From Phycisphaerales bacterium (GTDB lineage Bacteria; Planctomycetota; Phycisphaerae; Phycisphaerales; SM1A02): a stretch of 54,421 nt of DNA. Where the stretch lies: positions 1 to 54,421 of the forward strand of contig JAKVBU010000025.1 in NCBI GenBank assembly GCA_022446885.1. Direction: 5' to 3'. The notes beneath the pieces are model-generated. The model was not told the origin of the DNA. It did no database searches and saw only the letters and a program-made list of their open reading frames with translations. The translations under genes were made by a program, and so were the position numbers. How positions within the stretch are numbered: position 1 is the stretch's first letter; every line of letters begins with the position of its first letter. This document shows, in pieces, positions 1 to 54,421 of the stretch.

Positions 1-2
1 CG

Positions 3-467
3 CCGCAGGAGGCACTCGGCAGTGAAGCGAGGCCGCCTGAGCAGTTGCCACCTTCCAACTCGGTCAATCCACCAGTGCAGCCCTCCCCGAGTGCTGCCCC
101 GCGGCCGCCTCTGCCTGAGGGCTTCGAGCCGCTGGCAATCACATGTCCATGCGCTCCGAGTGTTGTCTTTGCCACGGACCAATCGGGTTCGTTGCATGCC
201 GTAACCAGTGCGGCGACGCTGGCCGACTTGGTCGCCGCCATCGGGTGGGCCCAGCAGCATGCAGCCATGTTGCCCGGAGACAGCCCGGTCAAAGGCCATG
301 TGCTCGTGGGCGACATCCACAGCGCCAGTGTGCTCGGGGCAGGCCCCTGGCCAGTGCATCTGGTGATTGACGGGCCACAAGGGCCACAGGTGCTGCCCGC
401 TCAGACGCAGCCATTGTCGCAAGGTCCTTCGGGCACTACCGTGCCCGGATGGCCCTCGACCACCTGA
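3..467 (+). CDS. Hypothetical protein, 5' end outside the window
   Basis: The reading frame is open from the first bases of the window to a TGA at 465-467, so the gene very probably begins upstream; a TTG at 45 is the first start-like codon inside it. The visible 154 residues start with a Pro/Ser-rich stretch, followed by a small globular-looking part with alternating hydrophobic strands (around VKGHVLVGDIHSASVLGAG). I recognise no domain. Its end overlaps the start of the DUF2752 gene by 19 bases, so the two are probably co-transcribed. Confidence 0.55.
   Translation, partial: PQEALGSEARPPEQLPPSNSVNPPVQPSPSAAPRPPLPEGFEPLAITCPCAPSVVFATDQSGSLHAVTSAATLADLVAAIGWAQQHAAMLPGDSPVKGHVLVGDIHSASVLGAGPWPVHLVIDGPQGPQVLPAQTQPLSQGPSGTTVPGWPSTT
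437..442 (+). promoter_or_regulatory. Possible -10 hexamer of the DUF2752 gene
   Basis: TACCGT lies 6 nt before the ATG at 449, the same spacing seen before many genes in this window. It is inside the end of the upstream ORF, so it may be coincidental. Confidence 0.3.
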
Positions 468-910
468 GTGACCATCGACTGAGACCCGCAGGCCGGGGCA
501 TGGCCCTGCTGATTGCTGCAGGCGGTGCAGCGCCTTTGGTCATTGCGTCCATGCTGACACCGGCAGCGCAGGGAATGGGTACGCATACGTCGATGGGCCT
601 GCCCGCTTGTGGTTTCGCCACCATGGCCAACATCCCTTGCCCCACCTGTGGCATGACCACGGCATTCACTTGGGCGGCGCGAGGGGACATGTTGTCGAGC
701 TTCATTGCCCAACCCTTGGGCATGGTGCTTGCGCTGGCAGCGGCAATGACGGTTGTCGCGGGCCTGTGGGCCTCGGTGACCGGCGCAGCCATACAGCGGC
801 CGCTGGGAGCCGTGTTTCTGCGGCCTCTGGTGGGGTGGAGCCTTCTGCTCTTGCTCTTGGTGGCTTGGGGGTGGAAGATATGGGCTTGGCAGGCAGGAGT
901 GACGCCATGA
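449..910 (+). CDS. DUF2752 family small membrane protein
   Basis: This 153-residue protein has hydrophobic segments near residues 18-38, 86-108 and 130-148 and the hallmark Cys pair CPTCGMTTA at 64-72. That motif is the signature of DUF2752, a family of small inner-membrane proteins of unknown function. The start overlaps the preceding ORF by 19 bases, and the stop overlaps the next start as ATGA at 907-910, which indicates translational coupling to the lipoprotein genes downstream. The family call is firm; no biochemical role can be given. Confidence 0.8.
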   Translation: MALDHLSDHRLRPAGRGMALLIAAGGAAPLVIASMLTPAAQGMGTHTSMGLPACGFATMANIPCPTCGMTTAFTWAARGDMLSSFIAQPLGMVLALAAAMTVVAGLWASVTGAAIQRPLGAVFLRPLVGWSLLLLLLVAWGWKIWAWQAGVTP

Positions 911-1593
911 ATATGTTCCTTCGAGTTTCATTGCTTGCATTGGCCGCGGCCTCGCTCTCTGGCTGCGCCGTGCTCTATGCGGCCAGCGGCATGGCGCAGA
1001 ACTTCGAGTATCAGAAGGAGATCGTGGTCCACGCCCAGTACGAGGGGCTCGACCATCACACCGTGGCGGTGCTGGTGGACTCCGATCTGGCCCTGCGTTA
1101 CGAGCGGCCTCGTCTGGTGCCTGAACTTGCCGTCAACATCTCCAGGGCGCTGGCCAAGCACGTGACGGGCATCAAGATCCTGCCGCCGCAGGCCGTCATC
1201 CAATGGCAGTACAACACGCCCGAATGGAATCTGCTGCCTCGCGGTGAGGTGTGTGAACAACTGGGTGTGGAGCGAGTGCTCTGGGTCGATCTGCAGACAT
1301 TTCGATTGCACCCGCAGGGCAACACCTGGATCTGGGAGGGTGTAGTCGAGGCCGAAGTGGGGGTTGTCGAAGAAGGTGGGCTGGATCCTGACGCATTCGT
1401 GGATGCATGGCGCATCAGCGCCGCCTTCCCCGACATCAACTCGCTCGATCGAGACTCGGCATCAGAGGAGTCGATCCGTCTGGGGCTCGAGGCGAACTTC
1501 GTCAAGCGGACAGCGTGGCTGTTCTACTCGCACGTCGAGCCCAAGTACCCCGACAAATTCAGGTCGGAGAATGCGTCGGAGCAGGCTTCGTGA
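907..1593 (+). CDS. Putative lipoprotein, first of a tandem pair
   Basis: I place the start at the ATG in the ATGA overlap with the DUF2752 stop. The protein (228 aa) begins with a short charged n-region and a hydrophobic stretch ending in the lipobox LSGC, with the acylated Cys at 20. The rest looks periplasmic, with alternating strands and helices and no membrane span. It resembles the next gene product: both have a V-x-V-x-x-D strand near the start of the mature part and a G-E-x-x-x-x-L/V-G-A/V-x-x-V strand in the middle. I do not recognise a named family. Stop and next start overlap as GTGA at 1590-1593. Confidence 0.7.
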   Translation: MNMFLRVSLLALAAASLSGCAVLYAASGMAQNFEYQKEIVVHAQYEGLDHHTVAVLVDSDLALRYERPRLVPELAVNISRALAKHVTGIKILPPQAVIQWQYNTPEWNLLPRGEVCEQLGVERVLWVDLQTFRLHPQGNTWIWEGVVEAEVGVVEEGGLDPDAFVDAWRISAAFPDINSLDRDSASEESIRLGLEANFVKRTAWLFYSHVEPKYPDKFRSENASEQAS

Positions 1594-2285
1594 CTAGTGC
1601 AGGCCTTCTGAAGCGGTTCCTGTTGTTTGTCGCTGCGATCTCGATTGGGAGCGCGATTGCGAGTTTGAGTGGTGGGTGCAACATCGCCGCCGCGGTTGAT
1701 GCTGTCACCCGCCCTGATCCCGTGGTCGAGGCCAAGCACACGCTTCCAGACGTGGCCACGGTCGTATTCATCGACGACCGGCGCAATCAAATCAACCCCG
1801 TTCGGGTTCGGCGGCAGATTGCCGATGAGATCACGGCTGTGCTCATCGAAGAAGGCTCGATGACCGACATGATCTCGGCCCGTGACGCCGTGGCAGCGGC
1901 TCGCCGGCTTGACAGTGCAGGGTCGGTGGCGGGCATCAACCAGATCGGTGAGGCGGTGGGCGCTGATCAGGTGATCTACGTCGAGGCGCTGGGGTTTCAG
2001 CTCACTCGTAATGGGCTCAGCCCCGATCCGATGGCCGCCTTCAACGTGCGCGTGCTGGATGTTCGAAGTGGCGAGCGGACATTTCCAGAGACCGAGCAGT
2101 TCCAAGCAGCGACAGGGCATCCAGTGCAGGTCACCATCCCGCGCAAGGACTGGGGCCAATTCACTGGTAGCGGTGGGTTGTCCAAGTTGCGAACCTATCT
2201 GGCGAAGGAGTCCGGCGACACCATTGCACGGCTGTTCGTGACCACGCACTACACGCAGGCTGGCGAGAAGATGAAGCCGCTGTGA
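1590..2285 (+). CDS. Putative lipoprotein or secreted protein, second of a tandem pair
   Basis: The frame is open upstream to 1407, but the GTG at 1590, overlapping the preceding TGA, gives a 231-residue product that begins directly with a signal sequence. The hydrophobic run ends in SLSGGC, a weak lipobox. The mature region contains DVATVVFIDDRR and AVGADQVIYVEALGF, strands shared in position with the preceding lipoprotein, so the two are probably diverged duplicates. The stop overlaps the next GTG start at 2282. Function unknown; an envelope role is inferred from the signal and neighbours. Confidence 0.65.
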   Translation: MTSAGLLKRFLLFVAAISIGSAIASLSGGCNIAAAVDAVTRPDPVVEAKHTLPDVATVVFIDDRRNQINPVRVRRQIADEITAVLIEEGSMTDMISARDAVAAARRLDSAGSVAGINQIGEAVGADQVIYVEALGFQLTRNGLSPDPMAAFNVRVLDVRSGERTFPETEQFQAATGHPVQVTIPRKDWGQFTGSGGLSKLRTYLAKESGDTIARLFVTTHYTQAGEKMKPL

Positions 2286-3223
2286 GCGCCACGGTGCATG
2301 TCATTCACGCAAGGACGCTGCGCGATCGCCCCGGTCTCGTCGCTCAACTTGAGGCGTGGCGCAGTCAACTGCCCGGAACGCTGGTCGTGCTGTCTGGGGC
2401 CACCACCGAGCCGGGCGCAGTGTCCATGGCCCCGGGCGCGTTGGCCCGTTGGTGCAAGGCCTCGCCACCTGGGCTGACCATCGGTTGGGGTGAGGAAGCC
2501 CTGCTGGCCGTGTCGGCGCTTCGAGCCCCGACTGCCGCAGTGCTCGACGGGTTGATTGCACATGGGCAGCGCGGCCAGATTTTGGATCGGCTCAGCGCAA
2601 GAAGATTGCCGGTACTTGTATCCAGCAGCGCGCTCAAGTCTCGTATCGACACCCTGACAGATGGGCGGGCACGTGTGACCTGGCTCCCGCCCATGATGTC
2701 CGCTGGCGGCGGAAGGCCTGTTGAGGGAACCATGAGGGTCATCGGTGAACCTGCATCTGCGACGTTCGTTCGACCCGTGCTCGACGTGCCCATTCGGATT
2801 GGTTTGGCGGTGGGTCCTTGGCGATGCAGTGCCTCACGAGCGCACCCTGACTGGTCCGCTTGCGACCAGATGCTTCGAAGTTGCGACCTTCCCGGCCTTG
2901 ACTCGGCTGACGAGCCGTGTTGTCAGTGGGCTGCAGGCGCCGCCGCAGCCCCTTCGTGCCGAGGTGAGGAGCCTGTCTGGTCTCTGCTGGAAGCCTGGGC
3001 TCGAGGTGGCCGACTATTGCTGCCGCGTGGTCATGCGGCGATCGCAGTTTCAGAGGTGCTCGGTGACGCGGTGGTTGACTGTGATCACGAACCAGCTGTG
3101 GCGACTGAGCAGGCGGCGCAGCCTGATGCCCTCAGGGGTGATCGTGAGCGTCAGTGTCAACTCTGGTCTGAAGCTGCCGCTGAGATCATGACCAGCCTGC
3201 TTCAGGTGGCGCAGCACAGTTGA
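2282..3223 (+). CDS. Hypothetical protein, 313 aa
   Basis: The GTG start at 2282 overlaps the previous stop, so this is the last gene of the coupled run beginning before base 1. The N-terminal part alternates strands and helices like a Rossmann-type fold (HVIHARTLRDR, TLVVLSGATTEPG). The part around EPVWSLLEAWARGGRLLLPRG looks like the donor-side helix/strand of GT-B glycosyltransferases, but no catalytic motif is convincing. A Cys-rich stretch near residues 182-225 is unusual; I looked for a frameshift there and found no better frame. Its 3' end overlaps the convergent amidohydrolase gene by 22 bases. Confidence 0.55.
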   Translation: MSATVHVIHARTLRDRPGLVAQLEAWRSQLPGTLVVLSGATTEPGAVSMAPGALARWCKASPPGLTIGWGEEALLAVSALRAPTAAVLDGLIAHGQRGQILDRLSARRLPVLVSSSALKSRIDTLTDGRARVTWLPPMMSAGGGRPVEGTMRVIGEPASATFVRPVLDVPIRIGLAVGPWRCSASRAHPDWSACDQMLRSCDLPGLDSADEPCCQWAAGAAAAPSCRGEEPVWSLLEAWARGGRLLLPRGHAAIAVSEVLGDAVVDCDHEPAVATEQAAQPDALRGDRERQCQLWSEAAAEIMTSLLQVAQHS

Positions 3224-4278
3224 GTCAACAGTTCGCAGGCCGATCGTTGATAGAGCGACGTGAGCAAGCTGGAATCTAGGGCGTGGCCCGATAGCAGCGG
3301 TGATGCCATCGGATCAACTTGGGCGTCCACCATGTGCAGATCTGGATCAGCGATTGGAGATGGCCCCGACCAGTCTCGCTCCCACAGTGTCCGCAGCGCC
3401 CAATACCGACTGGCGTAGAGGTCGAAGGCCTCGTTCGGTGATGAAGCCTTGGCCGACATGGGTGACTCGTCATCGCGTTGCAGATGCTCGTCCTGTGTAA
3501 CGATGTCCGAGCCGAAGCAGATTCGACCGCTCCACCGTCGCAAAAATGCCTCAAGTCTTGGCGTGTCGCAGCGACTGAGTTCACGCACCATCCACTTGGT
3601 GGCGCTGGTGTCCAGATGCAGGTGGTCGTATCGCTCCAGCAGCGAGTCGAGACGGTCCAGATCTTCTGGCCAGCCACCCATGTGGGCGGCCAGCCAGGGC
3701 ACCGGCACGGCCTCGAGCATCGCTTCGAGCTGATCGTATTGCTGCGCCTTTGTGCCCCAAAGATCTGCATCGGCGTAGGTGGTCTGGAACCAGGTGTCGG
3801 GGTCGCCGATGTGGGTCATGATGCCCATGCCAAGTGACGCGGCCAGCTCGATTTGCTCGCGGCGGATGGGGCCATCCAGGTCGAGCAGTCGCGCATCACC
3901 CATCTGGCGGGCGAAGTCACGAGCTCGCGGCGCTGCCCAGAACTTGCATAGTGGGGCACCCACCTGGGCGAACTGTCTGATGCGTTGGGTGAAGCCGGGG
4001 CCGTGGGCGTGGGCCGGATCATCGCTCCGCCAATCGGGAATGGCGATGAATCGCACACGATCGCCCATGACGGCTGTGACATTTTCCATCTGATCGAAAG
4101 GCGTCATGGTCACCACCTTGTCGATGCCATAGCAGTCTGCGGCCTCCTTGAAGATCGTCACGGCGCGACGACCTCGCAGATGCAGGTGGATGTCGGTGAT
4201 CGGTGTAGGCGGCGGCCCCATCAGGCGGGCCTCGTTGCGGTAGTTCAGATCGTGCAGATTGGCCGCCGAGGGTGCCAT
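3202..4278 (-). CDS. Amidohydrolase family protein (amidohydrolase_2 type)
   Basis: This is a TIM-barrel metal-dependent hydrolase-like protein, about 358 aa. Motifs in order: D-I-H-L-H (metal HxH), MTHIGDPD with a conserved His, AAHMGGWPED with a second His, and CFGSDIV with the catalytic Asp. This order matches the decarboxylase/hydrolase branch related to 2-amino-3-carboxymuconate semialdehyde decarboxylase; the substrate cannot be read. An upstream GTG at 4287 is in frame, but TAGCGT at 4293-4288 sits 9 nt before the ATG at 4278 and would leave no room for transcription of the GTG, so I prefer 4278. The 3' end overlaps the convergent gene. Confidence 0.75.
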   Translation of the reverse strand: MAPSAANLHDLNYRNEARLMGPPPTPITDIHLHLRGRRAVTIFKEAADCYGIDKVVTMTPFDQMENVTAVMGDRVRFIAIPDWRSDDPAHAHGPGFTQRIRQFAQVGAPLCKFWAAPRARDFARQMGDARLLDLDGPIRREQIELAASLGMGIMTHIGDPDTWFQTTYADADLWGTKAQQYDQLEAMLEAVPVPWLAAHMGGWPEDLDRLDSLLERYDHLHLDTSATKWMVRELSRCDTPRLEAFLRRWSGRICFGSDIVTQDEHLQRDDESPMSAKASSPNEAFDLYASRYWALRTLWERDWSGPSPIADPDLHMVDAQVDPMASPLLSGHALDSSLLTSLYQRSACELLTQLCCAT

Positions 4279-4333
4279 GGGGGGCACACGCTAGCAGTCA
4301 GCAGGCGAGGATGCTGGATCTATCTCAGGGACG

Positions 4334-4795
4334 TCAGGCAGATCGTTTGCGGCGAGATCGGCCCTTGGGCATGCTCGAGGCGATGACGAGGCCCAAGTAG
4401 ATCCGGTGGTCAGACTCTGGGGCCAGATGGCCGGCGAGTTGACATTCAACCCAGTGGCCGCAACGAGCCGGTGAGAGCCCGCCGTTGGGTAGTTGATGCA
4501 TGTCCAGCCCCACGAACGGATCATCGGTGCGGTCCAGTTCACCGGCAAATCGGCGGCTGAGCACGCGATCGTCCGAGTCAGGCATGGACAAGGTGAACAT
4601 CCGGCTGTCGCGAATCAAGGGTTCCACCAGTGCGCCGCGTGGCACAGACACGGTCAGCAGCACTGGGGTATCGCTACAGGGGGCGACCCATGGGGTCAGA
4701 AGCCCAGTACGGGTATCTCCGTGGTGCGCCGTGAGCAAAAACCGCCCCTGAGGCAGGTGGCTGAGAATCGCCGGATTGACGTTGTCTGCATCCAT
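4334..4795 (-). CDS. Flavin reductase-like (FMN-binding split barrel) protein
   Basis: A 153-residue product begins at the ATG at 4795 (MDADNVNPAILSHLPQG). The order of strands, with RFLLTAHHGDTRTGLLTPWVA near the N-terminus, a V-x-V-P-R-G segment and a C-terminal barrel part around GHWVECQLAG, matches the flavin reductase-like domain that binds FMN in proteins such as HpaC. A basic tail (PKGRSRRKRSA) closes the protein. The frame extends further upstream, but that part does not look like the family. It is separated by 46 bp from the amidohydrolase downstream on the same strand. Confidence is moderate because the family is diverse. Confidence 0.6.
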   Translation of the reverse strand: MDADNVNPAILSHLPQGRFLLTAHHGDTRTGLLTPWVAPCSDTPVLLTVSVPRGALVEPLIRDSRMFTLSMPDSDDRVLSRRFAGELDRTDDPFVGLDMHQLPNGGLSPARCGHWVECQLAGHLAPESDHRIYLGLVIASSMPKGRSRRKRSA

Positions 4796-4951
4796 GGTTC
4801 TGAGCGAGCAAGTGTGCCTCACGATCTCAGCAAGGCACTGGCAAAACGGCATTTTGGCCCAGATCGCCAGATGATGTTCGGCATCTGTCAGGCTTGTTTG
4901 TCGGTTCGCAGCGGGGGATTCGGCCAGTTTTTGGGGATTTGTGTCGAGAAG

Positions 4952-4976
4952 TGTTGCGATGTGGGGGATTGTGGGA
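4952..4976 (+). promoter_or_regulatory. Candidate MraZ operator (TGGGN boxes)
   Basis: TGGGG at 4962-4966 and TGGGA at 4972-4976 are separated by exactly 5 nt, the TGGGN-N5-TGGGN arrangement bound by E. coli MraZ. A degenerate first box (TGTTG) occurs at 4952-4956 in the same register. More GGGGATT copies lie at 4914-4920 and 4933-4939. The site is about 113 nt before mraZ, consistent with autoregulation. The 294-bp gap 4796-5089 holds no gene that I can support. Confidence 0.55.
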
Positions 4977-5089
4977 TAGTGTCCTCCCGACGTGGTGGCG
5001 ACTGAGCCAGCACGCCCGTGAGGGCAGTGACGAGGTGGGCTCGTCGCTGCAGAGGTCGAAGGGTTTGCGAACTACCAAGGAACCAGTGC

Positions 5090-5575
5090 GTGCTCTTTAC
5101 AGGCGAGTACGAACACACCGTGGATGCCAAGGGGCGACTGGCGATTCCCTCCGAGATTCGCAGTCGGCTGGATCCTGCCGTGCATGGGCGGGGTCTGTAT
5201 CTGGCACCGGGGCCTTCGGACGCACTGTGGATCTGGCCTGCGAAGACCTTCGAGCAGATGGCGGCAGCCAGCGAAGCCTCACTGTTGCCCGACGAGGACA
5301 TGCTGGAGTTCGAGGAACTCCTGTACTCGCAATCAACGCACGTCGATCTCGATTCGGCCGGACGTATTCGAGTCCCGGAACGGCTGCTCAATCTGGCACA
5401 ACTCGAGTCAAACGTGGTCCTGCTGGGTGTGAAGGACCATCTGGAGCTGCGCGACCCACAGCGATGGGGCAGGCAGCGCGACGAACGGCTGGCCAAGCAG
5501 GCCGACATCATGATTCGAGCCAGGCGAGCCATGCGACGTGGCCCGGGCGGCATGTCGGAGACGGACACCAAATGA
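5090..5575 (+). CDS. mraZ: Transcriptional regulator MraZ
   Basis: MraZ is a DNA-binding repressor/regulator built from two AbrB-like half-repeats, usually heading the division and cell wall cluster. Both halves are visible: GEYEHTVDAKGRLAIPSEIR near the start and THVDLDSAGRIRVPERLL in the middle. The frame is open to 5018, but the GTG at 5090 gives the family N-terminus and is preceded by AAGGA 7 nt away. The product is 161 aa, with an Arg-rich tail. Oddly, rsmH, ftsL and ftsI do not follow; a hairpin array and convergent csrA do. Confidence 0.93.
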   Translation: MLFTGEYEHTVDAKGRLAIPSEIRSRLDPAVHGRGLYLAPGPSDALWIWPAKTFEQMAAASEASLLPDEDMLEFEELLYSQSTHVDLDSAGRIRVPERLLNLAQLESNVVLLGVKDHLELRDPQRWGRQRDERLAKQADIMIRARRAMRRGPGGMSETDTK

Positions 5576-5862
5576 ACACGATGACCCCCAGCAGCCGGCC
5601 ATGGACGGCCTGTACGACTGGACCTTCACGTACGCATTGCGCCTGGGACCGTGGGCACGGATGCCCCTACGTCCCTGACACAGAGGCATGGAGGCCTTGA
5701 ACAGGGCGCAATGACACGAGCCACGGATGGCTCGTAGGCGGGCTTGAGCCCGCTGCGAATCATGGACGATTCGCACACATTCCTCACGAGTCTCGCGCTC
5801 TAGCGCCGAGACTCCCCTTCCCGGTTCGTGACGCGTCCCACCACGCGTCACGAACTGTTTTT
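5576..5862 (+). ncRNA. Candidate CsrA-titrating RNA (CsrB/RsmZ-like hairpin array)
   Basis: Directly after mraZ the plus strand forms successive hairpins with GGA in the loops. They are: GGCC stem, loop ATGGAC (5597-5610); GTACG/CGTAC stem enclosing CTGGAC (5612-5633); GGGCA/TGCCC with CGGA loop (5653-5666), extended by GT/AC and GGGAC/GTCCC (5645-5675); AGGC/GCCT with loop ATGGAG (5684-5697); ACGAGCCA/TGGCTCGT with CGGA loop (5716-5735); TGCGAATC/GATTCGCA with loop ATGGAC (5754-5775). Hairpins without GGA lie at 5738-5753 and 5788-5814, and the terminator ends it. A-N-GGA in a loop is the known CsrA target, and csrA is adjacent. The 5' end is unknown: it may have its own promoter or be processed from the mraZ mRNA, and a TGTC/GACA hairpin with a GGA loop already lies at 5553-5567. 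The minus strand shows no GGA loops. Confidence 0.65.
5824..5862 (+). terminator. Intrinsic terminator of the mraZ/hairpin-RNA transcript
   Basis: GTTCGTGACGCGT (5824-5836) pairs perfectly with ACGCGTCACGAAC (5843-5855) across a 6-nt loop, followed by TGTTTTT. The T tract is only on the plus side, so it terminates plus-strand transcription before csrA. Confidence 0.9.
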
Positions 5863-5893
5863 GGACCCTGCTCTTTGCCGGTCGCCAGGCTGC

Positions 5894-6109
5894 TCAGCCT
5901 GAGGCCGGTCGGATCTTGCCTGCAATCGATGGCTTCTCAGCGTTGATCTGATCTGCCACCTCGCGGCGATGCACTTCCACGTCACGTGGAAAGTTCAGGG
6001 CCAAACGAACTCGGTCGCCCTTGACTGATGCAATCCGCACAATACCGATGGGGTTTGAAGGATCGCCGATGACGACCTCTTCACCTTCCCGTCTCGTAAT
6101 CACCAGCAT
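5894..6109 (-). CDS. csrA: Carbon storage regulator CsrA
   Basis: CsrA is a small dimeric RNA-binding protein that represses or stabilises mRNAs by binding GGA in 5' leaders. The 71-residue product starts MLVITRREGEEVVIG and continues through VRIASVKGDRVRLALNFPRD and VEVHRREV, the family landmarks, including the R-x-x-V-x-V-H-R-x-E segment of the RNA-binding surface; the C-terminus is slightly longer than usual. It has a strong Shine-Dalgarno, AGGAGG, 8 nt before the ATG (6123-6118), which itself contains GGA and could allow autoregulation. It converges on the hairpin-array RNA. No fliW is in the window. Confidence 0.95.
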   Translation of the reverse strand: MLVITRREGEEVVIGDPSNPIGIVRIASVKGDRVRLALNFPRDVEVHRREVADQINAEKPSIAGKIRPASG

Positions 6110-6155
6110 GCCTCGGCCCTCCTGCCGCGTAACTGCCGTCCTGACAATGCACCAC

Positions 6156-6167
6156 CGTCACGTGACG
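6156..6167. promoter_or_regulatory. 12-bp perfect palindrome upstream of csrA
   Basis: CGTCACGTGACG is a perfect palindrome 47 nt before the csrA start, in the region between csrA and the nfu-like gene. It could be an operator for a dimeric regulator; nothing else supports that. Confidence 0.25.
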
Positions 6168-6254
6168 ACAGCGCCCACCAATGTGTGAGCCTACACCAGC
6201 CAGTGGCAGGATCCAAGTGGTCCATCCCCGAGAAGCGGGCACAATTAGGCCCGA

Positions 6255-6503
6255 TCAGGCGTCTTCAATGGCCTCGACAGCGGTGACGCCTGGCACCTTG
6301 CCCACGAGATTGGCCGCCAAGCCGTCTCTGAGGGTCATATGGCTGCTCGGGCACCCGATACAGGCTCCCAGCAGTCGCACCTGTACGACGCCCTGATCAG
6401 TGATGCCCACCAACTCAACATCGCCGCCATCTGCCTTGATCGAGGGGCGGATGGCGTCCAACACGGCCTCAACCGTGGCTTGATCACAAGGCGTCTCAGT
6501 CAT
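6255..6503 (-). CDS. NifU-like C-terminal (Nfu) domain protein
   Basis: This 82-residue protein consists of one Nfu domain, which carries and donates Fe-S clusters. The start of the domain (VEAVLDAIRPSIKADGGDVEL) and the cluster-binding C-x-x-C in LLGACIGCPSS (C48, C51) are intact. The frame continues upstream, but the ATG at 6503, with TACCCT 7 nt before it, gives the usual length for stand-alone Nfu proteins and is chosen. It is a single gene between csrA and a divergent lipoprotein gene. Partner enzymes cannot be inferred here, although a cysteine desulfurase homologue is 16 kb away. Confidence 0.88.
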   Translation of the reverse strand: MTETPCDQATVEAVLDAIRPSIKADGGDVELVGITDQGVVQVRLLGACIGCPSSHMTLRDGLAANLVGKVPGVTAVEAIEDA

Positions 6504-6510
6504 GCAGGGC

Positions 6511-6516
6511 AGGGTA
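6511..6516 (-). promoter_or_regulatory. -10-like TACCCT, leaderless nfu-like gene
   Basis: TACCCT on the minus strand is 7 nt from the ATG at 6503, with no Shine-Dalgarno between. Confidence 0.45.
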
Positions 6517-6543
6517 GCGGGTTCAGCCACAGCCCGGTCGCAA

Positions 6544-6549
6544 TAGGAT
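6544..6549 (+). promoter_or_regulatory. -10-like TAGGAT, leaderless lipoprotein gene
   Basis: TAGGAT is 6 nt before the ATG at 6556, leaving no room for a 5' leader. Confidence 0.45.
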
Positions 6550-6555
6550 GCTCTC

Positions 6556-8025
6556 ATGCCCGTATTACGTTCGCTTTGTCCCCGTACGGCACGTCGCTGG
6601 TGCCTCCTGGCTGGGGTGCTCTGGGCTTGTGGGTGTGCCGGAGGGGTTCGAGACCCCGCTGCCGTGCTGGCCGACGGTTCAAGTTCGGTCATGAAGCATC
6701 GGCAAGCCATCAAACAACTGGAGGCCGAGCCTCGGGCCGACACTGCGGCTATCGACGCACTTCAGGGGCTCATCTATCGGCCCGGATTTGAAGTCGATGT
6801 TCGGCGGCGGGGGGTGAGCCAATTGCTGGAGCTTGATCGGGCCACGCTCGTGAGGACGCTTCGACAGCGGCTGCCACGGATCACCGACAAGCCATGGCTT
6901 CGGGCATTCTGCGTCTGGATTGGTGATCAGGCGTGGACGCAGGGCGAGCAAGCGACCATTGAAGAGGCCTTGGTGAGTAGTTGGGGCCGTCCATGGACGG
7001 GTGGCCTGACCGAGGGGCAGCGGCCGGAATTCATGGCGCTCGAGGCGCTGCAAGGCAATCGAGACATGGTCTCCTTTGTGTGGGCGCAGTTGCTTGCTCA
7101 CGACAAGCCTTCGCAGGAGGCTTTTCGGCACCGCTGCTGGGATCTGCTGCATCGTCTGGGTGGGCGTGGCCGCCTTGTCGAGGCCATTGCGCTCATAGAC
7201 CCCGAAGACGAAGCAAATGCGATGCTCGTTGACCTCCACGCTGCGGCAACCGACTTTGGCACCGTCCCATGGAATCGCGAGGAGATCCTCTGGCTTCGGA
7301 AACTTCGTGAGCCCAGCCGCCGAGCATTCTGGAGCAGGGCCGAGGCCGCTTGCGCGGCAATGCCCCCACAGCGCAGGCAGGGCCTTCGAATCGCGGATCT
7401 GCCCGTTGCAGTCGCAGCCATGCGTCATCGACCAGACCTGTCGGGATCTGATGTGAACGACATGGTTGGCGATCTACGAGAGCGGCTGCGGGGTGCTCGT
7501 CATTGGAGCGATGAAGATGCCTATTACGTCGATGGCGCTCGCGTGTCAGAGCGGTTGGCATCGCATGAAGCCGATCTGGTTTGGGGCGACGCAGCCGCGA
7601 TCACACTTGCACTGGATGCACTGGAATTGGAGCCCGTTCGAGCCCATCTGTTCGATTACGCCGACCGAGACAATGCCGACACGACCACTGAGTACGGGGG
7701 CATCATGGCCCTTGATGGAAAGGGGCGTTACGAGCTGATCGAGTTCGAACCACGTGTGCGGCATCATGACCTGCGTTTCAACGCGCCTCAGGAGATGTTC
7801 GACCGCGGGTACACGGGGCTGTTCCACTTTCACTTCCACGCGACCTCCCACCGCAATAGAGACCACGCCGGGCCCGGCTGGGGCGATTTGCAGTATGCCG
7901 ATGGCACGCGGGCCAACTGCCTCGTGTTCACGTTCGTAGACGAGGACACGCTGAACGTCGATTGGTTTCGGCACGGTGGTGTGGTCGTGGATTTGGGGTG
8001 CATCAAGCGTCCCGCCGCTTCATGA
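6556..8025 (+). CDS. Putative lipoprotein with His-rich C-terminal domain
   Basis: The 489-residue product has a basic n-region, a hydrophobic core and a lipobox-like VLWACGC (Cys 25 or 27). A long helical middle follows with no motif I know. The last 120 residues contain FHFHFHATSHRNRDHAGPGWGD and LVFTFVDEDTLNVDWFRHGG, a compact His/Asp-rich block that could bind a metal, as in JAB/MPN-type or other metal-dependent hydrolases; this is speculation. The stop overlaps the dapF start as ATGA at 8022-8025. No named family assigned. Confidence 0.7.
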   Translation: MPVLRSLCPRTARRWCLLAGVLWACGCAGGVRDPAAVLADGSSSVMKHRQAIKQLEAEPRADTAAIDALQGLIYRPGFEVDVRRRGVSQLLELDRATLVRTLRQRLPRITDKPWLRAFCVWIGDQAWTQGEQATIEEALVSSWGRPWTGGLTEGQRPEFMALEALQGNRDMVSFVWAQLLAHDKPSQEAFRHRCWDLLHRLGGRGRLVEAIALIDPEDEANAMLVDLHAAATDFGTVPWNREEILWLRKLREPSRRAFWSRAEAACAAMPPQRRQGLRIADLPVAVAAMRHRPDLSGSDVNDMVGDLRERLRGARHWSDEDAYYVDGARVSERLASHEADLVWGDAAAITLALDALELEPVRAHLFDYADRDNADTTTEYGGIMALDGKGRYELIEFEPRVRHHDLRFNAPQEMFDRGYTGLFHFHFHATSHRNRDHAGPGWGDLQYADGTRANCLVFTFVDEDTLNVDWFRHGGVVVDLGCIKRPAAS

Positions 8026-8834
8026 CAGAGGAGGCCGACATCAAGGGCATTCGGATGCACGGTGCGGGCAACCGCGTCTTGCTGGTGGATCGAGCGTCGC
8101 TGGGTTCGATGGAAGGCCCTGAACTGGCTCGGGGTACCAGTGCCCCGATCGACGCGCTCCTCGTGCTGGATGATCGTGGTGAAGAGGGGATCGGTGTTCG
8201 GGTTTACAACCGAGATGGGAGCGACGGATCGGTCTGTGGCAACGGCATGCGATGCGTGGCCGCCATCTCTGCGCCCCACGGAGGCGAAGTCACACTGATC
8301 AGCGATGAGGGGCCTCACCGGGCTCGAGTCGAAGCAACTGGCGATGGGAACTGGCTGGTTGCGCTGGACATGCCCGAGGCTCAACTGGGCGCGGCCACCG
8401 TGGGGCTGGCCCAGCAGGCGGATGAAGATGGTCTGATTCGAGTTGATCTGGGAACAGGTGAACTGGAGTTGTATCCGGTCTCAACGGGCAATCCACACTT
8501 GATTTGTCTCGTGAATGAGGCCCCTAGCGCCGAACTGGTCAACACCGTGGGGCCGGCAGCGCAGCAGTTGCGAGAAGGCGGCATCAACCTGCATCTGGTG
8601 AAGTTGCTCTCGCGTGCTTCAATCGCCTTGCTGCCCATCGAGCGAGGGGTAGGTCCGACCGCAGCATGTGCAACCGGGGCTCAAGCAGCAGTTGCTGCTT
8701 TGCACGCTCAGGACCTGTGCGACGTTGATGTCGACGTGCACATGCCAGGTGGCACACTTCGAGTGCAATTGGGAAGCCCAACCCACGTAACGGGTCCGGC
8801 TGCTATCGATCGCAGCCCCCTACACTCCCCTTGA
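8022..8834 (+). CDS. dapF: Diaminopimelate epimerase
   Basis: DapF interconverts LL- and meso-diaminopimelate for lysine and peptidoglycan synthesis. The two catalytic Cys are present: C72 in DGSVCGNGMRC and C216 in GPTAACATGAQAA; the N-terminal MHGAGN motif is also there. The second motif reads GPTAAC where GETLAC is usual, a mild divergence, and the final part is short. The frame is open further upstream; the ATG at 8022, overlapping the previous stop, gives a 270-residue enzyme of normal length. The stop overlaps the next start (TGATG at 8832-8836). Confidence 0.9.
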   Translation: MTEEADIKGIRMHGAGNRVLLVDRASLGSMEGPELARGTSAPIDALLVLDDRGEEGIGVRVYNRDGSDGSVCGNGMRCVAAISAPHGGEVTLISDEGPHRARVEATGDGNWLVALDMPEAQLGAATVGLAQQADEDGLIRVDLGTGELELYPVSTGNPHLICLVNEAPSAELVNTVGPAAQQLREGGINLHLVKLLSRASIALLPIERGVGPTAACATGAQAAVAALHAQDLCDVDVDVHMPGGTLRVQLGSPTHVTGPAAIDRSPLHSP

Positions 8835-9889
8835 TGTGTACGTTGTCCACCATCGAAGTGCACGGTTCGCCCAGCGACATGGGACAGGCGCTGGGAGAGG
8901 GCCTGCGGCCATCCATCGAGCGCCTGATGGCAAGGCGCCGTGCATCCGCTGCCGACTACCTGAGAGAGCGGGGCCTGAGCGGCGGGGACCTGTCGCAACT
9001 CGGCGCAGCCTGCTTGCAGGTATTGCGCGGCTGGGATCCCAGAGGTTGGGATGAGCATCGGGGCGTGGCCCGTGGCGCGGGTGTGAACGCGGACGAGCTC
9101 TACGCCCTCGTCAATCTGACCGACGTGAGGGATCTGGCCTGCATCCCGGCCCAGACTGATGCCGAGGGTTGCACGGCCGTACTCATTCCCGCCGCGGCTT
9201 CGTTACATGGCACACCGCTGGGCGGGCAGACCTGGGATCTCATCTCCGGAGATGTCGAGGACATCATTGCTGTGCGCCGCACGCCCGACGAGGGCCCTGC
9301 TACCTGGAGCGTCACCGTTGCCGGGGCGCCATCCCTCATGGGCATGAACGAGACCGGGCTGGCCGTGGGCACTACCAATATCAAGGTGGCCGGCGCCAGA
9401 ATTGGCGTGGGCTACATGTCGCTGCTCCATAGAGCCTTGGCTTGCAGTGATCGCCGGGAGGTTGCCACCTGCATCGGTGGAGGGCCACGCATCGGGGCTC
9501 ACACTTACTGGGCCGTCGATCCCATGGGGGCCTTGGAGTTGGAGTGCGATGCGATGAGCTGCACCCAGCGTGAGGCGTTGACGGTGCCGCTGGTTCGAAC
9601 GAACCACTGCCTGCACCCCGCTCGACAGGACGCCGAGCCCCCGTCGGAGTCATCCTTGCAACGTCTGGCCCGTGCTGGCGAGCTCGAGTCGAAGTCCGGC
9701 CTGACAGTGGAGGATTTGCGTGCCGTTTTCTCCGACCGCCGCGATGGTTTGAATTCGATCAACCGCCGCCATGAAGACGGCGAGCCAACCGCCACAAATG
9801 CCTGTGTCATCGCCGATCCGTCCAAGGGCGTCCTGCATGCCTGCCGTGGAGAGGCCGATCAGGGCCAGTGGATCGAGTTGCACCCCTGA
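8834..9889 (+). CDS. C45-type acyltransferase/peptidase-like Ntn hydrolase
   Basis: The 351-residue product resembles the acyl-CoA:6-aminopenicillanic acid acyltransferase (peptidase C45) family of autoprocessing Ntn hydrolases. Seen: HGSPSDMGQALGEGLRPSI near the N-terminus, EGCTAVLI with the expected catalytic/processing Cys at 113, GQTWDL shortly after, then MGMNETGLAVGTTNI and RTNHCLHP. These are in family order. The ATG at 8834 directly overlaps the dapF stop; a TTG one codon earlier is possible. The substrate is unknown; family members process amide-linked acyl or peptide groups. Coupling to dapF hints at a peptide or amino-acid substrate, an inference only. Confidence 0.75.
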   Translation: MCTLSTIEVHGSPSDMGQALGEGLRPSIERLMARRRASAADYLRERGLSGGDLSQLGAACLQVLRGWDPRGWDEHRGVARGAGVNADELYALVNLTDVRDLACIPAQTDAEGCTAVLIPAAASLHGTPLGGQTWDLISGDVEDIIAVRRTPDEGPATWSVTVAGAPSLMGMNETGLAVGTTNIKVAGARIGVGYMSLLHRALACSDRREVATCIGGGPRIGAHTYWAVDPMGALELECDAMSCTQREALTVPLVRTNHCLHPARQDAEPPSESSLQRLARAGELESKSGLTVEDLRAVFSDRRDGLNSINRRHEDGEPTATNACVIADPSKGVLHACRGEADQGQWIELHP

Positions 9890-9895
9890 GGGGCG

Positions 9896-9901
9896 TACAC
9901 T
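9896..9901 (+). promoter_or_regulatory. -10-like TACACT before the aminotransferase gene
   Basis: TACACT is 8 nt before the ATG at 9910, just after the stop of the upstream gene. Confidence 0.4.
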
Positions 9902-9909
9902 GTGCGGCC

Positions 9910-11298
9910 ATGGACTCCGCTCTGCAGACGCATGTCGAGGCCCTCGCCGCGGCGATCGAGGCCGATCGCTCGGCGTTTGATGCCATCCGCCCACCTGCGG
10001 ATCCCTCGTCACTGGACGCCTTACTGGACCGACAGCGCACTGTGCGAGGTCGAAACAGTTTCCTGCCATTCATGGGGACCGGTCGCGGGTGGGGCCCGTT
10101 CGTGGAGAACCTCGACGGATCGGTGAAACTCGACATGGTCACCGGAATTGGGGTGCACGCCTTTGGGCATGGTGACCCCGAACTCCTGCGGGTGGCGATC
10201 GAGGCTGCAGCTGGCGACACCCTTATGCAGGGCAATCTGCAGTGCAACCAAGAGGCCGTCGAGTTTGTCGAGACATTGTTGGGAGAAGCCCGCACCGGAG
10301 ACAGCGCTCTGGAACATGTCTTTCCCTGCTGTAGTGGCGCCGTAGCCAATGAGACGGCCCTGAAGATCTGCATGCAGAAGCGAGGCGGGGCGCCTCGGGT
10401 GCTCGCCTTCGAACATTGCTTCGCGGGCCGCACGACAACCATGTCACAGATCGGTGACAGCGCCGGCGCCCGTGAGGGCATCGCGTTGAATCTGCCCGTT
10501 GACTACCTGCCATGGCATGATGCCACCGACCCGGCTGGTTCCCTCGATCGAACGCTCGCAGCGCTTCGGGAGGCGATTCGACGTTGGCCCGGCCAGCATG
10601 CGTGCATCGTGCTCGAGCCGGTACAGGGGGAAGGTGGCTTCGCGCCCGCGCCGGTGGAGTTCCTACGGCCCGTTCTTGAGACAGCCCGAGCCTCAGACAT
10701 TCCCATTTGGTTCGACGAGGTGCAGACATTCGGTCGCACCCAGACGATGTTCCGGCAGACATGGACCGGCTTGGAGTCTCTTGTAGATGTGGTGACCGTT
10801 GGCAAACTCTCACAGGTGTGCGCCGCCATCTACACAGCAGACATGAACCCCAGACCTGGACTGCTCAGTGGCACCTTCATTGGATCCACGGCGGGATTTC
10901 GGGTGGGAAGACGGATCATCGAACGTCTGCGAGACGGCGGCTACTACGGAACTCAGGGCAAGATCGAGTCGTTTCACGGGCACTTCCTTGAACTGGCCGG
11001 CGAACTCATGCGGGAACACCCCGCGGCCTTTCCCCAGGTGGAGGGCCGCGGCGGACCGATTGAACTTGCCGGAGGGTGCGGCGGCATGATGCGGTTGACG
11101 CCCTTTGGCGGAGACAAGGCCCGCATCATTGAGCTGGTCCGTGGTTGCTTCGATGCCGGCGTGATCCTCTTCTTCTGTGGGCATGGGCCGGTGCATCTGC
11201 GCATGCTGCCGCCGGTGGGGGTGTTGGAGAAGGGACATCTGGACACCGCCATGCGTGTCATCGGTGACTGCATTGGTGCCATGGAGGCAGCCTCCTGA
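9910..11298 (+). CDS. Class-III PLP aminotransferase, near L-lysine 6-aminotransferase
   Basis: This is a 462-residue fold-type I aminotransferase. Seen: GIGVHAFGHGDP, CCSGAVANETALK for phosphate binding, IVLEPVQGEGG, FDEVQTFGRT with the Asp (269) that contacts the PLP ring, and the Schiff-base lysine K299 in TVGKLSQVC. The G-K-x-x-Q-V-C context resembles L-lysine epsilon-aminotransferases (GKKTQVC) more than succinyl- or acetylornithine aminotransferases. The following gene is astA with a TGATG overlap, which would instead suggest AstC. I leave the substrate open. The frame extends to 9868, but the ATG at 9910 fits the family start. Confidence 0.85.
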   Translation: MDSALQTHVEALAAAIEADRSAFDAIRPPADPSSLDALLDRQRTVRGRNSFLPFMGTGRGWGPFVENLDGSVKLDMVTGIGVHAFGHGDPELLRVAIEAAAGDTLMQGNLQCNQEAVEFVETLLGEARTGDSALEHVFPCCSGAVANETALKICMQKRGGAPRVLAFEHCFAGRTTTMSQIGDSAGAREGIALNLPVDYLPWHDATDPAGSLDRTLAALREAIRRWPGQHACIVLEPVQGEGGFAPAPVEFLRPVLETARASDIPIWFDEVQTFGRTQTMFRQTWTGLESLVDVVTVGKLSQVCAAIYTADMNPRPGLLSGTFIGSTAGFRVGRRIIERLRDGGYYGTQGKIESFHGHFLELAGELMREHPAAFPQVEGRGGPIELAGGCGGMMRLTPFGGDKARIIELVRGCFDAGVILFFCGHGPVHLRMLPPVGVLEKGHLDTAMRVIGDCIGAMEAAS

Positions 11299-12326
11299 TG
11301 TTCGTGGTACGACCCGCTCATCTGCAGGATGTGCCCGCGCTGCTGCGAATGGCCCGCACCGTGCACTCGGGCAACATCCCGGCTGATCCGGTGGCGCTGG
11401 AGGCGCGGGTCAGGCGGTCCACCGCTTCGTTCCTTGGTCGAGAGGGCGATGCCGATGGGCTGTATGTGCTGGTGTTGGAGGACTCCACCAGCGGCAACGT
11501 CTTGGGCACGTCCTGCCTGATCGCGGGCAAAGGGGGGGCCGAGCGACCTCGGCTCGGCTTGCGAGTACGCAAGCGCGAACACTACAGCAGCGATCTGCAG
11601 ACCGGGCAGGTGCAGGTGACCGTGCAGTTGGTTCGTGACACGTCCGGCCCGACCGAGGTTGGCGGGCTGGTGTTGTCCCCAGCATGGCGAGGCACCGGGC
11701 ATCGACTAGGGTCACTGCTCTCTCTTGCTCGATTTGCGTTGGTGGGGCTTCGGCCGGAGCGGTTCTCCCGCCGCATGATCGGTGAAATCATGGGCGACCT
11801 CACCGCTGACGGTCGCACGATGCTGTGGGACCATCTCGGACGTCGGTTCATCAATCTGTCGTATCAGGAAGCGGATCGATTCAGCCGAACGTCGTGTGAG
11901 TTCATCACATCGCTCTTCCCCGAGGGGGAGATCTACGTCAGTCTCCTGCCGGCTGAAGCAAGGCGGCTCATCGGGCACGTCAGCCCTGATGCCGTTCCTG
12001 CGCTGCGCATGCTCGAGCGACTGGGCTTCCGACACAGCGATGAAGTAGACCCCTTTGACGGGGGGCCGTACCTCGAAGCAGATCGAGATGAGATTCCCAT
12101 TGTCACTGCGACGCGGCGAGTGGAGCTGACGGGTTTGCTTGAGGGCTCTGTCGAGGGGGCCGAGCAATTGGTATCCAGCCCCGACGGTGAGACCTTCCGC
12201 TGCGTACGCACGCAAGCCGTGGTCGCTGGTGATGGCGTACAGATTTCTCAGGCTGCGGCCACAGCGCTCAAGATTGAGCCGGGGGCTGAAGTCGGTCTGT
12301 CACCGGCATCCGTACCTTCGGGATGA
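11298..12326 (+). CDS. astA: Arginine N-succinyltransferase family protein (AstA-like)
   Basis: AstA uses succinyl-CoA to acylate arginine in the AST catabolic pathway. The 342 residues match the family length. The N-terminal GNAT-like fold starts MFVVRPAHLQDVPALLRMA; downstream are GGLVLSPAWRGTGHRLGSLLSLARF with the acetyl-CoA-type pyrophosphate loop, GEIMGDLTADGRTMLWDHLG, and LPAEARRLIGHVSPDAVPALRMLERLGF, all in family order. It is coupled to the aminotransferase by TGATG and to tilS by ATGA. AstB, AstD and AstE are not in the window, so the classic pathway is not established here; another amine could be the acceptor. Confidence 0.82.
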   Translation: MFVVRPAHLQDVPALLRMARTVHSGNIPADPVALEARVRRSTASFLGREGDADGLYVLVLEDSTSGNVLGTSCLIAGKGGAERPRLGLRVRKREHYSSDLQTGQVQVTVQLVRDTSGPTEVGGLVLSPAWRGTGHRLGSLLSLARFALVGLRPERFSRRMIGEIMGDLTADGRTMLWDHLGRRFINLSYQEADRFSRTSCEFITSLFPEGEIYVSLLPAEARRLIGHVSPDAVPALRMLERLGFRHSDEVDPFDGGPYLEADRDEIPIVTATRRVELTGLLEGSVEGAEQLVSSPDGETFRCVRTQAVVAGDGVQISQAAATALKIEPGAEVGLSPASVPSG

Positions 12327-13309
12327 GTTCTTCGGCCCAATTGCTGCAGCATCCGGTGCTGCGATCGCTTCGTCGAGCGCTGCGTGATACGCAGATCGAA
12401 AGCAGCCCGCTGCTGTTGGCACTCAGTGGCGGCCCGGATTCATCGGCGTTGGTGGGCGGCATGGCGCTGCTGCAACGACGAGGTCTGGCGGGCCTGATTC
12501 GAGTTGCCCACGTGCATCATCACCAGCGGCCCGAGGCTGATGAAGAAGCTGCGCTGGCGCTGCAGACGGCCGAGTCATTGGAGTTGCCCGCGCAGGTGCT
12601 CCATCTGGAGGCTCAGCCCGGTGCCACACCGGCTGCGCTTCGAAAACAGAGGTATGAGGCTTTGGCAATTGAGGCTGTGCGTTGCAATGCCGACGCGGTG
12701 CTCACGGGGCATCATGCCGACGATCAGTTGGAGACTGTGCTCCTGGCACTCGTTCGTGGCGCGGGGCCAAATGGGTTGGCAGGCATGCCTTCCAGCCGAA
12801 CACTGCGTGATGATGTTCGGCTGGTACGGCCATTGCTTGCGGCGCCGCGCTCGGCCTGCGTCGATCTATGCGATCGCTTGGAGATCGCCTACTGCCAGGA
12901 CCCGACCAATACCGACCCGACCACGGCACGTGGTCGGCTGCGGCGTGATGTGCTGCCTGTGCTCGAGGCGATGCGGCCGGCCATAGCTACTCGAGTCGCT
13001 GCGATCGCGCCAACGGTGGGGGCAGCCGCAACAGCGCTGTCGGCGCTGCTGCCCAGACCAAGCGACGGCATCTGGAACCGGACGCAACTTGCCCGGCTGC
13101 CACACGCCGTCACGCTTGCCGCGCTGCATGCGGCGGCGTGCGAACTGTGTGAGGCTGACAGCCTCTCCAGCCCCGCGATCAGTGAACTTGCTGATGCCGT
13201 TGGAGATGCTCGCATGCACCAACGAGTATTCGAAGTGGGGGGCGGCGTTGAGTTCGTGTTGGAGGCGTCTACGCTGCGAGTCAGCCGATCGTCGTGCGAC
13301 CGTGCATGA
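12323..13309 (+). CDS. tilS: tRNA(Ile)-lysidine synthetase
   Basis: TilS adds lysine to C34 of the AUA-reading tRNA-Ile. The 328-residue product has the N-type PP-loop SGGPDSSAL at 35-43, then HVHHHQRPEADEEA, LTGHHADDQLETVLLALVRGAG and a YCQDPTN segment, all diagnostic. The C-terminal substrate-binding domains of longer TilS proteins are reduced, so this is a short-form enzyme. The ATG overlaps the astA stop. Its 3' end overlaps the convergent serS 3' end by 29 bases. Confidence 0.92.
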   Translation: MSSSAQLLQHPVLRSLRRALRDTQIESSPLLLALSGGPDSSALVGGMALLQRRGLAGLIRVAHVHHHQRPEADEEAALALQTAESLELPAQVLHLEAQPGATPAALRKQRYEALAIEAVRCNADAVLTGHHADDQLETVLLALVRGAGPNGLAGMPSSRTLRDDVRLVRPLLAAPRSACVDLCDRLEIAYCQDPTNTDPTTARGRLRRDVLPVLEAMRPAIATRVAAIAPTVGAAATALSALLPRPSDGIWNRTQLARLPHAVTLAALHAAACELCEADSLSSPAISELADAVGDARMHQRVFEVGGGVEFVLEASTLRVSRSSCDRA

Positions 13310-14678
13310 AGGGCTGCAACGCTTCGGGAATCTTCACTGAGCCGTCTTCCTGCTGGTGAATCTCCAGCAGCGGAATGAGAATGCGGGGGCTCGCCACGAC
13401 AGTGTTGTTGAGCGACCAGCAGAACTTCGTGTTTCCGTCATCGTCGCGGTACCGCAGATTGAGCCGCCGACACTGGAAGTCGTGCAAACGTGAGGCAGAG
13501 TGCGTCTCACCCCAGTCGCCTTTGGGGCGATCGTTCTCGTCGAGTTCGCCGCGAGATGGCATCCAGCATTCCACATCCACCATGTCCGCATTCTTCGGGC
13601 CCAGATCGCCCGTGCAACACTGAAGCAGTCGGTAGGGGAGCTCCAGTCGTTGCAGCAACTCCTCGACGATGCCGATCATCATCTTGTGGTGAGCGCGTTC
13701 TCCCGCATCGTCGGCGACATCGATGACGACCTGCTCAACCTTGTCGAACTGGTGAATTCGATACAGGCCCGCCGTGTCGCGACCTGCGGCTCCGGCTTCC
13801 CGGCGGAAGCAGGTGGACACGGTCGCCATCTTCAGCGGCAGCTGGTCGCGATCCAGAATCTCGTCGGCGAAGAGGCCCATGAGCCCCACTTCGCCGGTTC
13901 CAGTCAGGAAGAGGTCGTGGCCTGCGCCTCGATTCGACTCCTCAATGTGATACGCCTGCTCACGGCCCTCGGGGAAGAACCCGGTTCCTTCCATGCACGA
14001 CTCACGCACGATCACCGGAACGCTCATGGGCTTGAAGCCCTTTTCACAAGTGATCAGGTCGAACCCCATTCGCAAGACGGCCTGATGCAGCAGCATGCCG
14101 TCGCCCGTCAGGGCATAGTGACGCGCGCCGCCCACCTTGACGCCGCGGGGGAAGTCGGCCAGTGCATGTTGATCGATCAGGTCCAGATGCGTTCGAGGCG
14201 TGAATCCCCGGGCCGCCTCAAATGAGAGGTCGGTGTTCCATGGTTCGGGAGTCCATCGACGAAGCTCAACATTGTCCTCAGCGCCGCCACCGCGGGGCAC
14301 GTCTTCATCTGGCGGAAGTGGCACATGCAGGAGCAACGCCTGTAGTGGCTGAGTTGCTTGGGCGACTCGTGACTCGGCGGCTTGCACCTGCGCCTTGAGG
14401 GCGGCTGGCTTTGCCTCCAATTCTGCGATGCTTGCTTCAAGCGCCGGTCGTTCAGCATCCGAGGCCTTCTTGAGCGCCCCTCGAGCCTGCCCGATCTGCG
14501 GGCCAATCTCGCGGCTGAGGGCCTTCTGCTGGGCCCTCGCCTGCTCGGCCTCGGTGAGCGCGCTGCGGCGAGCAGCGTCCAATTCGAGAATGCGATCGAT
14601 GTCTACATCGATGCGCTTGGCTGACGCGCCGTCGCGGAAGCGATCCGGGTCCTCGCGGAGGGCCTTCAGGTCGATCAT
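13281..14678 (-). CDS. serS: Seryl-tRNA synthetase
   Basis: SerS charges tRNA-Ser. The N-terminal long-helical arm (MIDLKALREDPDRFRDG, then the coiled region through residue about 105) precedes the class II core. Motif 2 is CFRREAGAAGRDTAGLYRIHQFDKVE, and the motif 3 region is SLNNTVVASPRILIPLLE, where LNGS/T-G-L-A is more usual. Length is 465 aa. The frame continues 83 codons upstream, but the ATG at 14678 gives the canonical start and has TAGAAT 7 nt upstream. It lies 22 bp after nadK on the same strand. Confidence 0.95.
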   Translation of the reverse strand: MIDLKALREDPDRFRDGASAKRIDVDIDRILELDAARRSALTEAEQARAQQKALSREIGPQIGQARGALKKASDAERPALEASIAELEAKPAALKAQVQAAESRVAQATQPLQALLLHVPLPPDEDVPRGGGAEDNVELRRWTPEPWNTDLSFEAARGFTPRTHLDLIDQHALADFPRGVKVGGARHYALTGDGMLLHQAVLRMGFDLITCEKGFKPMSVPVIVRESCMEGTGFFPEGREQAYHIEESNRGAGHDLFLTGTGEVGLMGLFADEILDRDQLPLKMATVSTCFRREAGAAGRDTAGLYRIHQFDKVEQVVIDVADDAGERAHHKMMIGIVEELLQRLELPYRLLQCCTGDLGPKNADMVDVECWMPSRGELDENDRPKGDWGETHSASRLHDFQCRRLNLRYRDDDGNTKFCWSLNNTVVASPRILIPLLEIHQQEDGSVKIPEALQPFMHGRTTIG

Positions 14679-14685
14679 GGCGGGG

Positions 14686-14691
14686 ATTCTA
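14686..14691 (-). promoter_or_regulatory. -10-like TAGAAT, serS
   Basis: TAGAAT is 7 nt before the serS ATG, in the 22-bp nadK-serS gap; serS may have its own leaderless transcript. Confidence 0.45.
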
Positions 14692-14700
14692 GACGCCCGC

Positions 14701-15531
14701 TCAGGAGCAGGTCGCATCCTCACGCAACCGCGGGCCAATCGCCCACCGCATGCGGTCCTGCAGAATCTGCCACCAGGGCTCCTGGGGCTGCAGCACGAAT
14801 CTGGCTCGATGTGCATGTGACCCCACTGCGATCTTGTCACCTTCAAGCAGGGGCAACTGAACCTGGCCGTCGAGCACGAGGGCCGTGCCGTCATTGCACT
14901 GTCGGATGGTGAGCTCCAGCCCTGCATCGAGCGTCAACACGATGGGGCGGAATGCCAGTGACTGAGGCGCGAGCGGCGTTACGACCACACCGTTGGCACT
15001 CGGAGCCAGAATTGGGCCGCCAGCGGAGAGATTGTGGGCGGTGGAGCCGGTCGCCGAAGCGACGACCAGCCCGTCGCCACGAAGCCGCGGGCCTTCCACC
15101 CCCTCAATGGTCATGGCCACGTCGAGCATGCGCCACGGCGGCCCTGCAGCCAGAACGGCGTCATTGATCGCCTTCTCGACGACCATTGTGCCATCGGCTC
15201 GCATCAGCGTGACTGACAGCACGGCCGCGTCGCGGCAGGGTGGATCACGGCGAATCACGGAGTCGGCATGCGTGGCGAGAGAGTCGGCATCGAAGGGCGC
15301 GAGGAAGCCCAGCCTGCCGCAGTTCACACCAAGCACCGGCACCTGCAGATCGACCAACTCGCGAGCGGCGCCGATCACCGTGCCGTCGCCGCCGATCGTC
15401 ACCGCCAGATCACGTCCGTCCTCACAGATATTGGCGCGGGTGTCCAGCACCTGTCGCACGGCCTCGTGCGCTGCTCGAGCGCCGGGGCGGTCCCATGCGG
15501 TGATCAATCGAACATCGGGGCGTTCAGCCAT
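14701..15531 (-). CDS. nadK: NAD kinase
   Basis: NadK phosphorylates NAD to NADP. Seen in the 276-residue product: the GGDGT motif at 47-51, VLGVNCGRLGFL, the substrate-binding pair in EKAINDAVL (N-D in place of N-E), and GLVVASATGSTAHNLSAGGPI. Length is typical. It starts 4 bp after the ABC ATPase stop, so it belongs to the minus-strand operon. TAGCGT 6 nt before the ATG overlaps that upstream stop and may be chance. Confidence 0.93.
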   Translation of the reverse strand: MAERPDVRLITAWDRPGARAAHEAVRQVLDTRANICEDGRDLAVTIGGDGTVIGAARELVDLQVPVLGVNCGRLGFLAPFDADSLATHADSVIRRDPPCRDAAVLSVTLMRADGTMVVEKAINDAVLAAGPPWRMLDVAMTIEGVEGPRLRGDGLVVASATGSTAHNLSAGGPILAPSANGVVVTPLAPQSLAFRPIVLTLDAGLELTIRQCNDGTALVLDGQVQLPLLEGDKIAVGSHAHRARFVLQPQEPWWQILQDRMRWAIGPRLREDATCS

Positions 15532-15535
15532 GCCC

Positions 15536-16483
15536 TCACGCTACCGCGCCGGAGGTGAGATTAAGAAACACCGTTTCCAGATCGGCCTCTACAGCCCGTA
15601 CCTGCTCCACATGAAAGCCTGCCGTGACCAGCCTGCTGACCAACTCCGACGTTTCTACCGGCTGGTCTGGCGAGAGCGTCACGACCAGCATCGGGGCGTC
15701 ATCTCGTGTTCGCAATCGAACGCGCGAGACACCGTGCACCTGCGCCAGCAGCTTGCCACCTTCTTCGGAGCGTTCCTTGAGCACAATCTCAACCTCGCGG
15801 CCGGGGCCTCCTTTGGCTAGCGCTTCATCGAGCGTTCCGGCAAAGACCAATCTGCCCTGTTCGACGATTCCGATCGAGTCGCACAGCGTGGACAGTTCAT
15901 GCAGCACGTGCGACGAGATGAGAATGGTCTTGCCCATCTTGTGCAATTCGCTCAGAAGCGATCGGATGTCAACCCGTGCCCGCGGGTCGAGTCCGGAGGC
16001 TGGTTCGTCGAGCAGAAGCACTTGCGGATCATGAAGTAGCACGCGGGCAATCGACAGCCTCTGCGTCATGCCTCGGCTGAGGCCGGCAACCGGTCGGGAG
16101 ACGGCGCCACCCAGATCCGTCAGGTCGAGCACGTCCGTGAGGGCTTTCACCCGAGCGGACCCATGTATGCCATAACAGGCGGCGAAGAATTCCAGATACT
16201 CGGATACGAGCATGTCGTCATACCGCCCGATGACGTCGGGCACGTAGCCGATGAGTGGGCGAACCTGCGGGTTCTGCCAGCCGATGGTGTAGCCCGCCAC
16301 CCTCGCTTCTCCCCAAGTGGGTTTCAGCAGCGTGGCGAGAATACGAATGGTGGTCGTCTTACCGGCGCCGTTGGGGCCGAGAAACCCGAAGCATGACCCT
16401 TGCTCGATCGTGAGATTGAGATCGTCGAGCGCAACGACATCGCCGTAGTGTCTGGTCAGATTGACTGTCTCGATCATCGCCAT
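15536..16483 (-). CDS. ABC transporter ATP-binding protein
   Basis: The protein (315 aa) has Walker A GPNGAGKTT at 36-44, the signature LSRGMTQRLSIARV, Walker B with D-loop VLLLDEPASGLD, and the H-loop ISSHVLHEL. It matches the CcmA/NatA-type ATPases that drive ABC-2 exporters or gliding-type systems. The ATG at 16483 overlaps the stop of the large membrane protein as ATGA; an ATG two codons later is also possible. No ABC-2 permease is adjacent; the coupled 758-residue protein is the likely partner. Confidence 0.9.
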   Translation of the reverse strand: MAMIETVNLTRHYGDVVALDDLNLTIEQGSCFGFLGPNGAGKTTTIRILATLLKPTWGEARVAGYTIGWQNPQVRPLIGYVPDVIGRYDDMLVSEYLEFFAACYGIHGSARVKALTDVLDLTDLGGAVSRPVAGLSRGMTQRLSIARVLLHDPQVLLLDEPASGLDPRARVDIRSLLSELHKMGKTILISSHVLHELSTLCDSIGIVEQGRLVFAGTLDEALAKGGPGREVEIVLKERSEEGGKLLAQVHGVSRVRLRTRDDAPMLVVTLSPDQPVETSELVSRLVTAGFHVEQVRAVEADLETVFLNLTSGAVA

Positions 16484-18759
16484 CACGTGGGCTCGCTGTC
16501 TGGGGCCTCGCTGTCTGTCAGCGGCAGGATCCACCGGATGAGCATTCTGCCGTCCTGAGCGTCGGGCGCCTCCCCATCAATACGAAGATCCACTGGAAGT
16601 TCACTCGGCTCGACCCAGGCAAGCACGATGATCGCCTCAGACGCCAGCCATGGACCCAGATCCAGACTTCGCCCAAACATGCGATGGGGCAAGTTCCACT
16701 GAGGCGGTGCTTCGCGTTGGCGCCTCTCTTGGGCTGTCTCCTCTGATCGTGGAGGTGGGGGAACGGCCCAAGCTCGAGGTGCGGTCAGCGACCAGACCGA
16801 CAGCAACTCCATGGCGTTGCGAATCTGATCGTCGTCGGCGCCCAGAAGACCGGTGCCCGGGGTGGGCATTCGCTGCATGTCGAACACACGGCGCAGTAGA
16901 TCTGACTCGGGCGATGGCCTTGTCAGACTCAGGTCGATGGACTCACCCGGAAGCAGGGTGCCAGGCGCCAGGCCCCACCATTGACCGGCGACAAGCGGCC
17001 TTCCAGCGAGCAGGGGGTCGAGCCAGTCGCCTCCCGCGCCTGGGACACGCAGCCGGTCTTGGATCCAGATCACAGACACGTTGTGCAGTGAGAGCGGCAG
17101 TCGGTTGACGAGCGAGCCCTTCAGGCGACCGTCTTCGACCCGCACCCGATCATCTGGCACTGACGTCAGCACCCTGCCCCAGTCTTCCGGATCGGCAAGG
17201 CCGGTCCAGTCGAGATGCATGCGTGAGGTGGCGTCTCGAGCCGCCACTACGAGTGCATCTGATCGGTCCGCCAGAGGGAGACGACGGCTGTCACCGAATG
17301 AGATCGCGGTCGCCCCTTGAGGTTGCCAGTGCCGCAGGAGCGCCCAATGCGACGATGTTTGGCCAAGGTCAATTTGTCGATTGCCTGATCCGGGCAGTTG
17401 CAGGTCGATCCACGACCGGGCCCGATGCAGCGGCGTACCCGAGACATGGTCAAGCACCGTGACATGGCGAACATGCGTCTCGGAGGGCATCATCACCGAA
17501 CCCAGGGCCCATGCCACCAGCGCAAATGCCAGAGAAAGCCCTCCCAGTGCCGGCCAGACGAAGACATGCCGACCACGCCGATTGGTGAGTCGCCACAAGA
17601 GGCCACCGGCCACGAGCACCCAGACGAGGGCGAACAGCGTCACCGTGATCAATCGCCCAGAGACGCGCATCGACCTTGCCAGCCAGTGTGTAGGCAGGGC
17701 ATCGGTGAGATTGCCCCGGGCTGCAGTTCTCGGATGTCGAAACCGCTCTTCAGTGGATGCCCGATCGAGTTCAGGCAGTGACGGCAAGTCTCGACGGGCC
17801 AACGTGGCCCCCCAGAACCGCTCCAAATCAGCCCGAGGGGGACGCCCCGCAGCAGATCCAAGGCCCGCCAATGCCAGCCGCGAAGGGTCGAGTGCAGATA
17901 CCGTGATCTGCCCGAATCCATGCGGGCGGCGGATGACTATCGGCTGGCCCGAAGCATCTTCAAGCACGGGGGTCCATGGAGAGGTTGAGGGCAGCAGGGG
18001 CAGAAGCAGCCCATCACCCGCAGCAGGCACATCGAGCAGGTGACTGATGGCTTGTGGCGAGACTTCCACGGGCGTCGGCGGCCCATCAAATCCGGCGGCC
18101 GTCGTGAGGTTGCCTGCGCCTTCGCCCCACGGGGCTCCAAGTGCAGGTGGGAGCAACAGCAGGTGGGCGCCGCTTCTCACGGCGTCAAGTACCACCTCGG
18201 CTCCCTTGGCCTCAGGGGGGGCGCCGTCGCTCCAGATGATCGTTTGTACACCGCCCAGAGCGCCCTGCACATCGGGCAGGTCGAACGCCTCGATCATGGC
18301 TATCCGTGTTGAGGCATTTGTCACCTGTTGGTCGTTGAATGCTTCCAGCGTTTCGAGCCCACCCCGATCGGTGCCCACGAGCAATATGAGCGATTGATCC
18401 CGCTCCAGGGGCGAGGCCAGGGCAGAGGGGGCGATGGCACTCGATGTGCTCAGAGGCACACCTGTTTCATCTGTCAGTGTGGCCTGCAATGGGGTGTCAG
18501 CATCAGGAGGTGTGACGATCATCCAGCGCGACAGGTTGGCGCCGGGGAGAATCGAGACATTCGTGCGTTGTTGAACCGTGTCGCCATCGGTGTTGGTGAA
18601 CGCCAGTTCGAGCACGCCGGGCCCGGCGTCAAGATCACCGAACTCGACATCCACCAGGACGGGCGTCGGCCCATCAGGCAGCAGCCCCGCGATGCCTGCT
18701 TCACGCATGGTGATCGATGGCGCTGCGGCCAACAACAGGCCCCCGAGGAAGGCGATCAC
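16483..18759 (-). CDS. Large membrane-anchored protein coupled to an ABC ATPase
   Basis: The longest frame begins at 18831, but that would overlap the M20 peptidase gene by 76 bases. A GTG at 18759 overlaps its TGA as GTGA and starts directly with the hydrophobic VIAFLGGLLLAAAPS, so I choose it (758 aa). Two more membrane segments lie together at about residues 385-445 (LITVTLFALVWVLVAGG and FVWPALGGLSLAFALVAW). The first half contains LILLVGTDRGGLETLEAF and SGAHLLLLPP, a fold like the GATase1-type domain found in GldG/DUF4350-like proteins. That resemblance plus ATPase coupling suggests an ABC-associated envelope component; not proven. Confidence 0.7.
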   Translation of the reverse strand: MIAFLGGLLLAAAPSITMREAGIAGLLPDGPTPVLVDVEFGDLDAGPGVLELAFTNTDGDTVQQRTNVSILPGANLSRWMIVTPPDADTPLQATLTDETGVPLSTSSAIAPSALASPLERDQSLILLVGTDRGGLETLEAFNDQQVTNASTRIAMIEAFDLPDVQGALGGVQTIIWSDGAPPEAKGAEVVLDAVRSGAHLLLLPPALGAPWGEGAGNLTTAAGFDGPPTPVEVSPQAISHLLDVPAAGDGLLLPLLPSTSPWTPVLEDASGQPIVIRRPHGFGQITVSALDPSRLALAGLGSAAGRPPRADLERFWGATLARRDLPSLPELDRASTEERFRHPRTAARGNLTDALPTHWLARSMRVSGRLITVTLFALVWVLVAGGLLWRLTNRRGRHVFVWPALGGLSLAFALVAWALGSVMMPSETHVRHVTVLDHVSGTPLHRARSWIDLQLPGSGNRQIDLGQTSSHWALLRHWQPQGATAISFGDSRRLPLADRSDALVVAARDATSRMHLDWTGLADPEDWGRVLTSVPDDRVRVEDGRLKGSLVNRLPLSLHNVSVIWIQDRLRVPGAGGDWLDPLLAGRPLVAGQWWGLAPGTLLPGESIDLSLTRPSPESDLLRRVFDMQRMPTPGTGLLGADDDQIRNAMELLSVWSLTAPRAWAVPPPPRSEETAQERRQREAPPQWNLPHRMFGRSLDLGPWLASEAIIVLAWVEPSELPVDLRIDGEAPDAQDGRMLIRWILPLTDSEAPDSEPT

Positions 18760-20150
18760 CGCGCCGGGGCGCCCACGCCAGCGAGCGCCTCCACGATGGC
18801 TGCGTGTGATCGGATCCCTCGGTGGAAACACACGAGATCGAACTTCTCATTGGGTGAGTGCACTCGATCGTCATCCAATCCGAATCCCACCAGCAGAGAT
18901 TGGGCGCCGAGGATTGACTGGAATGACCCAACGACGGGTATCGAGCCACCACAACCACACAGCACGGTCTCATTGCTGAACTCTGAACCCAGAGCTTCAA
19001 CCGCTGCTCGCAGCCAGGGTGAGTTCGTCTCGACTTCGATGGCTGGATTACAGCCGTGGCCGTGTATCTCCCATGAGCATCCCTCGGGCGTGCGTTGCTG
19101 CAGGTGAGCAATGAGCGCAGCCTCGATGCGTTGGGGATCTTGACCAGGCACCAGGCGACAACTGAGTTTGGCCCGGCCTTCTGCAGCGATGACTGTCTTG
19201 GCGCCCTCTCCGGTGTACCCCCCACAAATCCCGTTGATGTCGAGCGTCGGTCGAGACCAGATTCGCTCCAGCACCGTGCGGCCTGATTCGCCCGTGGAGG
19301 ACTTCAGGCCGGCACTCTCAAGAAAGGCGGCCTCATCGAAGTCAAGCGATCGCCACTGCTCGGCGGCGGCGGGTTCACGCACGCCGTCGTAGAAGCCATC
19401 GACGGTGATTCGTCCGTCTGCGTCGTGCAATTCGCCCAGAATGCGGGTGAGTTCGTTGAGCGGGTTCACGACGGCGCCGCCGTACATGCCCGAGTGCAGA
19501 TCATGGCCTGGTCCACTGAGCTTCACATCGAGATAGACGAGCCCCCGCAGCATCGTCGTGATGGCCGGCGTGTCACGATTCCACATGCCAGTGTCTGACA
19601 CCACGCACACATCGGGTGCAAGCGCCTCACGGTGCTGTTCCAGAAACCCATCGAGGCTCGGGCTGCCCGACTCTTCTTCGCCCTCCAGCAGCACCGTGAC
19701 ACGAATGGGCGGGCCGCCATCTGTCTCATGCCATGCTCGGAGCGCCTCGACGAACATCATGAGCTGTCCCTTGTCGTCGGCGGCGCCGCGGCAGACGACT
19801 CGCCTCTCATCTCCATCGCCGGTGATGGTTGGCTCAAAGGGGGCCGTATCCCAGAGTTCCACAGGATCAGCGGGTTGCACGTCGTAGTGGCCGTAGTACA
19901 GCACGTGCGGGCCATCAGGATCGCCGCCGGTTGCAACCACCATCGGGTGTCCGGGGGTGTCATGCACCTTGGCCTCTAATCCAGCATCCGCAAGGAGGTC
20001 GGCGGCCAGTCGAGCGCATCCGGCGACGTCGTCCTCATGGGCTGGGTCGGTGCTCACACTGGGCACCCGCAGCAGGGTCATGAGCCGTTCAAGAGAGTCG
20101 TCGAAGTTCGATTCGACGCGATCAAGGACCCGATCAAGCGTGTCAGACAT
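18756..20150 (-). CDS. M20 family dipeptidase/metallopeptidase
   Basis: This 464-residue dinuclear-zinc peptidase has all family motifs: YYGHYDVQP (His and Asp ligands), CRGAADDKGQ with the bridging Asp, LEGEEESGSP with the catalytic Glu pair, and VVSDTGMW with the next Asp. The lid domain insertion lies between. It resembles the carnosine dipeptidase/M20A group that trims dipeptides. It is the first gene of the minus-strand run ending at serS. The ATG at 20150 has TAGGCT 6 nt upstream, so the mRNA is probably leaderless. Confidence 0.9.
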   Translation of the reverse strand: MSDTLDRVLDRVESNFDDSLERLMTLLRVPSVSTDPAHEDDVAGCARLAADLLADAGLEAKVHDTPGHPMVVATGGDPDGPHVLYYGHYDVQPADPVELWDTAPFEPTITGDGDERRVVCRGAADDKGQLMMFVEALRAWHETDGGPPIRVTVLLEGEEESGSPSLDGFLEQHREALAPDVCVVSDTGMWNRDTPAITTMLRGLVYLDVKLSGPGHDLHSGMYGGAVVNPLNELTRILGELHDADGRITVDGFYDGVREPAAAEQWRSLDFDEAAFLESAGLKSSTGESGRTVLERIWSRPTLDINGICGGYTGEGAKTVIAAEGRAKLSCRLVPGQDPQRIEAALIAHLQQRTPEGCSWEIHGHGCNPAIEVETNSPWLRAAVEALGSEFSNETVLCGCGGSIPVVGSFQSILGAQSLLVGFGLDDDRVHSPNEKFDLVCFHRGIRSHAAIVEALAGVGAPAR

Positions 20151-20156
20151 GCATGT

Positions 20157-20162
20157 AGCCTA
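20157..20162 (-). promoter_or_regulatory. -10-like TAGGCT, start of the M20-to-serS operon
   Basis: TAGGCT lies 6 nt before the ATG at 20150. Confidence 0.45.
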
Positions 20163-20249
20163 CCTGCGGCCCCTCCAGAGGGGGAACAACAGTTTCATGC
20201 CTCACATTTGGCCCCCTCGGCGCATAATTGAGGATGTGGAGGGCTCGGC

Positions 20250-20961
20250 ATGGATTTGATCAAATTCGGTACGCGTTGGATGCGGCATCTGCGTCTTGGC
20301 CACCACGACGCAGGCGCCGTTCACGTCTATGAGCGTGTGGGCGGGGTCTGGGCACATACGCAGATGCTTCAAGACTGTCGCCACCTGGGTGGTGAACTCG
20401 GATCGAGTGTCTCGATCGATGGAGACTGGATCGTTGCTGGTGCCCCAGAGTTCGACAATGAGACCACCAACGACGGGGCCGTTCTAGGTTGGAACCGTCA
20501 AAGCAGTGGAGACTGGCCTCAGATCGCCCACCTGCAGTTGAGCGACCCACTCTCCAATCATCAACTCGGAAACAGCGTTGCGCTCAGTGGCGATGTGCTC
20601 ATTGCGGGCGGTCCATGGGGGTTCGAGAGTGGCGCCTTTCAATCAGGCGAGGTACTGCTGTGGGAGGGTGATCTCACACAGGACGCCGACGCCGATGGCC
20701 ACCCAGACTGGCACGAACTGGCGACGGGGGCCGCCCACGATTGGAACGGCGACTGCATAACCGGATGAAGCCAACTGCCTCGCTGATGGATCTGGCAACG
20801 GCTGGCACGCACCTGATGGTCGGGTGGATCTTGAAGATCTGCTGGATCTGGTCGATGCATTCGGTACGTCTGATGGTTGGTGGGATCTCGACGAGAGTGG
20901 CACGGTAGACATGGCGGACCTGATCTGGGTCCTGCTCACGTGGGGTGAGTGCCCCTCCTGA
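20250..20961 (+). pseudogene. FG-GAP repeat protein with dockerin-like tail, frameshifted
   Basis: The first frame (172 codons) shows FG-GAP-type repeats: AGAVHVYERVGGVW, ELGSSVSIDGDWIVAGAP and QLGNSVALSGDVLIAGGP, then D-A-D-G-H-P-D-W. It stops at 20766-20768 after NGDCITG. Dropping one A in CATAACC near 20758 continues into a dockerin-type Asp-rich tail (IPDEANC, then VDLEDLLDLVDAFG and VDMADLIWVLLTWGECPS) ending at 20961. The N-terminus lacks a signal peptide and the first repeat is garbled after KFGTR. A degraded secreted protein is the simplest reading; a sequencing error would explain only the 3' shift. Confidence 0.75.
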
Positions 20962-20982
20962 TCGGGTGTCAACTGGGCCGCT

Positions 20983-22017
20983 TCAGTAGCCGTGCCACGG
21001 CAGGCAGGCCGGGTCGAAGGCGTCTTCCGCCTCCTGAGCACACTGAACCACACCGTCTTCGATCGCGATCACCACGGGCGGCGTGATGAGCCAATCCACA
21101 CCCACTGGCAGCTGAAGTTCATCGCCGCATTCCAGACATGGGTTGTCGAGTTGCCCGTCTTCGGTGAAGCCATCAGCCGATTCGGGAATGGCGATGATCG
21201 TGGTCGGGGCCGGCAGATCGAATTCGAAGTGTGACAGCAGCAATTCGTGGCAGTGCTCACAGGTGCGGCTGTAGTAGATGAGATATCGGCGACCCTCGTC
21301 GAGGTCTGCTGGGAGGCCGGGCGTCCACTTGACCAGATTGATGTCTCGAACACTGGTTCCGGCCCAGCTGCCGGGGTCTGGTTGGTAGTAGGCGGGAAGC
21401 ACCAGGGGTGGCTCAGTGGTTGAGCCGGGATCGCCCGTGCCGTCTCCGGCTCCTTCAGGTCCGACCGGCGTTACAGGAACCATCACGCCATCACGTTGCA
21501 CGTGCATGATGGCAATGGAGGCCACCGCGATCGCCACCAACGTCACGCCGGCCCAGCCGATACGGTCATCCACCTGAAGCCTGTCGGGCACCGGCAGGGC
21601 GCACACGCCGATCAATAGCGCCGCATCAATCGTGAGCATCAACCACGGTGGAGGTGAGATGCTCGCAAGGCACCCACAGTCGGTGAAGTTGCCGTTGATC
21701 ATCTCCCAAATCAGTACCAGGCAGAAGCTGCCAAGCATGAACAGGGCGGTGGGGCGGGCGAGGCGAGGCCGCAGCACCATCAACGCGGCGGCGATGAACT
21801 CGATCACGATGAAGGCGATCAGTGCCACGTGCAGGTCGACTGCGCCGTCGATGAGTTTGCGCAGGTGTTCGGGCAGCAGTCGGGGTGACCCCTCGATCAA
21901 CTTGGCGGTGCCACCCATGAGGACCCACAGTGGAACCACGAATCTGCAGAGGACCAGCCCCAGGAGCGCGGCCGGCCCCTGCTGTCTCTGGGTCATCTTG
22001 TCGATGGAGTCGTTCAT
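20983..22017 (-). CDS. MauE/DoxX-like membrane protein fused to a thioredoxin-like domain
   Basis: The 344-residue product has about four membrane helices in residues 15-140, including IVIEFIAAALMVLRP, with the motif TDCGCLA (C114, C116) typical of MauE-like proteins. After another hydrophobic segment at about 155-172 comes a periplasmic region with a strand then SRTCEHCHELLL, a thioredoxin-type C-x-x-C at C253 and C256. More Cys pairs occur near the end. MauE-like partners usually pass electrons to such domains, so a periplasmic thiol redox role is inferred. The start overlaps the gmhA stop (ATGA), so it is last in a three-gene operon. Confidence 0.75.
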   Translation of the reverse strand: MNDSIDKMTQRQQGPAALLGLVLCRFVVPLWVLMGGTAKLIEGSPRLLPEHLRKLIDGAVDLHVALIAFIVIEFIAAALMVLRPRLARPTALFMLGSFCLVLIWEMINGNFTDCGCLASISPPPWLMLTIDAALLIGVCALPVPDRLQVDDRIGWAGVTLVAIAVASIAIMHVQRDGVMVPVTPVGPEGAGDGTGDPGSTTEPPLVLPAYYQPDPGSWAGTSVRDINLVKWTPGLPADLDEGRRYLIYYSRTCEHCHELLLSHFEFDLPAPTTIIAIPESADGFTEDGQLDNPCLECGDELQLPVGVDWLITPPVVIAIEDGVVQCAQEAEDAFDPACLPWHGY

Positions 22018-22604
22018 TCAGGGGCGTGGGCGTTGTCGATCATCTCGCAGAGCAGATGCAGCATCAGGTGGTGGCCTTCTTGGATCGTGGCCGAGTCTTC
22101 AAATGGAACGATCAAGGATCGATCGCATTGCCCGGCAGCATCACCTCCACTTCGGCCCAGCAGGCCGATGACCATGATGCCCATCGATTGAGCGGTTTCG
22201 ATCGCCCGCAGGATGTTGGGGCTGTTGCCGGAGGTGGAGAACACAATCAGGGCGTCGCCGCTTCGGCCAAGTCCCTCAATCGCTCGGCTGAAGACCGTCT
22301 CATAGCCGAAGTCATTTGCGATGCACGTCAGCGCCGAAGGATCGGCGTGCAGACAGGCTGCCGCCAGTGGGGGACGGGTGGTGCGGTAGCGCCCCAGTAG
22401 TTCCTCGGCCAGATGCATCGCGTGCGTCGCCGACCCGCCATTGCCGCAGGTCCAGATCGTGCCACCGCCGGCCAGCACGTCAAGCAGGGCGGCGCCCATG
22501 GTGGCCAGGTCACCCAATGAGTCACTCAGCCAATTCACGACTTCACCGGCGGCGTCCAACTGACGTCGCATGGCCTCGATCGATGCCGATGCGTCGATGC
22601 TCAT
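22014..22604 (-). CDS. gmhA: Phosphoheptose isomerase-like SIS protein
   Basis: GmhA converts sedoheptulose 7-phosphate to heptose 7-phosphate for LPS core or S-layer sugars. The 196-residue protein has a single SIS domain: WTCGNGGSATHAMHLAEELLGRY, VFSTSGNSPNILRAI, and the C-terminal QEGHHLMLHLLCEMI carrying the metal-binding Gln/His. Length is right. It is coupled at both ends by ATGA overlaps to the cysteine desulfurase and the MauE-thioredoxin gene, a pairing with no obvious pathway logic. A DiaA-type SIS protein is the main alternative. Confidence 0.85.
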   Translation of the reverse strand: MSIDASASIEAMRRQLDAAGEVVNWLSDSLGDLATMGAALLDVLAGGGTIWTCGNGGSATHAMHLAEELLGRYRTTRPPLAAACLHADPSALTCIANDFGYETVFSRAIEGLGRSGDALIVFSTSGNSPNILRAIETAQSMGIMVIGLLGRSGGDAAGQCDRSLIVPFEDSATIQEGHHLMLHLLCEMIDNAHAPE

Positions 22605-23818
22605 GTCGTGCCTACCGATGCGATGACTCGGGATGCGGAATCATGTACGCAGCGAACGGCGTCTACCGCAAGATCCACTTCTTCCATTGTTGTGTGGGCG
22701 CCAATGCTCAATCGCAGGGTGCCGCCTGCATCAAGTGTGCCCAGTGTCTGATGAGCCAGCGGGGCGCAGTGCAGGCCCGCTCGCCCTTCCACGCCATGGC
22801 GTTGTTCCAACTGCCGGGCCAGTTGAGTGTGGGTCAGATTCGGGCTCACGATCGAGAAGACCCCGCAGCGTGTCTCCATCGACTGTGGTCCGACCACACG
22901 AAGGGCATCGATCGACAGCAGCCCTTCGAGCATGCGGCCACCGAGTCGCTGATGACGCTCATGCAGTGCCTTCACGCCAGTTGTCTCAATCCACTCTGCG
23001 GCGGCGCCCAGCCCAATCAGACCCACTGTGTTGTGCGAACCACTCTCATACCGATCAGGCAACTCCAGTGGTTGCGTTGCTTCTTCGCTGCGGGACCCCG
23101 TGCCTCCGAGGCGGATTGGATCGACGATTGTCTCCATGTTCGGGCCAAGCCACAGCGCCCCGGTACCCAGCGGCCCCAGCAGACCCTTGTGCCCTGGAAT
23201 CGCCAGCAGATCAATGCCCATGTCTCCCGGAGCCAGAGGGTGGTGCCCGGCCGTCTGGGCGGCGTCCACCAGCACCGGCACCCCGCGACTGCGGCAGCGA
23301 TCCGACAACGCAGCGATGTCCTGCACAGTGCCAGAGACGTTTGATCCATGTACCAGCGCTGCCAAGCGGGTATCGCGGCGAATTGCCGCCGACAGATCGT
23401 CGGGATCCACGAGCCCGGTGACTGGGTCGGCGGGCAGGATTGTGATCTCCACCCCGTCTTCTCTCAGGTCATTGAGCGGCCTGAGCACCGAGTTGTGGTC
23501 CATGGCCGTTGTGACCATGTGGATGGGCTGGCCACGGCGCCGCCAATGCTTGGCGATGCCGCAGATGGCCAGGGTCAGCGCGTCGGTGCAGTTGAGCGTG
23601 AAGATGACTCGGTCGCCATCTCTCTCGCCCAGAAGGCGTCCCACTGCCGCTCGGACCTGGCTGAGTGCCTCCCCTGCTTCCAGAGACGCCTCATAGGCAC
23701 CTCTGCCGGGGCTTGCTCCAAGCGTGCGAGTGAAGTCGGCCATGGCCGAGGCCACCGCCGCAGGCTTGGGGAAGCTCGTCGCCGCGTTGTCCAGATAGAC
23801 CCGCCTGCAGGTGGCCAT
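22601..23818 (-). CDS. Cysteine desulfurase family aminotransferase (class V)
   Basis: This 405-residue PLP enzyme has MDHNSVLRPLNDL, VDAAQTAGHHPL with the PLP-binding Asp, K211 in IPGHKGLLGPLGTGAL, and the active-site Cys C351 in RAGLHCAPLAHQTLGT. That last motif is typical of the class V subgroup represented by EF2568 rather than IscS; it probably liberates sulfur from cysteine or a related compound. The ATG at 23818 is preceded by TATACT 7 nt away; the frame continues upstream but without family similarity. First gene of the operon with gmhA and the thioredoxin fusion. Confidence 0.88.
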   Translation of the reverse strand: MATCRRVYLDNAATSFPKPAAVASAMADFTRTLGASPGRGAYEASLEAGEALSQVRAAVGRLLGERDGDRVIFTLNCTDALTLAICGIAKHWRRRGQPIHMVTTAMDHNSVLRPLNDLREDGVEITILPADPVTGLVDPDDLSAAIRRDTRLAALVHGSNVSGTVQDIAALSDRCRSRGVPVLVDAAQTAGHHPLAPGDMGIDLLAIPGHKGLLGPLGTGALWLGPNMETIVDPIRLGGTGSRSEEATQPLELPDRYESGSHNTVGLIGLGAAAEWIETTGVKALHERHQRLGGRMLEGLLSIDALRVVGPQSMETRCGVFSIVSPNLTHTQLARQLEQRHGVEGRAGLHCAPLAHQTLGTLDAGGTLRLSIGAHTTMEEVDLAVDAVRCVHDSASRVIASVGTT

Positions 23819-23825
23819 GTCGGGG

Positions 23826-23831
23826 AGTATA
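23826..23831 (-). promoter_or_regulatory. -10 TATACT, cysteine desulfurase operon
   Basis: TATACT is 7 nt before the ATG at 23818. It is one of the best matches to a TATAAT box in the window. Confidence 0.55.
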
Positions 23832-23909
23832 GCCCGGGTGGATGGGCCAACCGGCCTGCTACACTTTCGGACCCGACACGTCCCGATTGGTGGAGGGCCG
23901 GAGGTCCAC

Positions 23910-25361
23910 ATGCGACATCTGATACTGCTGCTCGTTTTCGCTCTGCCTTGCGCAGCGCAGGCGGATCCTGCCCAACAATTGCAGGAACAACTCAACTTGT
24001 TGTCCGAGATCAAGGGCGACGACTCGATGGAGTCCTGGAACGAGCTGGGCGAGGCGGCAATCGCACTCCCAGCCGTACCTGATGCCGCAGGCGATGCTGA
24101 CATTCGTGATATTCGCCCCGGCTCGCAGGGGTGGGATGCACTCATTGCTTGGGCCAGAGCCAACCCCGACGTGCAGGATGCCATCAAGATCACATCTGAG
24201 CGTCGCTTCCTCGGTTTGCCCTATGGCGAAGACGCCGTGCCGGAGGCATTTAGCGCGGGCGGCTTCTCGGTCACCCTGCCGGATCTGGAAACGTCAACTA
24301 CGCCGGTCTTCGGCTGGATCCGGCACCTGGAGAAGGTGGCGACTTGGGCCAAGGTGGAGGCATGGCGGCGGCTCGCTGAGGGCGATGCCGACGGCGCCAT
24401 CGACCTGATGGAAAAGGACGTCGGCATGCTCCGCAAGGCGGCTGACCGCGGATTTCTCGTTGAGAAGCACGCCGCGATCACCCTGCTGATTGACGCAGTA
24501 TTGAGCCTGCGCGAGATGATCTACCTGCATTTGGAAGACATCTCCGCCCAGCGGCTCAATGACTTCGCCGTGGGCCCAATCTCGAAGGTGCGGGCGGATC
24601 GCGATCGATTGCTGCTGCCCGAATTGGATCGTCATGTGCATCAGGCCCTCGTGGATGCCTCATTCGACCATGCAACCGGCAAGGTTGATCAGGCGGAGTT
24701 CCGTCGGCGTTTCACAAGGCTGTTGGGCGATGAATCACCCGTGGGCTATGCCGGCATCGATTCGCGCTGGCGCAATCTGGCCAGGTATCAGGCATCATTG
24801 GAAGCCTCTCGCGAGCAACTGGACAACCTCTACGACGATTGGTGGAGACGCTGGCGGGTACGAAACGGCACAGAGTTGGCCGCGATGATTCTGGCCGAAC
24901 CGCCTCACTCCGAACGCCTCAATGCCGTTCGATACGCAGGCGTCCTGTCGACGCTGGGAGACATGGATCAGCTTGTGATTGATCGAGACCGGTTGATCGC
25001 CGAACTCGACGCGACCAGCGTGGCGGCAGGCATCGCAGCCTATCGTCGGCATCGAGGCGCGTATCCGCAGTTCGCACGGATGGCCTATGGGATCAACATT
25101 CCCCGGCACAAGGACTTCGATCGATATAGCTCAGACAACCTGCCATTCCTCTACCGCGTTCCTGCTTCTGACTGGACTGTGAACGTTGGCACTGGGCAGG
25201 TGGTGGTTCCGGCAGGTACCGGCCTGCTGTACAGCCGTGGTCGTGACGGATTCGACAACTCCGGCGCTCGGCACAGCGTCGGTGGATTCGACGGGGATCT
25301 CATCATCTGGCCGCCAGTCTCTGCTCTGAAAGTGCAGGACATCGGCCCGGCGTCTAACTGA
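23910..25361 (+). CDS. Secreted protein of unknown function
   Basis: The ATG at 23910 follows GGAGG by about 6 nt and opens with a clear signal peptide (MRHLILLLVFALPCAAQAD), so it is preferred over earlier in-frame codons. The 483-residue protein is largely helical, with long amphipathic stretches (for example VATWAKVEAWRRLAEGDADGAIDLM), and ends in a Gly-rich part with LLYSRGRDGFDNSGARHS, a pattern like the C-terminal tail of planctomycete type-II-pseudopilin-like or type-G secreted proteins. I do not recognise a catalytic motif. It is followed 19 bp later by trxB. Confidence 0.75.
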   Translation: MRHLILLLVFALPCAAQADPAQQLQEQLNLLSEIKGDDSMESWNELGEAAIALPAVPDAAGDADIRDIRPGSQGWDALIAWARANPDVQDAIKITSERRFLGLPYGEDAVPEAFSAGGFSVTLPDLETSTTPVFGWIRHLEKVATWAKVEAWRRLAEGDADGAIDLMEKDVGMLRKAADRGFLVEKHAAITLLIDAVLSLREMIYLHLEDISAQRLNDFAVGPISKVRADRDRLLLPELDRHVHQALVDASFDHATGKVDQAEFRRRFTRLLGDESPVGYAGIDSRWRNLARYQASLEASREQLDNLYDDWWRRWRVRNGTELAAMILAEPPHSERLNAVRYAGVLSTLGDMDQLVIDRDRLIAELDATSVAAGIAAYRRHRGAYPQFARMAYGINIPRHKDFDRYSSDNLPFLYRVPASDWTVNVGTGQVVVPAGTGLLYSRGRDGFDNSGARHSVGGFDGDLIIWPPVSALKVQDIGPASN

Positions 25362-25380
25362 GCGGCTGATTCGGGAGAGC

Positions 25381-26352
25381 ATGACGATGGGCGTCGAACA
25401 GGTTGTGATCATCGGAAGTGGGCCCGCCGGTTGGACGGCAGCCATCTATGCGGCCCGGGCAGATCTCCAGCCGCTCTGTCTGGTGGGTGTGCCTCGGTCG
25501 AATCCGGCCCCGGTGCTTCCGGGCGGGCAATTGATGCTCACGACAGAGGTGGAGAATTACCCCGGCTTTCCTGAGGGTGTGACCGGCCCGGAGATGATGC
25601 AGGCATTCCAAAAGCAGGCCGAGCGATTCGGCACTCGCGTGAGGGGCGTGGATGTCGTTTCATGTGACTTCTCTCAGCGGCCCTTCAAACTCACCTGCAG
25701 CGATGGCGAGACAGTCGAGGCCGCCAGCGTCATCATCGCCACCGGAGCAACAGCCAACTGGTTGGGGCTCGAGAATGAACTTCGACTGGCCACCAGTGGT
25801 GGGGGCGTCAGTGCTTGTGCTGTGTGCGACGGCGCTCTGCCTATGTTCCGTGATCAGCCACTTGCCGTGGTCGGCGGCGGCGACAGCGCGATGGAAGAGG
25901 CTTCATACCTGACCAAGTTCGCTTCGACCGTGCACATCATTCATCGCCGCGACGCATTCCGCGCTTCACAGGTCATGCAGGCGCGGGTGCTCGATGCTGG
26001 CAATGCAACCGTGCACTGGAACAGCCAGGTTGTGGATGTGCTTGGTGACGAGCGGATCACCGGCGTGGCACTCGAAGACACCGTCACCGGAGAACAGTCA
26101 ACGCTCGATGTGGCAGGGATGTTTGTCGCCATCGGGCACACGCCGGCGACGGCATTTCTCGATGGATCGGGTGTAGCGCTTGATGAGGCCGGCTATGTAG
26201 TGCTTGAGGGCCAGTCGAGCAACACCAACATCGAAGGTGTTTTTGCGGCCGGAGACGTGGCAGACGCCACGTACAGGCAGGCGATTACGGCAGCTGGAAT
26301 GGGTTGCCGAGCGGCCTTGGACGCCGAGCGTTGGTTGGCTGAACAGGGCTGA
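25381..26352 (+). CDS. trxB: Thioredoxin reductase
   Basis: TrxB passes electrons from NADPH through FAD to thioredoxin. The 323-residue protein has the FAD-binding IIGSGPAGWTAAIYAARADL at the N-terminus, GGQLMLTTEVENYPGFPE, the redox pair C146/C149 in ACAVCDGA, the NADPH-binding VVGGGDSAMEEASYL, and the C-terminal FAD motif FAAGDVAD. Every landmark is intact. Its substrate thioredoxin is not encoded here, although a thioredoxin-like fusion lies 3.4 kb away on the other strand. Confidence 0.95.
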   Translation: MTMGVEQVVIIGSGPAGWTAAIYAARADLQPLCLVGVPRSNPAPVLPGGQLMLTTEVENYPGFPEGVTGPEMMQAFQKQAERFGTRVRGVDVVSCDFSQRPFKLTCSDGETVEAASVIIATGATANWLGLENELRLATSGGGVSACAVCDGALPMFRDQPLAVVGGGDSAMEEASYLTKFASTVHIIHRRDAFRASQVMQARVLDAGNATVHWNSQVVDVLGDERITGVALEDTVTGEQSTLDVAGMFVAIGHTPATAFLDGSGVALDEAGYVVLEGQSSNTNIEGVFAAGDVADATYRQAITAAGMGCRAALDAERWLAEQG

Positions 26353-26501
26353 GCCACCTCTGAGGGGGCAGCAGGTAGGTTTGAGGGGGTTCTCCCGGGT
26401 AGTTTTCACGGTTTGTAATTGCAGCGGGGACAAAGATCGCGCACATCGTGCGAGAGGTGGGGTCGGACGTCCGCCCAGTTGCGAACTTGAGGAGCGGGCA
26501 A

Positions 26502-26885
26502 ATGAATACATGGTTGAATCGAGGCATCGGGTGGGTTCGTGTCACCTGTTTGTCACTGGTACTGCTCAGTGGGTGCGGAGACAGTGGCCTCAGTAGCGAG
26601 CTCGACACGATGCAACGGGCGCTCTGGCAGGCCTCTGGTGCTGTGCGTGACGATCGCGGAGGCACCTTGCTGCACGCCATGGAGGCATTTGATCAGGCTG
26701 CCACACGGGCGCGGCCGCAGTTGGCGAAGGCAACCCCTGAAGAAGGCGGTCGATTCGAGACGCTCCATGAGGAGTTCGAGCTTTTGCTTGCCTCGCCAAA
26801 CGGCCGGGCCGTTGTCGGCACGATCACGACGGGGGCGAGCGCTCCGAAGTTCATCGACCTGCAGGCACGGTTGTTTACGCCCTGA
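26502..26885 (+). CDS. Small putative lipoprotein
   Basis: The frame starts earlier, but the ATG at 26502 has a GAGGAG Shine-Dalgarno and begins a signal sequence ending in the lipobox LLSGC. The mature part, about 100 residues, is helical and charged (LDTMQRALWQASGAVRDD, FETLHEEFELLLASPNG). I do not recognise a family. The 149 bp between trxB and this gene show no terminator, so read-through is possible. A short convergent gap of 42 bp separates it from the symporter gene. Confidence 0.65.
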   Translation: MNTWLNRGIGWVRVTCLSLVLLSGCGDSGLSSELDTMQRALWQASGAVRDDRGGTLLHAMEAFDQAATRARPQLAKATPEEGGRFETLHEEFELLLASPNGRAVVGTITTGASAPKFIDLQARLFTP

Positions 26886-26927
26886 GGCCAAGTGGCCTGC
26901 TTCAAGACAGTCCTGATCACCCGCCCC

Positions 26928-28253
26928 TCAATCAGGCGCTATTCGCGTCATGATCTTTGCACCTACGGCATCGCCCCAGACATTGACAGTCGTACGGCAC
27001 ATGTCGAGGATGCGATCGACGCCCAGGATGATGCCGATCGACCAAACGGGCAGGTCATTCTCACTTCCGGGCAGCGAGGCATTCACGGCCCCGATCACGA
27101 TCACCATGGTCACCAGGCCAGCTGAGGGAATGCCCGCGGCGCCAACTGCTGCGAGCGTGGCCGTGATGACCACGATGAACAACTGCCCCACACTCAAGTC
27201 GATGCCGAAGAGTTGGAACAGAAACACGACTGCGACAGCTTCGTAGAGGGCGGTGCCGTCCATGTTGACCGTGGAACCCAGCGGAAGTACGAAGTTGCTC
27301 GACTTCTTGGAGCACGCCCCTCTGGTCTCGGCAGTCTCGATTGTCACAGGGAGCGTGGCTGACGAAGAGTCCGTGCCGAAGGCCGTGAGCAGGGCTGGCT
27401 TCATTCGTCCCATGAAGTTGAAGGGCCGGGCGTCAGGCCCTCCGAGCAGTTTCAGGATGAGTGGCAACACAACTGCACCATGTATCAGCAGCCCGATGAT
27501 CACCACCGTCATGTAGCCCCCGATCGGTGCGAACAACTCCCCAAGGCCGATCTTGCCGACAGTCCACATGACGAGCAGGAACACGCCAATGGGTGTGAGC
27601 CAGATCACCCACGACACGAGAATCATGAGGGCCTCGAAGCCCGCATCAAAGAACTCGCGTGCGGCTCGAGTCTTCTCGCGGCCCGCCGCCAGCGCTATTC
27701 CGATTCCGAGTGAGAACACGATGATGCCCAGCGGCTGCCCGGCTGACATCTCCGAGAAGAGATTGGACGGAATCAACTGGTACAGAATGTTCGTCCATGT
27801 TCCGCCCATCGACTGCTCCGAGAGGCGGCTGCTCAAGGCGGTATCCGCGTCAAAGGTCGATTGCCCGGTCGCTTTGAGCTCAATGGCGGCCTCGGGGCTG
27901 ACAGCCGTGCCCGGCGAAATCGCCGTGACGAGCACCGTTCCAAGGACCACGGCAATCAGCATCGTGGCGAAGTAGTAGGCCAGCGTCGCTGACCCCAGTC
28001 GCCCGAGCTCTTTCGGGTCGCCGATACGCGAGACGCCCGCAATGACACTGAAGAGCACCAGTGGAATGACCAGCAGCTTGAGTGGCCTGATCAACACCAG
28101 ATCGCCTGCGACTTTCGACCAGTGGTCGCCGCCGATAGGAGCAGAGGGGTCGTGAAGCAGAAACTGTCCGAAAAGTGCGCCCGCGACCATGCCGATCACG
28201 ATCAGCGCTGTCAGTCGCCACCCCGGGCCATGGTCTGATGTGGTGTCCGTCAT
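26928..28253 (-). CDS. Dicarboxylate/amino acid:cation symporter (DAACS family)
   Basis: This 441-residue inner-membrane protein has the DAACS signatures: LKLLVIPLVLFSVIAGVSRI in TM2, the re-entrant loop AFGTDSSSATLPVTIETAE, and PLGSTVNMDGTALYEAVAVVF followed by the second re-entrant loop region. These bind substrate and Na+ in GltPh/GltP/DctA. Relatives move glutamate, aspartate or C4-dicarboxylates; the exact substrate cannot be told. The ATG at 28253 has TAGGGT 6 nt upstream. The gene ends convergently with the small lipoprotein gene. Confidence 0.92.
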   Translation of the reverse strand: MTDTTSDHGPGWRLTALIVIGMVAGALFGQFLLHDPSAPIGGDHWSKVAGDLVLIRPLKLLVIPLVLFSVIAGVSRIGDPKELGRLGSATLAYYFATMLIAVVLGTVLVTAISPGTAVSPEAAIELKATGQSTFDADTALSSRLSEQSMGGTWTNILYQLIPSNLFSEMSAGQPLGIIVFSLGIGIALAAGREKTRAAREFFDAGFEALMILVSWVIWLTPIGVFLLVMWTVGKIGLGELFAPIGGYMTVVIIGLLIHGAVVLPLILKLLGGPDARPFNFMGRMKPALLTAFGTDSSSATLPVTIETAETRGACSKKSSNFVLPLGSTVNMDGTALYEAVAVVFLFQLFGIDLSVGQLFIVVITATLAAVGAAGIPSAGLVTMVIVIGAVNASLPGSENDLPVWSIGIILGVDRILDMCRTTVNVWGDAVGAKIMTRIAPD

Positions 28254-28259
28254 GCGGGC

Positions 28260-28265
28260 ACCCTA
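28260..28265 (-). promoter_or_regulatory. -10-like TAGGGT, DAACS symporter
   Basis: TAGGGT is 6 nt before the ATG at 28253, within the 22-bp gap after aspS. Confidence 0.4.
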
Positions 28266-28275
28266 GCGAACGAGC

Positions 28276-30057
28276 CTATTCGGCCGCCACTTCTTCCTGC
28301 ACCGTGATGCCCAACTCGTCCAGTTGCTCCTGATCGATGGGCCCAGGCGCTTCAGTCATGAGATCGCCGCCACTCTGCGTCTTGGGGAACGCGATGACGT
28401 CACGGATGTTGTCAGTGCCCGTCAGGAGCATCACGAGGCGGTCGAGCCCGAAGGCGATGCCTCCGTGGGGCGGCGCTCCGTGCTTGAGCGCCTCCAGCAG
28501 GAAGCCGAACTTCTCGCGAGTTTCATCTTCGGTGAGGCCCAGAACGTTGAACACTCGCTGCTGCAGGGCCGAGTCGTGGATACGAATCGAGCCACCACCG
28601 ATCTCGCTGCCGTTGAGGACGAGGTCGTACCCGGCCGAGAGCACGCTGCCTGGGTCAGACTCGAGGCGTTCGATGTCCTCGGGGCGAGGCGCGGTGAAGG
28701 GGTGATGCTCACTCACCCACCGTTGGCGATCTTCAACCCAGCGGAACATGGGGAAGTCCACAACCCAGCAGGCCCGCCAGGCGCCCTTCATCAGGCTCAT
28801 CAACTTCGCTGCTCGAAGCCGGACCTGACCCAGTGAGGTGACAACCGTCTCCCATCGATCTGCACCGAAAACGACGAGGTCGCCAGGCTCGATGTCCATG
28901 GCGTCTACGAGTTCATCCGCGATGGGGCCGAGGAACTTCGCGACGCCACCTTCGGGCCCGTCCTCCGTCCAACGGGTCCATGGCAGGCCGCCAGCGCCGT
29001 GCGTCTTTGCGGCTTCCTCCAGCATGTCGATCTTTTTGCGGGTGAATCGCTCGGACGCCCCCGGTAGACGAATGGCCCGCACCGTGCCGTCTTCGTGCTC
29101 AAACACCGAGGTGAACACCTTGAAGTCGGTCTTCTTCGCGAGCTCCGAGATGTCGTGAATCTTTAGGTCGAATCGCAGGTCCGGTCGATCGCAACCCCAT
29201 GTGTCCATGGCTTCACGCCACGGAATCTGAGGGATCACGCCCAGCTCCATGTCCTTGAGGTCTTTGCAGATTCGACGCAGGTAAGCCGTCATGATCTTGA
29301 TCACTTCGTCCTGATCCGTGAAGGACAGTTCGAGGTCGATTTGCGTGAACTCAGCCTGGCGATCGGCGCGGGGGTCTTCGTCTCGGAGGCACTTGCAGAT
29401 CTGCATGTAGCGATCGCAGCCGGCCACCATCAGGATCTGCTTGAAGATCTGCGGGCTCTGGGGCAGCGCATACCAGCGGCCGGGATAGATGCGGGAGGGC
29501 ACCACGAAGTCTCGTGCCCCTTCCGGTGTGCTGCGAATGAGCAGTGGGGTTTCGACCTCGAGGAACCCGAAGCGATGGAAGAACTCGCGGGTTGTCTTTG
29601 CCAGATCGTGACGCATCTGCAGGCGGGCCTGCATTGACGGTCTTCGGAGGTCGATCTGACGGTGTCGCAGACGAACCTCTTCGGACATGTTCTCGGCCTC
29701 GTGTTCATCGGGCTGGATCGGAAGATCCTGCGCCCGGGAGTAGACCTCAAGTGCAGTCACGACGACTTCAATGTGGCCGGTCGGGATGCGAGGGTTCTCC
29801 CGCCCATCGCGGCGGCGAACTACCCCCGTGATGCCGATGACGTCTTCACGCCGCAGGCCTCGGGCGGCCTCCATGATGTCGTCGCTGACGTCTTCCTGAT
29901 CGAAGACGAGTTGGGTCAGGCCGCCGCGATCTCGCAGATCGACGAACACCAGCCCCTTGCCCTGATCTCGGATGGTGTTGACCCAGCCTCCCAGCGAGAC
30001 GGACTGAGCTTCTTCGGTGGCGCGGAGTGCACCGCAGTTGTGCGTTCTCTTGATCAT
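28276..30057 (-). CDS. aspS: Aspartyl-tRNA synthetase, bacterial type
   Basis: AspS charges tRNA-Asp, and tRNA-Asn where it is non-discriminating. The 593-residue enzyme has the OB-fold anticodon domain ([19 protein letters not shown]), then [14 protein letters not shown], motif 2 [19 protein letters not shown], a GAD insertion domain (including [12 protein letters not shown]) and motif 3 [12 protein letters not shown]. The start is supported by a purine-rich GGGAGCAG just upstream, with TACAAT further out, so this gene looks leadered. I cannot tell discriminating from non-discriminating type. Confidence 0.95.
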
Positions 30058-30126
30058 GTCTGCTCCCAGATGCCCCGAAGCCCTGCATTGTACTCAACCC
30101 GCCAGCGGCAGGTCAGGCCCCGAGAG

Positions 30127-30132
30127 TACCAT
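30127..30132 (+). promoter_or_regulatory. -10-like TACCAT, lpxB
   Basis: TACCAT is 8 nt before the lpxB ATG at 30141 and no Shine-Dalgarno intervenes. Confidence 0.4.
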
Positions 30133-30140
30133 CCGGCCCG

Positions 30141-31322
30141 ATGGCGGATCAGACCTCAGATAGACAGTCGAGTGGGGCGGTGCTCTTTACCGCATTCGAG
30201 CCCAGCGGTGATGCGTTGGCGGCTCCGGTCATCGAGGCGCTCGTGGCAGCTCGACCTGACCTCAAGATCTATGCATGGGGCGGCCCCGCCATGGAGGCGG
30301 CCGGGGCGACGCTGGTCGGCGAAACTGCGGAAGATGGTGCGATGGGGCTGGGGGCCATCGCCCACGCCCGGCACGTGGCCCGCACGATCAAGTCGATCAA
30401 GCAGTGGATGTCCACCTGCCGAGTGGTGTTGCACGTGCCGGTGGACTCGCCTGCCGCGAACTTTCCCATCTGCAAGCACTCCAGAGCCATCGGTGCCCGG
30501 ATCGTCCATCTGGCTGCGCCTCAACTGTGGGCTTGGGGTGAGCGGCGGATCAAGAAGCTGCGTCGGCTCACCGACCACGTGCTGTGTCTGCTGCCCTTCG
30601 AACCTCAGTGGTTTGGAGAGCGGGGGGTCAAAGGCACCTTTGTCGGACACCCAGCGGTGAACCGCGAGTTGGATCCCGCTGCGCTCAAGGAGGCTGCGGC
30701 GTCGCTGGCCCCAGGGGCACCGCGGATCCTGTTGTTGCCCGGCTCACGCACACAGGAGATTCGCCGCAATCTCCCGCTCATGTTGCGCGTGTGGGACAGC
30801 CTGCGTGAGCGACACGGGCGGGCCGTGGCCATTCTCGTGGCCGCCACGCCTCAGGTGGCGAGCCACATGCGGAGCCTCGATCTTCCATCCAATACACGCG
30901 TCTTGAGCGGTCGGCTCGATGAAGCCATCGCGTGGGCCGACGTGGCGCTCGCTTGTTCAGGCACGGTCACCCTCAATCTGCTGAGGCAGTGCTGCCCCAT
31001 GGTGGGCGTGTACAAGACCTCTCGTCTGTCATGTATCGGGGCGAGATTCGTGCTGAAGACGCGCGACAGGCTCCTGCCCAACATCATCGCCGGAGAGCGC
31101 ATCGTGCCCGAGCGAGTGCCTTGGTGCGGTGGGGCGGAGCCGCTTGTGAAAGACCTCCTGCATCTTCTGGAAGACTCACGGCGGCTCGAAGCGCAACGAT
31201 CGGCGCTCCGGTCTGCCTTGGCGAAGTTCAAAGGGCCGCGATTCGCACCCGCGTGTCTGAAGGCGATCTTGTCGACACTCAGCCCCGCCGCTCAGCGCGG
31301 AGACGATCAGTGCACGCCGTAG
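30141..31322 (+). CDS. lpxB: Lipid-A-disaccharide synthase
   Basis: LpxB joins UDP-diacylglucosamine and lipid X in the Raetz pathway at the inner membrane. The 393-residue product begins with the family motif TAFEPSGDALAAPVIEAL and continues with YAWGGPAMEAAG, HLAAPQLWAWGERRIKKL, FVGHPAVNREL, LLLPGSRTQEIRRNLPLML and the donor-site CSGTVTLNLL. The usual E of the GE-x-SGD motif is kept and the order is canonical. It supports a lipid-A-containing outer membrane. Other lpx genes are not in the window. It overlaps the convergent 31307 gene by 16 bases. Confidence 0.92.
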   Translation: MADQTSDRQSSGAVLFTAFEPSGDALAAPVIEALVAARPDLKIYAWGGPAMEAAGATLVGETAEDGAMGLGAIAHARHVARTIKSIKQWMSTCRVVLHVPVDSPAANFPICKHSRAIGARIVHLAAPQLWAWGERRIKKLRRLTDHVLCLLPFEPQWFGERGVKGTFVGHPAVNRELDPAALKEAAASLAPGAPRILLLPGSRTQEIRRNLPLMLRVWDSLRERHGRAVAILVAATPQVASHMRSLDLPSNTRVLSGRLDEAIAWADVALACSGTVTLNLLRQCCPMVGVYKTSRLSCIGARFVLKTRDRLLPNIIAGERIVPERVPWCGGAEPLVKDLLHLLEDSRRLEAQRSALRSALAKFKGPRFAPACLKAILSTLSPAAQRGDDQCTP

Positions 31323-31963
31323 AGCGACAGGCTGCAGACCGTGTTCCCCAGTCGATCGAGCAGGGGAACTCTGCGACGCCATGGCGCCGAGATGGGCAGC
31401 CCTCGCTCAAGGCACCGATCCTGCCAGATGCCCAGATCGTGCTCGACGACTTCATCCGATGCCGCAAAGAGCACGATGAGAAGGCCCCCATGGCGAATGC
31501 CCTCATCGCCAGCCAGTTTGGACACATCACGACTGATTGTTGAGAGCAACTCGCTCGACCAAGCCGCGTTCGCGCCGGTCTCGCCGAACTGTGACAGCGT
31601 CTTGACCTCCAGCCAATAGGCCTCGTCGAGGGGGACTGCCATAGGGTCGTCGAACAATGTCTCAGCGACATCGGGTTCACGCAGGGGCAGGTGATCCGGC
31701 GTCAGGACCAAGTCGCATCGGCGCCCCTCGGCCCGATTACGGCGGCTTCGGGCGCCAGGGTAGCGCACTTCACGATGCACGCCCAGCCCATGATCGCTGA
31801 GTACGCGGGCCAGATGCGGGTGCAGATCTACCTCATCAAGACTGTCGATGCCCTGCACAGCCTGCTCTCGGGCGAGATCAGACTCAAGTGCGCCCAAGCC
31901 CTGCGCCATCGCATCAGCGATGTCGGCGCCGGACCACACGTGCATGGCATCAGGGGCGCTCAC
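31307..31963 (-). CDS. Hypothetical protein, possible PD-(D/E)XK nuclease-like fold
   Basis: The GTG at 31963 starts a 218-residue product. The centre reads RRCDLVLTPDHLP, then about 30 residues later EAYWLEVKTLSQFGE, followed by a helix and a final strand/helix (GGLLIVLFAASDEVVEHD). D then E-x-K at this distance, on two strands, is the minimal PD-(D/E)XK pattern, and the preceding VHREVRYPGARSR strand fits too. Only fold-level resemblance is visible; substrate and activity are unknown. It sits between lpxB (convergent) and the AGCS symporter upstream on the same strand. Confidence 0.6.
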   Translation of the reverse strand: MSAPDAMHVWSGADIADAMAQGLGALESDLAREQAVQGIDSLDEVDLHPHLARVLSDHGLGVHREVRYPGARSRRNRAEGRRCDLVLTPDHLPLREPDVAETLFDDPMAVPLDEAYWLEVKTLSQFGETGANAAWSSELLSTISRDVSKLAGDEGIRHGGLLIVLFAASDEVVEHDLGIWQDRCLERGLPISAPWRRRVPLLDRLGNTVCSLSLYGVH

Positions 31964-31968
31964 GCGGG

Positions 31969-33897
31969 TCAGTTCCCCTTGGCCGTGGATCCGGAGTCGC
32001 CCTTCGTGGGCCGGATCTCACCAGACTTCACTCGGGCGAAGTACCCGTGCCATGACTTCATCGCCAAGGCGCCGAAGATCACCATGATCGGGATGTTGAC
32101 CCAGAGCATGACGCCGGTACCCAGATCGGTGAGGTTGCCCAGCTCCTTGGTCGTCTCGACGATGTCCGTCGTCGCGACAACAATCAGGGCGCAGTAGATG
32201 ATCTTGTACAGCGGCACAGCCCACTGTCCGAACAGGTAGACGATGCCCTGCTCGCCGTAGTACGACCAACTGATCATGGTGCTGATGGCAAAGAGCCAGG
32301 CGGCGATCATGATCATCCACGTGCCCCAGCCCGGCAGCGACCGGTTGATCGCGTAGGCCGTGAATGTGGCGCCGATGTAGTCCTTGTAGATGGCGCCCGA
32401 TACAAGATGCGGGCGTGCATTGGCTTCAGGCAGCCCGGCCCACTGTGTTGCGCTTGATGATCCCACAGGAATCACACTCCAGCGGATGTAGGGCGACTGG
32501 GCCGCCTCCTCCGGCACGACGACTGTGCCGGTGAATTGCGCCCGTGTTGAAGCGGTCTCCTTGTTGGCTTCGGTGCCGCCGTCGGCTACCACGTAGACAT
32601 TGGTGCCATGGCGCCAGCCTCCGCCGCCCAGATCAAGATTGCCTGCGGACTCGATCCGATCCGGCAGGGGCGTGCGCCCTGCGACATAGAACGTGTCGTC
32701 ATTGCGCCATGGATCTCCCGTGACAGGTTGCGTGTGCGTATCGAGATTGTCCTTGTGTCGATACTCATGCGGCTCACCAAACACCCAGACCGGATTGATC
32801 TTGCCGTCTTCCTCTGCGACGTGGATGAGCTCAACCTGTGGGATCGGGTCGAACATGGCATCTGCGCCATGGCCGTCACCGCCGCGATCCAGTGATCCGG
32901 TTGACAGCATGACCAGAGCCGTGAGCGTGCAGACCACCAGTGTGTCGATGAATGGCTCCAGCCCGGCCACAGTGGCCTCGGAGATGGGCTCCTTGGTCTG
33001 CGCAGCCGAGTGGGCGATGGGGGATGACCCCTGCCCGGCCTCGCTGGAGAAGAGCGCTCGCTTCATGCCCCACAGGAATGCCGTTCCGAAGGCGCCACCT
33101 ACGAATGCGCCACCGGCCTCAGAGGGCGCGAATGCCGATGAGAAGATCGAGCCGAAGATGCCCGGGATCTCGCCGATGTTCATGATGATCACGATCAGCC
33201 CTGTGATCACGTACATCACGCACATCACCGGCACCAGCACGCTGGCTACCGAGCCGATTCGCTTGATGCCGCCGATGATCACCAGCCCCACGATGAAGGC
33301 GAGGATGAAGCCCACGAGGTACTTGGGCATTTCACCCGCAGTGGCCTCCGAAGTGATGTCACCCACGTTCCACGCCTGGAACATGTTGCCGCCGGTGACG
33401 GCGGAAATCAGCAGTGTGATGCAGAACAGCCCGCCGATGAAGGCGCCCAAGGGCCCGAGCCCCCAACGCTCAAAGCCCTTGCGGGCGACGTGCATCGGCC
33501 CGCCATGGGGGTTGTTCGGATCGGACGTGTCGCGAAAGAGCATCGACTGAGCGACTTCGGTTGACTTGAGGGCCATGCCCGCGAGCCCGACAATCCACAT
33601 CCAGAAGACCGCTCCGGGGCCACCGATCGCGATAGCGATGGCGACGCCGCCGATGTTGCCAAGGCCCACGGTGGCTGATAGCGCCGCTGAGAGCGCTTGG
33701 AAGTGACTGATGGCGCCCGGGTCGTCTGGATCGTCGTACTTGCCGGCTGTGACCGCCACGCCGTGCGTGAGATTGCGGTACTGACAGATGCCCGACCAGA
33801 GTGTGAAGAGCGCCCCCACGGCCAGCACCGCGTACAGGACCCAGTCGGCCCAGATGACACCGTTGATTGACTCGACGAAGTTGTTGAAGGCTTCCAT
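31969..33897 (-). CDS. Sodium:alanine symporter family protein (AGCS) with large insert
   Basis: The 642-residue protein shows AGCS hallmarks: ALSATVGLGNIGGVAIAIAIGGPGAVFWMW for Na+ and substrate binding, GGPMHVARKG, and SSEAGQGSSPIAHSAA. Relatives import alanine or glycine with Na+. Typical members are about 450-550 aa; here residues 335-507 form a polar, membrane-free insert rich in Asp, Gly and Thr before the last group of helices. The downstream helices (WGTWMIMIAAWLFAISTMISWSYYGEQG) are normal. It starts 18 bp after the NSS symporter stop, so the two are likely co-transcribed. Confidence 0.9.
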   Translation of the reverse strand: MEAFNNFVESINGVIWADWVLYAVLAVGALFTLWSGICQYRNLTHGVAVTAGKYDDPDDPGAISHFQALSAALSATVGLGNIGGVAIAIAIGGPGAVFWMWIVGLAGMALKSTEVAQSMLFRDTSDPNNPHGGPMHVARKGFERWGLGPLGAFIGGLFCITLLISAVTGGNMFQAWNVGDITSEATAGEMPKYLVGFILAFIVGLVIIGGIKRIGSVASVLVPVMCVMYVITGLIVIIMNIGEIPGIFGSIFSSAFAPSEAGGAFVGGAFGTAFLWGMKRALFSSEAGQGSSPIAHSAAQTKEPISEATVAGLEPFIDTLVVCTLTALVMLSTGSLDRGGDGHGADAMFDPIPQVELIHVAEEDGKINPVWVFGEPHEYRHKDNLDTHTQPVTGDPWRNDDTFYVAGRTPLPDRIESAGNLDLGGGGWRHGTNVYVVADGGTEANKETASTRAQFTGTVVVPEEAAQSPYIRWSVIPVGSSSATQWAGLPEANARPHLVSGAIYKDYIGATFTAYAINRSLPGWGTWMIMIAAWLFAISTMISWSYYGEQGIVYLFGQWAVPLYKIIYCALIVVATTDIVETTKELGNLTDLGTGVMLWVNIPIMVIFGALAMKSWHGYFARVKSGEIRPTKGDSGSTAKGN

Positions 33898-33915
33898 GAG
33901 GGGGCGGTGGTCCGT

Positions 33916-35721
33916 TCAGTGGGTCATGTTGAAGTAGAGCTCGTTCACGTTGACGACGCCGATCTTGTCGAGCAGCACAATCGTCACCAGAACAGGCGCG
34001 ACGTATCGAACCAAGACCAGCCAGCTCGCGGCCAGTGGCCCTGAGAAGTCAGAGAGTTCGGCATTGCGGAGCCGCGCGGGCATGATCCAGCCGGCGTAGA
34101 TGGCAATGAGCAGGCCGCCCAGCGGCAGCATCCAGTTGCTTGTGAGCACATCCATGGTGTCGAAGTACGACTGGCCATAGCCCGGCAGCCAGGATGACAT
34201 CTTGAAGCCCGCGCTATTGGAGAAGGCCGTGATGATGCCGAATCCGAAGATCGCGCTGCCCATGATCCAGGCTGCCTTGTGACGGCCCCATCCCTTGGCA
34301 TCGATGAAGTAAGAAGCGACAACCTCAAGCAGTGAGATGGCGCTGGTCAATGCTGCGAAGAACAGCAATCCAAAGAACACGATGCCCAGCAGCATGCCCA
34401 GCTGTCCCATCTCGACGAAGGCCAGTGGCATACTCATGAAGACCAGCCCGGGTCCGCCGCTGGGATCTTGGCCATAGGAGAAGATGATCGGGAACATCAT
34501 CAGACAGGCAAGCAGCGCGATGCCTGTGTCGAGGCCGGCGATGGACACCGACTCACCCAGCAGCCCACCGCTGCCGGATCGCTGATAGGAGCCGTAGGTG
34601 AGCATGGCACCCATGCCCAGCGAGAGCGTGAAGAAGGCATGGCCGAGCGCTTCGAGCACACCCTTTGGTTCCAGAGCCGTCGCATCAGGCGCAAAGACGA
34701 ATGACACCGCCCGGCCGAATCCCGGTTGGAACATGCCGTACAGCGTGAGGAACACCATGCAGCCGATCAAGAGCGGCATGAGTACGCGGCAGGTGCGCTC
34801 GATGCCTTTGCCCACGCCGGATGCCACAACCACGATGGCGAGGAACATGAAGATCGCCGCCCAGTAGGTGCTCGTCCAGCCATCAGTGGCCAACAGGGAG
34901 AACTTCGATTCAACCTGGGCGCGAATGCTGCCCCGGCGGGCGATCGCTGTCGCTGAGTTGACGACATCAGCGTCATCCATGGCGGCGACCCTGTTGGCGG
35001 CGTCCGTTTGAAGCTGTGAGATCTTTGCTTGGAGTTCGGGCAACTTGGGCTCGACCGCCTTTACCGCGGCGGCGATCTCCGGATCCAACATCAGTCGGGC
35101 TCGTGCCTCCTTTGAGGGATGGCCATCTTCTTCCAGATCCTGGTGGGATGTGAACTCAGACCATGACGCCCACACTGAAGGGGAGAACTGCTTGCGCCAG
35201 GCCTTCTCGGCAGCGGCGACATCCAGCCGACTCTCGTCGATTGCCAGATCCAGGCGCATCTCGGACAGATCAGTGAAGACTCGGTACTTGAGGGCGCTAT
35301 CTTCGGCCTTCTCGGCGATTGGATTGGTAAATCCAGCGACCGACTTGAGCGTGTAGTCCATCGACCAACCGGCTACCACGATGTAGAAGGACGCGATCAG
35401 GAACCCCGCCACCACACCCAGCCAGCCCACCGATGCCCATGCAGTGGGCCCGCCCTGCAGGCGCTTGAACGCCTCAACGGGCTGCGCTTGGGCGGCCCGC
35501 CCGATCATGATTTCCGCGATCAGAATCGGCAGGCCCACCAGCGCGATGCACGCCAGATAGATGAGCACGAACAGGCCGCCACCGTTCTCGCCGGTGATGT
35601 AGGGAAACTTCCAGATGTTGCCCAGGCCCACCGCTGATCCGGTGGCTGCGAGGATGAACCCGATACGCCCGCCCCAACTTCCGCGTGTCGGGGCCGGATC
35701 GCTCTGCATGTCGTCACTCAT
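33916..35721 (-). CDS. Sodium-dependent transporter (NSS/SNF family) with large insert
   Basis: The ATG at 35721 gives 601 residues beginning just before the diagnostic GRIGFILAATGSAVGLGNIWKFPY, the Na1/Na2 site of TM1 in LeuT-fold transporters. TM2 and TM3 follow to about residue 125. Residues 126-282 are then a charged, helical, partly coiled-coil insert (for example ELQAKISQLQTDAANRV) where bacterial NSS members have a short loop. Membrane helices resume at WAAIFMFLAIVVVASGVGKGIE. The position matches the large extracellular loop 2 of animal NSS proteins. Substrate unknown; amino acids are usual. It is first in a pair with the AGCS gene. Confidence 0.9.
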   Translation of the reverse strand: MSDDMQSDPAPTRGSWGGRIGFILAATGSAVGLGNIWKFPYITGENGGGLFVLIYLACIALVGLPILIAEIMIGRAAQAQPVEAFKRLQGGPTAWASVGWLGVVAGFLIASFYIVVAGWSMDYTLKSVAGFTNPIAEKAEDSALKYRVFTDLSEMRLDLAIDESRLDVAAAEKAWRKQFSPSVWASWSEFTSHQDLEEDGHPSKEARARLMLDPEIAAAVKAVEPKLPELQAKISQLQTDAANRVAAMDDADVVNSATAIARRGSIRAQVESKFSLLATDGWTSTYWAAIFMFLAIVVVASGVGKGIERTCRVLMPLLIGCMVFLTLYGMFQPGFGRAVSFVFAPDATALEPKGVLEALGHAFFTLSLGMGAMLTYGSYQRSGSGGLLGESVSIAGLDTGIALLACLMMFPIIFSYGQDPSGGPGLVFMSMPLAFVEMGQLGMLLGIVFFGLLFFAALTSAISLLEVVASYFIDAKGWGRHKAAWIMGSAIFGFGIITAFSNSAGFKMSSWLPGYGQSYFDTMDVLTSNWMLPLGGLLIAIYAGWIMPARLRNAELSDFSGPLAASWLVLVRYVAPVLVTIVLLDKIGVVNVNELYFNMTH

Positions 35722-35771
35722 GTGGCTGCCTCTCCCAAGGTCCGCCAGCATCATAAGAACCACCGGGGGCC

Positions 35772-35777
35772 TACGAT
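35772..35777 (+). promoter_or_regulatory. -10-like TACGAT, decides the start of the 35785 gene
   Basis: TACGAT is 7 nt before the ATG at 35785 and overlaps the in-frame ATG at 35776, which would therefore lie upstream of the transcript. Confidence 0.4.
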
Positions 35778-35784
35778 GGGGGTC

Positions 35785-36783
35785 ATGGAGCCGCCCTATC
35801 GCATTCGCAGTGATCTCCAGCGGGTCATCGACCGGGGGCACGCCTTCGCGCTGGGGATCGCAGGTGGGGGGGCGAGGCCGCCGGCACACGGCTGGTTCAG
35901 GATCCGGCGGGCGGCTGAGGGTGAGATGCCCCCGTCCATGACGTGGACCATCGTCACATCACATGAGTTCGTGCGTCCGCTGGTCATGGAGTTCTTTCGC
36001 TTCCTGCCGGACATGGTCACGGGCATCATGGAGTTGGGCAGCCGCGACGCCTTCAGGGCCGTAGACGTGTTTCTGAGCCGCAAGCCCATCGATCGAGATC
36101 GATTCAGGGGGGCGTGGGATCTGTTCGAGTCGCTTCTGCTGGAGGAGCCGACGCTTGCGGTGGGGGTCAACGGCGACAGCCCATTCATCGAGGTCTTCAT
36201 CGACATCGACAAAAGAGTGATCGTGCATGCGCATCAGGACTCGGCTCCAGAGATCGAGTCCGTACTGCGGCGATTTGGCCTCGAGCGAAGATCGGAAACC
36301 GAGTTGATGGTGCCCGACGCCCTGCTCGATCAGGTGCAATTGCGGCCGATTCTCATCGAGCGTCAGAGCCTCATTGTTGATACCGATCACTTGCTCATGG
36401 ATCTGCGGGCGGTTTGGGATCTGGAACTCGATGAAGATCCCGACCGAAACCTCGACATGCAGGGGCGTGAGATCGGTCGCACACTCTGGACCGGGGTGGT
36501 CTACATGGATCAGGAAGATGTGGCTGGTCGGCGCGAGGCCCACGGTCACTTCTGGGGGGTTGCGGCATCACGTCGTGAGATGGAAGATTTGGTAGTTGAG
36601 TTCATCGAGTCCGAGGGTGAGTGGGAGTTGCTTGATGTGGTCGGCCTCGATCGGGCCGCCTTCGATGATCGGCCCGAGCAACTCGATGCCTTGGCGCCCA
36701 GCCTGCCGCGGCGGGGCGTGTTGCTTTGGCGTGTGGAGATTGCCGGCACGGTGCAGGACTGGGGTGAAGATGAGCGATTCTGA
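35785..36783 (+). CDS. Hypothetical protein, 332 aa
   Basis: No family is recognised. The protein is acidic, with no signal peptide or membrane segment. It shows repeated strand-helix units, such as DDRPEQLDALAPSLPRRGVLLWRVEIAG at the C-terminus and SPFIEVFIDIDKRVIVHAHQDSAPEIESVLRRFG in the middle, suggesting a cytoplasmic alpha/beta protein. An ATG at 35776 is in frame, but the -10-like sequence overlaps it, so 35785 is preferred. Its last 14 bases overlap the YkgJ-type gene, so the two are translationally coupled and may act together. Confidence 0.65.
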   Translation: MEPPYRIRSDLQRVIDRGHAFALGIAGGGARPPAHGWFRIRRAAEGEMPPSMTWTIVTSHEFVRPLVMEFFRFLPDMVTGIMELGSRDAFRAVDVFLSRKPIDRDRFRGAWDLFESLLLEEPTLAVGVNGDSPFIEVFIDIDKRVIVHAHQDSAPEIESVLRRFGLERRSETELMVPDALLDQVQLRPILIERQSLIVDTDHLLMDLRAVWDLELDEDPDRNLDMQGREIGRTLWTGVVYMDQEDVAGRREAHGHFWGVAASRREMEDLVVEFIESEGEWELLDVVGLDRAAFDDRPEQLDALAPSLPRRGVLLWRVEIAGTVQDWGEDERF

Positions 36784-37222
36784 ACAGCCCTGGTATGCCG
36801 ATGGCCTGAGATTCGCCTGCAGCCAGTGTGGCAACTGCTGCACTGGACCTCCAGGAGCGGTGTGGTTCACGGCGCCTGAGGCCCGGGCCATGGCCGAGGC
36901 TGTCGGGCTCGACGAGGCCACCTTTCGCCGTCGCCATGCTCGGGTGATTGACGGCCGCTGGTCACTGAATGAGCACCTCACCGAGCACGGCTATGACTGT
37001 GTCTTTCTGGACCGTGAGAGCCGCCCGGGCGCAGCGATTTGTCGGCTGTATGGCGCCCGGCCGCAGCAGTGCCGCACCTGGCCCTTCTGGCCCGAGAACA
37101 TGGAGTCGCCCGAGGCGTGGGAGACGGCTCGGGCCACGACACCCTGCCCCGGCATGGGTTCAGGGCCGATCATCCCGGTCGAGCGGATCACGGAGCAACT
37201 CCGAAAGACGCCAATGGACTGA
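36770..37222 (+). CDS. YkgJ family cysteine cluster protein
   Basis: The 150-residue product opens with FACSQCGNCCTGPPG, continues with C-V-F-L (from YDCVFLDRES), AICRLYGARPQQCRTWPFWPEN and a final TPCPGM. This C-x2-C-x2-CC plus spaced single Cys pattern is the zinc/iron-chelating cluster of the YkgJ/UPF0153 family, whose role is poorly defined but often linked to metal or Fe-S binding. The start at 36770 overlaps the previous gene by 14 bases; the upstream frame extension lacks family similarity. Confidence 0.88.
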   Translation: MSDSEQPWYADGLRFACSQCGNCCTGPPGAVWFTAPEARAMAEAVGLDEATFRRRHARVIDGRWSLNEHLTEHGYDCVFLDRESRPGAAICRLYGARPQQCRTWPFWPENMESPEAWETARATTPCPGMGSGPIIPVERITEQLRKTPMD

Positions 37223-37291
37223 GCGCCTACCATGTGCCCCACCGGTGAAACTGTGGAACCTCACCGGACACCAATACTGAAGGAACAACCG

Positions 37292-38455
37292 ATGCTTCAA
37301 ACGACCCTCTCAGCGGTCGCGATTCTGGGGGCCGCCTGCGTCGCTCCCGCGCAAGACGAAACTGCAAAGCCCGCCGAGGCTGCTGACGCAATGCAGTACG
37401 TCGAGATGAAGACCAGCAAAGGCCCAATTCTGATCATGCTCGACAAGACCGCCGCGCCCAAGACGGTCGAGAACTTCATGCAGTACACCAGGGATGGGTT
37501 CTACGACGGGACCATCTTTCATCGTGTCATTCCCACCTTCATGATCCAGGGTGGCGGGTTCACTGAGGACATGCAGAAGAAAGAAACCCGGGCCGGTATC
37601 CCCAACGAGTGGGGCAACGGGCTGAAGAACACCCGCGGCAGCATTGCCATGGCTCGAGTCGGCGGTGATCCCAATTCCGCCACAGCCCAGTTCTTCATCA
37701 ACGTGAAGGACAACCCCAACCTCGATCAACCACAGCGAGATGGCGCCGCCTACGCCGTGTTTGGAGAGGTTGTCGATGGCATGGGGACGGTGGACGCCAT
37801 CAAAGCCGTGCCTACCGGAACTAGAAACGGCATGCGTGATGTGCCTCAAGAGACAGTGCTGATCGAGTCCGTCAAGCCGATCGATCGCGACAAAGTTCTT
37901 GCCAAGGTCTCGTCACTGGGCGAAATCGAAGAGAAGTGGAGTGCCGCGCGTGCGGCCGCATTGCCTGATCAACAGGCCTTGCGAAAACGAATGGATGAAG
38001 CACTTGCTCGACGCCGCGCTGCCGAAGAGAAGCGAGCCAATTTCAAGAACAGGAGTGTTCAGGACATGATCGACAACCCAAACGACCTTCCCGGTGACGC
38101 CGTGAGCTCTGAGGCCGCCATGCAGGAATCGGGCCTTGCTTGGTACGACCTGACGGAAGGTGATGGCGCTACACCTGCATCCGCCTCGTCCAAGGTCAAG
38201 GTGCACTACACCGGCTGGCTGACTGACGGCACCAAGTTCGACAGCAGTGTCGATCGTGGGCAGCCCATTGAGTTCCCGCTCAATGGCGTGATCAAGGGTT
38301 GGACCGAGGGTGTGCAGTCGATGAAGGTGGGCGGCAAGCGCAAGCTCGTCATTCCCGCCGATCTGGGCTACGGCGCCCGTGGCACGCCCGGTGGGCCGAT
38401 TCCGCCCAATGCCACGCTGGTCTTCGACGTGGAACTGATCGACGTCAACGACTGA
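37292..38455 (+). CDS. Secreted cyclophilin-FKBP fusion peptidyl-prolyl isomerase
   Basis: Two unrelated prolyl isomerase folds are joined in one 387-residue chain. After a signal peptide ([21 protein letters not shown]) comes a cyclophilin domain, about residues 34-200: [35 protein letters not shown] and [10 protein letters not shown] are intact, including the catalytic Arg in FHRV and the Q-F-F-I core. A charged helical linker of about 80 residues follows. The C-terminal 100 residues are [44 protein letters not shown] and IPADLGYG. The start at 37292 has AAGGAA as Shine-Dalgarno. A periplasmic folding role is inferred. Followed by a strong hairpin. Confidence 0.93.
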
Positions 38456-38479
38456 TCAGGGCATCAACGAGTGTTGAAT

Positions 38480-38509
38480 CGGGCCCGGCACGCCTTCGTG
38501 CCGGGCCCG
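38480..38509 (+). terminator. Terminator-like hairpin after the cyclophilin-FKBP gene
   Basis: CGGGCCCGGCACG (38480-38492) pairs perfectly with 38497-38509 across a CCTT loop. Only TT follows directly, so termination is probable from the stem and position but the T tract is weak. Confidence 0.65.
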
Positions 38510-38624
38510 TTGCATGTCGGAACTGCCGTATCCAGCGACATTTGATGTTGCTTGAGGGCAGATCGTCCGATACACATGACTAGCAGGAGGTTCCAGTCGG
38601 GCCCACGCTGCCCGGCGATGCTCG

Positions 38625-39257
38625 ATGATCGCAACCGCATGTCATCTGGACGAGCCCGTACTCGTTCTGAATCGAGCTTGGATGGCCTCTCGCGTGGTGA
38701 GCGTCCGCCGCGCCTTCACGCTGCTGTTTCGAAGTGTCGCCGAAGTGATCTCGGTCAATCAGGGTCGGTATGACGTCTTCGACATTCACTCCTGGTTGGA
38801 AATCGCTCAGTTGCAGCGGCAGTTTGAAGCTGGGGACCACGAGTGGATCCGGACGGCGTCTTCGCTGGTGGCGGCCCCCCGAATCATCCGCCTGACTGGT
38901 TGCACCCGGCCGCCAGACCATCTGGTGCCGCTCAACCGTCGCAATCTCTTCGCTCGCGATGGCAACCGATGCCAGTACTGCGGCGACAAGTTTCCGGTAT
39001 CGGAGTTGAGCATCGATCACGTGGTGCCCCAGTCTCGCGGCGGCGGCAACACGTGGACCAATCTTGTCTGCGCCTGCGTGACGTGCAACTCTCGCAAGGG
39101 CTCGAGAACCCCGCAGGAGGCGGGGATCAACCTTGTACGGCCGCCGGTTCGACCGCGCACCTGCCCGGATCGCAGCGTGCGTCTGCGTCGGCGGCACTAC
39201 GAAGCATGGAAGGTCTTCCTGCATGAGGCATACTGGACCGTCGAACTTCGAGATTGA
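38625..39257 (+). CDS. HNH endonuclease domain protein
   Basis: The 210-residue product has an N-terminal helical part (VLVLNRAWMASRVVSVRRAFTLLF) common to a widespread bacterial HNH subgroup, then the nuclease: RCQYCGDKF (C116, C119), SIDHVVPQSRGG with the D-H metal/catalytic pair at 131-132, and CACVTCNSRKG completing the zinc site and HNH-type helix. Members are often stand-alone and of unknown role. Flanked by a terminator hairpin upstream and a 182-bp gap downstream, it looks like a single-gene unit. The start is not certain; an ATG at 38640 in the same region is out of frame. Confidence 0.88.
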   Translation: MIATACHLDEPVLVLNRAWMASRVVSVRRAFTLLFRSVAEVISVNQGRYDVFDIHSWLEIAQLQRQFEAGDHEWIRTASSLVAAPRIIRLTGCTRPPDHLVPLNRRNLFARDGNRCQYCGDKFPVSELSIDHVVPQSRGGGNTWTNLVCACVTCNSRKGSRTPQEAGINLVRPPVRPRTCPDRSVRLRRRHYEAWKVFLHEAYWTVELRD

Positions 39258-39427
39258 GGTGTTCTTTCGGCTGATGCTGGCCGGAGTTCCTCTGGGGCAG
39301 CCTGTTCCGACTACCTGGTCGCCGAGAGACGCCTTCAGGCGAGTGGGATGTGGAGGGCAGGTGGCGCATCGAGGGCCAGGGGGCCGGGTTCGACCCAGAC
39401 GAGACTGACTCGCCCGCTGTGCCGCGG

Positions 39428-39433
39428 TAGGCT
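39428..39433 (+). promoter_or_regulatory. -10-like TAGGCT, Gfo/Idh/MocA gene
   Basis: TAGGCT is 6 nt before the ATG at 39440; TGACTC lies 16 nt further upstream as a possible -35. Confidence 0.45.
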
Positions 39434-39439
39434 GGTTGG

Positions 39440-40927
39440 ATGACCAGATCCGCCTCGCTCACCCGTCGCTCATTCAATCGAATCACGCTGGGTACGGCAG
39501 CATTGGCTTCGCTGCCCAGTTGCGCCCCCAAGGCCCCTCGGCCGAGGACCATTCCCGAGCAGGAGCCGGTTCGACTGGGCGTGATTGGTGTGCGTAGCCG
39601 TGGCGCTGGGCTCGCCAACGCCTTCCAGAACGTGCCGGGTTGTGAAGTCGTCGCCATGTGCGATTGCGACAGCAAGGTGCTCGACCAGCAGGCTTCCCGC
39701 TTTGGCGAGAAGTATGGGCGTAGACCAGCCACCGAGGTGGATGTTCGTGCGTTCGTCGAGCGAGATGATCTGCACGGCGTCGTGATCGCCACACCCAACC
39801 ACTGGCATGCACTTATGTCCATGTGGGCTGCTGATGCAGGCAAGGACGTGTATGTGGAGAAGCCCGTCTGCCACAACCTGCGTGAAGGGCAGGCGATGGC
39901 CCAGGTGGCCCGTCGCACTGGCCGCGTCGTTGCAACGGGTACCCAGGCTCGTTCGTCAAAGGCCGTCGCTGATGCGATCGAGCAGGTCCGAAGCGGTGTG
40001 ATCGGAGACGTCAAGTACGCCCGCGGCACCTGTTGGAAGCCGCGCAAGTCAATCGGTCGAGTGGCCGGGCCTCAAGAGGTGCCCGCCCACATCGACTACG
40101 ACCTGTGGACCGGCCCGGCGCCGTTGAAGCCGCTCACCCGAAGCAATCTGCATTACGACTGGCACTGGGATCTCGACACTGGCAACGGCGATCTGGGCAA
40201 TCAGGGCATTCATCAGGTCGATCTGTGCCGTTGGATGTTGGGTGAGTCAGGCCTGGCCAAGCGAGCCGTGAGTGTCGGTGGGCGGCTCGGGTATCTGGAT
40301 GACGGCAACACGCCCAACTCACAGGTAGTGCTGCTGCAGTACGACTCGGCGCCGCTCATCTTCGAAGTGCGTGGATTGCCACGAGACAAGGCTCAACAGC
40401 AGGATGGGTGGGGCATGGACAGCCACCGGGGCAGTGGCATCACCGCTGGTCTGGTGTGTGAGGGTGGAGAACTCATCGCCTATCACGGTGGTGGATCGGC
40501 CAAGTTGTTCGACAATGACGGGAAGTTGATTCGCGAGTTCAAGGGCAGTGGCAACCACGCCGCCAACTTCGTGCGGGCGATGCGGGCCGGCGACGCGTCG
40601 CTGCTGGCGGCGGATGTCGAAGAGGGGCGTGTTTCAAGCACGCTCTGCCATCAGGGGCTCGCCTCACACCAACTCGGTCGCCCGGCCACCGCCGATGAAG
40701 CGATCGCGGCGATGGAGGCGGCAGGCGGCGAGCATGGTCGTGCGGCCGTGGAACAACTGTGCAGCCATCTTCGGGCCAATGAGATCGACATCGATCGGCC
40801 AACGCTCGTCATGGGTGCGGTGCTTGATCTGGATCCGCTTACGGAGCGACACATCGACCGACAAGACGCCGACGATCTGTTGGAGCGGCCCGGGCGCGGT
40901 GCATACACGCACGACCTCTTGTCATGA
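39440..40927 (+). CDS. Gfo/Idh/MocA family oxidoreductase with Tat signal
   Basis: The 495-residue protein carries a twin-arginine signal, RRSFNRITLGTAALASLPSC, with a possible lipobox Cys after it, so it is exported folded. The mature part begins VRLGVIGVRSRGAGLANAF (NAD(P)-binding Rossmann GxGxxG-like), then ATPNHWHALMSMWAADAGKDVYVEKPVCH with the E-K-P motif and the family C-terminal domain with GNGDLGNQGIHQVDLCRW. Such periplasmic oxidoreductases are abundant in planctomycetes and act on sugars; the substrate here is unknown. Its stop overlaps the PmoA-family start (ATGA at 40924-40927), which suggests a two-protein unit. Confidence 0.92.
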   Translation: MTRSASLTRRSFNRITLGTAALASLPSCAPKAPRPRTIPEQEPVRLGVIGVRSRGAGLANAFQNVPGCEVVAMCDCDSKVLDQQASRFGEKYGRRPATEVDVRAFVERDDLHGVVIATPNHWHALMSMWAADAGKDVYVEKPVCHNLREGQAMAQVARRTGRVVATGTQARSSKAVADAIEQVRSGVIGDVKYARGTCWKPRKSIGRVAGPQEVPAHIDYDLWTGPAPLKPLTRSNLHYDWHWDLDTGNGDLGNQGIHQVDLCRWMLGESGLAKRAVSVGGRLGYLDDGNTPNSQVVLLQYDSAPLIFEVRGLPRDKAQQQDGWGMDSHRGSGITAGLVCEGGELIAYHGGGSAKLFDNDGKLIREFKGSGNHAANFVRAMRAGDASLLAADVEEGRVSSTLCHQGLASHQLGRPATADEAIAAMEAAGGEHGRAAVEQLCSHLRANEIDIDRPTLVMGAVLDLDPLTERHIDRQDADDLLERPGRGAYTHDLLS

Positions 40928-41805
40928 GACGCTGGGCGGGTCTATCGGCGATCCTGCTCTGGGGCTGCGCCGGGCCGGCCCGGAACATGGATGCGCCGGC
41001 GGCGGTGCCAGCCACGGTAGAACTCAAGACGCCCGAGGGCGCATCGGTGGGAACGCTGCATCTGGAGCCGGGCAAGCCTCCAGCCCTCTGGCCGCTGAAG
41101 ACGATCGGGGGCGTCAACGTGACACGGGCGTTTCCGTTTCGCGATGACCATCCCGGGGAGGCCCACGATCATCCCCACCATCGAAGTTGCTGGATTGCCC
41201 ATGGTGATGTCAATGGCGTGGATTTCTGGCACGACGGTGGTCGCATCGAGCATCGCCGCCTTGAAGTGAGCGAGTCAGGTGCCATCCGCGTTGAAGGCGA
41301 TTGGTGCACGCCAGAGGGCGAGGTGCTGCTGCACTCGTCCCTTGAGGTGTGGGCTCGAGATCACTTTGGCACCACGGGGCGTGAGGTGTGCATGATGCTC
41401 GACCTGACACCGGCCAATGGACCAGTGGTGTTCGGTGACACGAAGGAAGGCACCTGCGCGATTCGCCTGGCGCCGCAACTGCGTCTGGAAGGGCAGGTGG
41501 CCAGCGGATCGCTGGAGAATTCCAACGGCGTGCAGGGCAAGGCGGTTTGGGGGAAGCGATCGGACGCGATCATCGTCAGCGGCGTCGTCGATGGGTCAGA
41601 GATCACGCTCGAGTTGACGAACTTCGGACCCGAGAGCGCCTCGACGCGCTGGCACGCCAGGCCCTACGGCCTGATCGCGGCCAATCCCTTCGGTGATCGG
41701 GCCTTCGATCGCTCATTGCCGGCGCGGGAGACCCTTCTCAAGCCTGACACAGTCATTCGATTGATGTGGTGTATCGGGTTGCGAGAGTCGAAAGTCGAGC
41801 GTTGA
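40924..41805 (+). CDS. PmoA family (DUF6807) lipoprotein
   Basis: The 293-residue product starts with a short signal and lipobox-like LLWGCAG. The mature part has DHPHHRSCWIAHGDVNGVDFWHDG, FGDTKEGTCAIRLAPQLR, NSNGVQGKAVWGKRSDA and GLIAANPFGDRAF, all landmarks of the PmoA-family/DUF6807 proteins that accompany Gfo/Idh/MocA genes in planctomycetes. The name refers to a historical annotation, not to methane oxidation. The last codons (ESKVE) lie inside a dispersed 16-bp repeat at 41783-41798, so the natural C-terminus may have been replaced by repeat sequence. Confidence 0.85.
   Translation: MRRWAGLSAILLWGCAGPARNMDAPAAVPATVELKTPEGASVGTLHLEPGKPPALWPLKTIGGVNVTRAFPFRDDHPGEAHDHPHHRSCWIAHGDVNGVDFWHDGGRIEHRRLEVSESGAIRVEGDWCTPEGEVLLHSSLEVWARDHFGTTGREVCMMLDLTPANGPVVFGDTKEGTCAIRLAPQLRLEGQVASGSLENSNGVQGKAVWGKRSDAIIVSGVVDGSEITLELTNFGPESASTRWHARPYGLIAANPFGDRAFDRSLPARETLLKPDTVIRLMWCIGLRESKVER
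41783..41798 (+). repeat. Dispersed repeat copy GAGAGTCGAAAGTCGA
   Basis: This 16-mer recurs exactly at 52545-52560 and inverted at 52620-52635, with a 12-bp partial copy at 52733-52744. Here it encodes the last residues of the PmoA-family protein. Confidence 0.75.
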
Positions 41806-41878
41806 GCGTCGAGTTCAATTGCTGCTGATTCAAACTGGGCGTTCAACCTTCGAAGCGCCGATCGCTCTTCGATAAGAA

Positions 41879-41903
41879 AGGGCGGGCCCAAAGGACCCGC
41901 CCT
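41879..41903 (-). terminator. Intrinsic terminator after tRNA-Pro
   Basis: Read on the minus strand, an 8-bp perfect stem (AGGGCGGG paired across a short loop) is followed by TTTCTTATC, directly downstream of tRNA-Pro. Confidence 0.75.
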
Positions 41904-41909
41904 GTTCGA

Positions 41910-41984
41910 TCGGGCTGAGAGGATTCGAACCTCCGACCTTCTGACCCCCAGTCAGACGCGCTAACCAAGCTGCGCTACAGCCCG
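41910..41984 (-). tRNA. tRNA-Pro (GGG)
   Basis: The 75-nt cloverleaf is complete: acceptor CGGGCTG/CAGCCCG with discriminator A, D arm GCGC/GCGC, anticodon stem TCTGA/TCAGA with loop CTGGGGG giving GGG, and T arm GGAGG TTCGAAT CCTCT. CCA is not encoded. Confidence 0.95.
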
Positions 41985-42001
41985 TGATGATTGCGGCCGG
42001 G

Positions 42002-42007
42002 AGTGTA
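42002..42007 (-). promoter_or_regulatory. -10 TACACT of tRNA-Pro
   Basis: GATACACT on the minus strand, 17 nt before the tRNA 5' end; the same octamer precedes tRNA-Ser. Confidence 0.5.
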
Positions 42008-42025
42008 TCCGGCCGTTATGGAAAG

Positions 42026-42114
42026 CGGACAGGGTGGGATTCGAACCCACGGTACGGGAAACCCCGTACACGGCATTTCCAGTGCCGCACCTTCAGCCGC
42101 TCGGTCACCTGCCC
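42026..42114 (-). tRNA. tRNA-Ser (GGA)
   Basis: This is an 89-nt class II tRNA: acceptor GGGCAGG/CCTGTCC with one G-U pair and discriminator G, anticodon stem CGGCA/TGCCG with loop CTGGAAA giving GGA, a long variable arm TACGGGG..CCCGTA, and T arm GTGGG TTCGAAT CCCAC. CCA is not encoded. Confidence 0.95.
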
Positions 42115-42125
42115 GAAGGACTGCG

Positions 42126-42132
42126 TAGTGTA
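42126..42132. promoter_or_regulatory. Overlapping divergent -10 elements, truB and tRNA-Ser
   Basis: The 7-mer TAGTGTA serves as TAGTGT on the plus strand, 6 nt before the truB ATG, and as TACACT on the minus strand, 12 nt before tRNA-Ser. The two promoters would exclude each other. Confidence 0.5.
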
Positions 42133-42137
42133 TCGGG

Positions 42138-42863
42138 ATGGCCCACGCCCATCACGCACCTTCTCTGGCAGGCTTCCTGCTCATCGACAAACCCGAGGGG
42201 CCCAGCTCGATGCAGGCCGTGGCCCGTGTTCGTCATCGTGCTGGCCGAACCAAGACCGGGCATGCGGGCACGCTCGATCCACTGGCGAGTGGGCTGCTGG
42301 TGCTGGGCATCGGCAAGGCCACCAAGATGCTGCAGCGGGCCATGGACGGATCGAAGGTCTATGAGACGGATATCGACCTCCACTGCACCAGTGCAACACT
42401 CGACCGTGAAGGGGATGAAGCGCCGGTGCATGTCGATCGGGAGCCCTCACTCGAGGAGGTCGAGTCTGCCCTGCAAGCCTTCAAGGGCGAGATTGAACAA
42501 GCCCCGCCGGCATTCAGCGCCATGAAGGTCGATGGTCGGCGGGCCTACGCCCTGGCCCGCAAGGGTGCGCCGCCCCAACTGCCGCCTCGGCCGGTCATGG
42601 TGCACGACATCGCCTTGCTGAACTACACCTGGCCGCTGGCAAAGGTCCGCATCCACTCGGGCAAGGGGTTCTATGTGCGATCGCTGGCCCGAGATCTGGG
42701 CGCCGCGTTGCAGGTGGGGGGGCTGTGCCGAACTATCCGTCGGCTCGCCGTTGGGCCCTTCAGTATCGATCAGGCGATCAGGCTCGAAGACGTGCCCGAT
42801 GAGATCAGTCAGGATGACCTGTTGTCACTGGAGCAGGTTCAGTCGTTGCTTGCAGGGAACTGA
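42138..42863 (+). CDS. truB: tRNA pseudouridine(55) synthase TruB
   Basis: TruB makes pseudouridine 55 in the T loop of tRNAs. The 241-residue protein has GFLLIDKPEGPSS, the catalytic motif GHAGTLDPLASGLL with Asp 47, the Y67-equivalent K-V-Y-E-T segment, and a KGFYVRSLARDLG motif. The C-terminal PUA domain is shortened or absent, since the product ends soon after the catalytic domain. It reads divergently from two tRNA genes, a fitting but possibly chance neighbourhood. The 3' end overlaps the convergent lspA by 25 bases. Confidence 0.93.
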   Translation: MAHAHHAPSLAGFLLIDKPEGPSSMQAVARVRHRAGRTKTGHAGTLDPLASGLLVLGIGKATKMLQRAMDGSKVYETDIDLHCTSATLDREGDEAPVHVDREPSLEEVESALQAFKGEIEQAPPAFSAMKVDGRRAYALARKGAPPQLPPRPVMVHDIALLNYTWPLAKVRIHSGKGFYVRSLARDLGAALQVGGLCRTIRRLAVGPFSIDQAIRLEDVPDEISQDDLLSLEQVQSLLAGN

Positions 42864-43504
42864 CTGCGACCTTGTTCTTTGGCCCGAGCCGCAGCTCGAT
42901 CGGCCTTCATCATGTGCAGCATGATGAGCCCCAACCCGGTGAGCAACAGCACGTCGGCGATGTTGAAGATCCACGGCCACATCTCGGGTCGCCCGCCGGG
43001 CCACGTCAGGCCGAAGGGCAGATTCCAATCTGGCAGCATGAATAGAAAGTCACGCACGCGGGCATAGATGATGCGGTCCCACAGATTGCCCACGGCCCCG
43101 GCAATCACCAACGCGATTCCCACATGCGCCATTCGACTCGCGGCGCTTGTGCGCCAGCCGAAGATCCATACCGCCACACCGATAGCCAACAGTGAGAAGG
43201 CCACCAGCAGCCAACGTTGGCCGGCGCCCAGCCCGAAGACGGCGCCTGAGTTGAGCATCAGTTGGAAGTCGAGCAGGCCCCATGGGAGCACTTCCATGCG
43301 ATCCGGTGGCAGGTATGAGGCTTCTGGCCGATTGAGGAGCGTCTCACGCTCGAGCACAACCGGCTCCGGGGCGACATGCGCAAACGCCCATGACTTCGAC
43401 CAGAGATCAAGCGCGAGGCCTGACAGGGCGATCAAGAGCAATGTCGCCCAAGCGCACCCGCTTCGGCGAGCCGGAGTCATCGCAGAGCCCTTAGCGTTTG
43501 TCAT
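42839..43504 (-). CDS. lspA: Lipoprotein signal peptidase (signal peptidase II)
   Basis: LspA cleaves the signal peptide of diacylated prolipoproteins, matching the many lipoproteins encoded here. The 221-residue membrane protein has LMLNSGAVFGLG, then GAVGNLWDRIIYARVRDFL with the first catalytic Asp and FNIADVLLLTGL with the second. Four membrane helices are apparent. It is longer than the usual 160-170 aa because of an extended periplasmic loop (residues about 45-75, VLERETLLNRPEASYLPPDR). A second possible start is the ATG at 43480. It follows the DksA-like gene by 12 bp. Confidence 0.92.
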   Translation of the reverse strand: MTNAKGSAMTPARRSGCAWATLLLIALSGLALDLWSKSWAFAHVAPEPVVLERETLLNRPEASYLPPDRMEVLPWGLLDFQLMLNSGAVFGLGAGQRWLLVAFSLLAIGVAVWIFGWRTSAASRMAHVGIALVIAGAVGNLWDRIIYARVRDFLFMLPDWNLPFGLTWPGGRPEMWPWIFNIADVLLLTGLGLIMLHMMKADRAAARAKEQGRSQFPASND

Positions 43505-43516
43505 GCGTCGCCTCAG

Positions 43517-44362
43517 TCACGCTCCGCGGCGAGGGCGTCGCTCGTTCTTTCGGGCCGCCTCGATGCCATAACGAGCCCATGGCTTCGCTCGAAGTCGGGC
43601 CTTGCGAATGGCCTTGCCCGATGACTCACACACGCCGTAGGTTCCGTTGCTGATTCGCTCCAGCGCAGCATCGATGTCGCGGATGCGCTCACGCTCGCTG
43701 GCGGAGATCCCCAGTTTGAGATCTTGCTCATAGGCATCTGAGCCCACATCGGCCATGTGAATGGGCATGTTCGAGGTCTCGCCCGAGTCGCTGCGCAAAG
43801 CCTCATGTTCCATCGAGTCCAGTGCCTGCAACACTTCGCGTCGCTTTGCCAGCAGCAAGGTGCGGAACTCGTCGAGGTCTTTCTTCTGCAGTCTGGACTT
43901 GTGCACCTTCTTCGTCGTGGCCTTTGATGTGGCGGCGCTGGTCTTGGCAGAACGCTTTTTACTGGTGGCGGACACATCAACGGCAATGCGGCGGATTCGA
44001 CGCCCATTGACGATGACATAGCCGTCCTTGCCGACCTCGGCGCTGACCACGGCCTGGGCGACGGTCTGCTGGCGGCGGCGCCTGGACGTGGTTGTTCCCT
44101 TGGCCGCCTCGTCAGCTTTGGCCTTGTCGGCGCTCTTGGAGGCAGCCGGCTTCTTGCTCGTCTTCTTTGCCGTCTTCTTTGCAGCCTTCTTGGTGGTCTT
44201 TTTTGCAGCCTTTTTGGCGGTCTTCTTCGCCGGCGTCTTCTTCGCTGACTTCTTTACGGTCTTCTTGGCTGGCTTCTTTGCAGCAGACTTCTTGGCCGTC
44301 GCCTTCTTCTTGGTGGCGGCCTTCTTCTTGGCTGTCTTCTTGGTGCCTTTTGGCGGTGTCAC
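43517..44362 (-). CDS. DksA/TraR-like protein with H1-like Lys/Ala tail and lost zinc site
   Basis: The 281-residue product starts at a GTG. Residues 1-80 are an almost pure K-K-A/T/P repeat like histone H1 or AlgP/Hc1 tails, expected to bind DNA or RNA. Residues about 155-270 are DksA/TraR: a coiled-coil (LQKKDLDEFRTLLLAKRREVLQAL), the D-x-x-D-A-type tip region, then RISNGTYGVCESSGKAIRKARL. Canonical DksA has four zinc Cys; only C245 remains, with S248, G266 and A269 at the other positions. It could still act in the RNA polymerase secondary channel or only bind nucleic acid. A 170-bp gap separates it from accA upstream. Confidence 0.85.
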   Translation of the reverse strand: MTPPKGTKKTAKKKAATKKKATAKKSAAKKPAKKTVKKSAKKTPAKKTAKKAAKKTTKKAAKKTAKKTSKKPAASKSADKAKADEAAKGTTTSRRRRQQTVAQAVVSAEVGKDGYVIVNGRRIRRIAVDVSATSKKRSAKTSAATSKATTKKVHKSRLQKKDLDEFRTLLLAKRREVLQALDSMEHEALRSDSGETSNMPIHMADVGSDAYEQDLKLGISASERERIRDIDAALERISNGTYGVCESSGKAIRKARLRAKPWARYGIEAARKNERRPRRGA

Positions 44363-44532
44363 AGAGGGGGGATTCCTGAGGGTGACAGACTGTGCATTCA
44401 GAGGTGCTTCAGATGTGCTACAGGCCGTCGGTCTGTGCGTGCTGCGTCAGGCATGTTCGGTACCTGTACGGCACTGGGATCAATGCAACAGCGTACCGCA
44501 GACGCGGCCCACCTTCAAGCATCCGCTCGTTG

Positions 44533-45504
44533 TCAGCCCTCCTGCAGCGATCCAACCTGCCCGAGCGACCGGAATCGGTCATATCGCTGTTCCACCAACG
44601 TCCGTGGGTTCAGCGCCGTGACCTCTTCGAGGCGGCTGATGATGTGCCGTTCGAGCCTCGATGCCGCGAGCCCCGGATCACGGTGGGCGCCACCCAATGG
44701 CTCTTCGACCACGCCGTCGACGATGCCCAGCCGGACGTTGTCCGAAGCCGTGAGGTTCAGCGCCTTGGCCGCGTCGGCGTTGGTCGTTTCATTGGCTTCC
44801 TTCCAGAGGATTGCAGCGCAGCCCTCAGGTGAGATCACCGAGTACCAGGCGTACTGCATCATGTCTACCCGGTCAGCCACGCCGATTCCAAGCGCCCCAC
44901 CCGATCCCCCTTCACCGATCACCACACTGACGATCGGGGTCTGCAAACGACTCATCTCCCGCAGGTTGACCGCGATAGCCTCGGCCTGACCACGCTCCTC
45001 GGGCCCGATGCCCGGATAGGCACCGGGTGTATCGATGAACGTGACCACCGGAAGGCCGAACTTTGCGGCCAACTGCATCTTCGCCATCGCCTTGCGGTAG
45101 CCCTCAGGGTGGGCGCAGCCGAAGTGGCACTTGATGCGTTCTTCAGTCGTCCGGCCCTTCTGGTGTCCGACGACCATCACCTTGAATGGGCCAATCCGCC
45201 CCAGCCCGCAGATGATCGCCGGGTCATCGCCGTAGCGGCGATCGCCGTGCAACTCGCGAAAATCACGGCAGAAGGCGTTGATGTAATCGGCGGTCTGCGG
45301 TCGCTGCGGGTGACGGGCAACTTTGACCATGTCCCACGGGTTGAGTTGTTCATACAGCCGCTTGAGCATGGCATCACGGCTCGAGCGAAGCGACTCGATC
45401 TCGTCGCCCCATTGCTCGACATCGTCACGAGCCTCGAGCTGGCGGATCTGTTCATCCAGTTCAGCGACGGGCGTTTCAAAAGGCAACGGGGCTGCGGTGG
45501 CCAT
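44533..45504 (-). CDS. accA: Acetyl-CoA carboxylase carboxyltransferase subunit alpha
   Basis: AccA and AccD transfer carboxyl from biotin to acetyl-CoA in fatty acid synthesis. The 323 residues include the N-terminal helical part (FETPVAELDEQIRQLEAR), GDRRYGDDPAIICGLGRI, VVGHQKGRTTEERIKCHFGCAHPEGYRKA, FIDTPGAYPGIGPEERGQAEAIAVNL and GEGGSGGALGIGVADRV, all typical. The ATG at 45504 has TACCCT 6 nt upstream. accD is not in the window. It is divergent from proC with 49 bp between starts. Confidence 0.95.
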   Translation of the reverse strand: MATAAPLPFETPVAELDEQIRQLEARDDVEQWGDEIESLRSSRDAMLKRLYEQLNPWDMVKVARHPQRPQTADYINAFCRDFRELHGDRRYGDDPAIICGLGRIGPFKVMVVGHQKGRTTEERIKCHFGCAHPEGYRKAMAKMQLAAKFGLPVVTFIDTPGAYPGIGPEERGQAEAIAVNLREMSRLQTPIVSVVIGEGGSGGALGIGVADRVDMMQYAWYSVISPEGCAAILWKEANETTNADAAKALNLTASDNVRLGIVDGVVEEPLGGAHRDPGLAASRLERHIISRLEEVTALNPRTLVEQRYDRFRSLGQVGSLQEG

Positions 45505-45510
45505 CTGTGC

Positions 45511-45516
45511 AGGGTA
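45511..45516 (-). promoter_or_regulatory. -10-like TACCCT, accA
   Basis: TACCCT is 6 nt before the accA ATG, with its back to the proC hexamer at 45541. Confidence 0.45.
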
Positions 45517-45540
45517 CCCGCCCGGCAATGAAACCGGCGA

Positions 45541-45546
45541 TACCTT
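45541..45546 (+). promoter_or_regulatory. -10-like TACCTT, proC
   Basis: TACCTT is 7 nt before the proC ATG at 45554; the G7 run between could also act as a weak Shine-Dalgarno. Confidence 0.35.
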
Positions 45547-45553
45547 GGGGGGC

Positions 45554-46372
45554 ATGGACCACATTCCTGCACTGGGTGTACTGGGGGCCGGACCGATGGG
45601 ATCGGCCATCGTGCGCGGAGCGATCGCCGGCGGCCGCGTCAATCCCGCAGATGTGCTGGTGGTAGATGCACTTGAGCAGCCGCGCGCAGCCATGTCGTCG
45701 CTGGGGTGCCAAGTGGCGGAAGACGTCTGGGCCCTCAAGGGGCACTCGCTTCTTCTTCTGGCCATTCGCCCTCAAGACTTCGCCCAATGCGCCGGTGCGG
45801 CCAGCGAACAGGGGCCGCTGTGGTCTGCAACGGCGCGGTTGGCGGTTTCGGTCATGGCAGGTTTGTCTACCCAAGCCATCGCCAAGACCATGGGGCCGGC
45901 CACGCGTGTCGTTCGAACCATGCCCAATACCGCTGCGTCCATCGGCAAGGCCGTCGTGGGTATCGCCCCCGGAGACACGGCCACGGCTGATGATCTCGAC
46001 ACAGCACGCCACCTCATGGAAGGCGTGGGTTCGACGGTTGACGTGAACGAGTCGCAGATGCACGCCTTGACCGCCGTGGCCGGCTCCGGGCCAGCCTGGG
46101 TCTACCTGCTTGCAGAAGCGATTGAAGCCGAGGCGGTGTCGCTAGGTCTGAGCGACGAGCAGACAGCCGTGCTCCTGCGAGGCATGCTCACCGGTGCCTC
46201 GGCACTCTTTGATCAGGATGCCCGCGGGCCTGGCGCGCTGCGAGAAGCCGTCACGACCCCGGGCGGTACGACGGAGGCAGGTCTGGCCGCCATGCAAGAA
46301 GGGGGATTCGTAGAGGCAGTCCGGGCCGGGGTGCGGGCGGCCTGCCGGAGAGGTGAAGCCCTGTCGGGGTGA
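45554..46372 (+). CDS. proC: Pyrroline-5-carboxylate reductase
   Basis: ProC reduces pyrroline-5-carboxylate to proline. The 272-residue protein has the Rossmann start LGVLGAGPMGSAIVRGAI, SLLLLAIRPQDF, MPNTAASIGKAVVGI, the substrate loop TAVAGSGPAWVYLLAEAIEAEAVSLGLS and the diagnostic C-terminal TTPGGTTEAGLAAM. Length is typical. The frame extends far upstream through accA, but the ATG at 45554 gives the conserved N-terminus. The 66-bp gap to the convergent ABC permease gene shows no clear terminator. Confidence 0.95.
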   Translation: MDHIPALGVLGAGPMGSAIVRGAIAGGRVNPADVLVVDALEQPRAAMSSLGCQVAEDVWALKGHSLLLLAIRPQDFAQCAGAASEQGPLWSATARLAVSVMAGLSTQAIAKTMGPATRVVRTMPNTAASIGKAVVGIAPGDTATADDLDTARHLMEGVGSTVDVNESQMHALTAVAGSGPAWVYLLAEAIEAEAVSLGLSDEQTAVLLRGMLTGASALFDQDARGPGALREAVTTPGGTTEAGLAAMQEGGFVEAVRAGVRAACRRGEALSG

Positions 46373-46438
46373 GGTGAAGGCTGAAGTTCCCCGGAAGGCG
46401 CTGATCACCTGACTTTGATTCAATCAGGGCAGCAGGGC

Positions 46439-47503
46439 TCAGTAGTCACGCCGGCGGAAGATCCACACCGCCAACGAGAGAATGACCGCCTCGAAGATCA
46501 GCGATTTGAGCACGATCCACCAGCCGGAGATGTTGCGATCTCGCTCCTCCCGTCGCTCCTGAGCAATCTCGTGTGGCCGGCGCTCATCCTCATCAGTCTC
46601 AAACAGCCGCCCCGACATGATGTCCTCGATGGTTGCAGGTTGGCTCTGGTCCACTGCTCGCTTGAGCAGGTCCACCGTTGCGGCCGTCTCCGGCAGGAAG
46701 ACGCGGGCAGTTTCCAGCGGGCCCTGCCATGCCTGCAGGGTGAGGCGCATCTCCTTTGACTGCTCCAGCCGCAGGGTCCAGTCTTCGATCTTCGGGCTGT
46801 TCTCGTCAGCGCCGGCAATCTTCTTCTCGAGTCGCTCGATGTGGACTTCTTCTTGAAACGTCACCTCGGTGACGATGCGTTCGCTCCAACGCACGGCGAA
46901 GATCACAAACCAGAATGCCAGCGTGATGATGAGTGCCGTGAGCGTGGATCGCGTGATGACGCCGGCGAGCACGTTCACGCAGAACAGGTAACTGTAGAAG
47001 AGCGTCACCAGCGGTACGGCCAGGAAGAGCGCCGGGTCCCACACGCCAATGCGCCAGCCAGCTGCAATGAATGCCCCCAGCGAGAACACCGACACCTGCA
47101 CGATCACGAACAGCAGACCGCCGGCGTACTTGCACAGAAAGATGGTGGTGCGAGACACCGGCCGCGACAGCGTCAGTTCCACGGCGCCCTGCGAGAGAAA
47201 GTCGGGCACGATTGAAGAGGTGCTCAGCAGGGCAAGCCCCGCAGCAATCCACGCCAGCCAAAGATTCACGATGAATGTGGTGAAGATGCTCAGGTACACC
47301 ACCCGGGCCCAGGGTGTGTGCAGATTCACATACTCATGCTCAATGTGCCCCAGGCCGAAGAAGACGTTCACGCCAGTGTCGGAGAAACTCACCGACATGA
47401 AGAGCACGATCACCAGCACATTCAGACCCATCGTGATCTTGAAGATGCCGCGAGCACGCAGCGACAGCCATGACTCGTGCAGGATGGCGAGGATGGCGAT
47501 CAT
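46439..47503 (-). CDS. ABC-2 type transporter permease
   Basis: The 354-residue integral membrane protein has an N-terminal helix after a basic start, helices at about 65-95, 125-155, 165-190 and 195-215, and a last one at the C-terminus (VLKSLIFEAVILSLAVWIF). A 120-residue cytoplasmic charged loop lies before it (EEVHIERLEKKIAGADE onward). This topology, plus the SQGAVELTLSRPVSRTTIFLCKYAGG coupling region, fits ABC-2 permeases of the NosY/GldF type. The start overlaps the stop of the ATPase gene by 4 bases, so they form one exporter. Substrate unknown. Confidence 0.85.
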   Translation of the reverse strand: MIAILAILHESWLSLRARGIFKITMGLNVLVIVLFMSVSFSDTGVNVFFGLGHIEHEYVNLHTPWARVVYLSIFTTFIVNLWLAWIAAGLALLSTSSIVPDFLSQGAVELTLSRPVSRTTIFLCKYAGGLLFVIVQVSVFSLGAFIAAGWRIGVWDPALFLAVPLVTLFYSYLFCVNVLAGVITRSTLTALIITLAFWFVIFAVRWSERIVTEVTFQEEVHIERLEKKIAGADENSPKIEDWTLRLEQSKEMRLTLQAWQGPLETARVFLPETAATVDLLKRAVDQSQPATIEDIMSGRLFETDEDERRPHEIAQERREERDRNISGWWIVLKSLIFEAVILSLAVWIFRRRDY

Positions 47504-48465
47504 GCCTGCCTCTTCCCGGTGACGGCGCCTGGCACGGCTGCATCGGCATGGGCGCTTTCATCGAGCGATCGCATGAAGAGATCTTCCAGCGTCTCTCCCG
47601 ATTGCCGCAGGCTGGTGACTGTGCGACCTTCACTGCGAACACGATCGAGCACCTGCTGCATGGTCTCGGCGGCGTCGCCGGCCATGGTCAGTTCGACACC
47701 GTCAGCATGGTTGTGGCACTTGAGCCCGGCGATCTCCTCGAGCCAGGCAGGCGGTAGGCCGCTGCAGGTGAGGGTCCACTGCTGATTGCCGGCGGTGAGT
47801 TCCGCCATGCGTCCTTCACGAGCGAGTGTGCCCTTGACGAGAATGGCGACCTGTGTACACAGCGGTTCCAGCTCCGCCAGAATGTGGCTGTTGACCAGAA
47901 TCGTGCGGCCCTCGTCACGCAGTTGGAGCAACAGTTGTCGAATCTCCCGCCGCCCGACCGGATCGACGCCATCGGTAGGTTCATCGAGCAAGAGCAGATC
48001 CGGGTCGTGCAACAGGGCTTGAGCCAGGCCCACACGCTGCTGCATGCCCTTGGAAAAACTGCCCACCTTCTTGGTGGCCCAGGCACGCATGCCGGTGCGC
48101 TCCAGCAACTCGGCGATGCGGGGGCGGCGCTGAGATCTGGGCATGCCCTCAAGCCCGCCGAAGTAGTGCAGCAACTGATTGGCTGTGAGATAGGGCGGAA
48201 AGCGATGGTGCTCTGGGAGATATCCAACCCGGCGCAGCGTGGGAATGTGTCCGACAGGATTGCCCAGCACGTGACCTTGGACCTTTGTTGCCCGGATCAC
48301 GCACATGAGAATTCGTACCAGCGTCGACTTGCCAGCGCCGTTGGGGCCCAGCAGGCCGAAGATCTCGCCCCGGTCCACCCGCATCGACACACCACGCAGG
48401 GCCTGCACGCCGCCGCGGAAGGTCTTGTGCACATCCTGCACCAGAATGGCGGGCTCTGCCGTCAC
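47500..48465 (-). CDS. ABC transporter ATP-binding protein (ABC-2 exporter partner)
   Basis: The GTG-started 321-residue ATPase has Walker A GLLGPNGAGKST, Q-loop region VGYLPEHHRFP, signature FSKGMQQRVGLAQALLHDP, Walker B LLLLDEPTDGVD and H-loop VNSHILAEL. It resembles NosF/CcmA-type ATPases. It is coupled to the permease at 47503, making a two-subunit exporter. The start is marked by TACCCT 6 nt before the GTG. A paralogous ATPase is at 15536-16483 with a different membrane partner. Confidence 0.92.
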   Translation of the reverse strand: MTAEPAILVQDVHKTFRGGVQALRGVSMRVDRGEIFGLLGPNGAGKSTLVRILMCVIRATKVQGHVLGNPVGHIPTLRRVGYLPEHHRFPPYLTANQLLHYFGGLEGMPRSQRRPRIAELLERTGMRAWATKKVGSFSKGMQQRVGLAQALLHDPDLLLLDEPTDGVDPVGRREIRQLLLQLRDEGRTILVNSHILAELEPLCTQVAILVKGTLAREGRMAELTAGNQQWTLTCSGLPPAWLEEIAGLKCHNHADGVELTMAGDAAETMQQVLDRVRSEGRTVTSLRQSGETLEDLFMRSLDESAHADAAVPGAVTGKRQA

Positions 48466-48471
48466 CTACGC

Positions 48472-48477
48472 AGGGTA
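48472..48477 (-). promoter_or_regulatory. -10-like TACCCT, ABC exporter operon
   Basis: TACCCT, within CTATACCCTG, is 6 nt before the GTG at 48465. Confidence 0.4.
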
Positions 48478-48558
48478 TAGAACTTGAGTGGGTGTTCGCG
48501 AGCGCTACCGGCGATGGGTGCGGGAGGGGACCGAATCAAAAGCCACGTGGCCAGCGCC

Positions 48559-48564
48559 TATTCT
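48559..48564 (+). promoter_or_regulatory. -10-like TATTCT, UbiD family gene
   Basis: TATTCT is 6 nt before the ATG at 48571, which is therefore preferred over an earlier in-frame start at 48484. Confidence 0.5.
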
Positions 48565-48570
48565 CTGCAC

Positions 48571-50529
48571 ATGGCACGACCCACCGGCCTCGGGGCATTT
48601 CTGGCGCAGCTTGAGGCATGCGGTGAGTTGGAGCGCATCAGCGATCCGGTGTCACCACTGCTTGAGGCTGCAACCAAGGCAGATCAGGAGGCCCGGCGGC
48701 CTGCCGCTGTGCCCAGCTCGACGGCAGCCGGGTTCGATCCCATGCATGCCGATCTTGGCGGCAAGGCGCTGTTGTTCGAGCAGGTGGAAGGGTGCGAAGT
48801 ACCGCTGGCGATGAATGTGTTCGGGTCGTATCGGCGCATGGAGTTAGCGCTAGGTGTCGAGGCAACGGGCGGCATTGAGTCCATTGCTCAGCGGTTGGCA
48901 GAATTGGTGCAGCCCAAACCACCTGCGGGATTGCGTGAGGCGTTTGCGTTGGGACGACGCATGCTGCCGCTGTTGAGGAGCACGCCGAAGCTGCGTCGTC
49001 GCGGCCCTTGTCAGGAGATCGTGCAACTGACCGAGCAAGGCGAAGTGGATCTGGGGCGACTGCCCCTGATCAAGTGCTGGCCGCACGACGGCGACCCGGC
49101 CGCCGTGGGTTGGCCCATGAGCGCCAAGGAAGCCGGCACTGAGCAAGGGCAAGGCCGCTACATCACCTTTGCTGGCATGCATACGATTCACGCTGATGAT
49201 CGAGGGGCCCTCCGCCCCGCCAGCCATAACATCGGCATGTACCGGGCGCAGTTGTTGGGCCCCACGTCACTGGCCATGCACTGGCATCTGCACCATGACG
49301 GCGCCGCCCACTGGCGTTCATGGAAGGCATTGGGCGAACCCATGCCCATTGCCATCGCGCTTGGTGGAGAGCCCTGCCTGCCATGGGCTGCGACAGCGCC
49401 CCTGCCCCCGGGGCTGAGCGAGTTGCTCATGGCTGGCCTCGTTAATGGCCGCGGCATCGACTTGGTGCGATGCAAGACCGTGCCGCTGCGGGTGCCCGCC
49501 AATGCGGAGATCGTCATCGAAGGATGGGTGTCCACCGAGGCAGGGGGGCCCGGTTGGTTGCCCGACAGTGGTGAGCCCATCGGCCCTGGCGCCGTGCTCG
49601 AAGGCCCGTTTGGCGACCACACCGGCTTCTATTCTCTTCCCGATCGGTATCCGGTGATGGAGGTCAGTGCCGTCACTCGTCGACGAAACGCCATCTTCCC
49701 GGCAACAGTGGTCGGGCCGCCACCGCAAGAAGACTACGTGCTGGGCAAGACGACCGAACGCGTCTTCCGTCCGCTGCTGCAGGTGCTGGTGCCGGACATC
49801 GTCGACTACCACCTGCCGCTGCCGGGCTGTTTCCACAACATGGCTGTAATCGGCATCCGAAAGCACTGGGCGTTTCAGGCTCGACGTGTCATGCAGGCGA
49901 TCTGGGGCGCCGGTCAGATGGCATGGACCAAGTGCGTGGTCGTGGTGGATGCCGATGCGGTCGATGTGCACGATGAAGAAGCCGTGTTGCGTGAGGTGTT
50001 CAAGCACGTGGACTTTTCGCGAGATGTGGAGTTGGTGCACGGGCCGTTGGACATTCTCGATCACGCCGCGCCGCAATTGGGCGCGGGCGGCAAGATCGGC
50101 ATCGACGCGACACGTCGCATGGATGGTGAGCAGGCCAGCACCGGTTCGATCAACCCACCGCGAGCAATCGACATTGATGCCGTGCGACAAGCCGTGGCAC
50201 ACCTTCCAGCCCACGTCCCTGATTGGGGCATGGGGCGATGCGTGATCGTGCAGGTTGGCGACGAGGCGCCTGCGCGCGGTCGCATGGCGATCAAGGCCTT
50301 GGAGACCACCTTGGGCCGCTTCGACGGTTTGGCCATCGCGCTCGGCCCGGAGGTCGATATCACGGATCGAGATCAGGTGTGGTTCCACCTGCTGGCAAAC
50401 ATGGATCCAGTTGGTGATCGAGTGGATGTTGGCGAAGGCATGGGAATCGACGCCACGCCGCGGCGACCTGAAGATGCGACATCGACTCGTCCCGTTCGCC
50501 GCTGGCCTGAAGCGCTTCCTGTCAGGTGA
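48571..50529 (+). CDS. UbiD family decarboxylase
   Basis: UbiD enzymes are prenylated-FMN-dependent (de)carboxylases of aromatic or unsaturated acids, acting in ubiquinone or menaquinone synthesis. The 652-residue product starts GLGAFLAQLEACGELERISDPV and has the N-terminal substrate-side region VPLAMNVFGSYRRMELALGV, TFAGMHTIH, the prFMN/metal region GMYRAQLLGPTSLAMHWHLHHD, VEIVIEGWV-type strands and EGPFGDHTGFYSL, then a C-terminal decarboxylase lobe with GCFHNMAVIGIRKHWAFQARRVMQAIWG. It is longer than E. coli UbiD (497 aa), as in menaquinone-type members. No other quinone genes are adjacent. A frame exists back to 48484, but I choose 48571. Confidence 0.88.
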   Translation: MARPTGLGAFLAQLEACGELERISDPVSPLLEAATKADQEARRPAAVPSSTAAGFDPMHADLGGKALLFEQVEGCEVPLAMNVFGSYRRMELALGVEATGGIESIAQRLAELVQPKPPAGLREAFALGRRMLPLLRSTPKLRRRGPCQEIVQLTEQGEVDLGRLPLIKCWPHDGDPAAVGWPMSAKEAGTEQGQGRYITFAGMHTIHADDRGALRPASHNIGMYRAQLLGPTSLAMHWHLHHDGAAHWRSWKALGEPMPIAIALGGEPCLPWAATAPLPPGLSELLMAGLVNGRGIDLVRCKTVPLRVPANAEIVIEGWVSTEAGGPGWLPDSGEPIGPGAVLEGPFGDHTGFYSLPDRYPVMEVSAVTRRRNAIFPATVVGPPPQEDYVLGKTTERVFRPLLQVLVPDIVDYHLPLPGCFHNMAVIGIRKHWAFQARRVMQAIWGAGQMAWTKCVVVVDADAVDVHDEEAVLREVFKHVDFSRDVELVHGPLDILDHAAPQLGAGGKIGIDATRRMDGEQASTGSINPPRAIDIDAVRQAVAHLPAHVPDWGMGRCVIVQVGDEAPARGRMAIKALETTLGRFDGLAIALGPEVDITDRDQVWFHLLANMDPVGDRVDVGEGMGIDATPRRPEDATSTRPVRRWPEALPVR

Positions 50530-50584
50530 GCCTCTCGGGTGCGAGATGAAGCGTTCACTTGGTGCTGGAATGCACCCCCGGTGC

Positions 50585-51859
50585 CTATTGTTGCCCGGCG
50601 TTGGCCACCGGTGAGGCCCAATCGGCGTTGACCGTGGCGACCTGATCATCTTTCAGAAACAGGTAGAACAGATTGCCTTCCGAGAACTGCCGGCCGGCAA
50701 GGATCTCGGCCATGGGGCCGGTACCCAGATAGAGGTCGCAGCGGCCAGGCGCTCGAATGGCGCCGCCGGTGTCCTGATCCAGCATGAAGTGGGTGAATCG
50801 CTCCGGGCCGCCAGTGAAGGTGGCCGCTTCGGTGTCTACCAGCACAACGCCGCCGCGCGGGTAGATGGTCTTGTCGGTGGCGATCGAACGTCGAGCGGTA
50901 ACAGGAAAGCCCAATGACCCAGCGGGCCAGGAGCCCCCGTCGTATTCCTGAAAGAACACGTAGCTGTCGTTTTCCATGATGGCCTCTTCCACCACATGGG
51001 GTGATCGCTTCCACAGGCGTCGAATGGCGGGCATGCCCAATTCGTCGATGGGCACAAGGCCACGCTCGACCAGGGTCGCGCCCAGCCCCGTGTATGGGCG
51101 GTCGGTCTTGCCGGCGTAGCCCAGATAGAGGTCGCTGCCGTCGAGCATCTTCAGGCGGGCAGAGCCGTTGACATGCACCACGTAGGCGCTCAGGGGATCT
51201 TGCAGCCAGACAACCTCGGTTCCATCGAGAATGCCCGAAGACTCGATGTCACGTCGGTTGGGCCAAGGCACGAGCGATCCGTCTGGCAAACGTCGGCCGC
51301 GTGGTTCACCCGACACATCATCGGTCACCAGATCGGTGGGGCGCCCATAGAGGGGCACGGTGAAGCCGGGACGGCGATAGCGACTGGCCTTGAACGTGGG
51401 GGAGTAGTACCCGGTGAACAGCACCGTTCCCCGATCGTCGCAGCCAACCGACTCATAGACGTCGAAGTTCTGCAGCAGACGATCATGGAATGTCTGGAAG
51501 TCGGGCGAGGTCCGGAGCAACTCGCGAAAGGCGACGACGCTGGCACGTGCTTGATCGTGGTCAACCGAGTTTGCAGGGAACCACTGCACGGTGGAGGGTT
51601 TGTCAAACCAGGTGACCGACTCACCGCATGCATCCTGGAGAAAGAGATCTCGCTCGTCCCAAGCGGATCGGAAGTCGGGCATTCGGTTCGGGTCGGTGAT
51701 GCGCCGCAGCGCCGATGCCCCCTCGGGCAATGGCCGGCTGTAGTCTTTGCCCAGCGCTACATCTGCAGGCTGGGTCTTTTCTTGACTGCAGCCACCGAGC
51801 GTGGCCCCAAGACATGTTGCGATCAGCAGGGGTAGTACGTTCAGGCGCCTCATGCGCAT
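50585..51859 (-). CDS. mltA: Membrane-bound lytic murein transglycosylase A
   Basis: MltA cleaves peptidoglycan to 1,6-anhydromuropeptides at the outer membrane. The 424-residue lipoprotein precursor has lipobox LGGC (Cys 24), a central MltA domain with VLFTGYYSPTFKASRYR and RPYTGLGATLVERGLVP, and a C-terminal 3D domain with FMLDQDTGGAIRAPGRCDLYLG, which holds the catalytic Asp. An ATG at 51853 is two codons in and has GGAGG at the better 6-nt spacing, so translation may start there. It needs LspA (42839) for maturation. Convergent with the UbiD gene, divergent from tatA across 202 bp. Confidence 0.93.
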   Translation of the reverse strand: MRMRRLNVLPLLIATCLGATLGGCSQEKTQPADVALGKDYSRPLPEGASALRRITDPNRMPDFRSAWDERDLFLQDACGESVTWFDKPSTVQWFPANSVDHDQARASVVAFRELLRTSPDFQTFHDRLLQNFDVYESVGCDDRGTVLFTGYYSPTFKASRYRRPGFTVPLYGRPTDLVTDDVSGEPRGRRLPDGSLVPWPNRRDIESSGILDGTEVVWLQDPLSAYVVHVNGSARLKMLDGSDLYLGYAGKTDRPYTGLGATLVERGLVPIDELGMPAIRRLWKRSPHVVEEAIMENDSYVFFQEYDGGSWPAGSLGFPVTARRSIATDKTIYPRGGVVLVDTEAATFTGGPERFTHFMLDQDTGGAIRAPGRCDLYLGTGPMAEILAGRQFSEGNLFYLFLKDDQVATVNADWASPVANAGQQ

Positions 51860-52061
51860 CCTCCGAGCCGGTCGGGCGGGTGGGACAGACTGAGCCCCAA
51901 CTTGGGGCGTTCAGGCCTCTTATCGGCCATCCGAGGCGATCGTGGCCATCTTGGCCCTCGTCGATGCCTCAAGTGCACAGTACACTGGGCAGGACACCTC
52001 ACAGGTGTCGGATCTCAGACAGATCCGCCTGTACTCTGGCCCGACTGAAGGGAATGACCCC

Positions 52062-52379
52062 ATGGACTGCTGCCTGCCCCAATTCGACGCCCTGACGACC
52101 TCGCTGGCCATTTTCGGCCTGCCTGGCGGAACAGAGTGGATCGTCATTCTGGTCATCGGCCTGCTGGTCTTTGGTCGGCGGCTGCCCGAGGTTGGCCGCT
52201 CACTGGGGCGAAGCATCGTGGAGTTCAAGCGAGGGGTGAAGGGGATCGGCGACGAGATCGACTCTGAGTCGGGCAAGTCAACGGCGCCCCCTGAAACTGC
52301 CCGGATTACCGACGACTCGTCTCAGCAGGCTCAGACGGTGCAGGAACCTAAGGTCGAGACCGAGTCGCCCGCGTCCTGA
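52062..52379 (+). CDS. tatA: Sec-independent translocase subunit TatA/TatB
   Basis: TatA forms the pore-like part of the twin-arginine export system, needed for proteins such as the Gfo/Idh/MocA enzyme at 39440. The 105-residue product has an N-terminal extension of about 20 residues, one membrane helix (WIVILVIGLLVFG), the family hinge FGRRLPEVGRSLGRSI and an amphipathic helix, then an acidic, Ser/Thr-rich tail. The frame opens at 51942, but the ATG at 52062 is preceded by AAGGGA and fits the family. TatB is a fair alternative because tatC is not visible. Confidence 0.88.
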   Translation: MDCCLPQFDALTTSLAIFGLPGGTEWIVILVIGLLVFGRRLPEVGRSLGRSIVEFKRGVKGIGDEIDSESGKSTAPPETARITDDSSQQAQTVQEPKVETESPAS

Positions 52380-52392
52380 GTACGTGAGCGTC

Positions 52393-52398
52393 TATACT
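52393..52398 (+). promoter_or_regulatory. -10 TATACT of tRNA-Val
   Basis: TATACT ends 17 nt before the tRNA-Val 5' end. Confidence 0.55.
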
Positions 52399-52415
52399 GC
52401 CCCATCTGGCAACGC

Positions 52416-52489
52416 GGGCGATTAGTTCAGTTGGCTAGAACGCACGGATCACACCCGTGAGGTCACTGGTTCGAGTCCAGTATCGCCCA
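52416..52489 (+). tRNA. tRNA-Val (CAC)
   Basis: The 74-nt cloverleaf has acceptor GGGCGAT/ATCGCCC with discriminator A, anticodon stem CACGG/CCGTG with loop ATCACAC giving CAC, and T arm ACTGG TTCGAGT CCAGT. CCA is not encoded. A perfect 21-bp hairpin starts at the next base. Confidence 0.95.
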
Positions 52490-52534
52490 TTGAAACCACC
52501 GCCCGGTCGCGGAGCGACCGGGCGGTGGTTTCAA
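52490..52534 (+). terminator. Perfect 21-bp hairpin abutting tRNA-Val
   Basis: Bases 52490-52510 pair perfectly with 52514-52534 across a 3-nt GGA loop; 52489 and 52535 add a 22nd pair. No T tract follows, so it may aid tRNA 3' processing or terminate without a U run. Confidence 0.6.
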
Positions 52535-52535
52535 T

Positions 52536-52745
52536 GAGAGAGTCGAGAGTCGAAAGTCGAGAGTCGACCCGCCGCAGGCGGGGGGACGCGCGCCGTTTGA
52601 CTCGAGACTCGGTCTACTTTCGACTTTCGACTCTCGCGACCCCCAAGCCAGGCAGGTTCAAAGTAGCACCATGAGCACAGTCCACGAATCTGGCGACGAT
52701 CTTGCTGCCAGTTTTCAATGAGAGCCTCGAGCGTCGAAAGTCGAG
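52536..52745. repeat. REP-like repeat region with inverted and direct copies of a 16-mer
   Basis: GAGAGTCGAAAGTCGA at 52545-52560 is matched inverted at 52620-52635, with a CCCGCC/GGCGGG hairpin between. TTTCAATGAGAG plus GTCGAAAGTCGA recurs as a direct repeat at about 52529-52560 and 52713-52744. An exact copy of the 16-mer is also at 41783. No transposase or ORF is present. With the hairpins on each side this fills the gene-free gap 52490-52890. Confidence 0.7.
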
Positions 52746-52753
52746 TGACCTTT

Positions 52754-52802
52754 CCCCTTCTTTAGGTCCACTCTCTCATTTTGGGTGGACCTGCAGAAGG
52801 GG
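52754..52802. other. Strong hairpin in the tRNA-Val/sulfotransferase gap
   Basis: CCCCTTCT (52754-52761) pairs with 52795-52802 and AGGTCCAC (52764-52771) with 52785-52792, separated by a 2x2 internal loop. No U tract on either strand, so it is not a clear terminator. The rest, to 52890, shows nothing I can name. Confidence 0.5.
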
Positions 52803-52890
52803 TGAGGTCAAGTAAGCCGGGTGTTACTTGATGAAATGTAAGTACTGGACTCAATGAAGGCCGCTGGGGATGCCCAAGAGAGCGCTTCCC

Positions 52891-53904
52891 TCAACCGCGA
52901 AGACGCCGCCATGTTCTGCCCAGAATGTGCCGCGGGCTGCGCTTGAGAAAGGTCAGATAGACCCACGCATATCGGAGCGGCGCGACGCTCAGCGCAGCCC
53001 ACGCCCGCAGCCGAGTCATCAGCCCTTGTTCGCCCATCTCATGTGGCAATTGCGGGTAGTAGTGCGCCGCCAGATCGCGGGCCCCCAGCACACGCAGGGC
53101 TTGATCAACCTGCGCCACCTCGTGCGGCTTGAGCCGATCTACATACTGATAAATCCGTGATCGATTCAGACCCCGTGTTTCACTCTCCAGCACGTAGGGG
53201 TTCTCACTGGGATTGACGTGGGGCACATCCAGAAAGCTCGCATCAAACGGCGTGTCCAGCCACTGGCACAATGCTCGAACAGTTGCCTCTCCCTCGCCGG
53301 TGAGGTCTTCGTAGCGCACCATGCGAAATCGATCCGGATGAGACGCTGAAAGTGCACGGGCCAGCTTCAGCCCCTTGGCCCACGAGATGAGCGTGCTGGC
53401 CACCGCCTCCATGCGTGGATTGCGCCTACGCCTTGAGGCCACCAGATCCCACGGGTTGCGCAACATGTAGATCAGGCGAACATCAGGCCACGCATCGAGG
53501 ATCTCGCGGCCATAGAAGATGTATGAGGTGCCCTTCTGGGCCCAGCGCTCATCGCCGCGACGGGCGCTCACCCCGTCCATCGCCTCACGCCAAAGCGAGA
53601 GGGCGGGCAATTCTGGCTGCTCATTCCAGCGGCGGTCCACGAATGCATCCAGCCACGCTGCCTGATCGGGATCTTCCAACCCGATGGCCTCGACCAGCTT
53701 TCGGCCTCGGGCAGCGAGATCTGAGATGCCGTCGATCAGCCGATGCTGCTCCAGCAGCGTCGACTCCTCACTCTGGCCGTACCAGCCGGGCATGCGGCCC
53801 AGCAGCACCGTCAAGACCGTGTTGCCCGAATGCTGCCGCCCGGCGATCAGCACCGGGGGATCGGTGCTCGCATCAGACGCTTGTGTGGAAGTCGAGGTGG
53901 CCAC
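52891..53904 (-). CDS. Sulfotransferase family protein
   Basis: Sulfotransferases move sulfate from PAPS to sugars or other acceptors. The 5'-phosphosulfate loop is LIAGRQHSGNTV (residues about 19-30 from the chosen start) and the 3'-phosphate motif is LIYMLRNPWDLVASRRRR; a later VRYEDLTGEGEATVRALCQWL is the usual third landmark. I choose the GTG at 53904 (337 aa) because the longer frame to 54021 would run over the start of the divergent flippase-like gene; TACCCT lies 9 nt upstream. A role in modifying surface polysaccharide is inferred from that neighbour. Confidence 0.85.
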   Translation of the reverse strand: MATSTSTQASDASTDPPVLIAGRQHSGNTVLTVLLGRMPGWYGQSEESTLLEQHRLIDGISDLAARGRKLVEAIGLEDPDQAAWLDAFVDRRWNEQPELPALSLWREAMDGVSARRGDERWAQKGTSYIFYGREILDAWPDVRLIYMLRNPWDLVASRRRRNPRMEAVASTLISWAKGLKLARALSASHPDRFRMVRYEDLTGEGEATVRALCQWLDTPFDASFLDVPHVNPSENPYVLESETRGLNRSRIYQYVDRLKPHEVAQVDQALRVLGARDLAAHYYPQLPHEMGEQGLMTRLRAWAALSVAPLRYAWVYLTFLKRSPRHILGRTWRRLRG

Positions 53905-53977
53905 GAAGGCGGTAGGGTACCGATGGCGGGGGGCCTGCGTTGACCACCTTCCCTCGAATCGAACGCCCCTGGAACAC

Positions 53978-54421
53978 ATGGCAAGCGAAGCACTGCGAGG
54001 ACTGGTCCGCATCGGCAGCAATTACACGCGGCTACTGGCCACGTTGGTGTTCGGCATTCTGCTGGTGCCGCTGCTGGCGAGCTGGCTGGGGGCCGACGCG
54101 CTAGGCCTGTTCCTCTTCCTGATCGCACAGGCAGGACTGGCAGCGATCTTTCAAGACATCATGCGGACCAGCCTCATCCGTGAACTGGCCGCCGCCTGGC
54201 ATACACCCGTTGGAGACACGGCTGCCGGGATTGAGGCCTCAGACCCGTCATCCACGAGGCAGACGTTCGCTGACGCATCAGCCGCCGCATCGCTGGTGTG
54301 CGTGATCACTGCCCTGCTCGCGGTCGGGGCATTCGCAGTGCTGTGGGGCGTCGTGGGCTTCCTCAATATCCCGGGCGAGCAGTTCATCGAAGCGGCTCGT
54401 TGGATGCTCGTACTGGAGTGC
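53978..54421 (+). CDS. Flippase-like polysaccharide membrane protein, 3' end outside window
   Basis: The frame is open from the ATG at 53978 to the last base (148 codons). It starts RGLVRIGSNYTRLLATLVFGILLVPLLASWLGADALGLFLFLIAQAGLAAIFQDI, two amphipathic-to-hydrophobic helices of the type that open Wzx/MATE-like oligosaccharide flippases, followed by a polar loop (about residues 70-100) and a third helix (ASLVCVITALLAVGAFAVLWG). The N-terminal pattern supports the fold; the family cannot be confirmed without the rest. It is divergent from the sulfotransferase gene, 73 bp apart, which fits a polysaccharide locus beginning here. Confidence 0.65.
   Translation, partial: MASEALRGLVRIGSNYTRLLATLVFGILLVPLLASWLGADALGLFLFLIAQAGLAAIFQDIMRTSLIRELAAAWHTPVGDTAAGIEASDPSSTRQTFADASAAASLVCVITALLAVGAFAVLWGVVGFLNIPGEQFIEAARWMLVLEC

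Follow-up and report, generated by a model that had tools for sequence, protein, structure and literature searches.

A predicted CsrA-sequestering RNA downstream of mraZ in uncultured Phycisphaerales

Most of what is known of RNAs that antagonise CsrA comes from the gamma-proteobacteria; elsewhere the role is attributed to FliW. FliW and BarA-UvrY are strongly anti-correlated, the Planctomycetes are among the groups that may use FliW, and further study of inhibitory RNAs in FliW-encoding species has been called for (PMC4682653). In a 54,421-nt stretch of Phycisphaerales DNA (the window), a sequence-only reading had picked out positions 5576–5862, adjoining a csrA gene, as a candidate CsrA-sequestering RNA. 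Like CsrB and CsrC or RsmX, RsmY and RsmZ of the gamma-proteobacteria, this element combines an intrinsic terminator with numerous GGA-bearing hairpin loops; unlike them, it follows mraZ and has no Rfam match at relaxed thresholds. The Rfam models for these five RNAs gave no match in the window at gathering scores or in 5560–5880 at E ≤ 10, and 12 related loci gave none at E ≤ 1. Hits to Scr3202, Glutamine-II, TwoAYGGAY, sbcD, TB10Cs1H3 and tfoR were all below the gathering score, and assignment to a known Rfam family was rejected. The name of the TwoAYGGAY RNA (RF01731) suggests AYGGAY-type loops, as in the planctomycete RNA, but the hit was a weak one of 20 nt (E 9.4, 16.1 bits compared to a gathering score of 43) and is not a match. 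A search of titles and abstract openings, which took in few subscription journals and gave slight coverage of small RNAs in Phycisphaera, found no earlier description of such an RNA.

The plus strand of 5576–5862 folds with an energy of −135.2 kcal/mol; 200 dinucleotide-shuffled sequences averaged −101.9 kcal/mol (sd 5.1; z = −6.47), and not one of them folded as well. All seven GGA triplets reported on this strand were located (5603, 5620, 5646, 5659, 5690, 5725 and 5764), and the repeated loops were as described, with ATGGAC at 5601 and 5762, CGGA inside an A-U pair at 5658 and 5724, and ATGGAG at 5688. Six of the triplets had been placed in hairpin loops; the minimum-energy fold has five unpaired in such loops (5603, 5659, 5690, 5725 and 5764), because those at 5620 and 5646 are wholly or partly paired. 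The intrinsic terminator with its T tract was recovered as well (Table 1). The minus strand had been said to lack GGA loops, which holds for the A-N-GGA form, but three GGA hairpins of other loop types are present there (stem of at least 3 pairs; loops TGGTGGGA, AGGGGAG and GAGGA), the first being the reverse of the terminator.

The densest 250-nt cluster of GGA hairpins on either strand of the window lies in this element, with seven compared to at most five on the other strand. A search of both strands over 273,369 bases of this genome, about a tenth of it, found at most two A-N-GGA stem-loops (stem of at least 4 pairs) in any 300 nt, compared to five here. BLAST of the RNA against its own genome returned only itself and no second copy. 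Two more A-N-GGA stem-loops, 223 nt apart, occur on the plus strand of the window at 22116 and 22339; these are possibly CsrA sites in a target mRNA.

Table 1. Features at the mraZ–csrA2 locus of the window.
Feature	Position	Strand	Remarks
MraZ-box-like repeats, five 10-bp units each starting TG	4932..4981	+	three read TGGG (4932, 4962, 4972)
mraZ, MraZ transcription regulator, 161 aa, GTG start	5090..5575	+	PF02381, E 1.6e-24
Predicted CsrA-sequestering RNA	5576..5862	+	putative 3′ part of mraZ transcript or processed from it
CsrA-site hairpin 1, loop AUGGAC (predicted)	5597..5610	+	conserved in the genus's two other genomes (alignment A3, by eye)
CsrA-site hairpin 2, loop A-CGGA-U (predicted)	5653..5666	+	alignment A3, by eye
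CsrA-site hairpin 3, loop AUGGAG (predicted)	5683..5698	+	alignment A3, by eye
CsrA-site hairpin 4, loop A-CGGA-U, 8-bp stem (predicted)	5716..5735	+	alignment A3, by eye
CsrA-site hairpin 5, loop AUGGAC, 8-bp stem (predicted)	5754..5775	+	alignment A3, by eye
Hairpin without GGA, ahead of terminator	5788..5814	+	fold
C-rich linker CCCCUUCCCGG ahead of terminator	5814..5824	+	identical in 3 genomes of alignment A3
Intrinsic terminator, sequence unusually conserved across genera	5822..5862	+	15 pairs, 6-nt loop, TTTTT
csrA2, divergent CsrA paralogue, convergent with RNA	5894..6109	-	PF02599, E 6.3e-15

The arms of the hairpin lacking GGA are complementary, yet of different sequence, in the two other genomes of the genus (by eye). 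The core of the linker, CUUCCCGG, is identical in the six genomes of alignment A1 and the five of alignment A2, and 17 genomes from four other genera match the terminator block at 83–98% identity across some 50 nt. Sequence conservation of the linker and terminator stem (5814–5857) goes far beyond a terminator's needs. At four loci of family f5 (L136, L142, L145 and L137; f1 denotes the window's own family and f2–f6 other families of the order, the labels being arbitrary), a CU-rich stretch, UCUCCUCCUC, stands before the terminator in place of the linker. Either element could be an anti-Shine-Dalgarno-like seed or a processing site.

A BLASTN search of 200 relatives with the RNA as query matched 19 other genomes, 17 through the terminator block only; upstream of that block the hairpins differ in sequence and keep their form. 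We then counted A-N-GGA stem-loops (stem of at least 5 pairs) around csrA2 in 80 fetched regions together with the BLASTN loci; f1 contributed 66 of these loci and the order's remaining families 32. Over 500 nt 3′ of csrA2, the f1 loci contained 148 on the RNA strand (3.3 in shuffles) and four on the csrA strand (2.5 in shuffles), while the 500 nt 5′ of csrA2 had 21 on the csrA strand (3.9 in shuffles). The other families of the order showed no excess 3′ of csrA2 (0 compared to 1.6 in shuffles), and mraZ, looked for in their 32 csrA2 loci, was found in none.

The same count was made around mraZ. Of 112 f1 genomes with an mraZ match, 64 supplied the 65 f1 loci of this sample, which also took in 17 distinct loci of f2–f6 (L160 repeats L137). 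Within 500 nt 3′ of mraZ, 64 f1 loci contained 348 A-N-GGA motifs, 179 of them with a stem of at least 5 pairs compared to 3.8 in shuffles; the opposite strand had three stem-loops (2.3 in shuffles). The comparison with relatives proposed in the sequence-only reading came out in its favour, with GGA loops conserved on varying stems 3′ of mraZ and a strong bias to one strand (179 compared to 3). There was also a modest excess in the f1 mraZ coding region (20 compared to 4.5 in shuffles), and nine stem-loops upstream of mraZ (6.8 in shuffles). At least two sites (stem of at least 4 pairs) were present within 700 nt 3′ of mraZ at 59 of 65 f1 loci, representing 33 of 37 labelled genera; the loci with fewer are L068, L092, L094, L095, L099 and L151, the last of which ends 129 nt after mraZ. 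Of the 17 f2–f6 loci, 11 had at least two sites and six had fewer. Between the mraZ stop and the first site the median distance is 77 nt (64 loci). A simple search placed a terminator 3′ of mraZ at 48 of 65 f1 loci, although at L007 at least it is not the conserved one.

Outside the class, sites (stem of at least 5 pairs) were nearly absent, with five on the plus strand in 29 loci, two in another 20 and none on the minus strand, and a spread of the RNA beyond the class was largely rejected. Two loci from another class (L268 and L280, family f48) have an mraZ with TGGG-N6-TGGG repeats, no rsmH in the flank examined, and a GGA-rich stretch after mraZ with a strong terminator (A-N-GGA on plus and minus strands: 11 and 0 in L280, 5 and 1 in L268). 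It is possible that these are a second instance of the RNA, outside the class. In L315 and L316, also f48, mraZ is followed by rsmH at a distance of about 650 nt.

In the window, the RNA stretch begins directly after mraZ, without a gap, and ends before csrA. That it lies on the strand opposite csrA and converges on it, as originally described, is true there, where mraZ and csrA were both confirmed with Pfam. That it is encoded next to csrA is correct for the window and most family loci, but this adjacency is inconstant: it was seen only in f1 and does not extend to all f1 loci, and the constant partner is the 3′ end of mraZ. When mraZ was mapped at the family loci, the hairpin cluster was found directly 3′ of it, on the mraZ strand. 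Usually csrA2 is convergent with the RNA, but mraZ lies upstream of csrA2 on the same strand in L090, L091, L101, L112, L114 and L125 (genera g26, g39, g2, g42, g16 and g6), csrA2 comes first with mraZ downstream in L059 and L061 (g41), and in genomes G085 and G036 the RNA follows mraZ with csrA2 on another contig. Among the best 80 of at least 264 confirmed csrA2 stretches, at least two hairpins were present in 41 of 45 loci with mraZ (the exceptions being L202, L206, L215 and L224), in none of the 29 loci with a full flank and no mraZ, and in three of six with a cut flank. These 80 loci are from metagenome assemblies named mostly as Phycisphaerales, Phycisphaerae, Phycisphaeraceae or Planctomycetota; they share some genomes with the other locus set, and the two sets are not independent.

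The RNA thus goes with the 3′ end of mraZ, not with csrA2. An independent gene of the CsrB type beside csrA was rejected, since the hairpins are linked to mraZ across loci, and the RNA is probably the 3′ part of the mraZ transcript. Of the identity originally proposed, a CsrA-sequestering RNA is supported by the conserved stems, the GGA loops and the strand bias; the free-standing gene beside csrA is not.

The 179 hairpins share a loop consensus of C-A-N-GGA-(U/C)-G on stems that vary. The search demanded the A, the GGA and a stem and left the flanking positions free; C nevertheless precedes the A in 170 of 179, U or C follows GGA in 157, and G comes next in 152. At N, C is found in 63, A in 53, U in 37 and G in 26. 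The hairpins comprise 169 different 20-mers and 99 different 5-nt arms. The consensus resembles the CsrA SELEX site RUACARGGAUGU, which was found mostly in hexaloops closed by AC and GU (PMC7652899). The SELEX hairpins mostly had at most four contiguous pairs, and stems of very high stability were proposed to be a disadvantage (PMC7652899); many stems in the family RNA are longer, and binding could therefore be weaker.

Alignments within genera g35, g36 and g1 showed conserved GGA loops on changing stems. Both sides had changed in 19 of 102 predicted pairs in g35 and 25 of 108 in g36, GGA stems and others pooled, while the RNAalifold covariation term for the whole alignments was slightly unfavourable (+1.09 and +2.32). 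Several features of a CsrA-sequestering small RNA are found together: several looped A-N-GGA motifs, compensatory stems with invariant loops, an intrinsic terminator, and csrA in the genome. It is very likely that this is a conserved RNA with CsrA-site hairpins.

The MraZ boxes of E. coli are TGGG (TGGGN) repeats bound by MraZ. TGGG-N6-TGGG occurs upstream of mraZ at 54 of 64 f1 loci, compared to about one expected from mononucleotide shuffles, and at 11 of 17 f2–f6 loci (none of three in f4); the spacing of TGGG in this region peaks at 10, 20 and 30. MraZ-box-like repeats, as expected for an MraZ-controlled unit, are therefore present upstream of mraZ. The boxes of the Mollicutes differ, being AAAGTG[T/G] repeats; in E. 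coli, MraZ binds its boxes and represses its own expression (PMC8475190). A sigma-70-like promoter was sought in 4850–6300 and none was recognised.

The usual gene after mraZ is rsmH. Two query proteins found no rsmH downstream of mraZ in the flank examined at any of the 65 f1 or 17 f2–f6 loci, whereas it was present in 26 of 29 loci of other orders and 27 of 29 of other classes (a few offsets were misplaced). In some other orders of the class, hairpins occur between mraZ and rsmH. From this gap location elsewhere and the lack of rsmH after mraZ in the order, we infer that the RNA originated between mraZ and rsmH and persisted as mraZ moved out of the division cluster.

A csrA gene was found in 198 of 201 genomes including the window's own, usually in two copies, and most relatives have a second csrA apart from one with a stronger PF02599 match; fliW was found in 172 of 201. 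In the window's genome, csrA1 lies directly 3′ of fliW, and csrA2 is the gene in the window. The VHR segment of csrA2 aligns with the solved CsrA structure 1y00, relative to which the window's csrA2 has a four-residue insertion. Eight genomes with an examined locus had no FliW match and a single csrA, of the csrA2 type (G003, G029, G043, G045, G048, G049, G073 and G076; G048 is 65% and G073 70% complete). Seven of these have at least two sites, and G045 has only one. This retention of sites points to CsrA2 as the partner of the RNA, which is also the likeliest candidate because csrA2 adjoins the RNA in most family loci examined. In f5, the nine genomes examined lack a strong CsrA2 match (best E 1.5e-8), yet sites are present in some loci; the partner could therefore be CsrA1. 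Overall, CsrA2 is a reasonable choice as the putative partner.

We consider it quite probable that the element is a CsrA-sequestering RNA co-transcribed with mraZ, with CsrA2 as its likeliest partner and possibly under MraZ control. The mraZ transcription unit would end in a non-coding RNA of roughly 230–500 nt with an intrinsic terminator and several probable high-affinity CsrA sites, which are A-N-GGA hexaloops with stems that vary. This RNA would be transcribed with mraZ, and perhaps processed from the mraZ transcript. It would bind several CsrA dimers, most likely of the paralogue CsrA2, and thereby lower free CsrA; on sequence evidence, sequestration is the best explanation for the sites. 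MraZ-box-like repeats lie ahead of mraZ, so autorepression by MraZ probably governs how much of the RNA is made; such control is a reasonable proposal.

The most serious alternative, though an unlikely one, is that the element acts only in cis: CsrA would bind the tail of the mraZ mRNA and set the stability of that message, leaving free CsrA unchanged. The position of the RNA directly after mraZ, with the first site so close to the stop codon, would fit such a 3′ UTR, as would the failure to recognise a separate promoter. However, each RNA has several SELEX-like sites, and the RNA lies beside csrA2 in many genera. Several CsrA sites per RNA is a number typical of sponges, not of operators.

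Less probable still is that CsrA is not involved, and that the stem-loops exist for a different RNA-binding partner, or reflect palindromic DNA or a coding region that has decayed. Such a reading could draw on a small ORF that, in f5 and in certain other orders, takes up some of the sequence following mraZ, but the strand bias is strong, the loop resembles the CsrA consensus (PMC7652899), and no ORF is conserved across f1 genera. A protein-coding region after mraZ was rejected on the last ground (13 similar pairs among 60 ORFs). The small ORF, of about 75–97 aa, lies 0–330 nt 3′ of mraZ in L136, L137, L142 and L145 (f5) and in L157 from another order; its end is similar between loci (RLGG-F or RYGDSF), and in some loci it overlaps or nears A-N-GGA hairpins. 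It is possibly an older CsrA-regulated gene.

A cis element regulating csrA2, such as an antisense RNA or a buffer against convergent transcription, would suit the convergence seen in the window and most family loci, but was rejected as very improbable because the position of the RNA relative to csrA2 varies: the window's RNA ends short of csrA, the two are co-directional at the six loci and in reversed order at the two g41 loci given above, G085 and G036 have the RNA with no csrA2 close by, and in other families the mraZ loci seem to lack a nearby csrA2 just as the 32 csrA2 loci lack mraZ.

A CsrA-capturing RNA is predicted in uncultured planctomycetes, far outside the gamma-proteobacteria, and many genomes of one family appear to combine FliW, a candidate CsrA-sequestering RNA and two csrA genes. 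This bears on the question, left open in PMC4682653, of whether FliW-encoding species also use inhibitory RNAs. It would also provide a concrete candidate target for MraZ, a widely conserved regulator of long elusive function (PMC8475190), and would link the control of cell division with post-transcriptional regulation. More tentatively, and with the balance tipping slightly against it, MraZ may have been freed from the division operon in Phycisphaerales and acquired a CsrA sponge as its new main output, giving two insulated circuits in which CsrA1 is checked by FliW and CsrA2 by an MraZ-controlled RNA; sequestration of CsrA by an RNA would then have arisen beyond the gamma-proteobacteria and without BarA-UvrY.

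Compared with the CsrB and Rsm RNAs, the predicted RNA is set apart by a host that has FliW, whose occurrence is anti-correlated with BarA-UvrY (PMC4682653). In FliW–CsrA, the other known form of CsrA antagonism, the antagonist is a protein, whereas here it would be an RNA. UpsM of Rhodobacter is likewise a small RNA in one transcription unit with mraZ, but it lies in the 5′ leader upstream of mraZ, and CsrA is unmentioned in the examined text of its description (PMC5089854); here the RNA is 3′ of mraZ. RsmU of Xanthomonas is an RsmA-binding RNA with GGA motifs that is processed from the 3′ UTR of a coding mRNA, and thus shares the 3′ position of the planctomycete RNA (PMC7694677). The parent gene of RsmU, however, is comEA-like, and RsmU has four GGA motifs and is described for Xanthomonas only (PMC7694677), while the RNA predicted here follows mraZ, in a different phylum.
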